A stretch of DNA of 64,000 bases from NCBI RefSeq assembly GCF_027812955.1, contig NZ_JAPYZV010000015.1:1-64000 (forward strand), read 5' to 3'. Made by a program: the position numbers and the translations under genes. Below the pieces are notes generated by a model. It was not told where the DNA came from, did not search any database, and saw nothing but the letters and a program-made list of their open reading frames with translations. Of this stretch, positions 1 through 64,000 are shown piece by piece. How positions within the stretch are numbered: the stretch's first letter is position 1; every line of letters starts with the position of its first letter. This stretch comes from Pedococcus sp. 5OH_020. GTDB taxonomy: Bacteria > Actinomycetota > Actinomycetes > Actinomycetales > Dermatophilaceae.

Positions 1-52
1 ACCAATCTCCCAGCACGGCGGGGCATCTCGTTGTTACGGCGCGCTCAACACC

Positions 53-390
53 TCAGGCCCATCGGTGGATCGAGGCTAAGCCGTCCGCGGTGAATGCGGG
101 TCCGTTTGGGACCGCGAGTCCCTCCACCTGGGTGCTGATGGTTTCGTCGTGGTCCACGAGGAAGACGGAACCCGCGCCAGGTTCTGCGTTCCAACCCATG
201 CAGGTCGCCTAGAACCGCCCGCGGGTGTCGCAGGCGCCATCGTTCATCCGACGAGGAGTGCCGCCGTCCGCCGGTCGGCCCAGCCAGTGCAGCCCCGCGC
301 CCGGCTCCAGTAGAGCGATTCCTGTGCCCACGGCCGCCACCCACGTGTCGGGGGCCGATTTGACGGGGGCCACTGCGCCGAGCGGCAGCG
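53..390 (-). pseudogene. SMP-30/gluconolactonase/LRE family fragment with internal stop
   Basis: On the minus strand a reading frame matches the middle of the SMP-30/gluconolactonase family, a beta-propeller lactonase: WVAAVGTGIALLEPG, then RRMNDGACDTRGRF, then PGAGSVFLVDH and VEGLAVPNGPAFTADG. The codon after GRF, normally Trp in the family motif GRFWAG, is TAG at 209-211. The frame continues in register beyond the stop and ends at 53-55 after a non-family tail. Only about 110 of the usual 280-300 residues remain; both the N-terminal part and the C-terminal half are missing. It abuts a cellulase-like fragment on the other strand. I infer a non-functional remnant in a decayed island. Confidence 0.75.
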
Positions 391-774
391 GTGACGTTGA
401 CCTCCGCCAGCATGTTCTACAGCTACGACTGGATCGACACGGCGCGCTGGGACCGGTGGCTGTACGAGAATTACGGACAGTGGCAGCAGGCGATGGACCA
501 GGCCCTCGACGACCGTCTCGGCGTGCTGGCCCGGTGGTCCGACCGTCACTCAGTGCCACTGGTCATCGGCGAGGGCTGGATCGGGTACACACCGCTACAC
601 GCCGAGGTCGAGGACGGACCCGTCGGGCAGGCCGTCGCCGAAGCGGCCCTGCGCCGGTGCATGGCCGCCGGCGCCTGGGGCGTAGTCCTGGGATCGAACT
701 CCGCCCCCCACCACCCGGGATGGCAGAACGTGGCCTGGCAACAGCACTGGAACAGCGAGTTCCTAGGCTCCTGA
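391..774 (+). pseudogene. Cellulase-like (sugar-binding cellulase-like) protein, C-terminal fragment
   Basis: The open frame encodes 127 residues resembling the C-terminal part of actinobacterial cellulase-like TIM-barrel proteins: VIGEGWIGYTPLH with a likely barrel-end Glu, GPVGQAVAEAALRRC, then WGVVLGSNSAPHHPGWQ. Family members are several hundred residues long, so the N-terminal two thirds is absent. The fragment starts about where the opposite-strand SMP-30 fragment begins, so the original 5' regions of both genes have gone. Translation could start at the ATG at 391 or near 409, but a stable enzyme is unlikely. The family assignment rests on remembered motifs, so it is moderate. Confidence 0.6.
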
Positions 775-1304
775 GGAGGCGCCAGTACGAGGACTCGATA
801 CCGACACTTCGCCGGCCGAGCTTCCGATCTTCAGGCAGACGGGAACGCGCACGTCATCGGCCCACCCTGCGTCTTCGTGCACCGCCTCGTGCAACATTCG
901 GGTCTTCCGTGGCCGCACGTGGCGTACGCACGGCCGGAAAGCAAGATCGAATCTCGGCCATTCGAGAGCGGGGCCAGGTCCACAGAGGCTGTTGCCGTGA
1001 TCTCAGCCAAGCCCGAACCACGTCACAAGGATTGCGGCCACCTATGCGGCGCCTCGCGGCGACGTCGTTGAATCCGGCATGCGACCCAATGAGCCCCTCC
1101 CTGGCAGGAGGCCCTCTGCAGATCGAGGAAGACGGGCCCAGAAATGGGCCCAAGAAGCCCGGCGTGGAACGACCTGAGTAACGATCCGACAACACTCGGC
1201 TTTGGACGACTGAACGCGTCTGCAGCGCCGTGACCTGCAACGATGCGCCACGGGGATCCTCTGTGAGTCGTGCCGAGTCACGGCCAGTCGTTGTCCGGGA
1301 ATTG
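775..1304. other. No recognisable gene (decayed island DNA)
   Basis: No frame here has a recognisable protein motif or a convincing start with ribosome binding site. The longer open frames are arginine- and proline-rich, as expected for shadow frames in GC-rich DNA. Its position between gene fragments and a tRNA 3' scar suggests residual island sequence. Confidence 0.5.
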
Positions 1305-1347
1305 CTACGGATCAGAAGGTTAGGGGTTCGAATCCCTTCGGGCGCAC
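1305..1347 (+). other. tRNA-Arg(ACG) 3'-end fragment, probable attachment-site scar
   Basis: From 1305 the sequence reads as the 3' half of an actinobacterial tRNA-Arg(ACG): anticodon loop CTACGGA, 3' anticodon strand TCAGA, a T-arm of AGGGG-TTCGAAT-CCCTT, then the 3' acceptor strand CGGGCGC. Upstream of 1305 it departs from tRNA: there is no matching 5' anticodon strand, D-arm or GCGCCCG acceptor strand. Integrative elements that recombine into tRNA genes leave exactly such a 3' duplication at the far end of the element. The intact tRNA and integrase would lie left of position 1. The boundary is set by eye. Confidence 0.7.
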
Positions 1348-1376
1348 TCTGTGTTGAGACAGAGCCCAGCAGGTCA

Positions 1377-1408
1377 CAGCCCCGCGCCGATCCACACGGC
1401 CGGGGCTG
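1377..1408 (+). terminator. Stem-loop terminator downstream of the tRNA-Arg scar
   Basis: A perfect 8-bp stem (1377-1384 pairing with 1401-1408, cagccccg/cggggctg) encloses a 16-base loop and is followed by a short T-containing stretch. Hairpins of this kind commonly follow actinobacterial tRNA genes, which suggests the chromosomal tRNA terminator was kept with the 3' fragment. Confidence 0.5.
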
Positions 1409-1725
1409 TTGCTGTGCCGGTCGACCGTGGTGCCGCCATCAGCACCTGGCAGAGCCGGGCGACAGGGGTCACAAGCGGCCGCAAGCAGGGCAGCGCCTGC
1501 CGTTCCGCGCGCCTATGCAGGCAAACGCGACTGTGCGACTGCCCTCCAGGGCCAACGCAAGAACCGTCATGGGCTGAACGGCTACACGGGCGTTACTTTC
1601 TCGGTCCGTGCCGACGTCGGAGCGGTACCTTCGCGACTGTCCGGGAAACGCCCGCACAGTCGCCCGGGCAGCGGTGAGGCTGCGCTTTGCGCAGTCCTCT
1701 CGGGGGACCAGGCAGGTGGCCGCAG
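1409..1725. other. Intergenic stretch without recognisable gene
   Basis: I see no coding motif or RNA here. It separates the tRNA scar from the next gene and presumably contains that gene's promoter, but no clear -35/-10 pair stood out. Confidence 0.4.
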
Positions 1726-2457
1726 ATGAGGAACAGGACCACGTTCAGGCGTGCTGAGGCGAAGGTGCATGCCCTCAAGGCCGCTGGGGAGTTCAGCCTC
1801 CGCGACGGGCCTGGCGCGAAGGTCGCCGTGCTCATGCCTTTCGTCGCCGGACTGGTTCAGGACCAACGCGACGACTACGCGTCCTTCGAGAGCGATGCGC
1901 AGGCTCTGGTCGCCCATATCGAGGCGAATGACCGCGAGCCCGTGCTCCACATGCGCGCGACCGTGGCGGACTTCGAGTCGGCGATGACTGACCCGACGAT
2001 CCCGACGGTCATTCTGCGAGGCTTCGGGAACCTGTCCGCGATCTCGACTCCGAGGGAGGCCGGTCCAGACGCCCCGTACACCGTGCTCGAGTGGTCGCAC
2101 CTCGCCGCGATGGCGGACCATCTGAAGCTTGGCAAGTTCGTGATGCGCTCGTGTGGTGGCATGACGCGGATCTTCAACCCACCACTCGGCTACGGAGTGG
2201 TCGCGTCACACCGCGACATCCTGGCGCCGGTCGGCCTCGCCATCAGCGTGGTGGGTCTGGACGACCCGGTCAACGACTTCATCCGACCCGTCACGGAGAC
2301 CGAGCAGCTCACTCGGGAGGACATCCTCAGCCAGTTCCCGCTCCAGCGGCTCCGAGATGTCCCCGAGTTCATCCCCGACTCGGTCTACGTGGGGGCCCGC
2401 GCCCTCCACTTCCTCTTCTCCGACCCGTACGCCGGTCGTCCGCGGCCCACGCGCTAG
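1726..2457 (+). CDS. Protein of unknown function (243 aa)
   Basis: A 243-residue soluble protein with coding-like composition but no family I recognise. Visible stretches are AKVAVLMPFVAGLVQDQ, then TVILRGFGNLSAIS, then MRSCGGMTRIFNPPLGYGVV; the alternation of strands and glycine turns suggests an alpha/beta fold. There is no signal peptide or membrane segment. I chose the ATG at 1726; an in-frame start at 1687 would add 13 residues of low-complexity leader. It is the first intact gene after the tRNA-Arg scar and stands alone, so it could be island cargo or the first chromosomal gene. No function is proposed. Confidence 0.6.
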   Translation: MRNRTTFRRAEAKVHALKAAGEFSLRDGPGAKVAVLMPFVAGLVQDQRDDYASFESDAQALVAHIEANDREPVLHMRATVADFESAMTDPTIPTVILRGFGNLSAISTPREAGPDAPYTVLEWSHLAAMADHLKLGKFVMRSCGGMTRIFNPPLGYGVVASHRDILAPVGLAISVVGLDDPVNDFIRPVTETEQLTREDILSQFPLQRLRDVPEFIPDSVYVGARALHFLFSDPYAGRPRPTR

Positions 2458-2605
2458 CGTCGCCATTCCGCCGGCCCTACCGGCACTCGGCCCGGGCCCT
2501 ACCGCCACTTGGCCCCCGGCCCTACCGGCGGGCCGGGACCCGCTGCTGTCCCTCCAGTCGGGGAAAGCCTGTCCCGCGCAACGCCCCCGGGCGTACATTC
2601 AGGGC

Positions 2606-3424
2606 ATGGCCGAGTCCGTGGGCATGACGCCCGACTTCGTGCGTCTGATGCTGACCGGAGACCATCCCGGCCTGGCCGACCGGCGACGCCGGAACCTGCG
2701 GTTCCCCTCCGACCCCCGGTGCAAGCTGTGCGCGGCACCCTTCGCAGGAGTGGGCCGCCTCGTCTTCGGCCCACGGGGCTACGGCCGCTCGGGTAACCCC
2801 TCCCTCTGCATGAAGTGCGTGGAGGTGCTGCGCGGCTTCGGCCTCACGGGGGTCGAGATCCCTGTGTCGTTGGTCTTCTCCGACGTCCGCGGCTCCACGA
2901 CTCTCGGCGAGCAGCTGCGGCCGGCGGAGTTCCACGCCTTCCTCCACCACTTCTACAAGCTGGCCACCCAGGCCATCGTCAGCCACGGGGGCCTCGTCGA
3001 CAAGATCGTGGGGGACGAGGTCATCGGCCTGTTCTTCGGAGGCATCTCCGGCCCTGGCTATAACGACCAGGCCGTCTCGGCGGCGCTGGACCTGGCGGAG
3101 CGTGCCGCCAGGTCCGACGCCACGCCGTCAGGAGCCATCCCCGCAGGCACCGCCGTGCACACCGGTGAGGCGTTCGTCGGCGCCAGCGGCCCTGCGGACA
3201 CGGTCGACGACTTCACCGCTCTGGGGGACGCCGTCAACACCACCGCGCGGTTGGCATCCGCCGCGCTGGCCGGCGAGGTGATCGCAAGCCAGGCGGCCGT
3301 CTCCGCCTCGTCCGCCACGGCGGAGAGCAGGGAGTGTCGGCTGGTCGACATCCGTGGGCGGACGGAGCCGATCGAGGTCGTGGTCCTGCGGCAGGCGACG
3401 CCCCGGGTCTCAGCAGCACCCTGA
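2606..3424 (+). CDS. Class III adenylate/guanylate cyclase with N-terminal Cys pairs
   Basis: 272 residues. The C-terminal two thirds is a class III nucleotide cyclase catalytic domain that makes a cyclic nucleotide from NTP. The metal-binding Asp lies in FSDVRGST, a Lys precedes the second metal Asp in DKIVGDEVIG, and the transition-state Asn and Arg lie in LGDAVNTTARLAS, so it looks active. Specificity for ATP is likely but not proven. The N-terminal region carries two Cys pairs, CKLC and CMKC, about 35 residues apart, forming a probable zinc ribbon or redox sensor, and has no membrane segment. The ATG at 2606 follows 148 bases after the unknown gene. The cyclase probably works as a soluble dimer. 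Confidence 0.85.
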   Translation: MAESVGMTPDFVRLMLTGDHPGLADRRRRNLRFPSDPRCKLCAAPFAGVGRLVFGPRGYGRSGNPSLCMKCVEVLRGFGLTGVEIPVSLVFSDVRGSTTLGEQLRPAEFHAFLHHFYKLATQAIVSHGGLVDKIVGDEVIGLFFGGISGPGYNDQAVSAALDLAERAARSDATPSGAIPAGTAVHTGEAFVGASGPADTVDDFTALGDAVNTTARLASAALAGEVIASQAAVSASSATAESRECRLVDIRGRTEPIEVVVLRQATPRVSAAP

Positions 3425-3489
3425 GCCTCTCCACAGCAGCCTGAGCCGCGAGCCGTCACGGCCTCCGACGGGACCCGGCGTGGTTGCCC

Positions 3490-3852
3490 TCAGCCCAGCT
3501 CGCGACCCAGGGCGGAGCCCAGCCAGACGGCGAGCAGGCCCAACCCCAGTGACAGCGACAGGTTGGCGACGAGTGGGCGCCAGTGCCGCTCCTCCCAGAA
3601 CGCCCAGGTCTCGAAGGCCAGTGTCGAGAACGTCGTGAGGGCTCCGCAGAACCCGACACCGACGAGTGCGAACACCCAGCTCGGGGCACCTGGCAGGCCG
3701 GCGACCAGACCGAGCAGGAGCGACCCGACGACGTTGACGACCAACGTCCCCAGCGTCGTCCCGGCGCGGCTGTGCCGGCGGCTCCAGCGGTCGACCAGGT
3801 AGCGGACCGGTGCCCCTACGGCAGCTCCGCAGACCACGAGCAGGGCGGTCAT
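3490..3852 (-). CDS. crcB: Fluoride ion channel FluC/CrcB, second copy
   Basis: 120 residues, the normal FluC size, with four predicted membrane helices. The family signatures GAAVGAPVRYLVD, GTLVVNVVGSLLLG and GALTTFSTLAFE are all present. FluC proteins are dual-topology dimeric channels that export toxic fluoride. The start overlaps the end of the upstream crcB copy by 4 bases, so the two are co-translated, and Gram-positive tandem pairs often form heterodimers. It lies downstream of alaA on the same strand. Confidence 0.92.
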   Translation of the reverse strand: MTALLVVCGAAVGAPVRYLVDRWSRRHSRAGTTLGTLVVNVVGSLLLGLVAGLPGAPSWVFALVGVGFCGALTTFSTLAFETWAFWEERHWRPLVANLSLSLGLGLLAVWLGSALGRELG

Positions 3853-4262
3853 CGACGTCGGCCGAAGACGAGCTCACCGAGACTGACCCCGAGACCGACC
3901 GCCGCCAGGCCCACGACGAGGGAGCCGACGAGGTACGCAGCCGCAAGCCCCTGGTGCCCCCCTACGGCCATCGTGTGGATATCGAGGGCGTAGCTGGAGA
4001 AGGTGGTCCAGCCCCCCAGCACCCCCACGCCCAGGAACGGGCGCAGCCAGGGGTGTGGCTCCGCGAGGGAAAGCACCCATACGACCAGGAGTCCCATCGC
4101 GAACGAGCCCGTGACGTTGACCACGAACGTCGACCACGCGAACGAGCCCGCATTATGCGGCAGCGCCACCGCGAGCCCGTACCGGCTCAGCGAGCCGATC
4201 GCGCCGCCGAGGGCCACCGCACCCAACAGCCCGCTCGTCAGGTCGGGGTGGTGGGCGGACAC
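3849..4262 (-). CDS. crcB: Fluoride ion channel FluC/CrcB, first copy
   Basis: 137 residues with four hydrophobic helices and the FluC motifs GGAIGSLSRYG, STFVVNVTGSFAMG and TTFSSYALD. It is the promoter-proximal member of a tandem pair (4-base overlap), expected to form a fluoride export channel in the cytoplasmic membrane. The 79-base gap upstream to alaA contains no fluoride riboswitch that I can recognise, so expression may follow alaA or a weak internal promoter. Confidence 0.92.
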   Translation of the reverse strand: MSAHHPDLTSGLLGAVALGGAIGSLSRYGLAVALPHNAGSFAWSTFVVNVTGSFAMGLLVVWVLSLAEPHPWLRPFLGVGVLGGWTTFSSYALDIHTMAVGGHQGLAAAYLVGSLVVGLAAVGLGVSLGELVFGRRR

Positions 4263-4341
4263 CCGCGACAGTCTGCCAAAGGCCGGCCTGCCGTGACTCG
4301 GCCTGCCATGGCTCTGCTGCAGAGCGCCTGCCGCCGCGAAC

Positions 4342-5553
4342 CTAGCGCTGGGTGGCCAGGAACTCCGCGATCCGGCCGATGGCGAACTCCAGGTCCTGGA
4401 CGCTCGGCAGGGTGACGATGCGTACGTGGTCCGGCGTGGGCCAGTTGAAGCCCGTGCCGTTCGTGATCAGGATGTGGGTCGCCCGGAGCAGGTCGATGAC
4501 GAACGCCTGGTCGTCCTCGATCGGGTACACCTGTGGGTCCAGCCGTGGGAACAGGTACAGCGCCCCCTGCGGCTTCACGCAGGTGACGCCGGGGATGTCC
4601 GTGATCAGCCGGTGCGCGAGGTCGCGCTGGGCCAGCAGCCGGCCACCCGGAAGGATCAGGTCCCGGATCGACTGGTACCCGCCCAGTGCCGTCTGGATCG
4701 CATGCTGCGCAGGGACGTTCGCGCACATCCGCATGTTTGCGAGCAGGGTCAGCCCCTCGAGGAAGTTGCCCGCGCGCTGTCTGGCTCCCGTCACGACGAC
4801 CCAGCCGGAACGGAACCCGGCCACCCGGTAGGCCTTGGACAGCCCGCTGAAGGTGAGGCACAGGATGTCGTGCGCGTACGTCGCGGCATGATGGTGCCGG
4901 GCGCCGTCGTACAGGATCTTCTCGTAGATCTCGTCAGCGAGGACGACGAGGTCGTGCTTCGTGGCCAGCTCGACGAACCCCTTGACGGTCTCCTGCGAGT
5001 AGACGGCACCCGTGGGGTTGTTCGGGTTGATGAGCACGATGGCCTTGGTGCGGTCCGTGATCCGGCTCTCGACGTCCTCGAGGCTCGGGTTCCAACCGTC
5101 CTCCTCGTCGCACAGGTAGTGCACGGGCGTGCCCCCGGCCAGGGTCACGGCGGCAGTCCACAGCGGGTAGTCGGGGGCCGGGATGAGGATCTCGTCGCCG
5201 TTGTCGACGAGCGCCTGGAGGACTAGCGAGATCATCTCGCTGACGCCGTTCCCGATGAAGACGTCCTCGACGGTGACGTCCTTGAGCCCCTCCTCCTGGT
5301 AGAAGTGCGCCACCGCGGTCCGTGCCGAGAAGATGCCGCGCGAGTCCGAGTACCCCTGGGCCTCGGGCAGGTTGTGGATCATGTCGACGAGGATCGACTC
5401 GGGGGCCTCGAAGCCGAACGGCGCCGGGTTGCCGATGTTCAGCTTCATGATGCGATGGCCTTCGGCCTCGAGCTTGTGGGCCTCTTCGAGGATCGGCCCG
5501 CGCACGTCGTACCGGACGTTCTGGAGCTTTCTGGACTGGTTCACCGGGCGCAC
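4342..5553 (-). CDS. alaA: Alanine-type aminotransferase (AlaA family)
   Basis: 403 residues, close to E. coli AlaA (405). This fold-type I PLP enzyme converts pyruvate and glutamate to alanine and 2-oxoglutarate. Visible landmarks are NIGNPAPFGFEAP near the N-terminus, PNNPTGAVYS, DEIYEKI and the PLP lysine in SGLSKAYRVAGFRSG. The open frame runs on upstream to 6126 because the preceding broken gene happens to be in register, but homology to AlaA begins at VRPVNQSRKLQNV, so I chose the GTG at 5553. The crcB pair follows 79 bases downstream on the same strand. Confidence 0.88.
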   Translation of the reverse strand: MRPVNQSRKLQNVRYDVRGPILEEAHKLEAEGHRIMKLNIGNPAPFGFEAPESILVDMIHNLPEAQGYSDSRGIFSARTAVAHFYQEEGLKDVTVEDVFIGNGVSEMISLVLQALVDNGDEILIPAPDYPLWTAAVTLAGGTPVHYLCDEEDGWNPSLEDVESRITDRTKAIVLINPNNPTGAVYSQETVKGFVELATKHDLVVLADEIYEKILYDGARHHHAATYAHDILCLTFSGLSKAYRVAGFRSGWVVVTGARQRAGNFLEGLTLLANMRMCANVPAQHAIQTALGGYQSIRDLILPGGRLLAQRDLAHRLITDIPGVTCVKPQGALYLFPRLDPQVYPIEDDQAFVIDLLRATHILITNGTGFNWPTPDHVRIVTLPSVQDLEFAIGRIAEFLATQR

Positions 5554-5639
5554 CAGGCCAGTGTTCCAGGCTCGGTAGAGGCGTGGCGCGCCGCCACCCC
5601 GGCCCGCGCGCCAGCGCCGCTGAGGAGCGGCCTGCGCTC

Positions 5640-6126
5640 TCAGGAGTGGCGCACCACGGTGGCCGTGGTGACGACCGTCGTGACGAGCTGCGTCACGCAG
5701 GGGGTTGCAGGAGTGAGCTGAAGCCGAACCGGCACGGCGGATCGACCGGCGCGAGCTCTCCCAGGTCGGTGCCTCGCCAGCTGCCATGCACAGAGGCCAG
5801 CGCATGCAGGTCGGTGGCTCCGTCCGGCCCACGACCAGCTCGGCGGTGAGGTGGTCGCCCGCCCGGACCGCCCAGGTGCGGTCGGCGACCGTCACGTCGA
5901 CCGGTGTGACGCAGACTTCGTCGAAGACATACGTCCGCGCGACGAAGTCCGCGAGCTGCGGCGTCGGCGCGAGCAGCGTGCGATGGCCCTGCCGGTCCTC
6001 GACCATGACGTCGGCGAAGGTGCCGAAAGGCGAGGTGTCCCAACGGCCCACGACGAAGCGCGTCCCGCTGGCGGTGCCGACCCCGGCGATTGCCCCACTG
6101 AACCTGAGCTCCTCCACGGCGCCCAC
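5640..6126 (-). pseudogene. Broken conserved actinobacterial gene (frameshifts, internal loss)
   Basis: The intact start encodes FSGAIAGVGTASGTRFVVG, GTFADVMVEDRQGHRTLL and TPQLADFVARTYVFDEVCV, a conserved hypothetical family of high-GC actinobacteria of roughly 200 residues as I remember it. After ELVVGR homology leaves this frame and resumes in a second frame (HGSWRGTDLGELAPVDPPC, then RFGFSS), then in a third near the end (TQLVTTVVTTATV), ending at 5640-5642. That requires at least two frameshifts, and the expected middle section is missing. The first frame accidentally reads into alaA. It diverges from the MarR gene at 6186. I infer a recent pseudogene of unknown function. Confidence 0.65.
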
Positions 6127-6185
6127 CCTGACAGTCCCCTGGCGGTCGCGCGAACCGTGCGTCCGCTCCCCGTACTCTCGTGCCC

Positions 6186-6635
6186 ATGGCGCCCACCTCT
6201 GCGTTCGACGAGCTCGAGGTCGAGCTGACGCGCTTGGTGCGTAGGGCGCGCAGCGGTCAGCGGCGTACGGCCGCGGACGTCCATCCCGAGCTGGATGCCG
6301 CCGGGTATGCCGTGCTGGTCGCCGTCCGCGAGCTGTCGGCGGGCGGGGGAGGGGTTCGCGGTGGCGAGGTCTCGGATGTGCTCGGGCTGCACAAGTCCAC
6401 GACGAGCAGGAACCTCGCGACGCTGGAGGCGCTGGGGCTCGTCGAGCGGATCCCCGACCCTGCGGACGCCCGAGCCCGCCAGGTGCGTCTCACGCCGCCC
6501 GGCTCTGAGGCGCTCGAGCGCTCCTTCGAGGCTCGGCGGGAGCGGCTGCGGGCGCAGCTGGGCACCTGGGAGCCCACCGACATCGCGGAGCTGGCCCGGC
6601 TGCTGCGTCGCCTCAACACGACGCTCTCCGCCTGA
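6186..6635 (+). CDS. MarR-family transcriptional regulator
   Basis: 149 residues with a winged helix-turn-helix: GGEVSDVLGLHKSTTSRNLA is the helix-turn-helix and VERIPDPADARARQVRLTPPG the wing. It should bind DNA as a homodimer and respond to a small aromatic ligand or oxidant. I prefer the ATG at 6186 over the GTG at 6180, since they differ by two residues only. It is divergent from the broken gene ending at 5640, which may have been its target; its present target is not evident. Confidence 0.85.
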   Translation: MAPTSAFDELEVELTRLVRRARSGQRRTAADVHPELDAAGYAVLVAVRELSAGGGGVRGGEVSDVLGLHKSTTSRNLATLEALGLVERIPDPADARARQVRLTPPGSEALERSFEARRERLRAQLGTWEPTDIAELARLLRRLNTTLSA

Positions 6636-6743
6636 CCGGGCCGGGTGAGCCCCGGCGCCGAACCATGGGCGCCACGCGCGCGCCCTCGGCTTCACCGCGA
6701 TCGCCGGCGCCTTTTCGTCTCCGACAGACTCGGTGCCAAATCA

Positions 6744-6789
6744 AGTTGCATTCGGCAACTAATTGGCTTATGGTTGTGTTCTGCAACCA
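6744..6789 (+). promoter_or_regulatory. Promoter with two inverted-repeat operators before the MarR-MFS operon
   Basis: A good sigma-70-type promoter is visible: TTGCAT at 6746-6751, a 17-base spacer and TATGGT at 6769-6774. Two inverted repeats overlap it: AGTTGC-n5-GCAACT (6744-6760) over the -35 box and TGGTTG-n7-CAACCA (6771-6789) over and just after the -10 box. Both share a GTTG/CAAC core. This is the classic arrangement for autorepression by the MarR protein encoded at 6804. Confidence 0.75.
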
Positions 6790-6803
6790 ACTAAGGGGAC
6801 GCC

Positions 6804-7358
6804 ATGACTGTCTCGACCGGTGCCCGCACCACGACCCGCGACGTGGTGTCCGCGCTGTCCAGCCTCATCCGGGCCAGCCGGTCCGCGGCTCGTCAGCGGC
6901 AGGTACAGCTCGGTGCTTCGGGGACGGCACTGGCCATCCTCAAAGCCCTCTCCTACGACAGCGCCCTGGACCGCCCGGGCGACCTCGCGCAGGCGACCGG
7001 CGTCGCGCCATCCGTGGTCAGCCGCGCGCTGGCGCGTCTCGAGGACGACGGGCTGGTGGAGCGGACCCGGGACGACCGGGACGCTCGTGCCTGCCACATC
7101 TCGCTCACCGAAGAGGGTCGCAGGCAGCTGGAGACGGTCGAGCAGGAGTACGTGACGCTGCTCGACGATGCGCTGACCGAGCTGAGCGACGAGGACGTCC
7201 AGCGGCTGCCCGGTCTCCTCACCCTGCTCGAACACTCCATCCGACGCGCCGGCGAAAGGGCGACAGCCCCCCGGCGGCTGACGATGGTCGCCAGCCTCAC
7301 CGACCACGACCCTCACCCCCTCCACCACCCCCACCACGCCACGTCCGAAAGCCTGTGA
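6804..7358 (+). CDS. MarR-family regulator, probable repressor of the adjacent MFS pump
   Basis: 184 residues. The winged helix-turn-helix is at about 60-110: GDLAQATGVAPSVVSRALAR, then the wing DGLVERTRDDRDARA. The C-terminus has an unusual His-rich tail (repeated DHDPH, HHPHH) that could bind metal or may be low-complexity sequence. The ATG at 6804 has an AAGGGGA ribosome site. Its stop overlaps the start of the MFS gene by one base, so both are made from one message. The promoter carries two inverted repeats, consistent with autoregulation and ligand-induced release of the pump. Confidence 0.88.
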   Translation: MTVSTGARTTTRDVVSALSSLIRASRSAARQRQVQLGASGTALAILKALSYDSALDRPGDLAQATGVAPSVVSRALARLEDDGLVERTRDDRDARACHISLTEEGRRQLETVEQEYVTLLDDALTELSDEDVQRLPGLLTLLEHSIRRAGERATAPRRLTMVASLTDHDPHPLHHPHHATSESL

Positions 7359-9052
7359 TGTCGACTACCACCGCACCCACCCGACCCCTGGCCCTCAGTG
7401 GGGACCGTGGGGACCCGGACACGGGGCAGATGAGCCACCGTCAGATCCTCGAAGCGATGACCGGACTGTTGGCCGGTCTCTTCACGGCGATGTTGAGCAG
7501 CACCATCGTCGCCACGGCCCTGCCGACCATCATCGGGGACCTGCACGGCACCCAGCGCCAGTACACCTGGGTCATCACAGCGTCACTGCTGGCCACCACG
7601 GTCAGCACCCCGATCTGGGGCAAGCTGTCCGACCTGTTCAGCAAGAAGCTGCTCGTCCAGGCGTCTCTGGTGGTCTTCGTCGCCGGCTCCGTCGCCGCCG
7701 GAGCCTCCCGGACGGTCGGCTTCCTCATCGCCTGCCGCGTCGTCCAAGGCCTCGGCATGGGCGGCCTGACGGCCCTCACCCAGTCGATCATGGGAGCCAT
7801 GATCGCCCCGCGCCAGCGTGGCCGGTACTCCGGCTACATGGGCGCAGTCATGGCAGTCGCTACCGTCAGCGGTCCGCTGCTCGGCGGCGTCATCGTCGAC
7901 AGCAGGCTCGGCTGGAGGTGGACCTTCTATGTCTGTGTGCCGCTGGCCGTCGTCGCGATCTTCGTCCTGCAGGCCAACCTGCACGTCACGACCGCCAAGC
8001 GGACCCCCAAGATCGACTACCTCGGCGCGGCGCTCATCGCCGTCACGGCGTCGTTGCCGCTGCTGTGGGTCACGTTCGCGGGCAGCGACTTCCCGTGGTG
8101 GTCCCCGCAGACCGCGTGGTACCTCGGTGGGACACTCGTCGCCCTCGCGCTGACGCTCGTCGTCGAGTGGCGCGCCGCGGAGCCTGTGATCCCCATCCGG
8201 CTCCTCAAGAACGTCACCACCGGGCTCGTCGTGGTGGCGAGCGGTGCCGTGGGGGTCGCCATGTTCGGCGGCACCACGTTCCTCACCCAGTACTTCCAGG
8301 TCTCCCGTGGCTACAGCCCCACCCATGCCGGTCTCCTGACGATTCCCCTGATGGGCGCGCTGCTGGTCTCCTCCACGGCCGGCGGCCAGTACGTGAGCCG
8401 CACCGGTCGGTGGAAGGGCGTCATCGTGGGAGGCGGCGGGTTCCTGGTGGCCGGCCTCGTATGGCTGGCGCGCCTGGACCACGTCACCCCTCTCTGGGAG
8501 ATCGGCGTCGCGATGGCGTTGATGGGGTTCGGCCTCGGCGCCATGATGCAGAACCTCGTCCTGGCGGTGCAGAACTCCGTCGATGTGGCGAACATCGGCG
8601 CGGCCTCGGCCACCATCGCGTTCTTCCGGACGCTGGGCGGTGCGGTCGGCGTCTCGGTGCTCGGCGCAGTGCTCGCCAACCGCGTCCGTGACGGCATCGT
8701 CACCGGCCTTGCCGAGCTCGGTCCCAAGGCGGCAGCAGCGGCACAGTCCGGCGGTGGCACGGGCACCCTGGACCTCAAGGACATGCCTGCTCCCGTCGCG
8801 CTCGTCGTGCGAGGCGCGTATGGCGACGCCACCGGCCACATCTTCCTGCTCAGCGCCGCCGTCGCGGTCGTCGCGCTCCTGGCCGTGCTGTTCGTCAAGG
8901 AGGTCCCGCTGCGTACGACGGTCGCTATGGTCGAGGAACGCACCCCGGATGGGCCCACGGCGTCCGACTTCCGCACCGACGAGCCCAAGGCAGGCGCCGA
9001 CCATGTCGACGGCACAGTGGCGGCGACGAGCGTTACCCGGCCCGTCGGCTGA
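7358..9052 (+). CDS. MFS drug-export transporter, DHA2 (EmrB/QacA) type
   Basis: 564 residues with about 14 predicted membrane helices, as in the DHA2 family of proton-driven multidrug exporters. Motifs seen are LDxT-like positions in STIVATALPTIIGDLHG, motif A-like WGKLSDLFSKKLL, and motif C-like SGPLLGGVIVD. It has a cytoplasmic N-terminus of about 30 residues and a polar C-terminal tail of about 45. The start at 7358 (ATG overlapping the TGA of marR) is better than the far-upstream in-frame starts. Substrate is unknown; control by the upstream MarR suggests inducible export of an organic compound. Confidence 0.9.
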   Translation: MSTTTAPTRPLALSGDRGDPDTGQMSHRQILEAMTGLLAGLFTAMLSSTIVATALPTIIGDLHGTQRQYTWVITASLLATTVSTPIWGKLSDLFSKKLLVQASLVVFVAGSVAAGASRTVGFLIACRVVQGLGMGGLTALTQSIMGAMIAPRQRGRYSGYMGAVMAVATVSGPLLGGVIVDSRLGWRWTFYVCVPLAVVAIFVLQANLHVTTAKRTPKIDYLGAALIAVTASLPLLWVTFAGSDFPWWSPQTAWYLGGTLVALALTLVVEWRAAEPVIPIRLLKNVTTGLVVVASGAVGVAMFGGTTFLTQYFQVSRGYSPTHAGLLTIPLMGALLVSSTAGGQYVSRTGRWKGVIVGGGGFLVAGLVWLARLDHVTPLWEIGVAMALMGFGLGAMMQNLVLAVQNSVDVANIGAASATIAFFRTLGGAVGVSVLGAVLANRVRDGIVTGLAELGPKAAAAAQSGGGTGTLDLKDMPAPVALVVRGAYGDATGHIFLLSAAVAVVALLAVLFVKEVPLRTTVAMVEERTPDGPTASDFRTDEPKAGADHVDGTVAATSVTRPVG

Positions 9053-9075
9053 GGGCCCCGAGCCTCAGAGCTCGC

Positions 9076-10701
9076 TCAGCCACCCTTGTCCAGGTGCCAG
9101 CGACGGGTCGCCCGCACCGTGCTCAGCATGCGCCGGTCGTGCGTGACGAGGAGAACCGTGCCGGGGAAGGAGTCCAGCGCCTGCTCGAGCTGCTCGATGG
9201 CGGGCAGGTCGAGGTGGTTGGTCGGCTCGTCGAGGACCAGCAGGTTGACCTGGCGCGCCTGGAGAAGTGCCAACGCCGCCCGAGTCCGCTCTCCAGGCGA
9301 CAAGGAGGCCGCGGGCCGCTGCACGTGGTCCGTCCCGAGGCCGAACTTGGCGAGCAAGGTTCGCACCTCCGCCTGAGGCCAGCCCTCCAGGGCGTCGCCG
9401 AAGGCCCGCGCCAAGGGCTGGCGCCCGAGGAAGAGCGCACGCGCCTGGTCCACCTCTCCCACGCTCACACCGGATCCGAGGCCTGCCACGCCCGCGTCAG
9501 GGCGGACCGTGCCCAGGAGCAGGCCGAGCAGCGTGCTCTTCCCGGAGCCGTTCGCACCCGTTACCACCACGCGGTCCGCCCACTCCACCTGCACGTCGAC
9601 CGGGCCGAGGCTGAAGGCGCCGCGGCGGACGACCGCACCGCTGGCACTCGCGACGACCGTTCCCGACCGTGGCGCGGTGGCTATCGACATCCGCAGCTCC
9701 CATTCCCTGCGCGGCTCGTCGACGACCTCCAGTCGTTCGATCATGCGCTCGGTCTGCCGGGCCTTGGCGGCCTGCTTCTCCGCCGACTCCGCCCGGAAGG
9801 CGGGGATGAACTTGTCGTTGTCCGTCGCCTTGCGCCGGGCGTTCCGGACCCCCACGGTCATCCAGCTGCGCTGAGTGTCCGCTCGCTGCACGAGCCGGCT
9901 CCGAGTCTGCGCGTAGTCCTCGTACGCCTCCCTGGCATGGCGGCGGGCCAGCTCGCGTTCGGCGAGGTAGCTCTCGTACCCGCCTTCGTAGACGCCCACC
10001 TGCTGCTGCGCGAGGTCCAGCTCGACGACGCGGGTCACCGTGCGAGCCAGGAACTCGCGGTCGTGGCTCACGACGACGGCGGCGCTGCGCAGGCCGATCA
10101 CGAACCGCTCCAGCCGCTCCAGGCCCTCGAGGTCGAGGTCGTTCGTCGGTTCGTCGAGGAGCAGCACGTCGTAGCGCGAGAGCAGCAGCGCTGCGAGCCC
10201 CACTCGGGCCATCTGGCCCCCGGACAGCGTCGTCATCACCGTCTCGGGGGATACGTCCAGACCGAGCGCCGCAAGGGTCTGGGCCTGCCGCTCCTCCAGG
10301 TCTGCGCCGCCGAGGGCCAGCCATCCGTGCAGCGCGGCGTCGTACCGGTCGTCGGCGGCCGTGACGTCCTCGGAGAGCGCCTGGGCGGCGGCGTTCAGCT
10401 CGCCCTCGGCCTCGGCAACGCCCGTGCGCCGGCCGAGGAAGCCGGCGACCGTCTCGCCGGGGCGCCTCTCGGGCTCCTGGGGGAGGTGTCCGACGGTGGC
10501 GGTCGGCGGGCTCAGCGTCACGCGGCCGTCCTCGGGTTCCAGCTCACCGGCGAGGACGCGCAGGAGCGTGGACTTGCCGGCACCGTTGGCTCCGACGAGC
10601 CCGATGACGTCCCCCGGCGCCACGACGAGGTCGAGACCTGCGAAGAGCGCTGTGGCGCCGTGGCCGGCGGCGAGCTGCGTGGCCTTGAGGGTCGCGGACA
10701 T
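9076..10701 (-). CDS. ABC-F family ATPase
   Basis: 541 residues with two ABC ATPase domains and no membrane segments. The first has Walker A GANGAGKST, signature LSGGQ and Walker B VLLLDEPTNDLDL; the second has GANGSGKST, signature LSPGE and VLDEPTNHLDL. They are joined by a basic alpha-helical linker (about 240-330) typical of ABC-F proteins. ABC-F members act on ribosomes as translation factors or antibiotic-protection proteins. This one could be either, and the neighbouring drug pump makes ribosome protection plausible but not shown. It converges on the MFS gene with 23 bases between stops. Confidence 0.88.
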   Translation of the reverse strand: MSATLKATQLAAGHGATALFAGLDLVVAPGDVIGLVGANGAGKSTLLRVLAGELEPEDGRVTLSPPTATVGHLPQEPERRPGETVAGFLGRRTGVAEAEGELNAAAQALSEDVTAADDRYDAALHGWLALGGADLEERQAQTLAALGLDVSPETVMTTLSGGQMARVGLAALLLSRYDVLLLDEPTNDLDLEGLERLERFVIGLRSAAVVVSHDREFLARTVTRVVELDLAQQQVGVYEGGYESYLAERELARRHAREAYEDYAQTRSRLVQRADTQRSWMTVGVRNARRKATDNDKFIPAFRAESAEKQAAKARQTERMIERLEVVDEPRREWELRMSIATAPRSGTVVASASGAVVRRGAFSLGPVDVQVEWADRVVVTGANGSGKSTLLGLLLGTVRPDAGVAGLGSGVSVGEVDQARALFLGRQPLARAFGDALEGWPQAEVRTLLAKFGLGTDHVQRPAASLSPGERTRAALALLQARQVNLLVLDEPTNHLDLPAIEQLEQALDSFPGTVLLVTHDRRMLSTVRATRRWHLDKGG

Positions 10702-10813
10702 GACGCCAGGACGGTACCGGCACGGGCGCAGCGCAGGAAAGCGGGATTCGGCGACGACGGAGGCCGGCCCGCACGTGTGCCGGGGGTTGTGGGGCGGCGG
10801 CGTCAGGGGTGGG

Positions 10814-12445
10814 ATGGCAGTCATGACAACGCTGTCGCACACGGTCGGTGAGACGCAGCCTCCGCTGCTGGAGCAGACGATCGCGGACAACCTCGACGCC
10901 ACGGTCGCCAGGTTCGCCGGCCGAGAAGCCCTCGTCGACGTCCAGCAGGGGATCCGGTGGACGTATGGCGAGTTCGCCGAGGAGGTCACCCGGCTCGCTC
11001 GCGCCCTGGTCGCCGCCGGTGTGGGCAAGGGGATGCGGGTGGGCATCTGGGCACCCAACTGCGCGCAGTGGACGCAGGTCCAGTACGCCACGGCGAGGAT
11101 CGGAGCCATCCTCGTCAACATCAACCCCAGCTATCGCACGCACGAGCTGGGGTTCGTCCTCAACCAGGCGGGGGTCTCTCACCTCTTCCTCGCCCGGTCC
11201 TTCAAGACCAGCGACTACGTCGCCATGCTCGAGGAGGTGCGGTCGGGCTGTCCGGCGCTCGTGGACGCCTACGTCATCGGTTCCGACTCGTGGCATGCAC
11301 TCCTCGCACGTGCGGCCGACGTCGGTGCCGAGGTGGTGCGCGACGGACAGGAAGGGCTCGACCCCCACGACCCCATCAACATCCAGTACACGTCCGGCAC
11401 GACCGGCTTCCCCAAGGGCGCCACGCTCAGCCACCGCAACATCCTCAACAACGGGTACTTCGTCGGCGAGCTGTGCCGGTACACGGAGCAGGACCGGATC
11501 TGCATCCCAGTGCCCTTCTACCACTGCTTCGGCATGGTGATGGGAAACCTGGCGGCGACCTCGCACGGCGCCTGCATGGTCATCCCAGCGCCCGGGTTCG
11601 ACGCGGCCGCCACCTTGAGGGCCACCCAGGACGAGCGCTGCACGTCGCTCTACGGAGTACCGACGATGTTCATCGCGGAGTGGTCGCTGCCAGACTTCGA
11701 GACCTACGACCTGTCGAGCGTACGCACCGGAATCATGGCGGGATCGCCTTGCCCCGCAACGATGATGGAGAAGCTCATCGCCGCTGGGATCGAGGAGGTC
11801 ACCATCTGCTACGGGATGACGGAGACCTCCCCGGTGTCCACGCAGACGCGCACCGACGACTCGTTCGAACGCAAGGTCGGCACGGTAGGCGCCGTGCACC
11901 CACACCTCGAGATCAAGGTCGTCGACCCGACCACGGGTGAGACGCTGCCGCGCGGCGAGGCGGGGGAGTTCTGCACCAAGGGCTACTCCGTGATGCTCGG
12001 GTACTGGGAGCAGCCGGACAAGACCGACGAGGTCCTGGTGGACGGCTGGATGCACACCGGCGACATCGCCGTGATGGACGACGCGGGCTACGTGCAGATC
12101 ACCGGACGCATCAAGGACATGGTGATCCGGGGTGGCGAGAACATCTACCCGCGTGAGATCGAGGAGTTCCTCTACACCCATCCCGACATCCTCGACGCAC
12201 AGGTGGTAGGGGTCCCCGACGCCACGTACGGAGAGGAGCTGTGCGCCTGGATCAGGATGCGTGAGGGCGCGGCACCACTGGATGCCGAGTCCGTGCGCGC
12301 GTTCGCCACCGGCAAGCTCGCGCACTACAAGATCCCGCGGTACGTCGTCGTCGTCGACGACTTTCCGATGACCGTCACGGGCAAGGTCCGCAAGGTCGAG
12401 ATGCGTGAGAAGTCGGTGGCGGAGCTGGGACTCTCCTCCACCTGA
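10814..12445 (+). CDS. Fatty acyl-CoA synthetase (AMP-binding family)
   Basis: 543 residues. It activates a carboxylate with ATP and loads it onto CoA. The phosphate loop YTSGTTGFPKGATLSH, the motif YGMTETSPVS, the hinge region TGRIKDMVIRGGENIYP and the catalytic lysine in MTVTGKVRKVEM are all present, so it should be active. The length and YGMTETSP motif fit medium/long-chain fatty-acid ligases. The ATG at 10814 is preceded by AGGGG; the ATG at 10823 is also possible. It is divergent from the ABC-F gene and monocistronic. Confidence 0.9.
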   Translation: MAVMTTLSHTVGETQPPLLEQTIADNLDATVARFAGREALVDVQQGIRWTYGEFAEEVTRLARALVAAGVGKGMRVGIWAPNCAQWTQVQYATARIGAILVNINPSYRTHELGFVLNQAGVSHLFLARSFKTSDYVAMLEEVRSGCPALVDAYVIGSDSWHALLARAADVGAEVVRDGQEGLDPHDPINIQYTSGTTGFPKGATLSHRNILNNGYFVGELCRYTEQDRICIPVPFYHCFGMVMGNLAATSHGACMVIPAPGFDAAATLRATQDERCTSLYGVPTMFIAEWSLPDFETYDLSSVRTGIMAGSPCPATMMEKLIAAGIEEVTICYGMTETSPVSTQTRTDDSFERKVGTVGAVHPHLEIKVVDPTTGETLPRGEAGEFCTKGYSVMLGYWEQPDKTDEVLVDGWMHTGDIAVMDDAGYVQITGRIKDMVIRGGENIYPREIEEFLYTHPDILDAQVVGVPDATYGEELCAWIRMREGAAPLDAESVRAFATGKLAHYKIPRYVVVVDDFPMTVTGKVRKVEMREKSVAELGLSST

Positions 12446-12497
12446 CCCGACCACTACCGGCTAGGTGGTCACGAGGTCGGCGGGGGTCCCCGAGCTA

Positions 12498-12524
12498 GCG
12501 AAGGTCGCGAAGGTCGCGGAGGTC
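12498..12524. repeat. Three tandem 9-bp units
   Basis: gcgaaggtc, gcgaaggtc and gcggaggtc lie head to tail in the gap after the acyl-CoA synthetase gene. No function is apparent. Confidence 0.5.
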
Positions 12525-12631
12525 GCCAGGTCACCCAGTCGCTCGGGTCGCGGTGTGAGCGGACGGGCCAGTGGGTAGGACATCGGTGGACCGACCCCCG
12601 CGAGGGGGGTTTGCGAACCCGGGAGAGATCC

Positions 12632-13147
12632 ATGGATACCAGCACGATCGTCTGGATCATCGTCGCTATCGTCGTCGTCGCCGTCATCCTGGCGCTCGTC
12701 ATGAGGGCTTCACGGACGCGGCGGGCGGAGGCGCATCGCACAGAGGCTGCCCGGCTTCGCGACGAGGCCCGCGAGCACGACCGCGGGCTGCGCGAACGAG
12801 AGGCCCACGCCGCCGAGGCGGACGCCAAGGCGCGGCAGGCCAAGGCCGAGGCGGACCTGCGTGCAGCCGAGGCGCAGCGTCTGGAGGCGGAGGCCGAGCG
12901 ACGCTCGGAGCGGGCGGATGAGGTGCGTAGCGCCCGGGACGAGCGGCTGCGCGCCGCCGATGCTCGGGACCCTGACGTGCAGACGGACGACGACGGCTAC
13001 CGACTCGACGAGAACGGAGAACGCATCGACGACCTCCGGGGCACTGACCGCCGTGGGAATGACGATGGCGTCAACCGTGAGGCGGGTTCCGGCTCGTGGG
13101 AGGGCGAGCGACGCGATGGCGTCGGGACGGAGCGTCAGCAGGGCTGA
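12632..13147 (+). CDS. Membrane-anchored coiled-coil protein of unknown function
   Basis: 171 residues. One N-terminal membrane helix (IVWIIVAIVVVAVILALVM) is followed by a long Ala/Glu/Arg-rich helix, about 30-110, with heptad-like spacing that predicts a coiled coil, then an acidic disordered tail. Similar small proteins are common in Micrococcales next to stress genes, and no function is established that I know of. The ATG at 12632 has a GGGAGAG ribosome site. Its last 77 bases overlap the antisense frame of the MMPL remnant. Confidence 0.7.
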   Translation: MDTSTIVWIIVAIVVVAVILALVMRASRTRRAEAHRTEAARLRDEAREHDRGLREREAHAAEADAKARQAKAEADLRAAEAQRLEAEAERRSERADEVRSARDERLRAADARDPDVQTDDDGYRLDENGERIDDLRGTDRRGNDDGVNREAGSGSWEGERRDGVGTERQQG

Positions 13148-13292
13148 GGGCTGCCCGGCCGGCTGGGTGTCCTGGCCACCAGAACCGCTCGCCGAGCAGG
13201 CTGACCAGCGCCGGCACGAGGACGGACAGCACCAGGGGCGTGTCGGGGAGCACGCCGATACCGACGATGACGCCGCTCTGCGCCAGCTGCAC
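13071..13292 (-). pseudogene. MMPL-family transporter, C-terminal remnant
   Basis: The minus strand encodes SGVIVGIGVLPDTPLVLSVL, then VPALVSLLGERFWWPG. This matches the last membrane helix and the Trp-Trp-Pro end of actinobacterial MMPL/RND transporters (family pattern GVGVLLDTLVVRSVLVPAL...WWP). Only about 50 of more than 700 residues remain. The match breaks off at about 13293, exactly where a MarR remnant begins on the other strand. The frame downstream of WWPG is probably the normal disordered tail. Confidence 0.7.
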
Positions 13293-13301
13293 GAGCGGTA
13301 G

Positions 13302-13658
13302 GACGCCGAGAAGCGGGCGCGACGCTCGGAGAGTGACGTCTCGCCTGGAGAGCTGGCGACGGCCCTCGGCCTCAGCCGCCCGGCGACCTCAGCCCTGCTT
13401 CGGCGTGTGGAGTCTGCCGGCCAGGTCCGGCGCACGCACGGCGAGGCAGATCGTCGGCGGGTCTCCGTGGAGGTGACCGATGAAGCGATGAGTGTCGCCC
13501 AGGGCATCTTCGCCCCCATAGGCGCGACGATGCGAGAGGCGATCGCGACGTACTCGCCGGACGAGCAGGCCACCGTGCTGCGCTTCCTCCTCGATGCCGT
13601 CGACGCGGCCGCCCGGGCTCTGGAGGAGGGCGGCGGGTCGCGGTCGGGAATGGGTTGA
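13302..13658 (+). pseudogene. MarR-family regulator lacking its N-terminus
   Basis: After an in-frame TAG at 13299-13301 the frame encodes DVSPGELATALGLSRPATSA, RRTHGEADRRRVSVEVTDE and a C-terminal dimerisation helix ending LLDAVDAAARALEEG. That is a MarR winged helix with the first helices missing. The only in-frame start (GTG at 13407) lies inside the recognition helix, so no functional protein is expected. It lies back to back with the MMPL remnant; MarR-MMPL divergent pairs are common, so one deletion probably removed both 5' halves and the shared promoter. Confidence 0.65.
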
Positions 13659-13681
13659 CTCGGATCGGCGTTCACGGAATA

Positions 13682-13695
13682 GTTGAAATTTGAAC
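13682..13695 (+). promoter_or_regulatory. Inverted repeat before the pirin gene
   Basis: gttgaaatttgaac is a 14-bp inverted repeat with one mismatched pair (GTT-x-AAATTT-x-AAC), 15 bases before the pirin ATG. AT-rich palindromes of this kind are typical MarR-type operators. It may once have bound the now truncated neighbouring MarR. The pirin ribosome site GGAG follows at 13701. Confidence 0.5.
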
Positions 13696-13710
13696 GACTA
13701 GGAGATCCAG

Positions 13711-14688
13711 ATGCCAGCTGTCACCGTCCCCGACCTGACCGTCCTTCCGCGAGTACCCGCCCCGGCGGCGTCCGCCGTGCGGCGCCCTGTTCGTTCGTTG
13801 TCGACCGCGCCGGGTGGCCTCGAAGGTGAAGGCTTCCCGGTCAAGCGCGCCTTCGCCGGGGTCGACCTGCGAGACCTCGACCCGTTCATCCACATGGACG
13901 AGATGGGGGAGGTCGAGTACGCGCCTGGCGAGCCCAAGGGCACCCCGTGGCATCCGCACCGTGGGTTCGAGACGGTGACGTACATCATCGACGGCATCTT
14001 CGACCACCAGGACTCCTTCGGCGGCGGCGGCACCATCACGAATGGCGACACCCAGTGGATGACGGCGGGATCGGGCATCCTGCACATCGAGGCGCCGCCC
14101 GAGCACCTCGTGGTCAGTGGCGGCCTCTTCCACGGGTTCCAGCTGTGGGTGAACCTCCCGAGGGTCGACAAGCTGAAGGCGCCGGCCTACCAGGACCTGC
14201 GGTCCAGCGAGGTGGGCCTGGCCACGTCCGCCGACGGCGGTGCGCTCCTGCGGGTCATCGCCGGCGAGGTGGGCGGGGTCCGCGGCCCGGGTTCCACGCA
14301 CACGCCGATGGCCATGGTCCACGCGACGGTGACGCCCGGCGGAGTGCTCGAGCTGCCCTGGCGACGCGACTTCAACGCACTCGTCTACGTGATGGGCGGC
14401 GACGGTCTCGTCGGGCCGGACCAGACGCCGATCGGCACGGGCCAGCTGGCGGTCCTCGGGACCGGTGACGCGCTGAGCCTGTCGTCGGCGCGCACGCAGC
14501 AGCAGCGGTTCTCGGAGGGGATGGACGTGCTGATCCTCGGTGGTCTGCCCATCCGCGAGCCGGTTGCGTGGGCTGGGCCGTTCGTGATGAACACCAAGGC
14601 CGAGGTGATGCGGGCCTTCGAGGACTACCAGGCGGGACGGCTCGGTCAGCCGGTGCCCCACGGCCACGTGGGCGGCGGCTCATCGTGA
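13711..14688 (+). CDS. Pirin family protein
   Basis: 325 residues, two cupin barrels. The N-terminal barrel has the pirin metal-site motif HPHRGFETVTYIIDG and further ligands GSGILHIE (His and Glu), so the iron site appears intact. Bacterial pirins are quercetinase-like or regulatory Fe proteins in the cytoplasm. The start has a GGAG site seven bases upstream. It sits immediately after a truncated MarR gene and an operator-like palindrome, so its original control may be lost. Confidence 0.9.
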   Translation: MPAVTVPDLTVLPRVPAPAASAVRRPVRSLSTAPGGLEGEGFPVKRAFAGVDLRDLDPFIHMDEMGEVEYAPGEPKGTPWHPHRGFETVTYIIDGIFDHQDSFGGGGTITNGDTQWMTAGSGILHIEAPPEHLVVSGGLFHGFQLWVNLPRVDKLKAPAYQDLRSSEVGLATSADGGALLRVIAGEVGGVRGPGSTHTPMAMVHATVTPGGVLELPWRRDFNALVYVMGGDGLVGPDQTPIGTGQLAVLGTGDALSLSSARTQQQRFSEGMDVLILGGLPIREPVAWAGPFVMNTKAEVMRAFEDYQAGRLGQPVPHGHVGGGSS

Positions 14689-14804
14689 GTGCCATGTCCA
14701 CGGTGTGGACGGCGGGCGCGACGGCAGTCACAGGTACGCGCCGGTAGCGACCCGCTCCCGTAGGTTGTCGTCGTCACGCGACCTTGCAACGACGGGAGCT
14801 GTAG

Positions 14805-16349
14805 GTGCGAATCGGTGTACCGGCTGAGTCCAAGCCCGGGGAGTCCCGGGTGGCTGCCACGCCCAAGACCGTCGGTCAGCTGACCGCGCTGGGCTACGAG
14901 GTGGCGCTCGAACGGTCGGCGGGAGCCCGAGCCGCCTTCTCCGACGAGGCGTATGCCGCCGCGGGCGCAGCCGTCGTGAGTGCGGACGAGGTGTGGGCGA
15001 GCGACATCCTCCTGAAGGTCAACCCCCCGTCGGAGGCCGAGATCGCCCGTCTGAGACCGGGTGCCGTACTGGCGTCGCTGCTCTCCCCGGCGCTGAACCC
15101 GGAGCTGGTCACCCGCCTGACGGAGGCCGGCGTCACGGCCCTCGCCATGGACGCGGTGCCGCGCATCTCCCGAGCACAGTCCCTGGACGTGCTGTCGTCA
15201 ATGGCGAACATCGGGGGGTACCGCGCAGTCATCGAGGCGGCTCACGAGTTCGGTTCGCTCTTCACCGGCCAGGTGACGGCCGCCGGAAAGGTTCCGCCCG
15301 CCAAGGTGCTGGTCGTCGGGGCCGGCGTCGCGGGGCTCGCGGCGATCGGCACGGCGAGCAGCCTGGGCGCCGTGGTCCGCGCGTTCGACGCCCGCCCTGA
15401 GGTGGGCGAGCAGGTCGAGTCGATGGGCGCGGAGTTCCTGCGCATAGACCTGGGGAACGCCGCCGACGACACCCCGAGCCTCACCGGGTACGCCAAGGAG
15501 ATGGGGGAGGACTTCAACGCCAAGGCGGCAGCGTTGTACGCCGAGCAGGCCCGGGACGTCGACATCGTCATCACCACGGCGCTGATCCCCGGAAAGCCGG
15601 CGCCGCGACTGCTCACCGAGGAGATGGTCGCCTCCATGAAGCCGGGATCCGTGGTCGTCGACATGGCGGCCGCCAACGGCGGGAACGTGGCTGGGACCGT
15701 GGCCGACCAGCTGGTCACCACGAGTGGGGGCGTAAGGATCATCGGGTACACCGACCTTCCGGGCCGGCTGCCCACTCAGGCCAGCCAGCTCTTCGGCACC
15801 AACCTCGTGAACCTGCTCAAGCTCCTCACGCCCGGCAAGGACGGGCAGCTCGTGCTCGACTTCGAGGACGTGGTCCAGCGCGGCATGACCGTATGCCGCG
15901 ACGGACAGACGCTGTGGCCACCACCGCCGGTCCAGGTGAGTGCTGCGCCCGCCGGCCCGGCGCCGGTGCAGGCCCGCGAGCCCAAGGCTGCACCTGGACC
16001 GCGCGACCCCCGCCGCAAGTACGGGGGGATGGTGGTCGCCGCGGCGTTGTTCGCGCTCGTCGCAGCGAGCTCGCCGGCCGCCTTCCTAGGACACTTCATC
16101 GTCTTCGCACTCGCCGTCATCGTGGGGTTCTACGTCATCTCCAACGTGGCCCATGCGCTGCATACGCCGTTGATGTCGGAGACGAACGCCATCAGCGGCA
16201 TCATCCTGGTCGGCGGGATCCTGCAGCTCGGCCACACCGACCCGCTGATCCGGTCTCTCGCCTTCGTCGCCACGACCGTGGCCAGCATCAACATCTTCGG
16301 TGGCTTCGCGGTGGCCGGTCGCATGCTCCAGATGTTCCGGAAGGACTGA
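14805..16349 (+). CDS. pntA: NAD(P) transhydrogenase subunit alpha
   Basis: 514 residues, matching the undivided E. coli-type alpha subunit (510). Domain I binds NAD(H): the nucleotide fold is [19 protein letters not shown] and the N-terminus [20 protein letters not shown] is diagnostic. A Pro/Ala linker at about 370-400 leads to four membrane helices. Many actinobacteria split this subunit in two (pntAA/pntAB); here it is fused. With PntB it couples hydride transfer between NADH and NADP+ to proton movement, supplying NADPH. The GTG at 14805 starts it; pntB follows after five bases. Confidence 0.93.
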
Positions 16350-16354
16350 GCGGC

Positions 16355-17743
16355 GTGACGACCTCCAACCTCGTGCAGGCCGCCTACATCGTCTCGGCCG
16401 TGCTGTTCGTCCTGTCCCTCGCCGGCCTCTCCCGCCATGAGTCGGCCAAGGAGGGCAACGCCTTCGGTGTGACCGGCATGGCGCTGGCTCTCGTGGCGAC
16501 CATCTGGCTGTCCGTGGACAGGTCTGGCAGCCGGCTCGCCACTCTCGCCCTCATCGTCGCCGCCATGGCGGTCGGGGCAGCGATCGGGCTCTGGCGGGCC
16601 CGCGTCGTCGAGATGACGCAGATGCCCGAGCTCGTGGCGATGCTGCACAGCTTCGTCGGCCTCGCCGCGGTCCTGGTGGGGTACAGCTCGTACCTGGAGT
16701 CCAGCGACGCGGGGACTGCTGACGGCCTGCACCTGGTCGAGGTCTTCCTCGGCGTCTTCATCGGTGCGGTCACCTTCACAGGCTCCATCGTGGCCTTCCT
16801 CAAGCTGAGCGCCCGCATCCGTTCAGCGCCGCTGATGCTGCCTGCCAGGCACTGGCTCAACCTGACGGCGCTCGTGCTCTCCGCCGTGCTGCTGGTGTGG
16901 TTCGTGCGGTCGCACTCTGTGGTCCCCCTGCTGGTGATGACCGTGGTGGCGCTGGCCTTCGGCTGGCACCTCGTCGCGTCCATCGGTGGCGGTGACATGC
17001 CGGTGGTCGTCTCCATGCTGAACAGCTACTCCGGCTGGGCGGCGGCAGCGGCCGGCTTCATGCTCGGCAACGACCTGCTCATCGTGACGGGCGCGCTCGT
17101 CGGGTCGTCCGGTGCGATCCTCAGCTACATCATGTGCCGGGCCATGAACCGCTCCTTCGTTTCGGTGATCGCCGGCGGCTTCGGTCAGGAGGTCTCCATG
17201 GGCGAGGACCGCGACTACGGCGAGCACCGGGAGACGACGGCCGCCGACGTGGCGGAGCTGCTGCGCGACGCCTCCTCCGTGGTCATCACTCCCGGCTACG
17301 GGATGGCCGTTGCGCAGGCGCAGTACCCGGTGGCGGAGCTCACCGCTCAGCTCCGCAAACGCGGCGTCGACGTCAAGTTCGGCATCCACCCCGTCGCCGG
17401 ACGACTCCCCGGCCACATGAACGTGCTCCTCGCCGAGGCGAAGGTCCCCTACGACATCGTGCTGGAGATGGACGAGGTCAACCCCGACCTCCCGGGCACC
17501 GACGTCGTTCTCGTGATCGGTGCCAACGACACCGTGAACCCCTCCGCGGCCGAGGAGCCCAGCAGCCCGATCGCCGGTATGCCGGTGATCGAGGTCTGGA
17601 AGGCACGCACCGTCGTCGTGTTCAAGCGCTCGATGGCGACGGGCTACGCCGGCGTGCAGAACCCGTTGTTCTTCAAGGAGAACGCCCAGATGCTGTTCGG
17701 TGACGCCAAGGACCGGGTCGAGGACATCATCAAGGCGCTGTAG
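16355..17743 (+). CDS. pntB: NAD(P) transhydrogenase subunit beta
   Basis: 462 residues, exactly the usual PntB size. Eight or nine membrane helices make up the first 270 residues. The C-terminal domain III binds NADP(H): [20 protein letters not shown], then [20 protein letters not shown] and [13 protein letters not shown]. The GTG start at 16355 follows the pntA stop by five bases, so the genes form one operon. It forms the proton channel and the NADP-binding half of the enzyme in the cytoplasmic membrane. Confidence 0.93.
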
Positions 17744-17785
17744 CCACTCGGCGGGCGGCACTCTGGCGAGCCGGCGAGAGGCGCT

Positions 17786-18271
17786 CTAGGGAGCCGGCGT
17801 GGCGGGCGAGGCCGGCGTCCCGGGCGCGGGGCCCGGATGGCCGGGGCCCGGATGGCCGGGGCCCGGATGGCCGGGGCCCGGATGGCCGGGGCCCGGATGT
17901 CCCGGGTCCGCGACGATGTCGAGCTCGTTGCCCTCCGGGTCCGCCATGACCTGCCACCAGATGCCCAGCGACGCCAGCAGATCCGTCACCGGCTCCCCGA
18001 GGCGCCGCCCGCCCAGCGCTTCCAGGCGCTCGACCAGGCCGGGAACCCCTAGCTCGAGCGGCGGGTGCACGTCCACGTGCATGCGGTTCTTGTGCACCTT
18101 CCCTTCGGGGACCCGCTGCAGGATGAAGACTGGCCCCGTTGGCTCGCCGTCGCGGGCGCGGAGCACGTCGAAGTCTTCGAGGGCGCCGGCCACCTCATAG
18201 CCCAGGGCGGCGCACCAGAAGGGCCTGAGCAGGCTCAGGTCCTGCCCGTCGAGCACCACACTGATGCGCAT
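17786..18271 (-). CDS. VOC (glyoxalase-like) protein with Gly-His-Pro-Gly-Pro tail
   Basis: 161 residues. Residues 1-115 form a vicinal-oxygen-chelate fold similar to the glyoxalase_6 group (RMHVDVHPPLELGVPGLVE, WWQVMADPEGNELDIV). The family covers dioxygenases, isomerases and resistance proteins, so the activity cannot be told. The last 40 residues are five GHPGP repeats and a Pro/Ala-rich end, encoded by a 15-bp tandem repeat. This tail is not part of the fold and probably varies between strains. The ATG at 18271 starts it; the APC permease gene lies 10 bases upstream. Confidence 0.75.
   Translation of the reverse strand: MRISVVLDGQDLSLLRPFWCAALGYEVAGALEDFDVLRARDGEPTGPVFILQRVPEGKVHKNRMHVDVHPPLELGVPGLVERLEALGGRRLGEPVTDLLASLGIWWQVMADPEGNELDIVADPGHPGPGHPGPGHPGPGHPGPGHPGPAPGTPASPATPAP
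17831..17905. repeat. 15-bp tandem repeat, five units, inside the VOC gene
   Basis: The unit gcccggatggccggg is repeated from 17831, the last copy diverged. Because the unit is 15 bp, copy-number change keeps the frame and adds or removes one GHPGP block. Confidence 0.9.
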
Positions 18272-18281
18272 TCGGCCGACC

Positions 18282-19790
18282 CTAGGTGCTGGTGAGGCTG
18301 GGGACCTCGTCTTCCTTCGGACGTCCGGCGAGGCGGGCGTTGCGATGGCTGTAGAGGAAGTAGATGACGAAGCCTGCGGCCATCCACACCAGGAACCGGA
18401 TCCAGGTCTCGATCGACAGGTTGAGCATGAGGTAGAGCGACGCCACCGCGGCCAGCAGCGGCACCACCGGCGACAGCGGCACGGTGAAGGCTCGCTTGAG
18501 GTCCGGACGCTTGCGCCGCAGGATCGGCACGGCCACGGACACGAGTGTGAAGGCGGCCAGCGTGCCGATGTTGACCATCTCCTCGAGGTCGATGTGGTTG
18601 CCCAGGTAGGCGCCGATGAAGGCCACGACGAGGCCGACGAGGATCGTGATGCGGACGGGGGTGCCCGTCCGGGGGTTCGTCCTGCCGAGGCTCGGCGGCA
18701 GGAGCCAGTCACGGCACATGGCGAACAGGACTCGGGAGGCGCCGATGATGAGCGTCATCACGACGGTCGTGAGCCCTGCGACCGCGCCACAGGAGATCAC
18801 CGTGCCGTAGCCGGCCTTGCCCGCGTCCTTGAAAGCCGTGGCGAGTGCCGCGTCCGGGTCGATCTTGTCGTACCGCACCATCCCGGTGATGACGAACGCG
18901 ACTGCGACGTAGAGGATCGTGCAGATCACCAGCGAGGCGATGATGCCGATCGGCAGGTCTCGCTGGGGGTTCCTGGCTTCCTCCGCGGTGGTCGCGACGA
19001 CGTCGAACCCGATGTACGCGAAGAAGACGATCGAGGCGCCGGCCACGATTCCACCGAGGCCGTACGTCGTGGGCGTGAAGCCGAGCAGCGCCTGGATCAC
19101 CGGCTGCTTGAGCCCCTCGCTGGCGGCCCCGGCCTTGGCCGGCGGAATGAAGGGGTGGTAGTTGGCCGACTTGATGTACGCGAGGCCCGCGAAGATGACG
19201 AAGAGCACGATGAACAGCTTGATCCCGACGAGGACCAGGTTGACCCGCATCGACTCCTTGATTCCCCAGGCGACCAGGGCGGTGAGGATCGCGATGAGCA
19301 GGAAGGCCAGCAGGTTGAGCTGGCCGGCCGGGTTGTCCTCGGTACGTGGCGCAAGGGCGTCCGGTAGGTGGATTCCCAGGTCGCCGAGGAGGAGGTTCGC
19401 ATAGGACGACCAGCCCTGCGAGACGACGCCTGCGCCGAGGGCGAGTTCCAGGAGCAGGTCCCACCCGATGATCCAGGCCACCACCTCGCCCAACGAGGCG
19501 TACGAGAAGGTGTAGGCCGATCCAGAGACCGGGACGGTGGAGGCGAACTCGGCGTAGCAGAGAGCGGCGAGGGCGCACACGATCGCTGCGATGACGAACG
19601 AGATGACGATGGAGGGACCGGCGTAGGCCTTCGCCGCCTTGCCGGTGAACGTGAAGATGCCCGCGCCGATGATGACGCCGATGCCGAAGACGGTGAGGTC
19701 GAGCCAGGAGAGGCTCTTCTTGAGCGCGTAGTCCGGGTCGTCGGTCTCCCTGATGGACTGCTCGATCGACTTGGTCCTCAACACGGACAT
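18282..19790 (-). CDS. APC-family amino acid permease (cationic amino acid transporter type)
   Basis: 502 residues with 12-14 membrane helices. GIGVIIGAGIFTFTGKAA is the APC helix-1 substrate-binding glycine region; FFAYIGFDVVATTAEEARNP is the conserved helix-6/loop motif of the CAT subgroup. It should import amino acids with protons or sodium; the specific substrate is not visible. The ATG at 19790 gives an N-terminal soluble segment SIEQSIRETDDPDYALKKSL typical of CAT proteins. The VOC gene follows after ten bases and may be co-transcribed. Confidence 0.88.
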   Translation of the reverse strand: MSVLRTKSIEQSIRETDDPDYALKKSLSWLDLTVFGIGVIIGAGIFTFTGKAAKAYAGPSIVISFVIAAIVCALAALCYAEFASTVPVSGSAYTFSYASLGEVVAWIIGWDLLLELALGAGVVSQGWSSYANLLLGDLGIHLPDALAPRTEDNPAGQLNLLAFLLIAILTALVAWGIKESMRVNLVLVGIKLFIVLFVIFAGLAYIKSANYHPFIPPAKAGAASEGLKQPVIQALLGFTPTTYGLGGIVAGASIVFFAYIGFDVVATTAEEARNPQRDLPIGIIASLVICTILYVAVAFVITGMVRYDKIDPDAALATAFKDAGKAGYGTVISCGAVAGLTTVVMTLIIGASRVLFAMCRDWLLPPSLGRTNPRTGTPVRITILVGLVVAFIGAYLGNHIDLEEMVNIGTLAAFTLVSVAVPILRRKRPDLKRAFTVPLSPVVPLLAAVASLYLMLNLSIETWIRFLVWMAAGFVIYFLYSHRNARLAGRPKEDEVPSLTST

Positions 19791-19938
19791 GGCCGGCCTC
19801 CAGGTCTGGTGCGTAGGCCGCCCTCCGGCGGCCCAGACGTCACGACACGCTAGCGCGGGGCGAGCCAGGACGCTTGTCGGCGGCGGCCCGTTCTGGGGAC
19901 GGCCGCGACGCAAGGACGGGTCAGTCGTCAGCCATGGG

Positions 19939-20682
19939 TCAGTCGTCGTACTCGTCGCGCGGCGGGTAGAGCGGCATGGGCCCCGTGTCGGCGCTACGGT
20001 CGCGGGCCTGGAGGTCGGAGGAGCGGTACAGCGAACCGGCGGCGCGGTTCGGGCCCCGGTCCTCCTCGTTCCAGCCGGCATACAGGTCAGGTGGCGAGGG
20101 CTGCGAGGGGATGGAGCCCTCCCGGCCGTGTCCCACGCTCGCAGGCCACCCGTCCTCCTCCGCGACCAGCAGCGCCCGGTCCGGGACGCCGAAGATCTCC
20201 GCGCAGATGGCCCGGTAGTGGTGGTCGGGCTGAGGTACCCAGTTCACCACGCGCAGCGCCTGGTCCTGCCCGGCCGACTCCATGACGAAGCGCCCGTACC
20301 CCGTCAGCCGGCCTGGGACAGAACGCTCGTACGACATGTCGGTCACCTTCGTCAGCGGCATCATCGAGACCCTTCGGGTGATGAATCCGTAGAAGAGCAG
20401 GAGACGTTTGTCTGTGGCGACGAACCAGTCGTGACGCCATTGCGCGAGCAGGTAGAGCAGCCGCAGCACCAGGGCGAACCAGGCCCACCACACCACCGTG
20501 CTGACCAGGTGGAAGCTCGGCCCGACCTTGGCGTCCACCCAGAGGGCCACGATGCCCCCCGCCACCGCGCTTCCCACTGGCTCGGCCACCTTGCCCCAGT
20601 GCTGGTGCACGGCCGTGACGAGCCGTTCACCGTCGAGGAGGTACCGGTCGAGCTCCGCATGGCGTCGCGCCTGGCGGTCCAT
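19939..20682 (-). CDS. Membrane PH-domain (bPH2/YdbS-like) protein
   Basis: 247 residues. Two membrane helices at about 38-80 are followed by a bacterial PH domain with the typical WFVATDKRLLLFYGFITRRV and MPLTKVTDMSYERSVPGR. A polar disordered C-terminus of about 80 residues follows, ending YPPRDEYDD. Such proteins are membrane scaffolds of unknown role, often linked to envelope stress. The ATG at 20682 is six bases from the small membrane-protein gene upstream, suggesting an operon. Confidence 0.78.
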   Translation of the reverse strand: MDRQARRHAELDRYLLDGERLVTAVHQHWGKVAEPVGSAVAGGIVALWVDAKVGPSFHLVSTVVWWAWFALVLRLLYLLAQWRHDWFVATDKRLLLFYGFITRRVSMMPLTKVTDMSYERSVPGRLTGYGRFVMESAGQDQALRVVNWVPQPDHHYRAICAEIFGVPDRALLVAEEDGWPASVGHGREGSIPSQPSPPDLYAGWNEEDRGPNRAAGSLYRSSDLQARDRSADTGPMPLYPPRDEYDD

Positions 20683-20688
20683 GGCGCG

Positions 20689-20856
20689 CTAGCGGCCGAG
20701 CAGGGCGTCGAAGAAGCTTCCGATGCTCTTGCCGCCGTCGACCAGGATCGACCCGGAGGTCCGGACGATGTCGGCTGCCTGGTTGGGCGAGGTGAAGATC
20801 GCGTAGGCGGCGAACGCGACGAGGACCCACAGCAGGATCTTCTTCACGCGCTGCAT
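20689..20856 (-). CDS. Small single-span membrane protein (55 aa)
   Basis: 55 residues: a basic N-terminus MQRVKK, one membrane helix (ILLWVLVAFAAYAIF) and an extracytoplasmic tail with GSILVDGGKSIGSFFDALLG. A GGAG ribosome site precedes the ATG at 20856. Similar small proteins are found in many Micrococcales beside PH-domain proteins. The role is unknown, though tight spacing (six bases) suggests it works with the downstream protein. Confidence 0.65.
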   Translation of the reverse strand: MQRVKKILLWVLVAFAAYAIFTSPNQAADIVRTSGSILVDGGKSIGSFFDALLGR

Positions 20857-20972
20857 GCTGGTCTCCTTGGGGGCGGGTGTGCGGTGGACGCACCGCGTCG
20901 TCCATCGTGGCGCACGGCACCCGCGGGAGCGGTGAGGCGCGCCGCGCACTTCAACGGCTGGGGGCGGGCGCC

Positions 20973-21611
20973 TCAGACCAGTCCGTAAAGGCGGTCGCCG
21001 GCATCGCCGAGCCCCGGCACGATGTAGCCCTTGTCGTTGAGCCGCTCGTCCATGGCGCCGGTCACGATGGTGATGGGGATGTCCAGGTCGGCGAGCTCAT
21101 CCTCGAGGTGGGCGATGCCCTCCGGCGTTGCCAGCAGGGTCACGGCGGTGATGTCGTCGGCGCCACGGTCCGCGAGGTAGCGGATCGTCATCGCGAGGGT
21201 TCCGCCCGTCGCGAGCATCGGGTCGACCACGTAGCACTGCCGCCCCGCCAGGTCGTCCGGCAGGCGGTTGGCATAGGTGATCGCCTCCAGCGTCTCCTCG
21301 TTGCGCTGCATCCCGAGAAAGCCCACCTCCGCACTCGGCAGCAGGCGCACCATGCCCTCGAGCATCCCGAGCCCGGCGCGCAGGATCGGCACGATGAGCG
21401 GCTTCGGGTTGGACAGCTTGATGCCCGTGGTGGGTGCTATGGGCGTCTCGATCTCGAAAGGCTCCACCCGCACGTCCCGCGTCGCCTCGTACGCCAGCAG
21501 GGTCACCAGCTCCTCGGCGAGCCTTCGGAACGTCGGGCTGTCCGTGCGCTTGTCACGAAGATAGGTGAGCTTGTGGGTGATCAGCGGATGGTCGGCGACG
21601 AGGACACGCAT
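20973..21611 (-). CDS. upp: Uracil phosphoribosyltransferase
   Basis: 212 residues, typical Upp size. It salvages uracil with PRPP to make UMP. The PRPP-binding loop [14 protein letters not shown] and the uracil-binding end region [14 protein letters not shown] are present. The ATG at 21611 is only 16 bases from the divergent tadA start, so promoters must lie within or right next to coding sequence and the messages may be leaderless. Confidence 0.95.
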
Positions 21612-21627
21612 ACGCGAAACTTAGCGC

Positions 21628-22134
21628 GTGACTCCCGCCCGCGGCCCCGCCCTCGACCCGCGGTACGCCGAGTGGATGGGGGTCGCGCTGGCCCTGGCAG
21701 CGCGCGCCGGTCGCGAGGGTGACGTGCCTGTCGGCGCGGTGGTGGTCTCCCCCGAGGGCGAGCTCGTCGGTGAGGGGCGCAACCTCCGTGAGGGCCGAAC
21801 CGACCCGACGGCACACGCGGAGGTGCTCGCGTTGCGGGCCGCCGCCCTCGCCCTGGGCTCCTGGCGGCTGGAGGGTTGCACGCTGGTGGTCACGCTCGAG
21901 CCGTGCCCGATGTGTGCCGGCGCCTTGATGCTCGCCCGCATCTCGCGACTGGTGCTGGGTGCTTGGGACCCTAAGCTCGGCGCCACGGGGTCGGTGTGGG
22001 ACATCGTGCGCGACCGCAGGGCCACCCACCGCGTCGAGGTGCTGGGGGGCGTGCGAGAGTCTGAGTGTTCCCAGGTGCTGCGGGAGTTCTTCGCCGCTCA
22101 CCGAGCCGACGGCGTTCGAGGGGTAGGACCATGA
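21628..22134 (+). CDS. tadA: tRNA-specific adenosine deaminase
   Basis: 168 residues. TadA converts A34 to inosine in tRNA-Arg(ACG). The zinc-site motifs are complete: HAEVLALRAAA (catalytic His-Ala-Glu) and EPCPMCAGALM (Pro-Cys-x-x-Cys). The GTG at 21628 gives the expected N-terminus leading to DVPVGAVVV. It diverges from upp and overlaps the DedA gene by four bases (ATGA). Confidence 0.93.
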   Translation: MTPARGPALDPRYAEWMGVALALAARAGREGDVPVGAVVVSPEGELVGEGRNLREGRTDPTAHAEVLALRAAALALGSWRLEGCTLVVTLEPCPMCAGALMLARISRLVLGAWDPKLGATGSVWDIVRDRRATHRVEVLGGVRESECSQVLREFFAAHRADGVRGVGP

Positions 22135-22754
22135 GCGGGCTGGTCGGCGACCTCGTCAAGGAGGTCCTGAGCGCGCCGGCCTGGCTCGTCTACGTCATCG
22201 TTGCCCTGGTGGTCTTCGCCGAGGACGCGCTGTTCGTGGGTTTCGTCATCCCCGGCGAGACGCTGGCCGTCATCGGCGGGGTGACCGCGAGCCTCGGGCA
22301 CACTTCGGTGTGGTGGGTCCTGGTCGTCGTGGTGGTCGCGGCGGTGGTGGGCGACTCGGTCGGCTACGAGATCGGCCGGATGTTCGGGCCTCGCGTCATG
22401 GGCCTGGGCGTCCTGCGGCGCAGGCAGAGGAAGCTGGATGCGGCGCAGGAGTTCCTGCGCCGTCGGGGCGGTTCGGCGGTGTTCCTCGGGCGGTGGACCG
22501 CCTTCTTCCGGGCTGTCATGCCGGCACTGGCAGGGCTTTCCGGGATGAGGTACCGCGTCTTCCTCCCGTGGAACGCGGTGGGCGGCATCGCCTGGGGTGC
22601 CACAGCCGTGACGGCCGGCTACCTGGCCGGGCAGTCCTACCACCGGGTGGAGAAGTGGCTTGGCCGTGGCGCGGCCGGCGTCGTCGCCCTGGTCGTGGTC
22701 GTGGCGATCGCCGTATGGGCGGTCAGGCGGCACCGCGCAGGAAGTGCAGCGTGA
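22131..22754 (+). CDS. DedA-family membrane protein
   Basis: 207 residues with four to five hydrophobic segments. The DedA signatures are visible: an acidic/aromatic segment FAEDALFVGFVIPGETLAV, GDSVGYEIGRMFG, and FLGRWTAFFRAVMPALAGLS with the conserved Arg-Trp and Arg. DedA proteins move undecaprenyl phosphate or other phospholipids across the membrane. The ATG overlaps the tadA stop, so the pair is translationally coupled. Confidence 0.9.
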   Translation: MSGLVGDLVKEVLSAPAWLVYVIVALVVFAEDALFVGFVIPGETLAVIGGVTASLGHTSVWWVLVVVVVAAVVGDSVGYEIGRMFGPRVMGLGVLRRRQRKLDAAQEFLRRRGGSAVFLGRWTAFFRAVMPALAGLSGMRYRVFLPWNAVGGIAWGATAVTAGYLAGQSYHRVEKWLGRGAAGVVALVVVVAIAVWAVRRHRAGSAA

Positions 22755-22837
22755 GTTCGCGAGGCGGTCGCCCCGGGTCGGGTCCGTCGTTCGCCTGAGC
22801 GCTGGACAGCACTCCAGTGCCCTATGACCGAAGGACG

Positions 22838-24358
22838 CTACCTCGGGCTCGGGGCGGAGGCGGCCTGCACCGTAGGTGAGCTCTCGGCCGACCTCTGGCC
22901 CGACTCTTCTGCGGATGCTGCGGTCACCCGTGGCATGACGGCGCCGGCGACCACCGTCAGGACGGAGGCGACGAGGACCGCTACGAACACGGCAGAGCCG
23001 GAGGCCACCGCCGTGCTGGGGTCGGTCTCCGGACGGCCGGAGGAGGCGATGACAGCATTGGCCACCGCTCCGAAGACCGCCGCGCCCACGGCACTGCCGA
23101 TCGACCGGGCGAACATGCTCGTCCCGGTGGCCACCGCCCTTTCGTGCCACGCCACGCTCGCCTGGGCCGCGATCAGCGCGGGGGTGGCCACGAGGCCCAT
23201 GCCCATGCCTGTGACGAAGCAGCCGATGGCCACGACCGCCACCGAGGGAGAATGCGAGAGCAGTGCCAGTGTGGCGGAACCCGCCACGATGAGGGCGAGG
23301 CCGATCAGGATCGTCGGGCGAAACCCCAGGCGCAGGTAGAAGATCCGGCCCGAGAGCGTGGCGCTGAGCGGCCAGCCGAGGGTGAGCGCTGCGAGCGCAA
23401 GACCGGCTACCAGCGGTGGTACGCCGAGGGAGTTCTCGAGGTAGGTCGGGACGAAGGACGTCAGCCCGATGAGGATCACGCCCACGCCCAGGGACAACGC
23501 CGTCGTCGTGGCGAGCAGCCTGCGGCTGAACACCCACAGAGGCAGCACCGGCTCGGCGGCGCGCCGCTCCACGAGGGCGAAAGTGGCGAGGAGCAGCCCT
23601 CCCACGACGAACACCGCGACGCTGGTCGGCGAGGCCCACGCCCAGGCCTGCCCACCTTCGAGCACGCCCAGGATCACCAGCGTCATCGCCGTGGTGAGCA
23701 GGACCGAGCCCAGGTAGTCCACCCGATGCTGTCGGCGTTCGACCCGCTCGTGGAAGCTGCGCAGGATCAAGCCACCGGCCACCAGGCACAGGGGCACGTT
23801 GACGAAGAAGATCCACCGCCAGATGCCGAGCTGGGAGAAGACTCCACCCAGGGTCGGGCCGACGACCGAGGCGATCGCCCAGACACTGGCGAGGTATCCC
23901 TGTGCCTTCGCCCGCTCGGCGACGCTGTAGATGTCACCGGCGATGGTGATGGCCATGGGCTGGACCGCCCCCGCACCGAGGCCCTGCACCGCGCGAAAGG
24001 CGATGAGGGCAGGCATGCTCCAGGCGAACCCGCACAGCACCGATCCGACCAGGAACAGCCCTATGCCGAGGAGCATCAGCGGCTTGCGCCCGACGGTGTC
24101 GGCCAGCTTGGCGTACACCGGGACGGACACGGCCTGGGCCAGGAGGTACACCGAGAAGAGCCAGGGGAACTGCGCGAAGCCGCCGAGGTCGCGCACGACG
24201 GATGGTACGGCGGTCGCGAGGATGGTCGCATCGATGGCGATCACGCCGGTCGAGACCATCAGCGCCAAGAGGATGGGGCCGCGCTCTGAGCGCAGTCCGA
24301 CGGAGGCGTGCGAAGGTGACGTCACGCTCAAGGACAAGGCTCGCCGGTCCAGAGGCAT
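22838..24358 (-). CDS. MFS transporter, DHA2-like drug exporter
   Basis: 506 residues with about 14 membrane helices. LLALMVSTGVIAIDATILAT is helix 1 with the Asp of DHA transporters, YAKLADTVGRKPLML is motif A, and VVGPTLGGVF is motif C. It probably exports drugs or metabolites by proton antiport. No adjacent regulator is seen. It converges with dedA and starts 82 bases from the tRNA-Ser gene on the other strand. Confidence 0.88.
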   Translation of the reverse strand: MPLDRRALSLSVTSPSHASVGLRSERGPILLALMVSTGVIAIDATILATAVPSVVRDLGGFAQFPWLFSVYLLAQAVSVPVYAKLADTVGRKPLMLLGIGLFLVGSVLCGFAWSMPALIAFRAVQGLGAGAVQPMAITIAGDIYSVAERAKAQGYLASVWAIASVVGPTLGGVFSQLGIWRWIFFVNVPLCLVAGGLILRSFHERVERRQHRVDYLGSVLLTTAMTLVILGVLEGGQAWAWASPTSVAVFVVGGLLLATFALVERRAAEPVLPLWVFSRRLLATTTALSLGVGVILIGLTSFVPTYLENSLGVPPLVAGLALAALTLGWPLSATLSGRIFYLRLGFRPTILIGLALIVAGSATLALLSHSPSVAVVAIGCFVTGMGMGLVATPALIAAQASVAWHERAVATGTSMFARSIGSAVGAAVFGAVANAVIASSGRPETDPSTAVASGSAVFVAVLVASVLTVVAGAVMPRVTAASAEESGQRSAESSPTVQAASAPSPR

Positions 24359-24440
24359 TCCCCAGCGTCTCGATCTCGGACGCCAGCGGGGCCGCGGAGG
24401 CGATTTCGGGGGCGGGTGCGGCTCTAGTACTCTGCTCGGC

Positions 24441-24530
24441 GGTGGCGTGTCCGAGCGGCCTAAGGAGCACGCCTCGAAAGCGTGTGAGGGTTAACGCCCT
24501 CCGTGGGTTCAAATCCCACCGCCACCGCCA
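24441..24530 (+). tRNA. tRNA-Ser(CGA)
   Basis: A 90-base class II tRNA with encoded CCA. The acceptor stem GGTGGCG (24441-24447) pairs with CGCCACC (24520-24526), and the discriminator is G. The anticodon loop CTCGAAA gives anticodon CGA, reading UCG. A long variable arm precedes the T-arm GTGGG-TTCAAAT-CCCAC. An accessory stretch with broken genes follows. Confidence 0.95.
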
Positions 24531-24542
24531 AGCCAACCAAGC

Positions 24543-24578
24543 GTGAGGGATCCCGACATGCTCGTCGGGGTCCCTCAC
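24543..24578 (+). terminator. Strong stem-loop after tRNA-Ser(CGA)
   Basis: A 15-bp stem (24543-24557 with 24564-24578) has one G-U pair and a six-base loop, 12 bases after the tRNA. There is no long T-run, which is usual for high-GC actinobacteria. Confidence 0.8.
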
Positions 24579-24675
24579 AGTTCTCGAACGCCCGGGATCT
24601 GGCAGGAGCACGTTACGAACGACGGTTCGCACCGCGGCCGGCGGTGCTACCGCATACATCGACGGGCGCGTGCGG

Positions 24676-25069
24676 TCAGCTGCGGTACTCGTCCTCGGTG
24701 ACATGGTCGAGCCACATGACGACTTGCCCGTCGTCTGCTTCCTGGATGGCGACGTGGCCCATGAACCGGTCGGGGGTGGCGCCATGCCACTGTTCCTCGC
24801 CCGGTTCGATGTAGACGACGTCGCCGGGGCGGATCTCCTGGACGTCTCCGCCGCGGCGGGCGACGTATCCGATGCCGTCGGTGACGTACAGGGTCTGACC
24901 CTTGCGATGGGTGTGCCAGGCCCTGCGGGAGCCGGGGGGGAACCGAACGTGGGCCGCGCCAACGGCGGACTGGTCGTCAGGATTGGCGGATGCCGTCGAT
25001 GTGGACGGCGCCGGTGGACCAGTCGGCCGGGCCGGTACCGGTCTGACCGCTGCTGGGGGTGAACTTCAC
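24676..25069 (-). pseudogene. Cupin-domain protein with frameshift
   Basis: Starting with GTG at 25069 the frame reads KFTPSSGQTGTGPADW, then VHIDGIRQS and a TGA. One frame over, homology continues directly: PDDQSAVGAAHVRFPPGS, AWHTHRKGQTLYVTDG, GDVVYIEPGEEQWHGATPDR, and ends at 24676. That is a complete small (R)-mandelonitrile lyase/carboxymuconolactone-type cupin with its metal histidines, broken by one inserted (or two deleted) bases near 24970. It lies 44 bases downstream of the dehydrogenase chimera on the same strand; such cupins often follow zinc-type dehydrogenase genes. Confidence 0.8.
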
Positions 25070-25113
25070 GCTGAGTGCCTCTTCTCGGGGAGTGTGCGGG
25101 CTGGTGGTGGAGG

Positions 25114-26217
25114 TCAGCGGTCGCCGACGCGGACGAGGGCCTTGATCGCGCGGCGCTCGTCCATGGCGGCGTACGCGTCGGCGATGTCCTCGAGGTCGAC
25201 GCTCAGGTCGAACACCTTCCCCGGGTTGATGCTCCCTGCGATCACGGCCTCGAGCAGGTCGGGCTGGTAGTGGCGGGCTGGTGCGGGGCCGCCACGCATG
25301 CCGACGTTGCGGTAGAACGTGCCCCCTGCGTCGACGGGCGCGTCGTGGGGGACACCGACGCGGCCGACGACCGCGCCGGCCCTGGCAACGGCGAACGCGG
25401 TCTGCGTCGCTTCCCTGGTGCCGACGCGCTCCAGCACGGCGTCGGCGCCGTACCCGTCGGTCAGGTCCTGTAGCGCCTTCACGGCCTCCTCACCGCGGAC
25501 GGTGATGATGTCGGTCGCGCCCCACTCGCGGGCGAGAGCGTGACGGTCCTGGTGGGTGCTGCCGAGGAGGATGATGCGCTTCGCGCCGAGGAGCTGCGCG
25601 GACAGGACGCCGGACAGGCCGACGGCGCCGTCTCCGACGACAGCGACAGTTGAGCCGGCCGTGACGCCTGCACTGACCGCGGCGTGGTACCCGGTGCTCA
25701 TGACGTCGGTGAGCGCCAGCAGGGACGCCATCGTCTCCTCGGAGTAGTTCGCTCCGGGCACCTTCAGTGGCCCGGCAGCGAAAGGCGCGGGACTGCGGGG
25801 GTGGTGTTGCTCGTTCTTCTTGGTGCGGGCGAGCTCGTCGGCGACTGCGCGAGCCTGCTCGGACAGCTCCTGCGTGCGAGCGTCGTCGCCGGCTTGGACG
25901 GCACGCCAGTACTCGACTTTGAGGCGCACGTACCGCTGACGTAGAGCGATGCGCTGCGCCTCGGCGGTGAGGCGGCGGTCCTGCTCCTGTAGCAGCCGGA
26001 CCTGGTCCGCGGCACCCGACGGGCCGAGCTGCCCGTTGGACACGTACTGCCGCATCTCAGCGACAGACATGCCCGTCGCAGCCAGGCAGGCGACCCAGAT
26101 CAGCCGGTCGAGGTCCTCCTCGTCGTACACCCGGTGGTCGCTGCTTGCTACGCGACCCACTGGTGCAACGACACCGATGGTCTCGTAGTACCGCAGCGTG
26201 CTCGAACGCGAGGGAGC
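25114..26217 (-). pseudogene. In-frame chimera: MerR-type regulator joined to C-terminal half of a zinc-type alcohol dehydrogenase
   Basis: One uninterrupted frame first encodes a MerR-family body: STLRYYETIGVVAPVGR, HRVYDEEDLDRLIWVACLAA, then a coiled dimerisation helix ending ADELARTKKNEQHH. Without a stop it becomes the NAD(P)-binding half of a medium-chain dehydrogenase: GSTVAVVGDGAVGLSGVLSA, GADAVLERVGTREA, and ERRAIKALVRVGDR. The GroES-like N-terminal domain that carries the catalytic zinc is absent. At the other end the first MerR helix is not recognisable, and no start codon with ribosome site is evident. I infer a deletion fusing two neighbouring genes; it might still be translated, but neither function should be intact. 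Confidence 0.7.
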
Positions 26218-26251
26218 CAGAGGGCTGGGGGCCAGGCTCTGCGAGCGTTCG
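26203..26251. repeat. Inverted repeat at the truncated MerR end
   Basis: CGAACGC at 26203-26209 pairs with GCGTTCG at 26245-26251, and inner bases (gagcc/ggctc) extend the pairing. It coincides with the point where MerR homology stops, so it may have promoted the rearrangement or served as a terminator or operator. Confidence 0.45.
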
Positions 26252-26423
26252 CGATCCCTGTTCGCCCCCGACGTGGATCTGCTGGGTCCACTGGTTGGCG
26301 GTCTGGGTGTGCACGGTGCAGTGGCGCTCGGCGACGAGGTCGGGCGCGGTGCCGGCGCTGCCCGAACGGCTCCATCTCGAGTCGCGTTCGACCTAGGAGA
26401 TGGCCACAGGCCACCATGTCGGT

Positions 26424-27209
26424 GTGACCAGCCACGTTCCGTCCCTCCCGCGCAGCCTCCTCGCCGAGTTCCTGGGGACCGCCCTGCTGGTGGCCGTCGT
26501 GGTCGGCTCCGGGATTGCGGCCCAGCGGCTCTCACCCGGCGATGCCGGGCTCCAGCTGCTGGAGAACAGCACTGCCACGGTGCTCGGCCTGACCGTGCTG
26601 ATCCTGCTCTTCGGGCCCGTGTCCGGCGCTCACTTCAACCCTGTCGTGTCACTCGCGGACTGGGTTGCCGGCCGCCGCGTCGGGGCCGGCCTGTCACTGC
26701 GGGACACGGGCGCGTATGCCGTCGCGCAGTTCTCCGGTGCCCTCGCCGGGTCGGTACTCGCCAACGCCATGTTCGAGGCGGCGACGTCGCTGTCCACCAG
26801 GCATCGGGCGAGTCCAGGGCACCTGCTCGGGGAGCTCGTGGCGACGTCGGGCCTGGTGTCGCTGATCTTCGCGCTCGCTCGAACCGGCCGTGGAGCTGTT
26901 GCTGCCCCGGCGGTCGGTGCGTACATCGGGGCGGCGTACTGGTTCACCAGCTCCACCTCCTTCGCCAACCCCGCGGTGACGGTCGGTCGGATGGTGTCGG
27001 ACACCTTCGCGGGCATCGCGCCCGCCTCAACGCCCGCCTTCGTCATCGCCCAGGTGATCGGAGGCGCGTTCGGCCTTGCCGTCGTCCTGGCCCTCTACCC
27101 CGACGTCAGGAACATCGCCGACGACCTGGTCCTGCCGCACCCCACCTGCTCCCTCCAAGGACCCGAGGCAGCATCAACCCAGCTTCCAGGACAGGACGCT
27201 CGGCAATGA
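26424..27209 (+). CDS. MIP-family channel (aquaporin/glycerol facilitator), arsenic-linked type
   Basis: 261 residues from the GTG at 26424 (an ATG at 26400 with AGGAG directly against it is also possible). It has six membrane helices and two half-helices: the first carries SGAHFNPVVS (NPV instead of NPA), the second SSTSFANPAVTVGR (NPA). Such MIP proteins in ars operons act as AqpS-like metalloid channels, letting arsenite leave after arsenate reduction. It overlaps arsC by four bases. No ArsR regulator or Acr3/ArsB pump is nearby. Confidence 0.85.
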   Translation: MTSHVPSLPRSLLAEFLGTALLVAVVVGSGIAAQRLSPGDAGLQLLENSTATVLGLTVLILLFGPVSGAHFNPVVSLADWVAGRRVGAGLSLRDTGAYAVAQFSGALAGSVLANAMFEAATSLSTRHRASPGHLLGELVATSGLVSLIFALARTGRGAVAAPAVGAYIGAAYWFTSSTSFANPAVTVGRMVSDTFAGIAPASTPAFVIAQVIGGAFGLAVVLALYPDVRNIADDLVLPHPTCSLQGPEAASTQLPGQDARQ

Positions 27210-27655
27210 CGGCCACCCCGGCGACCCTCCCCTGCGTGCTCTACGTCTGCGTGCACAACGCAGGCCGCTCCCAGATGGCCGCGGCGTACACCCACCACCT
27301 CTCCCGCGGGGCCGTCGAGGTGCTCTCTGCCGGTTCGGAACCGGGTGACCGGATCAACCCCGCCGTGCAGGAGGCCATGCTGGAAGACGGCATCGACATC
27401 ACCGCCGAGCGACCGAAGCTGCTCACGACCGATGCGGTGAAGGCATCCGACGTCGTCATCACCATGGGCTGCGGGGACACGTGCCCCATCTACCCGGGCA
27501 AGCGGTACGAGGTCTGGGACCTTGAGGACCCTGCCGGACAGGGCCTGGACGCCGTACGCCCCATTCGCGACGAGATCCGGACCCGCGTCGTCGCACTCCT
27601 GACCAGCCTGGACATTCCGCCCAGGGCGGTTGCCCACCACGTCGATCATGAGTGA
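27206..27655 (+). CDS. arsC: Arsenate reductase, low-molecular-weight phosphatase type
   Basis: 149 residues. The phosphatase-like loop VCVHNAGRSQMA holds the nucleophilic Cys and Arg (CxxNxxRSQ). ITMGCGDTCPIYPGKRYEVW contains the further redox cysteines and DLEDPAGQGLD the catalytic Asp. Actinobacterial members use thioredoxin or mycothiol to reduce arsenate to arsenite. It is coupled to the MIP gene (ATGA overlap), so the pair likely reduces and releases arsenic. Confidence 0.9.
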   Translation: MTATPATLPCVLYVCVHNAGRSQMAAAYTHHLSRGAVEVLSAGSEPGDRINPAVQEAMLEDGIDITAERPKLLTTDAVKASDVVITMGCGDTCPIYPGKRYEVWDLEDPAGQGLDAVRPIRDEIRTRVVALLTSLDIPPRAVAHHVDHE

Positions 27656-28068
27656 CGCAGGTGCCGGAACTGTGCTACGAGCAGTCGACGCGTGCCCCAG
27701 CCTCGGCCGACACCCACACAGGTCTGGAAAGGCTCAGCCGCCGTGGAGCAGGCACGCTTCCAGTCCCCGACGGGCGCCCCGCTCCTCAAGAGGTAGGTCG
27801 GTTCACCCCGGGCTGAGACTGCGCCAACCAGAGGATGAGACGCGTCAAATGCACATCTTGCCCTCGGAGAGGCGAAGGGTGACTATATGCGGAGCAAACG
27901 CCCGAAGCCCTAGGAAGGGCGCAGGGAACGGGAGCGGCGTCACCAGGACGACCGTGACCGCGGGCAAGAGCGTCGATATGTGCTGCGCGCAAACCACGGA
28001 CCCTGTTCCACGCCCGGGTCGGGGCCAAGTCGTTCGTCACAGCCACGAAACGATGCAAGGAGTGCATC
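27656..28068. other. 413-base region without recognised gene
   Basis: No protein family or RNA is recognisable. The short open frames are shadows. The 3' part should contain the promoter and leader of the large secreted protein; an AAGGAG-like ribosome site lies just before its ATG. There is no LacI-type palindrome like that at 31355. Confidence 0.45.
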
Positions 28069-30039
28069 ATGACCCGGTTGAGCGCTGGTCGCCTGTTCTG
28101 GATCTCTGCCCTACTTCTCGCCCTGTCCTGGGTCTCTGCGGCGCCCACGAGCGCCGCGACGCCGGCGATGGCGACTCCCAGCGTTGCGTCCGCGACGACA
28201 GCGACCACCGCCGTTCCGGGCACCTTCAAGCCAGTCACGCCGACGCGCCTTCTCGACACCCGCACCGGTGTGGGTGCTCCGGCCGCCGCAGTGGGTCCCG
28301 GTGGGACCCTGCACCTCCAGGTCGATGGAAGGGGCGGCGTCCCCGCCACCGCTGTCTCCGCAGTCGTGCTGAACGTCGCCGTGGCCAGCCCCACCCGAAG
28401 CGGCTTTGTGACCGCCTACGCGGATGGCGCGGGACGGCCTGGAACCTCCAACCTCAACTTCACCGCTGGCCAGGGCGTCGCCAACCTCGTGGTCGCTCAG
28501 GTGGGCGCCAACGGCAAGGTGTCGCTGTACAACGGCTCCGCGGGCTCGACGCACCTTTTCGCGGACGTCAGTGGCTACTACCTGTCGGGCGCTCCCACCA
28601 CTCCTGGCGCCTTCCGGCCTGTTGCGCCGGCGAGAGTGCTCGACACGCGCTTCGGCGTCGGAGCGCCGGCCGCCCCGGTCGGGCCGGGCGGCGTCATGCC
28701 CGTGCAGGTGACCGGTCGCGGTGGAGTGCCGGCGACCGGGGTCTCGGCGGTGGTGGTGAACGTGACGGTCACCGCCCCGAGCCAGGGCGGCTACGCCACG
28801 GTGTATGCCGACGGGTCGGCCCGACCGGGCACGTCCAACCTGAACTTCAGGGCTGGCCAGTCGGTGCCGAACCTCGTGGTGGCAAGAGTGGGTACCACCG
28901 GCAGGATCGCCCTCTACAACGGGTCGACCGGTTCGACGCACTTCTTCGCGGACATCGCCGGCTACTACCTTGCGGGCACGCCGAGTGCGCCTGGAGCGTT
29001 CAGGTCTGTCGCGCCGGCGCGAGTTCTGGACACTCGCTCAGGTGTCGGGGCGCCGGCTGTCAAGGTGGCCCCCGGCGGCACTCTCCACCTTCAGCTCACG
29101 GGCCGGGGCGGCATACCGGCGACTGGCGTGGCCGCGGTCGTGCTGAACGTCACCGTGGCCAGCCCCACTCGTAGCGGCTATGCCACCCTCTACGCCGACG
29201 GGTCATCGCGCCCGGGGACGTCGAACGTGAACTTCTCAGCAGGACAGATCGTGCCCAACCTGGTGGTCTCCAGGCTAGGAAGCAACGGCAAGGTCGCCGT
29301 CTACAACGGGTCGGCCGGGTCGACGCACTTCTTCGCAGACGTCGCGGGCTACTACCTGGCCCCGGCAACCCCCGTGACCCCCGGCACCACGTGCACGAGC
29401 CCGATCTTCACCACCAGTGACCCCAACGGCGGGATCAGCAACGGTGGGTACTACGTGCACAACAACCTGTGGAACGCCTCGCGCTATCCCGGCACCAGAG
29501 GCACCACGGAGGTCTGCTCCTACAAGTCCTGGAACCACTACGGCACGGCCACCAACACCGGCGACGGCGCGGTCAAGACCTACCCCAACGTGCACAAGGA
29601 CTACTCCGGGCGGACCATCTCCAGCTTCCCCCGGCTCACCTCCACCTACGCCGCCACCGCCCCTGGCGTCGGGATCTACAACGTCGCCTACGACCTGTGG
29701 CTCAACGGGGTGCCCAACGACGAGGTGATGATCTGGACCGACAACCACAACCAGGTCCCGGCCGGGTCCCGGTTCGCCTCCGGGGTCAGCCTCGGCGGGC
29801 GGACCTGGGACGTGTACGCGACCAGCGGCAACGGGTACATCGCCTTCGTCCCCTCAGGCGGGGCCCGGTACCCCTCGGGGACCGTCGACCTCAAGGCCAT
29901 GCTGACCTACCTGGTCAGCCACGGCCGGGTCGCCTCGGGATCCACGGTCGACCAGATCTGCTACGGCGTGGAGATCGTCGACACGGGCGGCTCCCAGGCC
30001 ACGTGGCACTTCACCGACTTCTCCATCACCGACAGCTGA
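28069..30039 (+). CDS. Secreted glycoside hydrolase family 12-like protein with three N-terminal repeat domains
   Basis: 656 residues. An N-terminal hydrophobic signal peptide ends near SAAPTSAA. Three repeats of about 129 residues follow, starting near 51, 180 and 309, each opening with PxRLLDTR or PARVLDTR and ending GSTHFFADVAGYYL. These repeats occur in many actinobacterial secreted proteins and probably bind the surface or glycans. The last 215 residues resemble GH12 endoglucanases/xyloglucanases: VAYDLWLNGVPNDEVMIWTD with candidate nucleophile Glu552 and YGVEIVDTGG with candidate acid/base Glu635. I infer a secreted beta-glucanase. A LacI regulator is convergent just downstream. Confidence 0.8.
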   Translation: MTRLSAGRLFWISALLLALSWVSAAPTSAATPAMATPSVASATTATTAVPGTFKPVTPTRLLDTRTGVGAPAAAVGPGGTLHLQVDGRGGVPATAVSAVVLNVAVASPTRSGFVTAYADGAGRPGTSNLNFTAGQGVANLVVAQVGANGKVSLYNGSAGSTHLFADVSGYYLSGAPTTPGAFRPVAPARVLDTRFGVGAPAAPVGPGGVMPVQVTGRGGVPATGVSAVVVNVTVTAPSQGGYATVYADGSARPGTSNLNFRAGQSVPNLVVARVGTTGRIALYNGSTGSTHFFADIAGYYLAGTPSAPGAFRSVAPARVLDTRSGVGAPAVKVAPGGTLHLQLTGRGGIPATGVAAVVLNVTVASPTRSGYATLYADGSSRPGTSNVNFSAGQIVPNLVVSRLGSNGKVAVYNGSAGSTHFFADVAGYYLAPATPVTPGTTCTSPIFTTSDPNGGISNGGYYVHNNLWNASRYPGTRGTTEVCSYKSWNHYGTATNTGDGAVKTYPNVHKDYSGRTISSFPRLTSTYAATAPGVGIYNVAYDLWLNGVPNDEVMIWTDNHNQVPAGSRFASGVSLGGRTWDVYATSGNGYIAFVPSGGARYPSGTVDLKAMLTYLVSHGRVASGSTVDQICYGVEIVDTGGSQATWHFTDFSITDS

Positions 30040-30088
30040 CACCGACTCCTGACCCCGCTCCCGACGCGTCTCGGGAACCGCAGGCGCA

Positions 30089-30119
30089 GGCGCCGCCGAC
30101 ACCCAGTGCCGGCGGCGCC
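30089..30119. terminator. Bidirectional stem-loop between convergent genes
   Basis: A perfect 10-bp GC stem (30089-30098 with 30110-30119) and an 11-base loop lie between the GH12 gene and the convergent lacI-type gene, serving either strand. Confidence 0.75.
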
Positions 30120-30127
30120 CGGGCTTG

Positions 30128-31192
30128 TCAGCCGTGGGTGGGTGGCCCGATGGAGGAACGCTCAACGAACACCGTGGGAAGCCTGTCGTGGACCGGCGAC
30201 CGCTGCTCGCCGCCGATGCGGTCCAGCAGGCGCTCACACGCTGCCACGCCGATCTCGTACATCGGCTGTGTGACGACCGTGAGCGGCGGCGACACCAGGT
30301 CGGCCCACTCCGCGTCGTCGAACCCCAGCAGGGAGACGTGCTCGGGGCACCGGATACTCCGCTCGCGAAAGCACTGCAAAGCACCCAGTGACTGGATGGA
30401 GTCGAAGGCGAGGATCGCGGTCGGCGGCTGTGGAAGGTCCATGAGGAGATGCACCTCGGAGACGGCGTCCTCGCGCCGGAAGCCGTTGGCGGAGAAGTAC
30501 TCCGGACGCATCGTGATCCCCGCCGCCGTCAGCGCGTCCCGGTAGCCGGCGGCCCGCGAGCCCACGGTGGTGGCGGAGAGCCGCTCCACACCTCTCATGT
30601 CGGGGCGCACGAGACGCTCCCGGATCTCCGGTGTGCCGCCGGTCACGATGGCGATGCGCTCGTGACCCAGGGACAGCAGCCGCTCTGTGGCCAGTCGTGC
30701 GGCCTTCCGGTTGTCGATACCGACCGTATCCGCGGCGAGCCCGGACACCCGGCGGTCGAGCAGGACGATCGGCGTGCCCGACGCGATGACCTCGCGCAGG
30801 TGCTTGCGGTCGCCGGCATCCGCCGGGCACACGACCATCCCGTCCACGCGCCGTGCTGCCAGCAGTGAGACTGCGCTGCGCTCCTTCTCCAGCTCCTCGT
30901 CCGTGTTGGCGAGCAGGACCTCGAAGCCCCGGCTGCGCGCCGTGTCCGTGATGCCTCGCAGGGAACGGCGGAAGAACGGGTTCTCGATGTCGGAGATGAC
31001 CACGCCGATGGTCTGCGTGGACCCCGTGATCATGCTGCGTGCGAGGACGTTCGGCCGGTAGCCGAGCACCTCGGCGGCGTCCAGGACCCGCTGGCGGGTC
31101 GACTCTCGCACCGACCCGTAGCCGCCGAGTGCACGCGCCGCTGTGGCCGTGGAGACGCCCGCGTGCTGCGCGACGTCCGGCAACGTCGCCAT
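30128..31192 (-). CDS. LacI-family transcriptional regulator
   Basis: 354 residues. The N-terminal LacI helix-turn-helix and hinge read TLPDVAQHAGVSTATAARAL and RPNVLARSM; the rest is a periplasmic-binding-protein-like sugar sensor (TIGVVISDIENPFF, LLGFDDAEWADLVSPPLTVV). I chose ATG 31192 (MATLPDVAQ, preceded by AGGGG) over GTG 31219. Two LacI-type operator palindromes lie 160-200 bases upstream. It converges on the GH12 gene, so control of that hydrolase by a sugar-sensing repressor is possible, but no operator is visible before the hydrolase gene. Confidence 0.9.
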   Translation of the reverse strand: MATLPDVAQHAGVSTATAARALGGYGSVRESTRQRVLDAAEVLGYRPNVLARSMITGSTQTIGVVISDIENPFFRRSLRGITDTARSRGFEVLLANTDEELEKERSAVSLLAARRVDGMVVCPADAGDRKHLREVIASGTPIVLLDRRVSGLAADTVGIDNRKAARLATERLLSLGHERIAIVTGGTPEIRERLVRPDMRGVERLSATTVGSRAAGYRDALTAAGITMRPEYFSANGFRREDAVSEVHLLMDLPQPPTAILAFDSIQSLGALQCFRERSIRCPEHVSLLGFDDAEWADLVSPPLTVVTQPMYEIGVAACERLLDRIGGEQRSPVHDRLPTVFVERSSIGPPTHG

Positions 31193-31354
31193 GCCCCTGA
31201 CCTCGTCGAGCCTGCGCACGGTTGACCCTCTTCCTCGCCGCCCGGACGTCTGTCCTGGCCGTTGCCATGTCGACCCTAGCGGTGCCCTCGCGGGGGAGCT
31301 GCCTGGGCGTCGTCGAGGAATTCCGGGAAACCTCTTGGCCAGCCCATGCCACTT

Positions 31355-31394
31355 TTGAGAACGCTCTCAACGCCGTGTCTGAGAACGTTACCAA
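31355..31394. promoter_or_regulatory. Two LacI-type operator palindromes
   Basis: TTGAGAACGCTCTCAA (31355-31370) is a 16-bp palindrome with one mismatched pair and a central CG, the hallmark of LacI-family operators. A second, weaker copy CTGAGAACGTTACCAA lies at 31379-31394, 24 bp centre to centre. They sit between the lacI-type gene and the DUF1905 gene and suggest autoregulation. Confidence 0.75.
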
Positions 31395-31481
31395 ACCGCG
31401 GGGAGATGGGGAACGGAAGACGCCGGAGACACGGTTGCGCCGACCCCGTGGACGGGCGCGGCGGCCTCCTATGCTGGCGGG

Positions 31482-31769
31482 ATGGATCTGGAGTTCAGCG
31501 GCGAGATCTGGTTCTGGAAGGGGCCGGCGCCGTGGCACTTCGTGACGGTCCCCGACGAGGAGTCCGGGGCGCTGCAGGCGGCGTCGGCACTGGTCACCTA
31601 CGGGTGGGGGATGATCCCCGTGACGGCGCGCATCGGCAGTACCCGCTGGACGACGTCCCTCTTCCCCAAGGAGGGCCGCTATGTCGTGCCGGTCAAGACC
31701 GTCGTACGCCGCGCCGAGCGGCTGGAGGTCGGCGACGTGGTGACGGTGCGACTGCTGGTCGGAAGCTGA
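31482..31769 (+). CDS. DUF1905 family protein
   Basis: 95 residues: a small beta-rich protein with EIWFWKGPAPWHFVTVP, GWGMIPVTARIGSTRWTTSL and FPKEGRYVVPVKTVVRRAE, the DUF1905 pattern. It is probably cytoplasmic; the biochemical function of the family is not established. It stands alone downstream of the LacI-type operators and is transcribed away from lacI. Confidence 0.82.
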   Translation: MDLEFSGEIWFWKGPAPWHFVTVPDEESGALQAASALVTYGWGMIPVTARIGSTRWTTSLFPKEGRYVVPVKTVVRRAERLEVGDVVTVRLLVGS

Positions 31770-31830
31770 CCTCGCACTAGGATCGGTCCCCTGCGGGAAG
31801 CCATGTACGGCTCTGAAGCCCCGTTGGGGT

Positions 31831-31873
31831 ATGAGTCCCGATTCCGGAATGAGTCTCGATTCGGGAATGAGGA
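31831..31873 (+). repeat. Imperfect 18-bp repeat in the helicase leader region
   Basis: atgagtcccgattccgga is followed at once by atgagtctcgattcggga and a partial third copy. It lies about 150 bases before the DEAD-box start, in a 255-base gap that must contain the helicase promoter and a long 5' leader. It may be regulatory; no RNA family is recognised. Confidence 0.55.
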
Positions 31874-32024
31874 CGGTGCCCAGTAGGGTTGACCCTGTCG
31901 ATGCCCGACAAGGTGCATCGCGGTCGTCTGCTCCGCGCCCCAACTCTGGTTGGCGCCGTCAGCTCACAGGTTTGTGAGTGGTCGAGCATTGCCGGCCACC
32001 CCTACTGCTGATGAGAGCTCCTTC

Positions 32025-33515
32025 ATGTCTTCGCACCATCCCACCGTCCCGTTCTCCGAGCTCGGCGTCCCAGCCGCCCTGGTCACCGCGCTGAACCGGG
32101 GCGGAATCACCGCGCCGTTCCCGATCCAGGCCGCCACGCTGCCGGACTCCCTGACGGGTCGCGACGTCCTCGGCCGTGGCCGGACCGGCAGCGGCAAGAC
32201 CATCGCCTTCGCGCTCCCCACGTTGGCAGTCCTGGCGAGGTCGGCCCGTCGACGCAACGCCGGCGCTCCGCGCGCTCTCGTGCTGGTCCCCACGCGCGAG
32301 CTGGCCACCCAGGTGGCAGAGACCATGGCTCCGCTGGCGCAGGCGCTCGATCTTCGCGTCATGACGATCTTCGGCGGCGTGGGCCAGAACCCGCAGGTGA
32401 CCGCGCTACGCCGAGGCGTGGACGTCGTGATCGCTACGCCGGGCAGGCTGGAGGACCTGATCGGTCAGCGGCACGTGACGCTCGACGCGATCGAGGTCAC
32501 CGTGCTGGACGAGGCGGACCACATGGCCGACCTGGGGTTCCTGCCCGCCGTCAAGCGCCTTATGGACGCCACGCCCCGCGACGGTCAGCGGCTGCTCTTC
32601 TCGGCGACCTTGGACAACGCCATCGACCAGCTCGTCCGCCGGTACCTCAAGAACCCGGTCACCCACTCGGTCGACACCGCGGCTTCCCCCGTGCCGGCGA
32701 TGACCCACCACGTCTTCCACGTCTCCCGCGACAACAAGCCGGCGGTCGTACGGGAGCTGGTTGCCGGTCGAGGGCGAACCCTGGCGTTCACCCGGACGAA
32801 GCACGGGGCGAAGAAGCTCGCGAAGCAGCTCACGGCGTCCGGCATTCCCGCCGTGGACCTGCACGGCAACCTCTCCCAGAGCGCGCGCCAGCGCAACCTC
32901 GCCTCCTTCAGTGAAGGCTCGACCCGCGTGCTGGTCGCGACCGACATCGCGGCTCGCGGGATCCACGTCGACGACGTCACCCTGGTCGTCCACGTCGACC
33001 CGCCGGCCGAGCACAAGGCCTACCTTCACCGGTCAGGCCGTACCGCGCGGGCGGGCGCCGAGGGCGTCGTCGTCACGGTCAGCACCCCCGACGAGCGCGG
33101 TGACACCAGGACCCTGATGCGCCAGGCCGGGATCAAGCCGACCGCCTCGGAGGTCGCACCAGGACATCCCCTCATCGGCGAGCTGACCGGCCCTACCGCC
33201 GAGCCTGTCGCTCCGGTCGCCGCCCCGGCCTCGCCGCAGCACGCGGCGCGGCGGGGGGCGACGGGTGACCGCAGTGCGGCCCGCACGTCGGGGGGCCGCT
33301 CTTCGGGCGAGCGCAGCCAGGGTGGCCGCAACGGTCGCGCCGGCGCCGGCCAGTCGCGCGGAAAGAGCGGGAGCCGGCGCGAGGACTCTCGGTCCACCTC
33401 CACGGCACGGCCTGCTTCCGGCAATGCCGGTGGGCGACCCCGTACGCCGGGCGTGGCTGCCCCGCGCTCGAGTGGTGGACTCGCCGGCTTCTCCGCGGGA
33501 CGCCGCAGCCGCTGA
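32025..33515 (+). CDS. DEAD-box RNA helicase
   Basis: 496 residues. The helicase core carries the Q motif FPIQAATLP, motif I GRTGSGKT, Ia PTRELATQ, Ib ATPGRL, II DEAD, III SAT, IV-V VATDIAARGIH and VI HRSGRTARAG. The C-terminal 110 residues are a disordered Arg/Gly/Ser-rich RNA-binding tail, as in CsdA/RhlE-like actinobacterial helicases that unwind structured RNA under cold or stress. The ATG at 32025 is preceded by a long leader, common for cold-shock helicases. It is monocistronic. Confidence 0.93.
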   Translation: MSSHHPTVPFSELGVPAALVTALNRGGITAPFPIQAATLPDSLTGRDVLGRGRTGSGKTIAFALPTLAVLARSARRRNAGAPRALVLVPTRELATQVAETMAPLAQALDLRVMTIFGGVGQNPQVTALRRGVDVVIATPGRLEDLIGQRHVTLDAIEVTVLDEADHMADLGFLPAVKRLMDATPRDGQRLLFSATLDNAIDQLVRRYLKNPVTHSVDTAASPVPAMTHHVFHVSRDNKPAVVRELVAGRGRTLAFTRTKHGAKKLAKQLTASGIPAVDLHGNLSQSARQRNLASFSEGSTRVLVATDIAARGIHVDDVTLVVHVDPPAEHKAYLHRSGRTARAGAEGVVVTVSTPDERGDTRTLMRQAGIKPTASEVAPGHPLIGELTGPTAEPVAPVAAPASPQHAARRGATGDRSAARTSGGRSSGERSQGGRNGRAGAGQSRGKSGSRREDSRSTSTARPASGNAGGRPRTPGVAAPRSSGGLAGFSAGRRSR

Positions 33516-33624
33516 CAAGCTCGCCTGGCGTCGCGCGCGGACTCGTGGGCGGCGGTCGTGGGCTGACCCGGCTCCCCGTCGTTTGAGGGAGCCTCCCCCC
33601 TCCGCGGCGTGGGATCGTGACGCC

Positions 33625-34194
33625 ATGGCGTCGCCCGTCCCACGGGGCATGGCCGCGCCGGTGAGGACAGGTCTCGCCGGAGTGCTGCTTCTCGGTGCCG
33701 GAGTGAGCGTGGCACTCGGGGTGTACGCCGCTGCGCACGAGCCGAGCTCACGGCCGCTCGTGACGCTGGGCTTCTCCGGCATGCTGCAGATGAAGACGTG
33801 GCTGGCCACCGGCGCCCTGGCCCTCGTCGTCCTACAGCTGGTGACGGCGCTCTGGATGTGGCAGCGGCTCCCGGGTGCGGGGCCGGCCCCCGGCTGGGTC
33901 GGACCCGTCCATCGCTGGAGCGGCAGTGTCGCGTTCCTCTTGACGCTGCCCGTCGCCTTCCACTGCCTCTGGGCCCTCGGGCTCGGCAGCATGACTCCCC
34001 GAGTCATGCTGCACAGCGTCGCCGGGTGCCTCTTCTACGGGGCGTATGCCGCCAAGATGCTCGGGCTGCGGCTGGACGGCCTCCCTTCCCTGGCCGTGCC
34101 CGTCCTCGGGGGCCTCGTCCTCGGCTCGCTGGTCGCCGTCTGGGCCAGCGCAGCGCTGTGGTTCTTCTCCCGTTCCGGCCTACCGGTCTTCTAG
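33625..34194 (+). CDS. DUF6529-type integral membrane protein, possible cytochrome b-like
   Basis: 189 residues with about five membrane helices. Histidines lie at helix ends in positions suited to haem ligation: VHRWSGS, AFHCLWALG and MLHSVAGCLFYGAY. The family is DUF6529 as I remember it and has no established activity. The gene is followed 13 bases later by a Rieske protein and then a mini-protein, so a membrane redox complex passing electrons between a haem and an extracytoplasmic 2Fe-2S cluster is a reasonable inference. The ATG at 33625 was chosen from the onset of conservation. Confidence 0.65.
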   Translation: MASPVPRGMAAPVRTGLAGVLLLGAGVSVALGVYAAAHEPSSRPLVTLGFSGMLQMKTWLATGALALVVLQLVTALWMWQRLPGAGPAPGWVGPVHRWSGSVAFLLTLPVAFHCLWALGLGSMTPRVMLHSVAGCLFYGAYAAKMLGLRLDGLPSLAVPVLGGLVLGSLVAVWASAALWFFSRSGLPVF

Positions 34195-34207
34195 CTGGGA
34201 CCAGGCG

Positions 34208-34654
34208 ATGCCGATCAAGCCGTTGTCACGCCGGTCCGTCGTCAGGGGTGCGGGCCTGCTCCTGGCCTCGGCGGTCGTGGGCTTCGCGGCGGCGCGCTCC
34301 AGGGCGTCGTCGGTCTCCGCCGCCGGGACGGCGGCCAACGCCTACGGACCTTCTCCTGGGGGCCAAGGACGCGTCGTCGCGCGGCTCGACCAGGTGCCGG
34401 CGAGGGGAGGGCTCGTCGTCGCTCAGGACAAGGTCGTGCTCGTCGGTGCACCCGGTGGCGCCGTACGCGCGCTCTCCGCCGTCTGCACCCACCAGGGCTG
34501 CCTGCTGGTCTCAGGCCCGGGGGGCGAGCTCGAATGCCCTTGTCACGGAAGCCGTTTCGACGTCAGCAGCGGTGCGGTGCTGTCCGGCCCCGCGACCAGT
34601 CCCCTTCAGGCCGTGCCCGTCACCGTGCGGGACGGCGCCGTGCTCCTGGGATGA
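34208..34654 (+). CDS. Rieske 2Fe-2S protein with Tat signal
   Basis: 148 residues. The N-terminus LSRRSVVRGAGLLLAS is a twin-arginine signal or anchor, so the folded protein should be exported by Tat. The Rieske cluster motifs are complete: CTHQGC and CPCHGSRF give two Cys and two His ligands. It is too small and out of context for a cytochrome bc1 subunit and resembles stand-alone actinobacterial Rieske proteins paired with DUF6529 membrane proteins. It is likely an electron carrier on the outer face of the membrane. Confidence 0.88.
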   Translation: MPIKPLSRRSVVRGAGLLLASAVVGFAAARSRASSVSAAGTAANAYGPSPGGQGRVVARLDQVPARGGLVVAQDKVVLVGAPGGAVRALSAVCTHQGCLLVSGPGGELECPCHGSRFDVSSGAVLSGPATSPLQAVPVTVRDGAVLLG

Positions 34655-34663
34655 GGAGGCTCC

Positions 34664-34750
34664 GTGAACCGTCTCTGGTCGTCACTGCCGACTGTGCTGT
34701 GGCTCGTGGCCGCAGGCTTCGCGCTCGGTGCCCTGCTGGCGTTGTCCTGA
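34664..34750 (+). CDS. Predicted 28-aa single-span membrane mini-protein
   Basis: A GTG start at 34664 with a strong GAGGAGG ribosome site follows the Rieske stop by nine bases. The 28-residue product, MNRLWSSLPTVLW then LVAAGFALGALLALS, is one membrane helix. It resembles the very small subunits found in respiratory complexes. The stop TGA comes from the first unit of a 17-bp tandem repeat. It could be a chance frame, but the ribosome site and hydrophobicity argue for it. Confidence 0.5.
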   Translation: MNRLWSSLPTVLWLVAAGFALGALLALS

Positions 34751-34808
34751 CCGCGGCGTTGTCCTGACCGCGGCGTTGTCCCGACCGCGGCGTTGTCCTG
34801 ACCGAGGC
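34741..34808. repeat. 17-bp tandem repeat, four units plus degenerate copies
   Basis: gttgtcctgaccgcggc is repeated from 34741 with few changes, and weaker copies continue to about 34856. It starts inside the mini-protein gene and fills the gap to the convergent GH15 gene. It is probably variable in copy number. Confidence 0.88.
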
Positions 34809-34900
34809 ATCGTCGTGGTCGCGGTCCTGATGGTCGCGGCATCGTCCTGGCCGCGGCAGCACCTGACTGGTCAGGCGGGAGACGCGCGGCGCCCCTTCGG

Positions 34901-36853
34901 TCAGGGCGACAGGGCTCCCTGGTCCTCCACCTCCTCCGCTGAGATGACCTTGAGGACGGCGTTGATCAGCCCGAGGTGCGTGAACGCCTGGGGGAAGTTG
35001 CCGAGGTGCCGGCCGCTGCGGGCATCGATCTCCTCGGCGTAGAGGCCGAGCGGCGTCGCGAGGTGCAGCAGCCGCTCGCACAGCAGCCTGGCCCTTCGCT
35101 TCTGACCCACGATGGCCAGGCAGGACACCAGCCAGAACGAACAGATGGTGAACGTCCCCTCCTCGCCGGAGAGGCCGTCATCCGTCTGCTCCACCCGGTA
35201 GCGCAGGACCAGCCCGTCGTCGGTCAGCTCGTCGGCGATGGCCAACACCGTCGCTCGCATCCGCGGGTCGTCAGGTGGAAGGAACCCGACCAGAGGGAGA
35301 AGGAGGTTGGACGCGTCCAGAGCGTCCGTCTCGTAGTGCTGGGTGAAGACGCCCCGGTCGTCCACGCCGTGCTCACAGATGTCGGCGTGCATCTCGTCCG
35401 CAGCCTCCTGCCAGCGCGCTGCCACCTCGAAGCTCTCGCGGACCCTGGCGAGCTTCGCACCACGATCGGCGGCCACCCAGCACATCACCTTGGAGGAGGT
35501 GAAGTGCTTGGGGTCGCCACGGACCTCCCAGATGCCACGGTCGGGTTCGCGCCAGTGCTCGATGGCTGCCTCCACGAAGCCCGACAGGATCGGCCACAGG
35601 CGTTCGTCCAGCGTGTCCCTGGAAGTCGTGTGGATCCACACGGAGTCCAGGATCGCGCCCCATACGTCGTGCTGCTTCTGGTCGAAGGCTCCGTTGCCCA
35701 CCCGCACCGGACGCGCGCCGTCGTACCCCGTGAGGTGGTCCAGTGTCTGCTCCGAGAGGTCCTTCTCCCCGTCGAGCCCGTACATGATCTGAAGGCCGTC
35801 GGAGGCCTCGGCGAGGTCGGCGATGAACCAGAAGAAGTCGCTCGCCTCCCAGTCGAAACCCAGCGTGTCGAGGGCCCACAGCGCCAGGGTCGAGTCGCGG
35901 ATCCAGGTGTACCTGTAGTCCCAGTTGCGCTCGCCCTTGGGCGTCTCCGGCAACGACGTGGTGGCGGCGGCCACCAAGGCGCCCGTGGGTGCATACGTCA
36001 GTCCCTTGAGGGTCAGCGCGCTGCGCTCCAGATGGGTGCGCCACGGATGGTCCGGGAACCTTCCGCGGGCGAGCCAGTGCTGCCAGTGGTGGGCCGTCCA
36101 CACCTGCCGGCGGTAGGCCTCCTCGAACGACTGAGGAGCGCTGTGTTCCGTCCACGAGAGCGCTGCGTAATGGGTGTCCCCCTCCTTCATCAGCGTGCGG
36201 ACCGTCGCCTGGGGTCCCTCGATGCCCACCCGCATGTCCGTGGTGAGCCGCACCTTGAGGTCCGTCCCGTCGCCCTCCGCCGTCACGCAGTGGTAACCCT
36301 CGCCCTCGTAGGACCACATCGCCTGTCGTCGCCCGTACTCGAAGACCGGGTTGCACTGCGCGACGAGCTGCACCTCGCCGTTGACACAGCGGATGGTGCG
36401 GAGCAGGACGTGCTCGGCGTCGTAGTCCGTGGGTGCCCGCCGGTACCGGTAGGCCCGTTCGGACTCGTGGTGCCACGGCCCCATCAGCAGAGCGTCGCGC
36501 ACGATGATCCAGCCGCTGGGCGTCCCCCACGACGTCTCGAGGATCATCGTGCCGGGCAGGTAGCGGCGCGCCGTCGGCACGTTCATGTCGGCCGGTCCCA
36601 GGCGGAACCCGCCGGCGTCCCGGTCCAGCATGGCGCCGAACACGCTGGGGGAGTCCATCCGTGGCAGGCACATCCACTCGACGTTGCCGCTCGGTGCGAT
36701 GAGGGCGGTCACCTGGCAGTCCGAGATGAAGGCGTAGTCGCCGATCGCCGGGAAGGGGGACCGCACGAGACGCTGTTCCGACGCGGCAAGCCCTTCCTGC
36801 CGGCTCGCCCCGGTCCGGGACGACGACTCCCCAGGTCCGACGGTTGACGTCAT
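34901..36853 (-). CDS. GH15 family glucoamylase/trehalase-like enzyme
   Basis: 650 residues. The N-terminal beta domain carries PAIGDYAFISDCQVTALIAP and GNVEWMCLPRMDSPSVF, and an (alpha/alpha)6 barrel follows. It resembles mycobacterial GH15 trehalases, which split trehalose to two glucoses. The candidate catalytic acids are Glu in GIWEVRGDPKHFTSS (about 442) and Glu in SGEEGTFTICSFW (about 562). There is no signal peptide, so it should be cytoplasmic. Trehalase is likelier than glucoamylase given the short N-terminal domain, but this is inference. The ATG at 36853 starts it. Confidence 0.85.
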   Translation of the reverse strand: MTSTVGPGESSSRTGASRQEGLAASEQRLVRSPFPAIGDYAFISDCQVTALIAPSGNVEWMCLPRMDSPSVFGAMLDRDAGGFRLGPADMNVPTARRYLPGTMILETSWGTPSGWIIVRDALLMGPWHHESERAYRYRRAPTDYDAEHVLLRTIRCVNGEVQLVAQCNPVFEYGRRQAMWSYEGEGYHCVTAEGDGTDLKVRLTTDMRVGIEGPQATVRTLMKEGDTHYAALSWTEHSAPQSFEEAYRRQVWTAHHWQHWLARGRFPDHPWRTHLERSALTLKGLTYAPTGALVAAATTSLPETPKGERNWDYRYTWIRDSTLALWALDTLGFDWEASDFFWFIADLAEASDGLQIMYGLDGEKDLSEQTLDHLTGYDGARPVRVGNGAFDQKQHDVWGAILDSVWIHTTSRDTLDERLWPILSGFVEAAIEHWREPDRGIWEVRGDPKHFTSSKVMCWVAADRGAKLARVRESFEVAARWQEAADEMHADICEHGVDDRGVFTQHYETDALDASNLLLPLVGFLPPDDPRMRATVLAIADELTDDGLVLRYRVEQTDDGLSGEEGTFTICSFWLVSCLAIVGQKRRARLLCERLLHLATPLGLYAEEIDARSGRHLGNFPQAFTHLGLINAVLKVISAEEVEDQGALSP

Positions 36854-36956
36854 GCGACACCTCCTCGGGGCCACGGCGCCCCCTCCGAGAGTGCCGCAGT
36901 TTTCGCGGGTGCGCCATGGCTGCCCTGAAGGAGGCGCTGACCCGCACGCGTTCTGC

Positions 36957-39095
36957 CTAGCCGGCGCGCGCCGCGCGAGCCAGGGTCACGAAGTCCCGCA
37001 GCCCTGCGTGCGGCAGGTACGCCCGGCTCAGTGCGAGCCCGATCCGCGGCAGGTCGGTCGCCTCCGGGAAGACGAGGTACAGCGGGTCCAGTCGCGGCTG
37101 GAACTTGGTCTTGAAGGCGTGCAGTGAGCGGAAGCCGTAGTACGGCTCGAGCGCACCGCCGAGACGGTCGAGGAAGGCGTCGAGGGTGCCCCGGTCCATC
37201 ACCGGCATGGTGCCAGGACCGTCCGTGTCGCGTCGCGCCCGAGCGAGCGGCGCCCCGGAAAGTGAGATGACACGGCAACCTTCCGCCTTGAAAGCCGTTG
37301 CAGCAGAGGAGATGAGGAACTCCATGGTGTACCGGAAGCCGCCGGGCAGGCGGCGCATGACGTCAAGAGTCCAGCCGACGGGCTCCCCGCCCCCCACGTC
37401 ATAGATCGGCATCCACGAGGTCAGGCCATGGACCGTGGAGTCCTCGTCCACGGCTAGACCGACGCGGACGTGTGGGTCGAGGGCCTCGTCGACACCCCCG
37501 AGCGTGAAGCCCATCTCCGGAAGCCCTTTGTCCTCGACCCATTCCGAGGAGATGGCCTTGACCTGGAGCTGCAGACCACGCGGCTGCTCACCCAGTGGTC
37601 CCAGCCGCAACGAGATGCCCAGCCTGCCCGCCTGGTTCAGCGCAGTGCGCACGTCCTGCCAGGCCTTGCCGGTGAAGGAAAGCGTCTGCAGGTCGACCAC
37701 GGCCTCCTCGGCAACCTGTAGCGACTGCCACCCCTGGCTGGCGGCGTTCGTCGATGCCTCCGCGGTGACTGTGAAGAGGCAGGGCACGAGGCCGGCAGAG
37801 CGGACAGAGTCGGCGAAGGCCGTCAGGAGATGCGACCGGTCCTGCGGCGAGGCCGCCACGGGGTCGCAGAGCCCCACCGCCACTCCCGCATGCACCCGGT
37901 AGGCCACATACCCCGGGTACGAGGCGCTTTCGAACCACCTGTTCTCCGGCCAGGTGGTCATCCAGGCCAGGCGGTTGACGGTGCCCTGCTCCGTCAGGCG
38001 CACTGTGGCCGCCTGCCGCTGGCCCTCGTCGGCCGGGGCGACCAGGCTTCCCGTGGTCCGGCGTGCCCGGCGTGGTGACGGGTTGCGGAAGGCATGACGA
38101 CCGACATAGAGCACGGCGAGCCCCAGGGAGTTGCCCACCGCCTCGTAGAGCGCCACGGGCAGCCCCGGCTCGCCGGCGACGAGCATCACCACGATTCCGA
38201 CCAGCTGGACGAGGACCACCAGCGCGAGCAGGCCCGTGGCCCACCGCCAGGCTCGTCGTCGACCCTTGTACAGGCTGCGTGCCAACCACAACCACAAGGC
38301 CGCCTGCACGACCGAGCCGAGCAGCTCGCGGTCCTGGAGCTCCTGGGCTCTCGCCTGGTCCGACAGGGTGCTGGCCAACGGGCCGCTCGCGGTGGTGAAC
38401 GGCTGGAGAAGCCCCTCGAGGGCCGCCACAACGAAGAACGCGGACGCGAGCAGGCGGAAGTCGCGGCGGGTGAGGGCCCTGTGGCGCAGCCGGGGGAGCC
38501 GGCCAAGGAGCGCCGGCCCGAGGATGAGCCCTGCGCAGACAGCGAGGACGTGTTCGAGATCCGCCAAGGACCCGAGGTGGATCACGAACAGCAGCGCGTA
38601 GGCGCCCAGCGCCGCGCGGAGCCGCCCACGCCAGGGCGGCGACAGCGTCACAGAGGCCGCCGCCGCCGCGCCGAGGAACCCCGCTGACGGCCCCGCATCG
38701 CGCTCCTGGGCCAGCCTCGTGCTCCACTCGTACCCGTGGCCGGCGGTCAGCCACAGCACGAGCGCAGCCCCACCGATGCCCAGCACATGAGCTGCAGTCA
38801 TCAGTACGGCCGTCCGTCGCCCACCCAACCGCCATTCGCTGAAGCCGCCGAACAGGACCAGCCCGAGCAGGATCGGCACGTAGTGCAGCGGTTGGACCGC
38901 GACGAGGAACCCCGTGGCCACAGTCCACCAGCTGCCGGACCGGAACGCCGGAAGCCCGTAGGTCACTGTCTCGGCGAGCGGCCGAGAGCCCAGGGGGTCC
39001 CACAGCGAGCGCGTCACCACGGACAGCATGAGGATGGTGACCACAAGTCCGACGGTCAGGGGGAACCGTCGCAGGACAGCCGTGAGACGGGCCAT
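36957..39095 (-). CDS. Rhomboid-like membrane domain fused to DUF2156/MprF-type transferase domain
   Basis: 712 residues. The N-terminal half has about eight membrane helices; the first six resemble a rhomboid protease core, with a candidate Ser in GPSAGFLGAAAA (about 136) and His in DLEHVLAVC (about 181). The C-terminal half (about 370-710) matches DUF2156/phosphatidylglycerol lysyltransferase domains: GYVAYRVHAGVAVGLCDPVA, DVRTALNQAGRLGISL, EMGFTLGG and YYGFRSLHAFKTKFQP. MprF enzymes transfer lysine or alanine from tRNA to membrane lipid and confer resistance to cationic peptides. The usual MprF flippase part is replaced here by the rhomboid-like region. Start ATG at 39095. Confidence 0.78.
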   Translation of the reverse strand: MARLTAVLRRFPLTVGLVVTILMLSVVTRSLWDPLGSRPLAETVTYGLPAFRSGSWWTVATGFLVAVQPLHYVPILLGLVLFGGFSEWRLGGRRTAVLMTAAHVLGIGGAALVLWLTAGHGYEWSTRLAQERDAGPSAGFLGAAAAASVTLSPPWRGRLRAALGAYALLFVIHLGSLADLEHVLAVCAGLILGPALLGRLPRLRHRALTRRDFRLLASAFFVVAALEGLLQPFTTASGPLASTLSDQARAQELQDRELLGSVVQAALWLWLARSLYKGRRRAWRWATGLLALVVLVQLVGIVVMLVAGEPGLPVALYEAVGNSLGLAVLYVGRHAFRNPSPRRARRTTGSLVAPADEGQRQAATVRLTEQGTVNRLAWMTTWPENRWFESASYPGYVAYRVHAGVAVGLCDPVAASPQDRSHLLTAFADSVRSAGLVPCLFTVTAEASTNAASQGWQSLQVAEEAVVDLQTLSFTGKAWQDVRTALNQAGRLGISLRLGPLGEQPRGLQLQVKAISSEWVEDKGLPEMGFTLGGVDEALDPHVRVGLAVDEDSTVHGLTSWMPIYDVGGGEPVGWTLDVMRRLPGGFRYTMEFLISSAATAFKAEGCRVISLSGAPLARARRDTDGPGTMPVMDRGTLDAFLDRLGGALEPYYGFRSLHAFKTKFQPRLDPLYLVFPEATDLPRIGLALSRAYLPHAGLRDFVTLARAARAG

Positions 39096-39239
39096 TCCCT
39101 CACTGTGTCGTCTTGCGGTGGCCCCGGGCACCCCCCAACATGACTACGTCGCCGGGCGCACGGATACTCCCGCCGGCGTAGCCGCGACTGCAGCCACGGA
39201 CGGACGCTCCGCCGAGCAGGGGTTCCCTACGCTGGGGGT

Positions 39240-40496
39240 ATGCCTGCGCACGCCGACCCGGCCCCCGGCGCTGGGTCGGCCCACCAGGCCGGACCGTGGT
39301 GGGCCCGTGAGGCTGGGTCGCGGTCACCCCACGACGCTGCACCGTGGTCCACCCACGGGCTGCCGCGGCGTGGCGGTCCGCCGCGACCGGTTCGGGTGGT
39401 GGGGCTGGTCCTGCTCCTCCTGCTGCAGGTCGGTGGTTCGTTCGGCGCGGCTCACGCCCAGCCGGAACGCCGCGCGCTGGACAGCCTCGCTGTGGCCCTC
39501 CTTCTCGCTGGGCCGGCGACACTGCTCCTGTTGCGAGGTCACCCTCGCCTGCTGTGCGCCGGGGTGGGCGCTGCGACTGCCGTCTACCTGGCGACGGGCT
39601 ATCCCTACGGCCCGGTCTTCGCCAGCCTCGTCGTGGCGCTCGTCGTGAACGTCGCCAGGGGGCACCGCTTCGTGGCGTGGCTCGTGGCCGGGGCGGTGGT
39701 CGGGGTCGATGCAGTGGCACGGCTCCTCGGCGCGGGACCGTGGTCCTGGGCCTCCGAGACGGCGGTCGTCGCGTGGCTCACGGTCGTGCTCGCGCTGGCC
39801 GAGGTCGGCCGGGTCAGGGTGGAGCGTGCCGCCACCTTCCGTGAGGCTGCCCGAGAACGGACCCGGCGGCAGGCAGGGGAGGAGCGGCTACGCATCGCCC
39901 AGGAGCTCCACGACGTGGTGGCCCACCACCTTTCCCTCATCAACGTGCAGGCTGGCGTGGCGCTTCACCTCGCCGACCGACGGCCCCAGCAGGTGGAGCC
40001 CGCTCTCGTGGCGATCAGGGACGCGAGCAAGGAGGCGCTCACGGAGCTTCGCTGGATGGTCGACGTCCTGCGCGACGGGGACGGCCCAGCCCCCCGGGCC
40101 CCGGCGCCCACCCTTGCGTCCATCGACGACATCGTGGGCCGCAGCGCCACTGCGGGTCTCGTCGTGACGAAGTCTGTCGAGGGGCGTCCTCGCGCGTTGC
40201 CCGCCTCGGTGGAGCTGGCGGCATACCGGATCGTCCAGGAGGCCATCACCAACGTGGTCCGGCACTCGCGGGCCGGTCACGCCTCGGTCGTGCTGGGCTA
40301 CGGTGCCGCGCTGCTGACGGTCCGGGTGGACGACGACGGGGGCACCGGTGTACGGCCGGACGGCATCGTCCAGGGGAACGGCCTTCGGGGTATGCAGGAG
40401 CGCGCCGCTGCGCTGGGCGGGCGGCTGAGCGTCGCCCCGTCACCCCTCGGCGGCCTGCGGGTGGAGGCGCGACTGCCGACGCGCGAGGGACCGTGA
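39240..40496 (+). CDS. Two-component sensor histidine kinase, NarL/DesK (HisKA_3) type
   Basis: 418 residues. A disordered Pro/Ala-rich N-terminus is followed by four to five membrane helices (about 52-190), a dimerisation helix with the phospho-accepting His224 in AQELHDVVAHHLSLI, and a short ATPase domain (VQEAITNVVRHSRAGHA, GNGLRGMQERAAALGG). No extracytoplasmic sensor domain is present, so it probably senses the membrane itself. Its end overlaps the response regulator by four bases. Confidence 0.92.
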   Translation: MPAHADPAPGAGSAHQAGPWWAREAGSRSPHDAAPWSTHGLPRRGGPPRPVRVVGLVLLLLLQVGGSFGAAHAQPERRALDSLAVALLLAGPATLLLLRGHPRLLCAGVGAATAVYLATGYPYGPVFASLVVALVVNVARGHRFVAWLVAGAVVGVDAVARLLGAGPWSWASETAVVAWLTVVLALAEVGRVRVERAATFREAARERTRRQAGEERLRIAQELHDVVAHHLSLINVQAGVALHLADRRPQQVEPALVAIRDASKEALTELRWMVDVLRDGDGPAPRAPAPTLASIDDIVGRSATAGLVVTKSVEGRPRALPASVELAAYRIVQEAITNVVRHSRAGHASVVLGYGAALLTVRVDDDGGTGVRPDGIVQGNGLRGMQERAAALGGRLSVAPSPLGGLRVEARLPTREGP

Positions 40497-41167
40497 TCGA
40501 GGTCGTCCTGGCGGACGACCAGGTACTGCTTCGCGCAGGCCTCCGTGCGCTCCTGGACGCGGAGCCGGACCTCGACGTGGTGGGCGAGGCGTCCAGTGGC
40601 GCCGAGGCGGTCCGGGTGGTGCGCGAGCTCAGGCCCGACGTTGTACTGATGGACGTGCGTATGCCGGGGGGAGACGGGCTCGAAGCGACCCGGACGATCG
40701 TCGAGGACCGCACGCTGACGCGTACGCGCGTCGTGATGCTCACGACCTTCGACCTCGACGAGTACGTGTTCGAGGCGCTGCGAGCAGGGGCCAGTGGCTT
40801 CCTCGTCAAGGACACCCAGCCCATCGAGCTGCTGCGCGGGATCCGCGCCGTCGCGGCTGGCGACGCCCTCCTCAGCCCAGGAGTCACGCGACGGCTCATC
40901 GGCGAGTTCGCCAGCCGCAGCAAGGCCATCGGCGCCCGCGAGCACGGCCGGCTCGGGCAGCTGACTCCCCGCGAACGCGAGGTCGTCGCCCTCGTCGGGG
41001 AGGGCTTGAGCAACGACGAGATCGCCGAGCGGCTCTTCCTCAGCCCCGCGACGGCGAAGACCCATGTCAGCCGGTCGATGGTCAAGCTCCACGTCCGTGA
41101 CCGCGCGCAGCTCGTGGTGCTGGCCTACGAGAGCGGGCTGGTTAGGCCCGGCTGGCGGAGCGACTGA
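40493..41167 (+). CDS. LuxR/NarL-family response regulator
   Basis: 224 residues. The receiver has acidic residues ADDQ near the N-terminus, phospho-acceptor Asp54 in VLMDVRMPGGD, and Lys in FLVKDTQP. A LuxR helix-turn-helix follows: LTPREREVVALVGEGLSNDE and AERLFLSPATAKTHVSRSM. It starts with GTG within the kinase stop. The SHOCT membrane-protein gene 136 bases downstream is a candidate target. Confidence 0.94.
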   Translation: MIEVVLADDQVLLRAGLRALLDAEPDLDVVGEASSGAEAVRVVRELRPDVVLMDVRMPGGDGLEATRTIVEDRTLTRTRVVMLTTFDLDEYVFEALRAGASGFLVKDTQPIELLRGIRAVAAGDALLSPGVTRRLIGEFASRSKAIGAREHGRLGQLTPREREVVALVGEGLSNDEIAERLFLSPATAKTHVSRSMVKLHVRDRAQLVVLAYESGLVRPGWRSD

Positions 41168-41302
41168 GCGGTGCGGAGCGGCCGCTCTCGCAGCGGCGTA
41201 CCACCCGGGGAGCAGTCCAGGTGACCCCCGGTGGGGGATTCGGCGGACGGTAGTCCAGCCCAGGATCGAGGTGTCCGGTCAAGCCCCTCGACAAGGAGTC
41301 TC

Positions 41303-41599
41303 ATGCACACCATCCTCGCCGGCACCATCCTCGCCGGCACCGCCACCGCCGCCTCGGACGACCACTGGAACGGGCCGGGGCCCTGGTGGCCGATCTTCCC
41401 GATCCTGTGGTTCCTCGTGGTCATCGCGTTCATCTGGACCTTCGGCTTCCTCGGACGCCGCCGCTGGGGCAGGATGCACGCCCTCACCGGACAACGAGCG
41501 GGTGAGGCGCGTCTGGCCGAGCGCTACGCCGCCGGGGAGATCGACGAGCAGGAGTACGAGCGTCGGCTCGCCACACTCAAGCGGCTCGGGTCGGCATAG
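41303..41599 (+). CDS. Small SHOCT-domain membrane protein
   Basis: 98 residues. One membrane helix (PIFPILWFLVVIAFIWTFG) precedes a basic linker and a C-terminal SHOCT motif, RYAAGEIDEQEYERRLATLK. SHOCT segments are short oligomerisation modules on membrane proteins. The ATG at 41303 has an AAGGAG site. It follows the two-component system, and such pairs often form an envelope-stress module in actinobacteria. Confidence 0.78.
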   Translation: MHTILAGTILAGTATAASDDHWNGPGPWWPIFPILWFLVVIAFIWTFGFLGRRRWGRMHALTGQRAGEARLAERYAAGEIDEQEYERRLATLKRLGSA

Positions 41600-41630
41600 C
41601 CCACCGCCCATGCTGCCCGCCGCCCCATGC

Positions 41631-42023
41631 TCAGGCGATGCTGAGCAAGGCCCGGGCGTACGCGCACTCCGGGTCGGGGTCACAGAACTGGCTGCGACCT
41701 TCGGAGGTGTCCACGTCGACCGTCCACTGTCCGTCGGCGCGCTGCAGGCCGGCGAAGCGGTCGCCCAGCAGCTCTCGGAGCTGGTCTTCGCGGGGAAGCC
41801 ACAGCGCCGTGTCGAGCGTCACGGAGTCCAACGCCCATTCGGTGGTTCCGTTGAACCCGAGCAGCGGCTGCCCCTTGAAGGTGTGGACGTCGATGGTCAG
41901 GTGGCTGATCCAGAACACCTCCCCCACGACGTTGGGCTGGTCGATCGTGAACCGGTCGCCAGGGGCCGGCTCCCACAGGACGCCTGCCGCACCCAGGCTC
42001 CGCGCCAGCTCGACGGTGATCAT
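41631..42023 (-). CDS. Conserved actinobacterial protein of unknown function
   Basis: 130 residues, soluble. Recognisable stretches are GFNGTTEWALDSV and EALWLPREDQLRELLG (here TALWLPREDQLRELLGDRF), which I associate with a conserved family of high-GC actinobacteria often mislabelled as a pilus protein. No catalytic motif is visible. The ATG at 42023 is followed 30 bases upstream (in transcription order) by the LytR_C gene on the same strand, and the three genes 42915-41631 may be one transcript. Confidence 0.7.
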   Translation of the reverse strand: MITVELARSLGAAGVLWEPAPGDRFTIDQPNVVGEVFWISHLTIDVHTFKGQPLLGFNGTTEWALDSVTLDTALWLPREDQLRELLGDRFAGLQRADGQWTVDVDTSEGRSQFCDPDPECAYARALLSIA

Positions 42024-42052
42024 AGGGACAACGCTACGACGAGGCTGCGCCG

Positions 42053-42577
42053 TCAGCAGGTGGTGGTCGTGGGGCTGCTGGCCGGAGTGGTCTTCGCTGG
42101 GCGAGCCAGGGCGGTGAACCTGTTTCCCAGCACGAGGTCGACCGAGGAGTCGGTGCGGGAGTCGCGCACCGCCTTGGCGCCTTTGACCAGCCTGAGGACG
42201 AGCCTGCTGCCGGCCGCCCCACTCTTCCCGTATCGGACCTCGGCTGTCCCGGTCACGGTCTTCTGCAAAGGGTCGTTCGCCACGGTGGACACCTTGAAGC
42301 CTCGCTTGCGCACCTCGGCGGCCGTCTTCGCGGCCAGACCGCTCCGGTCGGTCGCGTTGTAGACGTTTACGGTGACCCCCGAGGGGCGCGCGACTCCCGG
42401 CCGGGTGCTGCAGGTAGCGGTGGGTGTGGCGCGGCGCACCGGCGCGTCGCGGTAGTACGAGTAGGCGTACCAGAAGGCGAAGAACAGCATGAGAGTCACG
42501 ACGGCCAAGGTCACGAGCGTGCGACGACGTCGTGCGCGCCGTGAGGTGGACGCGCCGGACTCGACGATGTAGCTCAT
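42053..42577 (-). CDS. LytR C-terminal-domain membrane protein, single domain
   Basis: 174 residues. A basic cytoplasmic start and one membrane helix (LVTLAVVTLMLFFAFWYAY) anchor an extracytoplasmic LytR_C domain: VTVNVYNATDRSGLAAKTAA, EVRKRGFKVS and VRYGKSGAAGSRLVLRLVKG. These domains accompany cell-wall ligases but lack the catalytic LCP part. I chose the ATG at 42577 because GGAGGT stands just before it; GTG 42583 overlaps that site. A paralogue with two such domains is at 59432. Confidence 0.82.
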   Translation of the reverse strand: MSYIVESGASTSRRARRRRTLVTLAVVTLMLFFAFWYAYSYYRDAPVRRATPTATCSTRPGVARPSGVTVNVYNATDRSGLAAKTAAEVRKRGFKVSTVANDPLQKTVTGTAEVRYGKSGAAGSRLVLRLVKGAKAVRDSRTDSSVDLVLGNRFTALARPAKTTPASSPTTTTC

Positions 42578-42618
42578 CTGCACCTCCGACCGCGCCGCCG
42601 GGCCAGTCCGGTTGCGGG

Positions 42619-42915
42619 CTAGTCAAGCACGAGGACGCGGGCGTGCAGGGTAGGTCGCTGCTGGAGCGCTGCCCGCAGCGCGCGGTGCAGGCCGTCCTCC
42701 AGGTAGAGCGTGCCTTCCCACTCGACGACGTGCGCGAAGAGGTCCCCGTAGAACGTGGAGTCCTCGGCGAGCAACAGGCCCAGGTCGAGGTTCCGCTTCG
42801 TGGTGACCAGCTCGTCGAGACGCACCATGCGCGGCGGGACGTCCGCCCAGTCGCGGGGAGACTGCCGCCCATGGTCGGGGTAGGGACGACCCTCGCCCAC
42901 CTTCTTGAAGATCAC
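42619..42915 (-). CDS. Conserved 98-aa actinobacterial protein, often labelled VapB-like
   Basis: 98 residues: MIFKKVGEGRPYPDHG, then PPRMVRLDELVTTKRNLDLG and TLYLEDGLHRALRAALQQR. The family is widespread in actinobacteria beside LytR_C genes, and databases often call it a VapB antitoxin. No PIN-domain toxin is adjacent and there is no obvious ribbon-helix-helix or AbrB motif, so I would not call it a toxin-antitoxin component. Function unknown. It is divergent from the HerA-like gene. Confidence 0.75.
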   Translation of the reverse strand: MIFKKVGEGRPYPDHGRQSPRDWADVPPRMVRLDELVTTKRNLDLGLLLAEDSTFYGDLFAHVVEWEGTLYLEDGLHRALRAALQQRPTLHARVLVLD

Positions 42916-42969
42916 GACGACACCTTAAGGGCAGGGGGACGGACGTGGCCGCGCACTAGAGTGCCGAAG

Positions 42970-44571
42970 ATGAGCCAGAACGCGAGGCCGGAGCAGCCAT
43001 CGGAGCCCCACGCCCAGCTCGACGCCATCCGCGCCGGGTACTCCTTCCAGGGAGCCGCCCTGCACTTCGGCGCGGCGGTGGTCGCGGGTCAGGCCTACCC
43101 TGATGCGCCCGTCCGGATCCCCTTGTCCACGTTGAACAGGCACGGGCTGGTGGCCGGGGCGACCGGTACCGGAAAGACGAAGACCTTGCAGCTCATGGCC
43201 GAGCAGCTCTCGGGCCAGGGCGTTCCCGTCTTCCTCGCGGACATCAAGGGCGACCTCTCCGGAATGGCCACCGCTGGCCAACCCAGCGACCGGATCACCG
43301 CGCGGGCGAGCGAGGTCGGTCAGGAGTGGGTCGGCACGGCGTACCCCACGGAGTTCCTGTCGCTCGGCGGTGTCGGCACGGGCATCCCGGTCCGGGCCAC
43401 CGTGACCTCTTTCGGTCCCACGCTGCTGTCCAAGGTCCTCGGGCTCAACGACACCCAGGAGTCCAGCCTCGGCCTGGTCTTCCACTACGCGGACAAGAAC
43501 GGGCTGGGCCTGCTCGACCTCAAGGACCTGCGTGAGGTGATCTCGTTCCTCACCTCGGACGAGGGGAAGGCCGACCTGAAGAGCCTCGGAGGGCTGTCCT
43601 CGGCGACTGCCGGAGTGATCCTTCGTGAGCTGGTCTCGTTCGCCGACCAGGGTGCCGAGTCCTTCTTCGGCGAGCCCGAGTTCGACACCAAGGACCTGCT
43701 GCGGACCGCTGCCGACGGCAAGGGGCTGGTCACCTGCCTGGAGCTCCCGGCTGTGCAGGACCGTCCGGCGCTGTTCTCGACGTTCCTGATGTGGCTGCTG
43801 GCCGACCTCTTCCACGACCTCCCGGAGGTCGGCGACGTGGAGAAGCCGAAGCTGGTCTTCTTCTTCGACGAGGCGCACCTCCTGTTCGGCGATGCCAGCA
43901 AGGCGTTCCAGCAGTCGATCGAGCAGACGGTGCGGCTCATCCGGTCCAAGGGGGTCGGCGTGTTCTTCGTGACCCAGAGCCCCAAGGACGTGCCTGGGAC
44001 TGTGCTGGCTCAGCTCGGCAACCGCGTGCAGCACGCCCTGCGGGCCTATACGCCGGACGACGCGAAGGCCCTCAAAGCCGCCGTGTCGACCTACCCGCAC
44101 AGCGAGTACGACCTTGAGGAGCTGCTCACCTCCTTGGGCACCGGTGAGGCGGTCGTGACGGTCCTGTCGGAGAGGGGCGCGCCGACCCCTGTCGCCTGGA
44201 CCCGGATGATCGCCCCGCAGTCGCTCATGGCCCCGTCCGAGCCCGCGACCGTCGCCCAGGTCGTCTCCTCCTCCGCCCTGGCCGCGAAGTACTCCGCCGC
44301 GGTCGACAGGGAGTCCGCCTACGAGAAGCTGCGATCGCGCCTGGAGTCGGCGCCGACCCCGTCACAGGCCCCGGCGCCACCGACGCCGGCTCCTGAGCAT
44401 GCTCCCGAACGGGCCTCTGCCCGGACGCCCGGGCCGGCCAGGGAGGAGCCGGGCATCGTCGAGCAGGTCGTACGGTCCAGCGCCTTCAAGTCGGCGATGC
44501 GATCGGCGGGCACCGTCATCGGGCGCGAGATCACGAGGTCGATCTTCGGCACGGCGCGCCGCCGCCGCTGA
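42970..44571 (+). CDS. HerA-like/DUF853 family ATPase
   Basis: 533 residues. FtsK-HerA fold ATPase with Walker A GATGTGKTKTLQLM, Walker B LVFFFDEAHLLF and an Arg-bearing C-terminal motif. The pattern DIKGDLSGMA is typical of the DUF853 group. The C-terminal 110 residues include a Pro-rich linker and a basic end (GREITRSIFGTARRRR). HerA proteins are hexameric DNA translocases; the role of the DUF853 branch is not established. No NurA nuclease is adjacent. Confidence 0.85.
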   Translation: MSQNARPEQPSEPHAQLDAIRAGYSFQGAALHFGAAVVAGQAYPDAPVRIPLSTLNRHGLVAGATGTGKTKTLQLMAEQLSGQGVPVFLADIKGDLSGMATAGQPSDRITARASEVGQEWVGTAYPTEFLSLGGVGTGIPVRATVTSFGPTLLSKVLGLNDTQESSLGLVFHYADKNGLGLLDLKDLREVISFLTSDEGKADLKSLGGLSSATAGVILRELVSFADQGAESFFGEPEFDTKDLLRTAADGKGLVTCLELPAVQDRPALFSTFLMWLLADLFHDLPEVGDVEKPKLVFFFDEAHLLFGDASKAFQQSIEQTVRLIRSKGVGVFFVTQSPKDVPGTVLAQLGNRVQHALRAYTPDDAKALKAAVSTYPHSEYDLEELLTSLGTGEAVVTVLSERGAPTPVAWTRMIAPQSLMAPSEPATVAQVVSSSALAAKYSAAVDRESAYEKLRSRLESAPTPSQAPAPPTPAPEHAPERASARTPGPAREEPGIVEQVVRSSAFKSAMRSAGTVIGREITRSIFGTARRRR

Positions 44572-44666
44572 CCTCGGCCCTCGCAGTTTCCCCTCCACCA
44601 CGGCGCTCCGGTCCACCGCCGGTGAGGCGTCCGAGCAGCTCGGCCCGGCCCGAGACACCACCCAGG

Positions 44667-45590
44667 TCAGCCGAGGAGGGCGGCGACCAGGAAGATGACC
44701 GGCAGGGCTCCCACAGTGGTGATCAGGATCGTGTCGCGAGCCAGCACCGGCGCGCGGTCGTACCGGGTGGCGTGGACGAAGATGTTCTGTGCCGTCGGGA
44801 GCGCGGAGGTCACGACGATGGCCAGCAGGGCGTGTCCGTGCACGCCCAGGACCGCACTCGCGACGACCCAGGCGACCAGTGGCTGGGCCACGAGCTTGAG
44901 CAGCGACGTGGTCGCCAGCTCGGCGGCCGACCCGGCGCGACCGAGGCCTGGACCCAGCCGCAGCGCGATGCCATACGCGACGAGCATCGCCGGGACCGCC
45001 ATGTCCCCCAGGAGGCCGAGCGGCGCCGCCACGGCTCGCGGCAAGGTCCACCCGGTCAGCGACAGCCCCACGCCGACGAGCGAGCCGACCGTGAGCGGGT
45101 TGCGGAAGGGCCGGCTGAGCAGCTCCGACCAGCGGGCACGCCCGCCGCGCGCGTCCGCGTCGAGGAAGCCGAGGGCGAGGGGTTGCAGCACGAGCAGCTG
45201 GAGCAGCAGGGTGGGCGCCACGAAGGCGGCGTCACCGAGGACGTAGCTCGCCACGGGGATGCCGAGGTTTCCGGCGTTGACGTATGCCGCGGAGAGGGCC
45301 CCGATGGTGGTGTCCCCCAGCGACCTTCGCCAGAGCAGGCGGGCCAGGAGGACGTAGGTGCCGGCGGCCACCAGCACACCCGCGACGGACGCCACGAGGT
45401 TGGCCGAGAGGACCTGGTGCACGTCGGCGCGCGACAGGGTGAGGACCATGAGCGCCGGGCTGGCGACGAAGAAGGCCAGGCGCGAGAGCACATGCTGGGC
45501 ACCGAGGTCGACGATCCGCAGGTGAGCGAGGACGGCTCCGACTCCGATGACCACGGCGATCGTCGTGAAGCCGGTGAGTACTCCCTGCAC
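44667..45590 (-). CDS. AEC-family (auxin efflux carrier type) transporter
   Basis: 307 residues with about ten membrane helices in two five-helix halves, the AEC size. Motifs: AAYVNAGNLGIPVASYVLGD (the conserved Asn-x-Gly-Asn-x-Gly region) and TSALPTAQNIFVHATRYD. Bacterial members export organic acids such as malate or malonate; the substrate here is unknown. Start GTG at 45590, 10 bases beyond the alternative end of prpE, so prpE and this gene are probably co-transcribed. Confidence 0.85.
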   Translation of the reverse strand: MQGVLTGFTTIAVVIGVGAVLAHLRIVDLGAQHVLSRLAFFVASPALMVLTLSRADVHQVLSANLVASVAGVLVAAGTYVLLARLLWRRSLGDTTIGALSAAYVNAGNLGIPVASYVLGDAAFVAPTLLLQLLVLQPLALGFLDADARGGRARWSELLSRPFRNPLTVGSLVGVGLSLTGWTLPRAVAAPLGLLGDMAVPAMLVAYGIALRLGPGLGRAGSAAELATTSLLKLVAQPLVAWVVASAVLGVHGHALLAIVVTSALPTAQNIFVHATRYDRAPVLARDTILITTVGALPVIFLVAALLG

Positions 45591-45625
45591 CGGGACAGGT
45601 TAGGCGCGCGAACGGAGCACCGGGG

Positions 45626-47506
45626 TCAGCGTCTCGAGGACTGCGGCATCCTCGATGGTGCCGGGCACCGTCGGTTCGCGCCGTCGGCGATCTCCCGCAT
45701 GGTCTTGCGCAGGATCTTGCCGGAGCGCGTCTTGGGCAGCGCCGGCACGATGTCCACCCGTCGCAGCGACGCGACGGGTCCCACCTCGGCACGGACCCGC
45801 TCGACGAGCTCGGCGCGGATCCGCTCGCTGTCCTCCGCGGCATCCACGCCGGCCTTCAGCACCACCAGCCCTCGGGGCACCTGCCCCTTCAGCTCGTCCG
45901 CGACCCCGATCACGGCACACTCCGCCACTGCTGCGTGACCTGCGAGGGCGGCCTCGATCGACCCTGTCGAAAGACGGTGTCCCGCAACGTTGAGCACATC
46001 GTCGGTGCGGCCCATCACATAGAGGTAGCCGTCCTCGTCGACGAGGCCGCCGTCGCCCGTGAGGTAGTAGCCCTCGAAGGCGGACAGGTACCCGGCGACA
46101 TACCGCTCGTCGTCCTCCCACAGCGTCGGCAGGGTCCCCGGCGGCATGGGGAGCCGCAGACAGATCGCTCCCTCCTGCCCGGGTTCCAGGACGGAGCCGT
46201 CGTCGGCGAGGACCTTCACGTCGTACCCGGGCACCGGCACGGTCGGGGAGCCGGGCTTGATCGGCATCGGCTCGAGGCCGCGCAGGTTGGCGGCGATCGG
46301 CCAGCCGGTCTCCGTCTGCCACCAGTTGTCGACGACCGGGACCCGCAGCCGGTCGGTCGCCCAGGCGTACGTGTCGGGATCGAGCCGCTCACCAGCGAGG
46401 AACACCGTCTCGAGCGACGACAGGTCGTGGCGCCGCATGAGCTCACCGGCAGGGTCCTCCCGCTTGATGGCGCGGTATGCCGTCGGAGCCGTGAACATCG
46501 ACTTGACGCCGTAGTCCTCGATGACCTTCCAGAACGCGCCGGCGTCCGGGGTCCCGACGGGCTTCCCCTCGTAGAGCACCGACGTGGCGCCGGTCAGCAG
46601 CGGGGCGTACACGATGTAGGAGTGGCCCACTACCCACCCGACGTCGCTCGCGGTGAACCACGTGTCGCCAGCACGTATGCCGTAGACGTTCTCCATCGAC
46701 CACCGCAGTGCGACGGCGTGCCCCCCGTTGTCCCGGACGACGCCCTTCGGCCGACCGGTGGTTCCCGAGGTGTACAGGATGTACAACGGGTCGGTCGCCG
46801 CGACCTCCACGCACGCGGCGGGCTCGGCGTCGCCCATCAGCTCCGCCCACTCCATCTCCTCCCAGTCGGTGTCGCGCTCGCCGACCGCGGCGCGGGCCTG
46901 CTCACGCTGGAGGACGATGACGGACTCCGGCTTGTGGCTGCTGCGGTCGAGAGCGGCGTCGAGCAGGGGCTTGTACTCGACCACCCGCGCCGGCTCGATC
47001 CCGCAGGAGGCCGACACGACCACAACGGGCCTCGCGTGCTCGATCCGGACAGCGAGCTCTGAGGGGGCGAAGCCACCGAACACCACGGAGTGCACCGCTC
47101 CGATGCGCGCGCAGGCGAGCATCGCGACGACTGCCTCGGGAACCATCGGCATGTAGATGACGACGCGGTCGCCGCGCCCGACCCCGAGCGAGTCGAGCAC
47201 CCCGGCGAACCGTGCGACCTCGTCCAGGAGCTCGCCGTAGGAGATGGTGCGCTGGGTGCCCGTCACGGGACTGACGTAATGGAGCGCGGCTCGTTCGCCG
47301 AGGCCCGCCTCCACGTGGCGGTCCAGGGCGTTGAAACAGGTGTTCAGCGTGCCGCCGGTGAACCAGCGGTAGAAGGGCGGCCGGTCGTCGTCCAGCACGC
47401 GAAGCGGCGGCGTGAGCCAGTCGATCGCCCGTGCAGCCTCGCCCCAGAAGGCGTCAGGGTCGCTCAGGCTCAGCTCGTACGCCGCGCGGTAGGGACTCGT
47501 CGTCAT
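45626..47506 (-). CDS. prpE: Propionyl-CoA synthetase (PrpE type) with altered C-terminus
   Basis: 626 residues. It activates propionate (or acetate) with ATP and CoA. An N-terminal ACAS region (FTGGTLNTCFNALDRHV), phosphate loop YTSGTTGRPKGVVRDNGGH, NWWQTETGWP, and the catalytic, acetylation-regulated lysine in LPKTRSGKILRKTMREIADG are present. After IADG the frame ends ANRRCPAPSRMPQSSRR, whereas one frame over the family-like end REPTVPGTIEDAAVLE then TLTPVLRSRA continues to 45600. A small indel near 45675-45690 therefore replaced the last 23 or so residues. Catalysis may survive, since the change is after the key lysine. Confidence 0.85.
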   Translation of the reverse strand: MTTSPYRAAYELSLSDPDAFWGEAARAIDWLTPPLRVLDDDRPPFYRWFTGGTLNTCFNALDRHVEAGLGERAALHYVSPVTGTQRTISYGELLDEVARFAGVLDSLGVGRGDRVVIYMPMVPEAVVAMLACARIGAVHSVVFGGFAPSELAVRIEHARPVVVVSASCGIEPARVVEYKPLLDAALDRSSHKPESVIVLQREQARAAVGERDTDWEEMEWAELMGDAEPAACVEVAATDPLYILYTSGTTGRPKGVVRDNGGHAVALRWSMENVYGIRAGDTWFTASDVGWVVGHSYIVYAPLLTGATSVLYEGKPVGTPDAGAFWKVIEDYGVKSMFTAPTAYRAIKREDPAGELMRRHDLSSLETVFLAGERLDPDTYAWATDRLRVPVVDNWWQTETGWPIAANLRGLEPMPIKPGSPTVPVPGYDVKVLADDGSVLEPGQEGAICLRLPMPPGTLPTLWEDDERYVAGYLSAFEGYYLTGDGGLVDEDGYLYVMGRTDDVLNVAGHRLSTGSIEAALAGHAAVAECAVIGVADELKGQVPRGLVVLKAGVDAAEDSERIRAELVERVRAEVGPVASLRRVDIVPALPKTRSGKILRKTMREIADGANRRCPAPSRMPQSSRR

Positions 47507-47554
47507 TGCCCCATGGTGGACGGTCCGCTCGGTGCACCGCCAGGGGCCGGCCCG

Positions 47555-47941
47555 TCAGGCTCTCGAAGCGTCCAGGGGTGGCGCCCACCCGGGTCGCCGG
47601 ATGAGGCAGAACGGGTGGCCGGCCGGGTCGGCGTACACGTGCTCACCAGGAGGGCTCAGTGGGCGGGCGCCCAGGGCGACGACTTCGGCCCCCGCGATGT
47701 CGGGATCGTCCGTCATCACGTCGAGGTGCAGCTGCTGAGGGGCCGAAGGGTCGCCCCAGACCGGGGCCACGTGGTCCGGCGCCCGTTGGAACGCCAGGCC
47801 CGAGTGATGGTCGTCAGGGGCTACGACCATGAAGTCGTCGCTCGCGTAGGTGATGGGCTGGCCGAGCAGGTGCGACCAGAACGTCGCCTCTGCCTGCGGG
47901 TCGGGGCAGTCGACGACCACATGGTGCACTCGGCCGATCAC
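47555..47941 (-). CDS. VOC family protein (glyoxalase-like)
   Basis: 128 residues. Single glyoxalase-like module: VHHVVVDCPDPQAEATFWSH, then QQLHLDVMTDDPDIAGAEVV and HVYADPAGHPFCLI, the glyoxalase_6 pattern. The activity is unknown. The GTG at 47941 has GGAGG four bases upstream and is better than the longer open frame. It lies 48 bases after prpE would begin on the same strand, so it is upstream of prpE and may share its message. Confidence 0.82.
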   Translation of the reverse strand: MIGRVHHVVVDCPDPQAEATFWSHLLGQPITYASDDFMVVAPDDHHSGLAFQRAPDHVAPVWGDPSAPQQLHLDVMTDDPDIAGAEVVALGARPLSPPGEHVYADPAGHPFCLIRRPGWAPPLDASRA

Positions 47942-48033
47942 GACGCCTCCTCGGGGAGCCGGACCACGACGCCTCCTTGGGAGAGCACGGTGAAGCAGGA
48001 AGGGCCTTGCGGCGCGCGGGCGAACAGGTCCGG

Positions 48034-48121
48034 TGGCGGAGGATAGGGGATTCGAACCCCTGAGAGCTTTCACTCAACACGCTTTCCAAGCGTGCGCACT
48101 AGGCCACTATGCGAATCCTCC
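48034..48121 (-). tRNA. tRNA-Ser(GGA)
   Basis: On the minus strand an 88-base class II tRNA with encoded CCA. The acceptor stem GGAGGAT (48121-48115) pairs with 48044-48038, anticodon loop CTTGGAAA gives GGA, and a long variable arm precedes T-arm GGGG-TTCGAAT-CCCC. It reads UCC and UCU. Confidence 0.95.
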
Positions 48122-48270
48122 GCCGAGGAGGCTACCCGAGCACGGGGCTCACCTTGAAATCGCCGCGGCGGCGGCTGGGACCGGCTTCCGGGCATCGGCC
48201 AGTTCCGCGCTTGTGGCACTGGCTGCCTCCGACGGGTTCACGTCAGCGTCCCGGGCCCGGCTACACTGGC

Positions 48271-48367
48271 GGCAGGCACCCCGCGTGGTGGTACCTCTCC
48301 GAACTCCCCCAGGGCAGGAATGCAGCAAGGGTAGGAGAGCTCTTCCAGGTACGCGGGGTGTCCTGTC
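48271..48367 (+). ncRNA. ffs: Signal recognition particle RNA (4.5S type)
   Basis: About 97 bases folding into one long hairpin: CACCCCGCG (from 48277) pairs with CGCGGGGTG near 48352-48360. The apical SRP domain is diagnostic: CAGGGCAGGAATGCAGCAAGG, with the symmetric and asymmetric loops that bind Ffh. Upstream TACACT at 48261-48266 is a likely -10 box. The 280 bases after it, to 48647, hold no gene I recognise. Confidence 0.9.
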
Positions 48368-48647
48368 TCCCGTACCGATCTGCCGTCTGCGCGCGCTACC
48401 AGCCCCGAGGCGCCCCGGCAAGGGGTCATTCGAGACTCCTATGGCTCCTTGCCTCGGATGGCAGGGCCGGGTCTATCGTCCCTGACAAGCGCCGACTGGG
48501 GGTCCTGCGAGCACGCGGCATCGGGCGCTGAGGGGTTCTGACAAGCGGGGCGAGCAGAGTCGGAGAGCCAACTGTCGCGGGGAGCGCCAGGGGCGTGCGG
48601 CGCCGACTCCGACCGCGCCTTTCACTGGGGACATGAAGGAGATCGGC

Positions 48648-49034
48648 ATGCGCAAGAGCTTTGTAGTGGCCTGTATGGCGTCGGTGGCTCTGGTGGTGGG
48701 GGCGGCTGGCTCGGCCCAGGCACTGGCCTCCGCCAGGTGGCCCTTCAGGGTCGGAGGTGGGTCCACGACGTACTACTTCTACGGGAACGACAGCACCGGT
48801 GGAGGGCTCGCAACCGCCTCGACGACCGTGGGCGGCACCCCATGCCTGCTCTACACGAAGTCCGTCAAGGCGACCATCTCGCTGCCCAACGGGAGCCACG
48901 CCTCATCCTCCTCGCTGTTGGGCCAGTGCGCGACGTCGATCAGCATCGCCCAGGGCCAGTACACCGGTCTTCAGATCAAGTCCAACCACACGTTGAACCT
49001 CTGGAACGGCCAGACCTGGACCTATGTGGACTAG
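48648..49034 (+). CDS. Small secreted protein of unknown function
   Basis: 128 residues. The N-terminus MRKSFVVACMASVALVVG then AAGSAQA is a signal peptide with a likely cut after AQA. The mature 100-residue protein is Ser/Thr/Gly-rich with two cysteines (GGTPCLLY, LGQCATS) that may form a disulphide. The ATG at 48648 is preceded by AAGGAGA; the ATG at 48633 lacks one. It overlaps the next gene by 11 bases. No family is recognised. Confidence 0.65.
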   Translation: MRKSFVVACMASVALVVGAAGSAQALASARWPFRVGGGSTTYYFYGNDSTGGGLATASTTVGGTPCLLYTKSVKATISLPNGSHASSSSLLGQCATSISIAQGQYTGLQIKSNHTLNLWNGQTWTYVD

Positions 49035-49695
49035 CTCCACCAGGGTGGGGACAGTGGGGGCGCTCGTGCTGCTGGCTTCTGTACCGTTCGTCGCCTGCGC
49101 TCGTTCGCCGGACCGGCCGGCCACGGCGGTCTCCGCCTACAAGGCGCCGGCTGCTTTCGCCCTCGACGAGCGCCAGATCTCACGCGCCGTCAAGGGCTTG
49201 CCGAAGTCCTCTGCGCAACGTCGTCCGCTGCAGGACGGAAGGGTCAGCCGAGAGGAGATGATGGTCGCGTGGAAGGAGCTGAAGGCCTGTGTCCAGGCCG
49301 ACGGCCTCTCCGTCTCCGGTCCCTACCTCAACCCCATCACCGGCACGGACTATCTCTACACCTACCTGCGCCCGGGGGCGACGAGGGTTCCCTCCCAACG
49401 AGGCGCCGCGGCCGACGACGCGATGGTCGAACGTTGTGAGGACACCTACTGGCTGCCCCTCTCCCAGATCTTCTCGGCCAACACCCCGCAGCGGATGAGC
49501 GACGTCCTGGCTCGCTTCATGGAGGGCTGCATGAAAGACGCGGGCGAGCTGACCGAACACATCACGACGTTCGACGAGATCGTGCGCGACGCCAACGGTC
49601 AGGTGACCCAGGCACGTCTCGCGAAAGCCAACCAGTGTCTTGACCGTGGGATCCCCAGGCTGTTCCCGCGGCTGCCCTACTTCCCGCGACCCTGA
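49024..49695 (+). CDS. Putative lipoprotein of unknown function
   Basis: 223 residues. The N-terminus VGALVLLASVPFVACARS has a lipobox-like FVAC, so Cys25 or so may be lipidated on the outer membrane face. The mature part has three further conserved-looking cysteines (LKACVQADGLS, ERCEDTYW, EGCMKDAG), suggestive of disulphides. It starts inside the previous secreted-protein gene, so they are coupled. I recognise no family. Confidence 0.62.
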   Translation: MWTSSTRVGTVGALVLLASVPFVACARSPDRPATAVSAYKAPAAFALDERQISRAVKGLPKSSAQRRPLQDGRVSREEMMVAWKELKACVQADGLSVSGPYLNPITGTDYLYTYLRPGATRVPSQRGAAADDAMVERCEDTYWLPLSQIFSANTPQRMSDVLARFMEGCMKDAGELTEHITTFDEIVRDANGQVTQARLAKANQCLDRGIPRLFPRLPYFPRP

Positions 49696-49743
49696 CGACG
49701 CACCGCGGTATCGGCGTCCCCCCACGACAGAAGGCAAGAACCC

Positions 49744-50049
49744 ATGACGACCCAGCCCCATCCCCACGCCGCCTCGCGCTGGGAGCGTCTGCCGTCCGGA
49801 TGGTCGACGGCCGCTGTCGCAGCGGCGGCGCTCGCATGGGTCGGCGGGGTCCTGCTGCATCTCCTCGGCGTGGCCGGGCCCGTGGTCGCGGCTCTCGGTG
49901 TGGTGGCAGCCGCGGTCGCGTTCCTGCGAGAGCGGCGCAGCCCATGGCGCGTCGCGGTCGCGTTCGCCGGGCTTGCCAGCCTGGCCGCAGCCACCATCTA
50001 CGCGCTCGTCCTGACCTCCACCATCGGCTGGTCGCCGGCTGGCTGGTGA
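49744..50049 (+). CDS. Small membrane protein, about three helices
   Basis: 101 residues. After a polar N-terminus, hydrophobic segments at about 22-42, 43-62 and 72-95 fit three membrane helices. No motif is recognisable. The ATG at 49744 follows an AAGGCAAGAA stretch, a weak ribosome site. It lies between the lipoprotein and dnaX and may be part of the same small secreted/membrane group. Confidence 0.55.
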   Translation: MTTQPHPHAASRWERLPSGWSTAAVAAAALAWVGGVLLHLLGVAGPVVAALGVVAAAVAFLRERRSPWRVAVAFAGLASLAAATIYALVLTSTIGWSPAGW

Positions 50050-50124
50050 GGACGGCCGGGGCCGAGGCAGGAGGAGGTTCGGGCAGCCTGCGCCCTGTCA
50101 GGCAACGCGACTAGGGTTCCCGAG

Positions 50125-52419
50125 GTGAGCACCGCCCTGTACCGCCGATACCGGCCGGAGACCTTCGCCGACGTCATCGGCCAGGAGCATGTCACTGAGC
50201 CGTTGATGCAGGCCCTGCGCACGAACCGGGTCCACCACGCTTATCTCTTCTCGGGTCCCCGTGGGTGTGGCAAGACGACGAGCGCCCGCATCCTGGCGCG
50301 GTGCCTCAACTGTGAGCAGGGACCGACCCCCACCCCATGCGGCGTCTGCGACTCCTGCGTCGCTCTGGCGCGTGGGGGATCGGGCTCTGTGGACGTCATC
50401 GAGATCGACGCGGCCAGCCATGGTGGGGTGGACGACGCCCGTGACCTTCGCGAGCGCGCGTCCTACGGGCCGGCCCAGAGCCGGTACAAGATCTACATCA
50501 TCGACGAGGCGCACATGGTCACCCCGCAGGGCTTCAACGCCTTGCTCAAGATCGTGGAGGAGCCACCGGAGCACGTGAAGTTCGTGTTCGCGACGACCGA
50601 GCCCGAGAAGGTCATCGGGACCATCCGGAGCCGTACCCACCACTACCCCTTCCGGCTGGTGCCACCCGGCCAGCTGTCCGAGTACCTCCAGCGGCTGTGC
50701 GAGCAGGAGGGCGTGGCCGTGGCGCCTGGCGTCCTCTCCTTCGTCACGCGCGCCGGAGGGGGGTCGGTGCGCGACTCGCTGTCGGTGCTCGACCAGCTGA
50801 TCGCCGGCTCGGGGGAGGAGGGCCTCACGTACGAGAGCGCTGCGGCACTGCTGGGCTTCACTGATGGTGAGCTGCTCGACGCCACGATCGACGCCTTCGC
50901 CGCAGCCGACGCCGCGGGGGTGTTCCACCAGGTCGACCGTGTGATCGAGACAGGTCTGGACCCGCGGCGTTTCGTCGAGGACCTGCTGGAGCGGTTGCGC
51001 GACCTCATCGTCGTGGCCGCGGTCCCGGACGGCGCCTCCTCGGTACTTCGCGGGGTGCCCCAGGACCAGCTCGAGCGGATGCGCCAGCAGGCCGTCGCGT
51101 TCGGCAGCGGTGCCCTGTCCCGCGCGGCGGACATCGTCAACGCAGGGCTAACCGAGATGACGGGAGCGACCGCGCCCAGGCTCCAGCTCGAGCTCATCTG
51201 CGCGCGCGTGCTGCTCCCCGGCGCCTCGGGTGAGAGCGGGTATGCCGCCCGCCTGGACCGTCTGGAGCGCCGCCTGGACGTGGAAGGCGCTCCCTCGCTG
51301 CCCTCCCGCCACCACGCGGCGGTTCGCGCCGTCACGCCCGGTCCGTCTGCGCCCGGTCCGTCTGCGCCCGGTCCGTCTGCGCCCGGTCCGTCTGCGCCCA
51401 GCGCGCCTGCGCCCAGCGCGCCTGTGCCCAGCGTGCCCGCGGCGACCGCGCCCAGGCCGAGCGCCCCCACGTCGAGCCCGTCGGTGTCGCCCTCGGCCGG
51501 GTCCGGAACCGCCAGGTCCGGAACCGCGCCGATGGTCCCCGAGCCACCTGTCGAAGGGGGCGACCCAGAACGCGACGGGACCCGGACCGTAACCGCGGCG
51601 CCTGACGGCGGTGAGCCGCAGAACCTCGGAGCAGCCGGAGGCGCCGCGTCACCGGCGCGACCTCCTGGCGGCATCGACACGGCCGCGCTGCGGCGTGCCT
51701 GGCCCGACGTCCTCGGGTGGATCTTCAAGCACAAGCGCACTACGTGGACGTTGCTGTCGGAGCACGCCACGGTGCACGACTACGACGGCACGAAGGTGGT
51801 GCTCGGGATCTCCACCGTGGGCATCGCCAACACCTTCCGTCATGGCCCACACGCGGATCTGGTCCGCCAGGCGTTGATCGACGTCCTGGGCGTCGACGCC
51901 CGTGTCGAGGGCGTCCCCGTGCCCGACGCGCCGTCCGACGCGACTGGGCCACCCCGCCCCGGCGGCGGTTCCGGAGCCGCCTGGAGCGTCGAGCCGTCAG
52001 AGGCTCCCCGTGCCGACGGGTCGTCCCCGGGTGCGGGAGCCGACTCCGGCGTCCGCGCCGCTACTCCGGCTCACCTCGTCGCCTCACCGGCCGGGTCGGC
52101 GTCCGCGCCGGCACCCGAGGCAGGAGATGGCGGTTGGGCGAGCGCCTCGACAGGTCCGGGTAGCGGTCCGTCCTGGGCGTCCGACTCCGGGACCTCTCCC
52201 TCAGCCGCCTCGCCGCGGGAAGAAGCCGTCGTGGCGGTGTCTCCCCTGGCGCGGGCGAAGGCAGAGGTCGCAGCGGAACCCACCGCGGCCGCCCGGAGGC
52301 CCTTCGCGGACGACAGCGCCGCGAGCGCCGACGACGAGGACATCGAGGCGATGGGCGACGTCGGCCGGCCGGTGATCGAACGGCTACTCGGCGGCCGCGT
52401 CATCGACGAAGGCCCGTGA
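50125..52419 (+). CDS. dnaX: DNA polymerase III subunit gamma/tau
   Basis: 764 residues. It is the clamp-loader ATPase that organises the replisome. Walker A GPRGCGKTTSA, a four-Cys zinc module near 65-80, Walker B YIIDEAHMV and sensor 1 VFATTEPEKVIGTI are all present. A 110-residue Pro/Ser/Ala linker with PGPSA repeats (about 405-500) leads to a tau-like C-terminal domain (RRAWPDVLGWIFKHKRTTWT) and a second disordered region. I see no slippery A-run for frameshifting to a short gamma form. GTG start at 50125. Confidence 0.95.
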   Translation: MSTALYRRYRPETFADVIGQEHVTEPLMQALRTNRVHHAYLFSGPRGCGKTTSARILARCLNCEQGPTPTPCGVCDSCVALARGGSGSVDVIEIDAASHGGVDDARDLRERASYGPAQSRYKIYIIDEAHMVTPQGFNALLKIVEEPPEHVKFVFATTEPEKVIGTIRSRTHHYPFRLVPPGQLSEYLQRLCEQEGVAVAPGVLSFVTRAGGGSVRDSLSVLDQLIAGSGEEGLTYESAAALLGFTDGELLDATIDAFAAADAAGVFHQVDRVIETGLDPRRFVEDLLERLRDLIVVAAVPDGASSVLRGVPQDQLERMRQQAVAFGSGALSRAADIVNAGLTEMTGATAPRLQLELICARVLLPGASGESGYAARLDRLERRLDVEGAPSLPSRHHAAVRAVTPGPSAPGPSAPGPSAPGPSAPSAPAPSAPVPSVPAATAPRPSAPTSSPSVSPSAGSGTARSGTAPMVPEPPVEGGDPERDGTRTVTAAPDGGEPQNLGAAGGAASPARPPGGIDTAALRRAWPDVLGWIFKHKRTTWTLLSEHATVHDYDGTKVVLGISTVGIANTFRHGPHADLVRQALIDVLGVDARVEGVPVPDAPSDATGPPRPGGGSGAAWSVEPSEAPRADGSSPGAGADSGVRAATPAHLVASPAGSASAPAPEAGDGGWASASTGPGSGPSWASDSGTSPSAASPREEAVVAVSPLARAKAEVAAEPTAAARRPFADDSAASADDEDIEAMGDVGRPVIERLLGGRVIDEGP
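51336..51440. repeat. 15-bp tandem repeat in the dnaX linker
   Basis: Seven in-frame units, four identical (gcccggtccgtctgc) and three diverged, encode PGPSA-like pentapeptides. Copy change keeps the frame. Confidence 0.9.
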
Positions 52420-52610
52420 CCGTGCGCGAGCGCCGCGACCCGTCCCGGCGCCGTGTCCTCGCCGTGGACCTCGCTCTCGCAGTCGGGACGGTGGTGGTAT
52501 GGCTGCTGGCGAGGCCGCGTCGGACGATGTTGGCCGAAGATGCCGAGGCGACCTCGAGCGCTGCGGCCGACCATGAACGCCTCGATCTCCCCCCGGAGCT
52601 GGAGGTCTGA
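52416..52610 (+). CDS. Possible small membrane protein between dnaX and recR
   Basis: 64 residues: a basic start, one membrane helix ([18 protein letters not shown]) and an acidic tail. The GTG overlaps the dnaX stop by four bases, the coupling pattern used throughout this window. It occupies the place where many bacteria have the DNA-binding protein YbaB but does not resemble it. It may be a real but unnamed gene or an unused frame. Confidence 0.4.
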
Positions 52611-52680
52611 CTCACCGGGCCTTGTGGCCGTCGCGGGCCGCGGTCTCGCGGTGACGGTCAGAGGGCATAGGCTCGTCGAC

Positions 52681-53280
52681 GTGTACGAGGGAGTGGTCCA
52701 GGACCTGATCGACGAGCTGGGGCGCCTGCCCGGCGTCGGGCCCAAGAGTGCTCAGCGGATCGCGTTCCACCTGCTCCAGACCGACACCGTCGACGTCAAG
52801 CGCTTGGTTGACGCGCTGCTGGAGGTCAAGGCCAAGGTCCGGTTCTGCGACACGTGTGGCAACGTCGCGGAGGGTGAGCAGTGCAGGATCTGCGCGGACC
52901 CGCGCCGTGACGGGACGTCCATCTGCGTCGTCGAGGAGCCCAAGGACGTCGTCGCGATCGAGCGGACGCGCGAGTTCCGCGGCCGGTACCACGTGCTCGG
53001 TGGCGCCATCAGCCCCATCGACGGCGTAGGTCCCGACGACCTGCGGATGAAGGAGCTGATGACCCGCCTGGCCTCCGGCGAGGTCACCGAGATCATCATC
53101 GCGACCGACCCGAACCTGGAGGGCGAGGCCACGGCGAGCTACCTCGCCCGCTTCCTGCGACCGATGGGCATCAAGGTCACCCGGCTGGCCTCCGGCCTGC
53201 CGGTGGGCGGGGATCTGGAGTATGCGGACGAGGTCACGCTGGGGCGGGCCTTCGAAGGCAGGAGGCTGCTCGATGTCTGA
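52681..53280 (+). CDS. recR: Recombination mediator protein RecR
   Basis: 199 residues, standard RecR length. [20 protein letters not shown] is the helix-hairpin-helix, [17 protein letters not shown] the four-Cys zinc finger, and [15 protein letters not shown] with DGVGPDDL the Toprim domain. With RecF and RecO it loads RecA at gaps. GTG start at 52681. The DUF5063 gene overlaps its end by eight bases. Confidence 0.96.
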
Positions 53281-53824
53281 CGACCTGCGGGTGCTCGCCG
53301 AGGAGTCGGCCAACGACGCACGTCACTACCTCACCACGGTCATCGAGGTCGCCTCGGGCACAGCCCCGGACGCAGCCATACCGATCACGCTGCTGGCGCT
53401 GTCCCAGGCGCTGGTCATGGGCGCCCGGCTCGGAGCGATCCAGGACGTCGTCCCGGCCGAGCGGTTCGAGCCCGACCTCACGGACCCCGAGCTGGACCCG
53501 CTGCGGACAGGCTTCGCGAACCTGTTCGAGGGCCTCGACGAGTACGCCGACCTCGTGGACCCGGTCACCTCGACCGAGCTCACCACCGGGTCGCTGTCCA
53601 ACGACGTCAGCGTGGTCGCCGGAGCGCTCTCGCACGGCCTGGGACACTACGACGCGGGGCGGATCTCCGAGGCGCTGTGGTGGTGGCAGTTCAGCTACCT
53701 GTCCGACTGGGGAGAGCGGGCCGCGTCCGCCTTGCGGGTCCTGCAGTCGCTCCTCGGGCACATCCGGCTCGACGCCGACGAGGAGACGATCTCCGAGGCC
53801 GAGTTCGACGCGTTGCATCCCTGA
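53273..53824 (+). CDS. DUF5063 domain protein
   Basis: 183 residues, acidic and mostly helical. The pattern [20 protein letters not shown] then [20 protein letters not shown] marks the DUF5063 family, regularly found after recR in actinobacteria. The function is unknown; conserved linkage to recR suggests a link to replication or repair. Its start is inside recR. Confidence 0.85.
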
Positions 53825-53826
53825 CG

Positions 53827-53870
53827 CGCGCGTCGACTACCGCGCGTCGACTACCGCGCGCGTCGACTAC
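53827..53870. repeat. Three 14-16 bp tandem units
   Basis: cgcgcgtcgactac occurs twice exactly and a third time with two extra bases. The array fills the gap between convergent genes, and its last unit supplies the stop codon of the reductase gene. Confidence 0.85.
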
Positions 53871-54448
53871 TGCGTGACCGCATCGCGCGGCAGGGCGGTG
53901 TAGACGCGCGCGATGTAGGCGGCGAACTCCTCCATGTACGTCCGCAGGAAGTCCTCGGTGCTCTGGTCCTTGATAGTGCCGTCGTCGCCATAGGCCTCCG
54001 GCTTGAACTGGATATACGCCTCCACGGCGTTGAACATCGGCGAGTTGCAGAACGCCAGGACCGCGCGGAGGTCCTGCTGGGCCAGGGCGGTCCCGATCGA
54101 GCCCGGCGACGTGCCGATGACGCCCGAAGGCTTGCGGGAGAACGAGTTCTGACCCCACGGCCGGCTCGCCCAGTCGATGGCGTTCTTCAGCGGTCCCGGG
54201 ATGGAGCGGTTGTACTCCGGAGTCACGAAGAGCACCGCGTCGACCGCGGCGAGTGCCTCCTTGAGCGTTCGAGCGGCAGGCGGGAAGTCGTGGTCGAGGT
54301 CGTAGTTGTAGAGCGGCAGGTCACCGATCCCGATCTCGGTGAACTGCAGCTGAGGCGGCGCCACGCCGATCAGCGCGGTGGCGAGGGTGCGGTTGATCGA
54401 GCCTTTGGCGAGACTGCCGACGAAGTAGCCGACGCGGTAGGTGTCCAT
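53867..54448 (-). CDS. NADPH-dependent FMN reductase family protein
   Basis: 193 residues with a flavodoxin-like fold: VGYFVGSLAKGSINRTLATA near the N-terminus (FMN phosphate loop) and VLFVTPEYNRSIPGPLKNAI then DWASRP, the diagnostic motif of the ChrR/YieF group. It reduces quinones, chromate or azo compounds with NADPH. The C-terminus is longer than usual by about 15 residues. The ATG at 54448 starts it. It interrupts the recR-lysC block on the opposite strand. Confidence 0.88.
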   Translation of the reverse strand: MDTYRVGYFVGSLAKGSINRTLATALIGVAPPQLQFTEIGIGDLPLYNYDLDHDFPPAARTLKEALAAVDAVLFVTPEYNRSIPGPLKNAIDWASRPWGQNSFSRKPSGVIGTSPGSIGTALAQQDLRAVLAFCNSPMFNAVEAYIQFKPEAYGDDGTIKDQSTEDFLRTYMEEFAAYIARVYTALPRDAVTQ

Positions 54449-54573
54449 GGGGGCCTTCCTGGGATCTGGAGGTTTCCTTCGGATCCGGACGTTCTGGGGA
54501 TCCGGACGTCCACCACGGGCCGTGCCCCCGGGCCGCGCGGTGCAAACCTTCGCCGGCACTGACTACGGGTGCA

Positions 54574-55713
54574 CTACGCGATCCGGGTCCCGTTCGGCAG
54601 GCGGCGGATCGGGGTGCGGAGCCGTTCACCGGCCACGGCCGCCGACCCGGCTCCGACCAGGAGCAGGAAGCCGAGGCCATATGGCCAGACCGGCGCGGTC
54701 CCCAGTGCCTTCTCCATCGGGTCCACGCCCGGCGAGCCGTCGGCAGAGGTGCCGGTGCTGAGCTGGCATTCGTCGACGACCTCTTCCGGACCGTTGCGAG
54801 CCATCCGCGCACCCGCGCTGATCCACCGCATCGGGGTGAAGGCGGAGCTGTACGCGTCCTGGGGCCGTGGCTCCGAAGGCGCGGCGTCGGCCACCACGAC
54901 GAAGGGGTTGAGCGGGAGCATCCACCAGATGCGCTCGGTGTGGGCCACGGTCCCGTTGCGGGTGAACCGCACGCAGTCCGCACGCGTGGGCTGCAGCTGG
55001 CTTTTGCTGAGCTGCTCACGCTGCTCGGCGGTCAGGTTGGGGTCGTTGGGGTCGAGGGGCGGCGGCTGGTGCTCCTGCCACCACGAGTCCGGGAGCCCGT
55101 AGACCGTCCTCGCCTCCGTGTCGGTCACGAGGAACGCCGACAGGGCGAAGCCGATGGCGGTCCCGAACACGAGGGCGCCCATGGTCAGGTACGTGAGGAC
55201 GGCGGACGCCACCGGACGAGCCGTCAGCGTCGAGAACATCAGCCCGAGCGTGCCCACGACGGCCAGCACGAGGACGAGCACCACCAGGGACAGGGCGATC
55301 CGGGCGGCGGACACGCCGCCTTCGAACCAGGCCCAGGCCAGGAACGGCAGTGCCGCGACGAGGAAGGCCAGAGAGATCGCCCAGGCGGCGACGAGCTTCC
55401 CGAGCGCCAGGTCCCAGTGCGTGAGCAGAGTCGTCTGCAGGGTCGCGAGGACCCCGTGCTCCCGGTCGCCGTTGACCGACGTCGCGGTGAGGGACGGCAC
55501 GATGAGCATCGCGAGGCCCAGCACGAAGAAGATGACGACGTCGTACATGGCCTGTCCCGACCGGAAGCTCTGGTCGTGGGTGGCGTAGTACGCGAGGAAC
55601 GTGACCAGCGCGACCAGCAGGAACCATGCCCCGAGCACGAGCGGCCACTTGGACGTCCGCAACCGCTGGCGCAGCTCCAGGGCCGCGACGGTCCTGATCC
55701 CGTGCCAGCTCAT
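54574..55713 (-). CDS. ABC-2 type transporter permease
   Basis: 379 residues with about six membrane helices, five in the first 210 residues and one at the C-terminus. A soluble loop of about 130 residues sits between the fifth and sixth. SVNGDREHGVLATLQTTLLT is the ABC-2 coupling region after helix 2. It starts within the last four bases of the ATPase gene and forms its membrane partner. Substrate unknown; exporter type. Confidence 0.85.
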   Translation of the reverse strand: MSWHGIRTVAALELRQRLRTSKWPLVLGAWFLLVALVTFLAYYATHDQSFRSGQAMYDVVIFFVLGLAMLIVPSLTATSVNGDREHGVLATLQTTLLTHWDLALGKLVAAWAISLAFLVAALPFLAWAWFEGGVSAARIALSLVVLVLVLAVVGTLGLMFSTLTARPVASAVLTYLTMGALVFGTAIGFALSAFLVTDTEARTVYGLPDSWWQEHQPPPLDPNDPNLTAEQREQLSKSQLQPTRADCVRFTRNGTVAHTERIWWMLPLNPFVVVADAAPSEPRPQDAYSSAFTPMRWISAGARMARNGPEEVVDECQLSTGTSADGSPGVDPMEKALGTAPVWPYGLGFLLLVGAGSAAVAGERLRTPIRRLPNGTRIA

Positions 55714-56624
55714 CGCCGGTCCTCGGTGGCGGCCAGGTAGGCCGACTCGAGCGCTCCCTGGCTCGGCGTGAAGGCAGTGACCCGCACGCCGTCCCGCACG
55801 AGGTCGGCGAGCAGTCGGGCCGCGTTCTCCTCGCCGGCCACCTGCACCTCCGTCTGCCCGCCACCGACCCGGCGGGCCGGCACGTGATGGTCGGCGAGCC
55901 AGGCTGTCAGCCGCTCCGGGTCGAGGGCGTCGACCCTCCAGGCGGCCAGCGCGGTTGTGACGAAGTCGGCGTCCAGCCGCTGCGTCTCCAGAGTGCGCCC
56001 CCGGGCGACGATCACGGCCCGGTCGGCGACCTCCTGGAGCTCGGTGAGGATGTGGCTGGAGACCAGCACGGTCCTGCCCTCGGAGGCCAGGGACCGCAGC
56101 ACGTCGCGGAGCTCGATCCTGCTGCGGGGGTCCAGGCCGGACGCGGGCTCGTCGAGCAGCAGGACGCTGGGGTCGTTGACCAGCGCCCTGGCGAGCCCGA
56201 GCCGCTGCTTCTGGCCACGCGACAGCACGCGCGCCCGGCGGTCGCCCAGGTCGTCGAGGTGGACGAGCGTCAGCAGCTCCTCGGTGCGTGCTCTGGCGCG
56301 GTCCGCCGGCAGGTTGTACGCCGCGGCGATCGTGTGCAGGACCTCTCTCACGGTAAGGGCGTCCCAGGTGCCGAACCCGTCCGGCATCCAGCCGATCCTC
56401 GCCCGGACCTCGCGGGGCTGGGACACCGGGTCGAGGCCGTCGATGCGGATGCTCCCCTGGTGCGGGGCCAGGAGGGTCGCGAGCATCAGGAGCAGGGTGG
56501 TCTTGCCGGAGCCGTTGGGCCCGACGAGGGCCGTGACCTCTCCCGGCTGCGCCGACAGGGTGATGTCGTCGACCGCGAGGACGTCGCCGAACGCGCGACG
56601 CACCCCCTGGACCTCGACTCCCAT
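55710..56624 (-). CDS. ABC transporter ATP-binding protein
   Basis: 304 residues. Walker [15 protein letters not shown], signature [15 protein letters not shown], Walker [14 protein letters not shown] and switch His in VSSHILTEL are all intact. A C-terminal extension of about 90 residues is of the CcmA/NatA type used by ABC-2 exporters. It drives the permease encoded 4 bases overlapping downstream. It is divergent from lysC, with 226 bases between. Confidence 0.92.
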
Positions 56625-56850
56625 CCCGCCCCTCCCGGACTTCTGCTGGACTGGCCTGGACCGCCGTCGACTCTGCTGGACGCCGCCGATCCCTGCTCGG
56701 TCCCCTGGCCCGAGGGTAGCGCCCCCTCGTCCTCGCTACGGGCGAACCCGGTCGTCCGGCATACGGCGGGGCGATCCGGCCCTGGGACCCGCCGTTAGAC
56801 TGGCCGCTCCGCCCAGCGACCACTGTCCCCTGTTGCCCAGGAGCTCCACC

Positions 56851-58119
56851 GTGCCGATCGTCGTCCAGAAGTACGGCGGCTCGTCGTTGGCCGACGCGGC
56901 CAGCATCAAGAGGGTCGCCCGCAGGATCGCCGAGGCGAAGAAGGCCGGGAACGACGTCTGTGTCGCGGTGTCGGCGATGGGCGACAGCACCGACGAGCTG
57001 CTCGAGCTGGCCAACGAGGTGAGCCCGCAGCCCCCGCCCCGCGAGATGGACATGCTGCTGACTGCCGGGGAGCGCATCTCCATGGCACTGGTCGCCATGG
57101 CCATCGCGGACCTCGGCTACACGGTCCGTTCCTTCACCGGGAGCCAGGCCGGGGTGATCACCGACGCCACCCACGGAAAGGCACGGATCATCGACGTCAC
57201 CCCCGGGAGGGTCACCGACGCTCTCGAGAAGGGCCACATCGTGATCGTGGCCGGCTTTCAGGGGGTCAGCCAGGACACGAAAGAGATCACCACCCTGGGG
57301 CGCGGCGGCACCGACACGACCGCAGTCGCACTCGCCGCGGCGCTCAAGGCGGAGGTGTGCGAGATCTACACGGACGTCGACGGCGTCTTCACCGCCGACC
57401 CCCGGATCGTCCCAGCGGCCCGCAAGATCCACCGCATCTCCAACGAGGAGATGCTGGAGCTGGCCGCGTCCGGATCCAAGGTGCTGCACCTGCGCAGCGT
57501 CGAGTACGCCCGCCGGTTCGACATCCCCATCCATGTGCGCAGCTCCTTCTCCGCGAAGGAGGGCACCATCGTCACGGACCACCCCGAAGGAGACGCCGTG
57601 GAAGCCCCGATCATCGCTGGGGTCGCTCACGACCGCAGCGAGGCCAAGATCACCGTCGTCGGCGTGCCGGACCACCCCGGTAAGGCGGCGGAGATCTTCC
57701 AGACGTGCGCCGACGCGGAGATGAACATCGACATGATCGTCCAGAACGTGTCTGCGACGGAGACTGGCCTCACGGACATCTCCTTCACCTGTCCCAAGAC
57801 CGACGGGCAGACCGGCGTCCACGCTCTCCGCAAGGTCCAGGAGTCCGTCGGTTTCGCCTCGATCCTCTACGACGACCAGATCGGGAAGCTCTCGCTGGTG
57901 GGAGCGGGGATGCGCTCGCATCCCGGTGTCTCGGCCACCTTCTTCAAGGCGCTGGCCGATGCAGGGGTCAACATCGAGATGATCTCCACCTCCGAGATCC
58001 GCATCTCCGTGGTGACCAGGGCGGACGTGCTGGACGACGCCGTCCGCGCCGTGCACACGGCCTTCGGCCTGGACTCCACCGAGGGAGAGGCCGTGGTCTA
58101 CGGAGGCACCGGACGGTGA
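56851..58119 (+). CDS. lysC: Aspartate kinase (alpha subunit frame)
   Basis: 422 residues, the size of actinobacterial LysC. It phosphorylates aspartate, the first step to lysine, diaminopimelate, threonine and methionine. [11 protein letters not shown] is the kinase N-terminal motif, [14 protein letters not shown] and [13 protein letters not shown] the active site, and two ACT domains follow from about 265 for feedback by lysine/threonine. GTG start at 56851. An internal start at 57598 should give a separate beta subunit. The asd-type gene overlaps by four bases. Confidence 0.95.
57587..57600 (+). promoter_or_regulatory. Internal ribosome site and GTG start for the lysC beta subunit
   Basis: AAGGAGA at 57587-57593 precedes an in-frame GTG at 57598-57600, codon 250, whose product would begin [20 protein letters not shown]. 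Corynebacterium glutamicum LysC is known to be an alpha2beta2 enzyme with the beta subunit started at the corresponding point of the same gene (MEEAVLTGVA). The beta product here would be 173 residues, the two ACT domains only. Confidence 0.75.
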
Positions 58120-59207
58120 CGTCCCTCGCCTCGCGAGCAACCCGTCCGACTCTGGCCCTGGTGGGTGCCACGGGGGCCGTCGGCAAGGTGACCCAGCAGG
58201 TGCTGTCCATGCGGGCCGACATCTGGGGCGAGATCCGCGCCGCGGCCGGCCCCGAGGACGCGGGCACGCCGCTGACCGTCTGTGGCCGTGACCTGATCGT
58301 CCAGCCGCTGACCGCTGAGTTCTTCGACGGTGTCGACATCGCGCTGGTGGACCTGCCGGCGCCACTGGCCGCGCAGTGGGCCCCCGTGGCCGCCGGGCGC
58401 GGGGCCGTGGTGATCGACAACAGCTCGGCCCTGCGCTGCGACCCTGACGTCCCGCTGGTGGTGCCCGAGGTCAACCCTGCCCAGATCCGCAGCCGGCCGA
58501 AGGGCATCATCGCCAACCCTGGCGCCACGACGCTCACGATGATCGACGCGCTGGGCGTCCTGCATGCCCGGTGGGAGCTCACGGAGCTTGTCGTGGCCTC
58601 GTACCAGGCCGCGTCGGGTGCCGGCCGGGCCGGTATGGCGCGACTGTACGACGAGCTGGAGGTCGTCGCCGGACACCGCGAGCTGGGGCATCAGGCGGGA
58701 GACGTACGCCGGCTGATCGAGCACGAGCTGGGCAGTGCCTCCCCGTTCCCCGCACCGCTGGCCCTCAACGTGGTCCCGTGGATCGGCTCAGCCGCCGAGG
58801 ACGGCTGGACCTCGGAGGAGCTGAAGATCCGCAACGAGACCCGCAAGGTGCTGAACCTGCCGGAACTGCGAGTCTCGGCGACCTGCGTGCGGGTCCCCGT
58901 CATCACCACCCACTCCGTCGCCGTCCATGCGACCTTCGCCAGGAAGATCGACGTGGACGAGGCGCGCCAGGCGCTGGTCGAGGCCCCGGCGGTCGTGGTG
59001 CTCGACGACCCGCAGGCCCTGGAGTTCCCGACGCCGTCGGACATCGTGGGCTCCGACCCCCGGTTCGCGGGACGGCTGCGGCAGGCTCTCGACTTCCCCA
59101 ACGCCCTGGACTTCTTCATCTGCGGCGACAACCTTCGCAAGGGAGCGGCGCTCAACATGGTGCAGGTCGCCGAGCTGGTCGCTCGCGACCTGGTAGCGGT
59201 CGTTTGA
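58116..59207 (+). CDS. Aspartate-semialdehyde dehydrogenase homologue lacking the catalytic cysteine
   Basis: 363 residues, collinear with ASADH: nucleotide loop [67 protein letters not shown] and [16 protein letters not shown]. The active-site motif, NPNCTT in the family, reads N134-P-G-A-T-T139 (codons GGC GCC at 58521-58526). The nucleophilic Cys, which forms the thioacyl intermediate, is therefore Ala137. The frame is otherwise intact and coupled to lysC by a four-base overlap, so it is translated. It should be unable to reduce aspartyl phosphate by the known mechanism; another asd must exist elsewhere, or this one does something else. Confidence 0.88.
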
Positions 59208-59431
59208 CCCGCGAAGCCGCTCCCTGACCAGGGCGGCCCCTGACGCACCGGGGGACGGGGAAGGGGGAGAGGTACCCCCACACCCACAGACGGGCCCGTC
59301 ATGGTGGGGCCGCTGCCCACTCCTCCATCACGGCTCGATGACGAAATGCCGCGTCAGCGTGTCGCTGGACCCGTGACAGTTGTTACTGCTGTGACGATTG
59401 TGACTCGACTTCGGCACCACCAGGGGGCACC

Positions 59432-60286
59432 GTGAAAGAAGACGACCACACACCCGCGAAGGTCTGGCGCAAGCACCGGCTGCGCCAGGCCATGCTGTTC
59501 GTTACCGTCCCAGGCGTCCTGCTGGGCACCGCCAGCATCACCGCGGCGTACTCGAGCGGCTGGATGAGCCCCCCGCCCCCGAAACCGGCCTGCAGGCCGA
59601 TGGTCGTGCCGGCACCCGCGCGCGGCTCCTTCACCGTCAACGTGCTCAACGCCACGGGCGTGGACGGAAAGGCGGCGCAGGTCGCGGCCGGACTGGCGAA
59701 GCGCAAGTTCCGGATCGGCGGCATCAGCAACGCCCCGGACTCCTGGTACGTCACGCAGAGCGCTGTCGTCCACTACGGAGCGCAGGGTCTCGACCAGGCA
59801 CTGCTGACCGCTGAGCAGATCCCGGGCGCGAAGCTCTTCGAGGACGTGCGAAACGGCACCGCCGTCGACGTCGTGGTCGGACTCGGCTACAAGGACATGG
59901 TGCCGATCCCGCCCCGGCTCAAGCCGATCCCCTCCGAGGTGTCGGTGAACGTCTACAACACGACGTACAAGACGGGTCTGGCCAAGACCGTCGCGGACGC
60001 CGTCAAGGCGCGCGGCTTCAAGGTCAAGGACGTCTCCAACGACCCCCAGCAGACGATGCAGCTCGGCACGGCGGTGATCCGGTATGGCGAGGAGGGCGAC
60101 CTCGCCGCCGCGTTGCTCAAGCAGCACGTGCCCGGCGCGGAGCTCGTCCGGGACGACCGCACCGGGCCGCGCATCGACCTCGTCATCGGCAGCGCCTTCA
60201 CGGACCTGGTTCCGGTCGCTGCCGTGCCTGCCTTGCCGGAGCGCCCTAAGTCGGTGGTCCCCACTGTGGCGAGGCCGTGCCACTAG
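59432..60286 (+). CDS. Membrane protein with two LytR C-terminal domains
   Basis: 284 residues. One membrane helix (AMLFVTVPGVLLGTASITAA) anchors two extracytoplasmic LytR_C modules: FTVNVLNATGVDGKAAQVAA...VVHYGAQG at about 68-150 and VSVNVYNTTYKTGLAKTVAD...VIRYGEEG at about 170-255. LytR_C domains accompany enzymes that attach polymers to peptidoglycan. Here there is no LCP catalytic domain. GTG start at 59432 with a GGGGG stretch upstream. It is followed by two wall-modifying enzyme genes. Confidence 0.85.
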   Translation: MKEDDHTPAKVWRKHRLRQAMLFVTVPGVLLGTASITAAYSSGWMSPPPPKPACRPMVVPAPARGSFTVNVLNATGVDGKAAQVAAGLAKRKFRIGGISNAPDSWYVTQSAVVHYGAQGLDQALLTAEQIPGAKLFEDVRNGTAVDVVVGLGYKDMVPIPPRLKPIPSEVSVNVYNTTYKTGLAKTVADAVKARGFKVKDVSNDPQQTMQLGTAVIRYGEEGDLAAALLKQHVPGAELVRDDRTGPRIDLVIGSAFTDLVPVAAVPALPERPKSVVPTVARPCH

Positions 60287-60379
60287 GCCGTTGGGGCTGC
60301 GCTGCGGCCGAAGGCGTGGGTCTCATTCGCGCGCTCTCCGGTTTGGCGTGCTGAGCTCGGACGGGCACAGTGGTGCGCG

Positions 60380-61411
60380 ATGTCTGTCCGCCATGCCTAC
60401 GCCCTGCCGGTGCTCTCTCTCGTCGTCGTCGCTGCTCTGGGAGCCTGCGGGGGCGAGTCGGAGCCGCGGTCTTCGGTCACCGTCTCGGGGAGTCCCACCT
60501 CGGCCGGCGCCGCCAGCACGACCAGCACGTCGACCACCGGCACGAGACCGCCGAGCACGATCCCGAGTCGGCCTACAGGCAGGAGCAGGGCAGGCACCAG
60601 CACGGCGTCGCCCGCGAGAAGGTCGCTCCCCAGCACCGAGAGCAGCACCACACGGGCCCGGACGCCGAGCCCGCCGAGAAGCGCCGCCTCCCCACGCAGA
60701 CCGTCCCCGACGGCGTCGACGCCGCGAAGCGCGCCTTCCGCACGGTTGCCCACGGTGCCGCGGGCCGGTGCCGAGCCATCGGTCCGGTTCCCCGCGAACG
60801 ACCCGGCCATCGGCGCGGGGGCCAACGCCACCGTGTCCGGGGTGCCGGACTCGGTGTGGAGCCGCATGGTGGGGTACTCCTGGACGGCCGGCTGCCCGGT
60901 GGGCCGGTCGCAGCTCCGGTACGTCCGCGTGAACTTCTGGGGGTTCGACGGCCGGCGTTCGCGTGGCGCGCTGGTCGTCAACGCCTCGATCGCCCCGCAG
61001 ACCGCAGCCGCGTTCACCCGGCTCTACGGCCTGCAGTTCCGCATCCGCCAGATGAAGCCGATGGACTCGCGGTGGGGGAGGAACCCCAAGGGCCCGGGAG
61101 CCGATGACTACGCGGCGATGAGAGCCGACAACACCTCCGCCTTCAACTGCCGGTACGTCGGTGGCCAGGAGTCCTCGAAGGCGTACAGCAAGCACGCGTA
61201 CGGCACGGCCATCGACGTCAACGACTTCGAGAACCCCTATGTCGCCGCGGGCGGCACGGTCTACCCGGACAGCTACTTCCTACGGCGTCGCGGGCCAGCG
61301 CCGGGCGTGTTCTCCTCGAGTGGCAGCGCGGCCGTCCGGGCGTTCACCACCCAGGGGCTGCGGTGGGGCGGCCTCTGGTCCGAGCCCGACTACCAGCATT
61401 TCGACCGATGA
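60380..61411 (+). CDS. Lipoprotein peptidase M15 (D-Ala-D-Ala carboxypeptidase/L-Ala-D-Glu peptidase type)
   Basis: 343 residues. The lipobox LGAC predicts a lipoprotein anchored at Cys23. A Ser/Thr/Pro/Arg-rich linker of about 110 residues spans the wall, then an M15C-type domain: SKHAYGTAIDVNDFENPY with zinc ligands His and Asp, and WSEPDYQHFD with the last zinc His. It should cut peptidoglycan stem peptides. It overlaps the L,D-transpeptidase gene by four bases, so cutting and re-crosslinking are co-expressed. Confidence 0.88.
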   Translation: MSVRHAYALPVLSLVVVAALGACGGESEPRSSVTVSGSPTSAGAASTTSTSTTGTRPPSTIPSRPTGRSRAGTSTASPARRSLPSTESSTTRARTPSPPRSAASPRRPSPTASTPRSAPSARLPTVPRAGAEPSVRFPANDPAIGAGANATVSGVPDSVWSRMVGYSWTAGCPVGRSQLRYVRVNFWGFDGRRSRGALVVNASIAPQTAAAFTRLYGLQFRIRQMKPMDSRWGRNPKGPGADDYAAMRADNTSAFNCRYVGGQESSKAYSKHAYGTAIDVNDFENPYVAAGGTVYPDSYFLRRRGPAPGVFSSSGSAAVRAFTTQGLRWGGLWSEPDYQHFDR

Positions 61412-62328
61412 GACCCGGGCTCTGGCGGTCCCTTGTCGGCAGCCTCGCGCTCTGCGCGGTGCTGGTCGGTTGCGCGCCAGCGGGTCAGGCCACCTCCACC
61501 AGCGCAGCCACGGCCGCCAGGACTACAGCGCGGGTCGTCCCCACGCTGATCCCGACCACGACCGGCACCGCCACCCATGCCGCAACGCCCACGGCGACCC
61601 GTACCGCGGTACGCAGCGGCACAGGAACCGGCCCCGTGACGAGGACCGCCGCGCCGACGCGGAGCGCCCGGTCGAACGCGAGGGCGCGACCGGCTCCCCA
61701 CATGCCACGCCCCTCCGTCACCGCTGCGCGGACCTCGACCCGGCCGCGTGCAACCGCTGTGCGCCCTGCCTCCCGGTGTGTCGTCCCGCCCGGGCTTGCC
61801 GCTCGCCAGGTCGTCGTCGTCAAGGGCTCAGGTTCGTCCGCGACAGTCCGGGCCTGCCGGAGGACAGCCGCCGGGTATGTCACCGACCTGGGGCCCTACT
61901 TCGGTCACGTGGGCCGCAACGGCGTCAGCTGGTCGAAACGCGAGGGCGACCTCAGGACCCCCGCCGGCACCTATCCGCTGCGGGGCGGCTTCGGAGCCCA
62001 GGGCAACCCTGGCCTGGCCCAGGGGTGGTTCCGCGTGGACAGCCGTGACGTCTGGGTCGACGACCCCCGCTCCGCCCTCTACAACACGCATCAGCGCACG
62101 CCCGCCGGCGGGCGGTGGACCTCCGGCGAGCCGTTGCTCAACACGCCGGCATACAGCTATGCACAGGTGATCGGGTACAACGAGGCGCGCACGGCCGGCA
62201 AGGGCTCGGCCATCTTCTTCCATGTGGACACGGGGAGAGGCACGGCCGGCTGTGTGTCGCTGCCGAGCCGGTCACTGCTCGCCGTACTTCGCTGGGAGCG
62301 GGCCGGCGCCGTGATCTCGATCGGCTGA
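61408..62328 (+). CDS. L,D-transpeptidase (YkuD domain) lipoprotein
   Basis: 306 residues. Lipobox LVGCAP predicts lipidation at Cys22. A Thr/Arg-rich linker (about 25-125) leads to a YkuD-type domain: GDLRTPAGTYPLRGGFG, and the catalytic HVDTGRGTAGCVSLPS with the His, Gly-Cys and Ser pattern. It makes 3-3 or related peptidoglycan crosslinks or links proteins to the wall. It starts within the stop of the M15 peptidase gene. Confidence 0.88.
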   Translation: MRPGLWRSLVGSLALCAVLVGCAPAGQATSTSAATAARTTARVVPTLIPTTTGTATHAATPTATRTAVRSGTGTGPVTRTAAPTRSARSNARARPAPHMPRPSVTAARTSTRPRATAVRPASRCVVPPGLAARQVVVVKGSGSSATVRACRRTAAGYVTDLGPYFGHVGRNGVSWSKREGDLRTPAGTYPLRGGFGAQGNPGLAQGWFRVDSRDVWVDDPRSALYNTHQRTPAGGRWTSGEPLLNTPAYSYAQVIGYNEARTAGKGSAIFFHVDTGRGTAGCVSLPSRSLLAVLRWERAGAVISIG

Positions 62329-62451
62329 GACGCCGCTGGCAGGCTCGGATCGAAGACGGCAGAGTGGCCCCATGACCCCCATCAGGTGCCCACACGCGCG
62401 CATCGCGCGCGCCGCGCTATCGGCCGCCTTGTGCCACGTGGCGGTTCCGCG

Positions 62452-63651
62452 ATGACCGTGCGAACCGTAGCCATGCTGTCAGCGGGCGGCCTGGCGCCGT
62501 GCCTGTCCTCTGCCGTAGGTGGCCTGATCGAGCGGTACACAGAGGTTGCCCCCGAGGTGCGGATGATCGCCTACCGCAACGGGTATGCCGGGCTGCTCAC
62601 CGGTGACGCGGTGGAGGTCACGCCCGAGGTGCGCGCCGTGGCTCACCGCCTGCACGCCTTCGGCGGCAGTCCGATCGGCAACAGCAGGGTCAAGCTGACC
62701 AACGTGGCGGACTGCGTGGCTCGCGGACTGGTGACGCAGGGACAGGACCCCCTGCAGGTGGCGGCCGAGCAGCTGGCCCGCGACGGTGTGGACGTGCTGC
62801 ACACGATCGGCGGCGACGACACCAACGGCACCGCGGCCGACCTCGCCGCGTACCTGCACGGCAACGGATACGAGCTGACGGTCGTGGGTCTGCCCAAGAC
62901 GATCGACAACGACGTGGTGCCGATCCGGCAGTCCCTCGGCGCCTGGACCGCCGCCGAGCAGGGGGCCGTGTACGCCCGGAACATCATTGCCGAACACACG
63001 TCCAACCCACGGATGCTCGTGGTGCACGAGGTCATGGGCCGCAACTGCGGGTGGCTCACCGCGGCGACGGCTCTGGCGCACCACCAGTGGGTCAAGGGCG
63101 CGGAGTTCAGCGGCTGGCTGGAGAACTCGGCCGAGCGCTGGGACGTCCACGGGGTCTTCGTGCCGGAGCGGCCGTTCGACATCGACGAGGAGGCCAAGCG
63201 GCTCCGGGCGACCATGGACGAGTGTGACGGTGTGAACCTCTTCCTCTCCGAGGGGGCGGGAGTCAGCGAGATCGTCGCGTCCATGGAGGAGTCGGGCGGG
63301 AAGGTGCCCCGGGACCCGTTCGGGCATGTACAGCTCGACAAGGTGAACCCGGGTGCCTGGTTCGCCAAGCAGTTCGCCGAGCAGCTAGGCGCCGACAAGG
63401 TGCTCGTCCAGAAGAGCGGCTACTTCTCCAGGTCGGCCGCGGCCAACGAGGCCGACCTGGCGCTGATCCGCCGCTGCACCGACCATGCCGTGGACGCTGC
63501 GTTGCGCGGTGAGTCCGGGGTCGTGGGGCAGGACGAGGAGCGCCAGGACGAGCTGCGAGCCGTGGAGTTCTCCCGGATCAAGGGCGGCAAACGGTTCGAC
63601 ACCTCCGTCGACTGGTTCACCGGGCTGCTTGCCGACATCGGCCAGGCGTAG
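62452..63651 (+). CDS. pfp: Pyrophosphate-dependent 6-phosphofructokinase
   Basis: 399 residues. It interconverts fructose 6-phosphate and fructose 1,6-bisphosphate. The phosphate-donor motif is GGDDTNGTAADLA, with Asp in place of the Gly used by ATP enzymes, and the catalytic PKTIDNDVVPI has the Lys typical of PPi users; both indicate PPi rather than ATP. MGRNCGWLTA and the C-terminal part fit the long PFP group. ATG 62452. PPi-type enzymes make glycolysis reversible at this step. Confidence 0.9.
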   Translation: MTVRTVAMLSAGGLAPCLSSAVGGLIERYTEVAPEVRMIAYRNGYAGLLTGDAVEVTPEVRAVAHRLHAFGGSPIGNSRVKLTNVADCVARGLVTQGQDPLQVAAEQLARDGVDVLHTIGGDDTNGTAADLAAYLHGNGYELTVVGLPKTIDNDVVPIRQSLGAWTAAEQGAVYARNIIAEHTSNPRMLVVHEVMGRNCGWLTAATALAHHQWVKGAEFSGWLENSAERWDVHGVFVPERPFDIDEEAKRLRATMDECDGVNLFLSEGAGVSEIVASMEESGGKVPRDPFGHVQLDKVNPGAWFAKQFAEQLGADKVLVQKSGYFSRSAAANEADLALIRRCTDHAVDAALRGESGVVGQDEERQDELRAVEFSRIKGGKRFDTSVDWFTGLLADIGQA

Positions 63652-63663
63652 CAGGGTCGGCAC

Positions 63664-64000
63664 ATGGAAGAACGGGCGAGCACGCAGGCATACCGGGAAG
63701 CGCGGGACACCCTGGTGTCGCTCACGGGGGACTACGAGCGTGCCGTGCGCGAGTTCCGTTGGCCGGACGTGGGAGAGCGGTTCAGCTGGGCCGTCGACTG
63801 GTTCGACGCAGTGGCGCGGGGCAACGACCGGACGGCGCTGTGGATCGTCGAGGAGGACGGGTCCGAGCGCAGGCTGACCTTCGAGGAGATGGCCACCCGC
63901 TCCGACCAGGTCGCCGTCTGGTTGTCCGGTCTGGGGGTGTCCCGAGGTGACCGGGTCCTGCTGATGCTGGGCAACCAGGTGGAGCTGTGGGAGACGATGC
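63664..64000 (+). CDS. AMP-binding acyl-CoA synthetase, N-terminal part (runs off the window)
   Basis: The first 112 codons are open to the window end. The sequence YREARDTLVSLTGDYERAVR, RFSWAVDWFDAVARGND and RLTFEEMATRSDQVAVWLSG matches the N-terminus of medium-chain acyl-CoA synthetases (AcsM-like). The adenylation motifs lie beyond 64000. The ATG at 63664 is 12 bases after the pfp stop, so the two are likely co-transcribed. Confidence 0.8.
   Translation, partial: MEERASTQAYREARDTLVSLTGDYERAVREFRWPDVGERFSWAVDWFDAVARGNDRTALWIVEEDGSERRLTFEEMATRSDQVAVWLSGLGVSRGDRVLLMLGNQVELWETM

Follow-up and report, generated by a model that had tools for sequence, protein, structure and literature searches.

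The window analysed here, a stretch of 64,000 nucleotides from Pedococcus sp. 5OH_020, carries on its forward strand an aspartate kinase gene (lysC) and, overlapping its end, a gene for a protein of the aspartate-semialdehyde dehydrogenase (ASADH) family. Aspartate kinase and ASADH are the first and second enzymes of lysine and threonine biosynthesis. ASADHs are oligomers whose catalytic cysteine forms a thioacyl bond, and it is this cysteine that the window protein lacks. The features discussed below are:

56845..58119, + strand: lysC, aspartate kinase with AA_kinase and ACT domains (Pfam PF00696/PF22468; NCBIfam NF005153)
58116..59207, + strand: lysC-coupled ASADH paralogue without the catalytic Cys, 363 aa (translation, Pfam, AlphaFold, Foldseek)
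58242..58265, + strand: AAGPEDAG, residues 43-50, at the place of the NADP 2′-phosphate clamp; the Arg-Ser of active copies is Glu-Asp (alignment)
58515..58532, + strand: NPGATT where active copies have the catalytic NPNCTT; Asn-Cys is replaced by Gly136-Ala137
58605..58607, + strand: codon of the active-site Gln164 (SYQAASG), kept
58911..58913, + strand: codon of the active-site His266 (RVPVITTHS), kept

LysC scores 752 bits against the NF005153 cut-off of 585 and is the single lysC match in this genome at E <= 0.001; position 56845 is the first lysC codon used in our queries and is taken as an approximate start. The paralogue begins with a GTG at 58116 that overlaps the lysC stop codon (TGA, 58117-58119; a GTGA overlap) and runs without interruption to a TGA at 59205-59207, the 363 residues including the start Met, so the intact, lysC-coupled frame described in a first-pass annotation of this DNA stands. 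Both PF01118 and PF02774 match the protein, which also exceeds two NCBI equivalog cut-offs for ASADH (TIGR01296, 330.9 against 324.2; NF011456, 362.6 against 223). Its AlphaFold model, built with 41 aligned sequences, has a mean pLDDT of 91.4, and the best 50 Foldseek matches listed for the model are all ASADH or USG-1-type structures; in a sequence search of solved chains, M. tuberculosis ASADH gave the best matches. Antisense to lysC and to the start of the paralogue runs a 1263-codon open frame (minus strand, 54574-58365), probably a high-GC artefact, with a genuine gene of the minus strand in frame in its 3′ section.

Codons 58515-58532 read AAC CCT GGC GCC ACG ACG, which puts Gly136-Ala137 at exactly 58521-58526, where the replacement of Asn-Cys had first been noticed. 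The same annotation considered the NADP loop to be kept. This holds for the Rossmann motif, GATGAVG, but not for residues 45-50, which read G-P-E-D-A-G against the S-x-R-S-A-G of active copies; we take residues 43-50 to be the site of the NADP 2′-phosphate clamp. The claim that the active-site Gln and His are retained agrees with our alignment, SYQAASG, the His of RVPVITTH and [10 protein letters not shown] all being present, and all six active-site residues (R107, Q164, E234, K237, R259, H266) are found in the window protein. In M. tuberculosis ASADH, one report gives R99, Q157, E224, K227, R249 and H256 as the active-site residues and Cys130 as catalytic; it assigns Gln157 and His256 an essential part in catalysis and describes His256, Arg249 and Glu224 as important in binding ligands (PMC8648042). 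The window protein has in common with this asd_B-type ASADH (TIGR01296; M. tuberculosis Asd, PDB 3tz6/3vos) its fold, its length and the Arg/Gln/Glu/Lys/Arg/His set, but differs in having Gly-Ala for Asn-Cys and an altered NADP-phosphate clamp. Among the Foldseek matches listed is PDB 1pqp, a C136S mutant of H. influenzae ASADH whose title includes ‘Bound with Asp’, which indicates that a pocket without the Cys can hold a ligand.

The first-pass annotation had proposed looking for another asd in the full genome, and one further ASADH homologue was indeed found, on a separate contig (C27). It has NPNCTT, is 46% identical to the window protein and is separated by 91 bases from an upstream gene that presumably encodes the GTPase Era, with no lysC within the stretch read. 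The organism could therefore do without the window copy as a catalyst, and the presence of this copy rules out the possibility that the window gene is a sole asd with changed chemistry. A sequencing error behind NPGATT is likewise ruled out, since NPGAT occurs in all 11 genomes of the genus examined, this one included. In one of them (G005) the motif is present while the frame is disrupted further upstream, near the N-terminus; this disruption may be real or may be an assembly error. Named records from Phycicoccus, Pedococcus and Knoellia koreensis are related to the window protein at 84-89% identity.

We searched 186 genomes of the family, distinguishing the lysC-linked paralogue (P-type) from the second asd (C-type). 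DNA was read for 121 genomes, 112 with a paralogue and 9 with C-type copies only; of the other 65, in which residues were checked by the NPNCTTM pattern only, 62 had matches in the C-type range only and 3 had none. Residue counts take identical proteins once, ORF pieces of <250 aa were not aligned, and locus L107, being the same G005 gene as L011, was excluded. The lysC-linked paralogue lacks the Cys in 94 of the 112 genomes and keeps it in 18. An NPNCTTM asd lies elsewhere in 89 of the 94 genomes with a Cys-less paralogue, and all 50 second copies read from such genomes have NPNCTT; the five in which no NPNCTTM was found (G075, G076, G084, G094, G112) are fragmented drafts of 210-550 contigs, and G076 still has two ASADH matches. 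Where the paralogue keeps the Cys, no NPNCTTM-type second copy was found in 12 genomes and one was found in 6. Loss of the Cys accompanies the second asd, with independent events too few for significance, as an independent-pairs test yields just 3-4 pairs. The gene appears dispensable over evolution: of the C-type-only family genomes examined, 7 of 7 with a lysC match have no paralogue behind it, and the assembly of an eighth, G179, does not contain lysC.

Across the order, the DNA pattern [IV]ANPGAT matched in 19 of 396 genomes, including 12 of the 14 genomes sampled that carry the window's kind of copy (class I, below). Its 7 matches among the 362 order genomes outside the family all fall in loci without an ASADH match, and the pattern misses variants such as LANPGAT. 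Two more Cys-less lysC-linked copies were found outside the family, in G051 and G045, and with the 94 from the family they make up the set of 96 genomes used below. The G045 copy (L077, from another family) is highly diverged, reads VPGGMT and is the sole ASADH match in its draft; an active asd may be absent from that assembly.

On the best quick tree (127 rows after thinning, motif columns left out) the Cys state changes 4 times, 3 of the changes being forced by well-supported branches. The Cys-keeping copies of G087 and of G176 with L037 are placed among Cys-less ones, and the Cys-less copy of G115 among Cys-keeping ones. If the Cys was never regained, about five losses would be implied (G115, G051, g14, the NPGAT clade and the rest), several of the forks being weak. 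Class I, delimited by hand from a clade of this tree, comprises the window copy and its relatives (47 genomes, 10 genus codes, 47 distinct sequences); Gly136-Ala137 is present in 47 of 47 rows, which bears out the suggestion that GA might replace NC throughout a clade. Class II is the tandem arrangement of 21 genomes, where the Cys-less copy comes third after lysC and the active asd; it has motifs such as SPSGTT, and Gln replaces Arg259 in 16 of the 21. Class III (g62, g63, g64 and g66; 21 genomes) mostly has xPGP, has lost both Gln and Arg, and has partly lost the Rossmann glycines. Seven Cys-less copies fall outside these classes: three of g14 and those of G094, G115, G051 and G045.

Some copies that keep the Cys are altered in other ways. 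L037 (Pedococcus cremeus; score and motif as in G175, L125) has NPACAT and His for Gln164, and L119 (G176) has NPNCAT and Cys for Arg107; these paralogues represent erosion of the active site by another route, and G175 and G176 have a second asd. The lysC-linked asd reads NPGCAT in Streptomyces pini (L058) and S. barkulensis (L060) and GPDCTT in S. sp. JJ36 (L061), possibly early steps of the same process. NANCTT stands for NPNCTT in the lysC-linked copy of nine loci from Glycomyces, Stackebrandtia and relatives (L054-L056, L062-L065, L067, L068).

We found no report of a Cys-less, lysC-linked ASADH in the open-licence literature. Cys-bearing asd genes occupy the same position after lysC in Streptomyces, Actinopolyspora and Thermomonospora and in G012 and G035 of the family; they are 57-71% identical to the window protein and, unlike it, keep NPNCTT. 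The nearest analogue is E. coli Usg (usg, b2319), a protein of unknown function recorded as a putative semialdehyde dehydrogenase, which likewise has ASADH domains without the Cys and reads VPDSLTS at the place of NPNCTT. Usg keeps the His (YGHA) without the pocket Gln and Arg, whereas the window protein, to which it is 31% identical, keeps Gln164 and Arg259. The operons also differ, the window gene being coupled to lysC, while Salmonella usg is said to sit in a pdxB-usg-truA-dedA operon and is given as a putative aspartate-semialdehyde dehydrogenase (PMC6358828). E. coli Usg passes both Usg-type models (PRK08040, 683.5; PRK05671, 289.3). Membership of the window protein in the Usg group was considered and rejected, its scores of 144.4 and 156.2 lying below the respective cut-offs of 273 and 284. 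The P. aeruginosa USG-1 homologue (PDB 2hjs) matches the window model with TM 0.85/0.92, a likeness at the level of the fold. Like Usg, class III has lost the Gln, and it too lacks the Arg; Arg is replaced by Gln in QAPV of Usg and in QVPV of most tandem copies and class III. In E. coli K-12 usg (L208:3637-4650) and the g62/g66 paralogues alike, Cys and Gln are lost, Arg is Gln before Pro-Val and His is kept. These common replacements are apparently convergent.

LysC is encoded on the same strand within the stretch read for all 162 P-type ORF rows, and the Cys-less copy follows lysC directly in 75 of the 96 genomes and lies behind lysC and the active asd in the other 21. For 29 genomes with direct coupling, drawn from classes I and III and others, distances between the paralogues track those of LysC (partial r 0.50) rather than those of the active asd (0.11), a preference seen in 96.6% of bootstraps, while in the 21 tandem genomes the reverse holds, with partial r 0.54 for the active asd against 0.38 for LysC. 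Linkage alone could cause the correlation with LysC. The tandem genomes speak for the main rival to a role at aspartate kinase, namely that the Cys-less protein forms mixed dimers or tetramers with active ASADH, tuning or stabilising it, and that LysC is a mere operon neighbour. Pfam names PF02774 a dimerisation domain, and of the sites that are invariant among active copies, Cys-less rows keep 24 of 42 in this domain against 9 of 27 in the NAD domain, a difference that is not significant (Fisher p 0.083). However, the active copy is just 46% identical in this genome, the active asd is unlinked in this genus, its correlation is weak in the directly coupled genomes, and mixed oligomers leave the conservation of the class I substrate pocket unexplained. 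We consider this reading unlikely, though it is the strongest of the competitors.

The pocket itself is conserved in class I. Of its substrate-binding residues, R107 is present in 46 of 47 rows and Q164, E234, K237, R259 and H266 in 47 of 47 each, and of 69 positions invariant among active copies the class retains 54. New residues are found in 96-100% of the class at F69, G136, A137, R171, R316 and M348. Residues 47 and 48 are R and S in all 66 distinct canonical copies, as against E or D at 47 and D at 48, each in 44 of 47 class I rows. His266 extends to 95 of the 96 distinct Cys-less rows, and the Rossmann GxTG is mostly retained across them, while pocket Gln, Glu, Lys or Arg have been lost in other Cys-less classes, so that ligand binding cannot explain every class. 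The retained pocket, His266 and GxTG, together with the change of the clamp from Arg-Ser to Glu-Asp, would also suit an enzyme that carries out another reaction, on a related substrate and with no covalent thioacyl step, perhaps using NAD(H) since the clamp became acidic. Against this, no new nucleophile has appeared at the Cys site: where 66 of 66 canonical copies have C, the 96 distinct Cys-less rows have A in 60, P in 19, G in 12, S in 4 and D in 1. The constant context is, moreover, lysC. A change of chemistry, one of the branches first offered for this gene, is weakened by the variety of residues at the Cys site and by the altered clamp of the window's clade, and we regard it as rather improbable.

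Single-omega codon models were fitted to each group. In the genus of the window, the lowest omega is that of lysC (0.017), followed by the Cys-less gene (0.023; 11 sequences, 328 codons) and the active asd (0.028). Across 12 Cys-less groups omega ranges over 0.018-0.069, compared with 0.028-0.051 in C-type groups, 0.023-0.042 in Cys-bearing paralogues and 0.017-0.042 in LysC; a Glycomyces fit that returned its start value (omega 1.000) was left out. With omega fixed at 1 the fit loses 1163 log units in the window's genus and 170 or more in every one of the 8 groups tested. The low omega implies that the Cys-less gene is kept for its amino-acid sequence. Constraint is slightly weaker on the Cys-less than on the active copy of the same genomes in three tandem groups (g65, 0.068 against 0.037; g11, 0.061 against 0.044; g52, 0.044 against 0.035), though not in g49, and the tree of the window's genus is longer for the Cys-less gene (5.6) than for the active asd (3.9). 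These differences, the near restriction of Cys loss to genomes where a second asd was found, the absence of the gene from many family genomes and the disrupted frame in G005 would all fit slow decay of a duplicate made redundant by the second copy. Such decay is nevertheless largely refuted, and we give it very little credence, by the low omega in all 12 Cys-less groups, the failure of omega = 1 in 8 of 8, and derived residues fixed across 10 genus codes; for the window's own genus, where purifying selection is as strong as on the active gene, the earlier suggestion of a decaying copy is rejected. Least credible of all is retention solely for an effect on the lysC message (translation coupling or mRNA stability), as the GTGA overlap and the short lysC distances in 75 of 96 genomes would suit it but it would not hold the amino-acid sequence at omega 0.023.

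That a group of soil bacteria keeps a Cys-less gene beside lysC suggests a new, non-catalytic job, and a regulatory or binding partner of aspartokinase appears to be the best remaining of the branches originally proposed. We put at an even chance the reading that the window protein is a non-catalytic ASADH paralogue whose role is to bind a ligand of the pathway and to act as a regulator or scaffold, either for aspartokinase or for the pathway. Non-catalysis is predicted from the missing Cys. Binding without turnover is suggested by a pocket that is conserved though unable to react by the thioacyl route, and a regulator or scaffold of aspartate kinase is favoured by this conserved, unreactive pocket together with the constant lysC neighbour and the distance correlations of the directly coupled genomes. 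Whereas the Cys loss, the second asd, the selection, the conserved pocket and the conserved lysC linkage come directly from computation, we infer in what order events took place, that a ligand is bound, which partner is involved and which way the effect goes. The ancestral lysC-coupled copy would have been an active asd, as it seemingly still is where it is the sole asd found. A second, NPNCTT-bearing asd, either unlinked or inserted behind lysC, would then have taken over catalysis, after which the lysC-coupled copy may have lost its Cys in several lineages while being retained by selection. In the window's clade, Gly-Ala would have become fixed and the clamp Arg-Ser changed mostly to Glu-Asp, with the pocket kept and Arg171 and Arg316 gained. 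Its most likely action would now be to hold aspartyl phosphate, aspartate semialdehyde or some related compound unconverted, and to partner the aspartate kinase translated from the shared message, as a regulator or a scaffold. One more specific and tentative version is that the Cys-less ASADH of this actinobacterial clade is a metabolite sensor, using its frozen pocket to gauge how much aspartyl phosphate or aspartate semialdehyde is present and adjusting aspartate kinase beyond ACT-domain feedback, other lineages having become Cys-less independently.

The Cys-less gene of the window is real and under selection; Cys-less ASADH-fold proteins are already known as a kind, and the function proposed here is a prediction. 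Model-based annotation likely names such genes as active ASADH, because all 7 of the 7 Cys-less proteins scanned (the window protein, L180, L186, L173, L162, L165 and L020) pass the NF011456 equivalog cut-off. The family amounts to a natural, repeated experiment, in which one enzyme became Cys-less in several lineages, each time at this operon position and in genomes with a second copy. The role of a dead metabolic enzyme beside the first enzyme of its pathway thereby becomes testable, with possible light on Usg, the similar Cys-less protein of E. coli.
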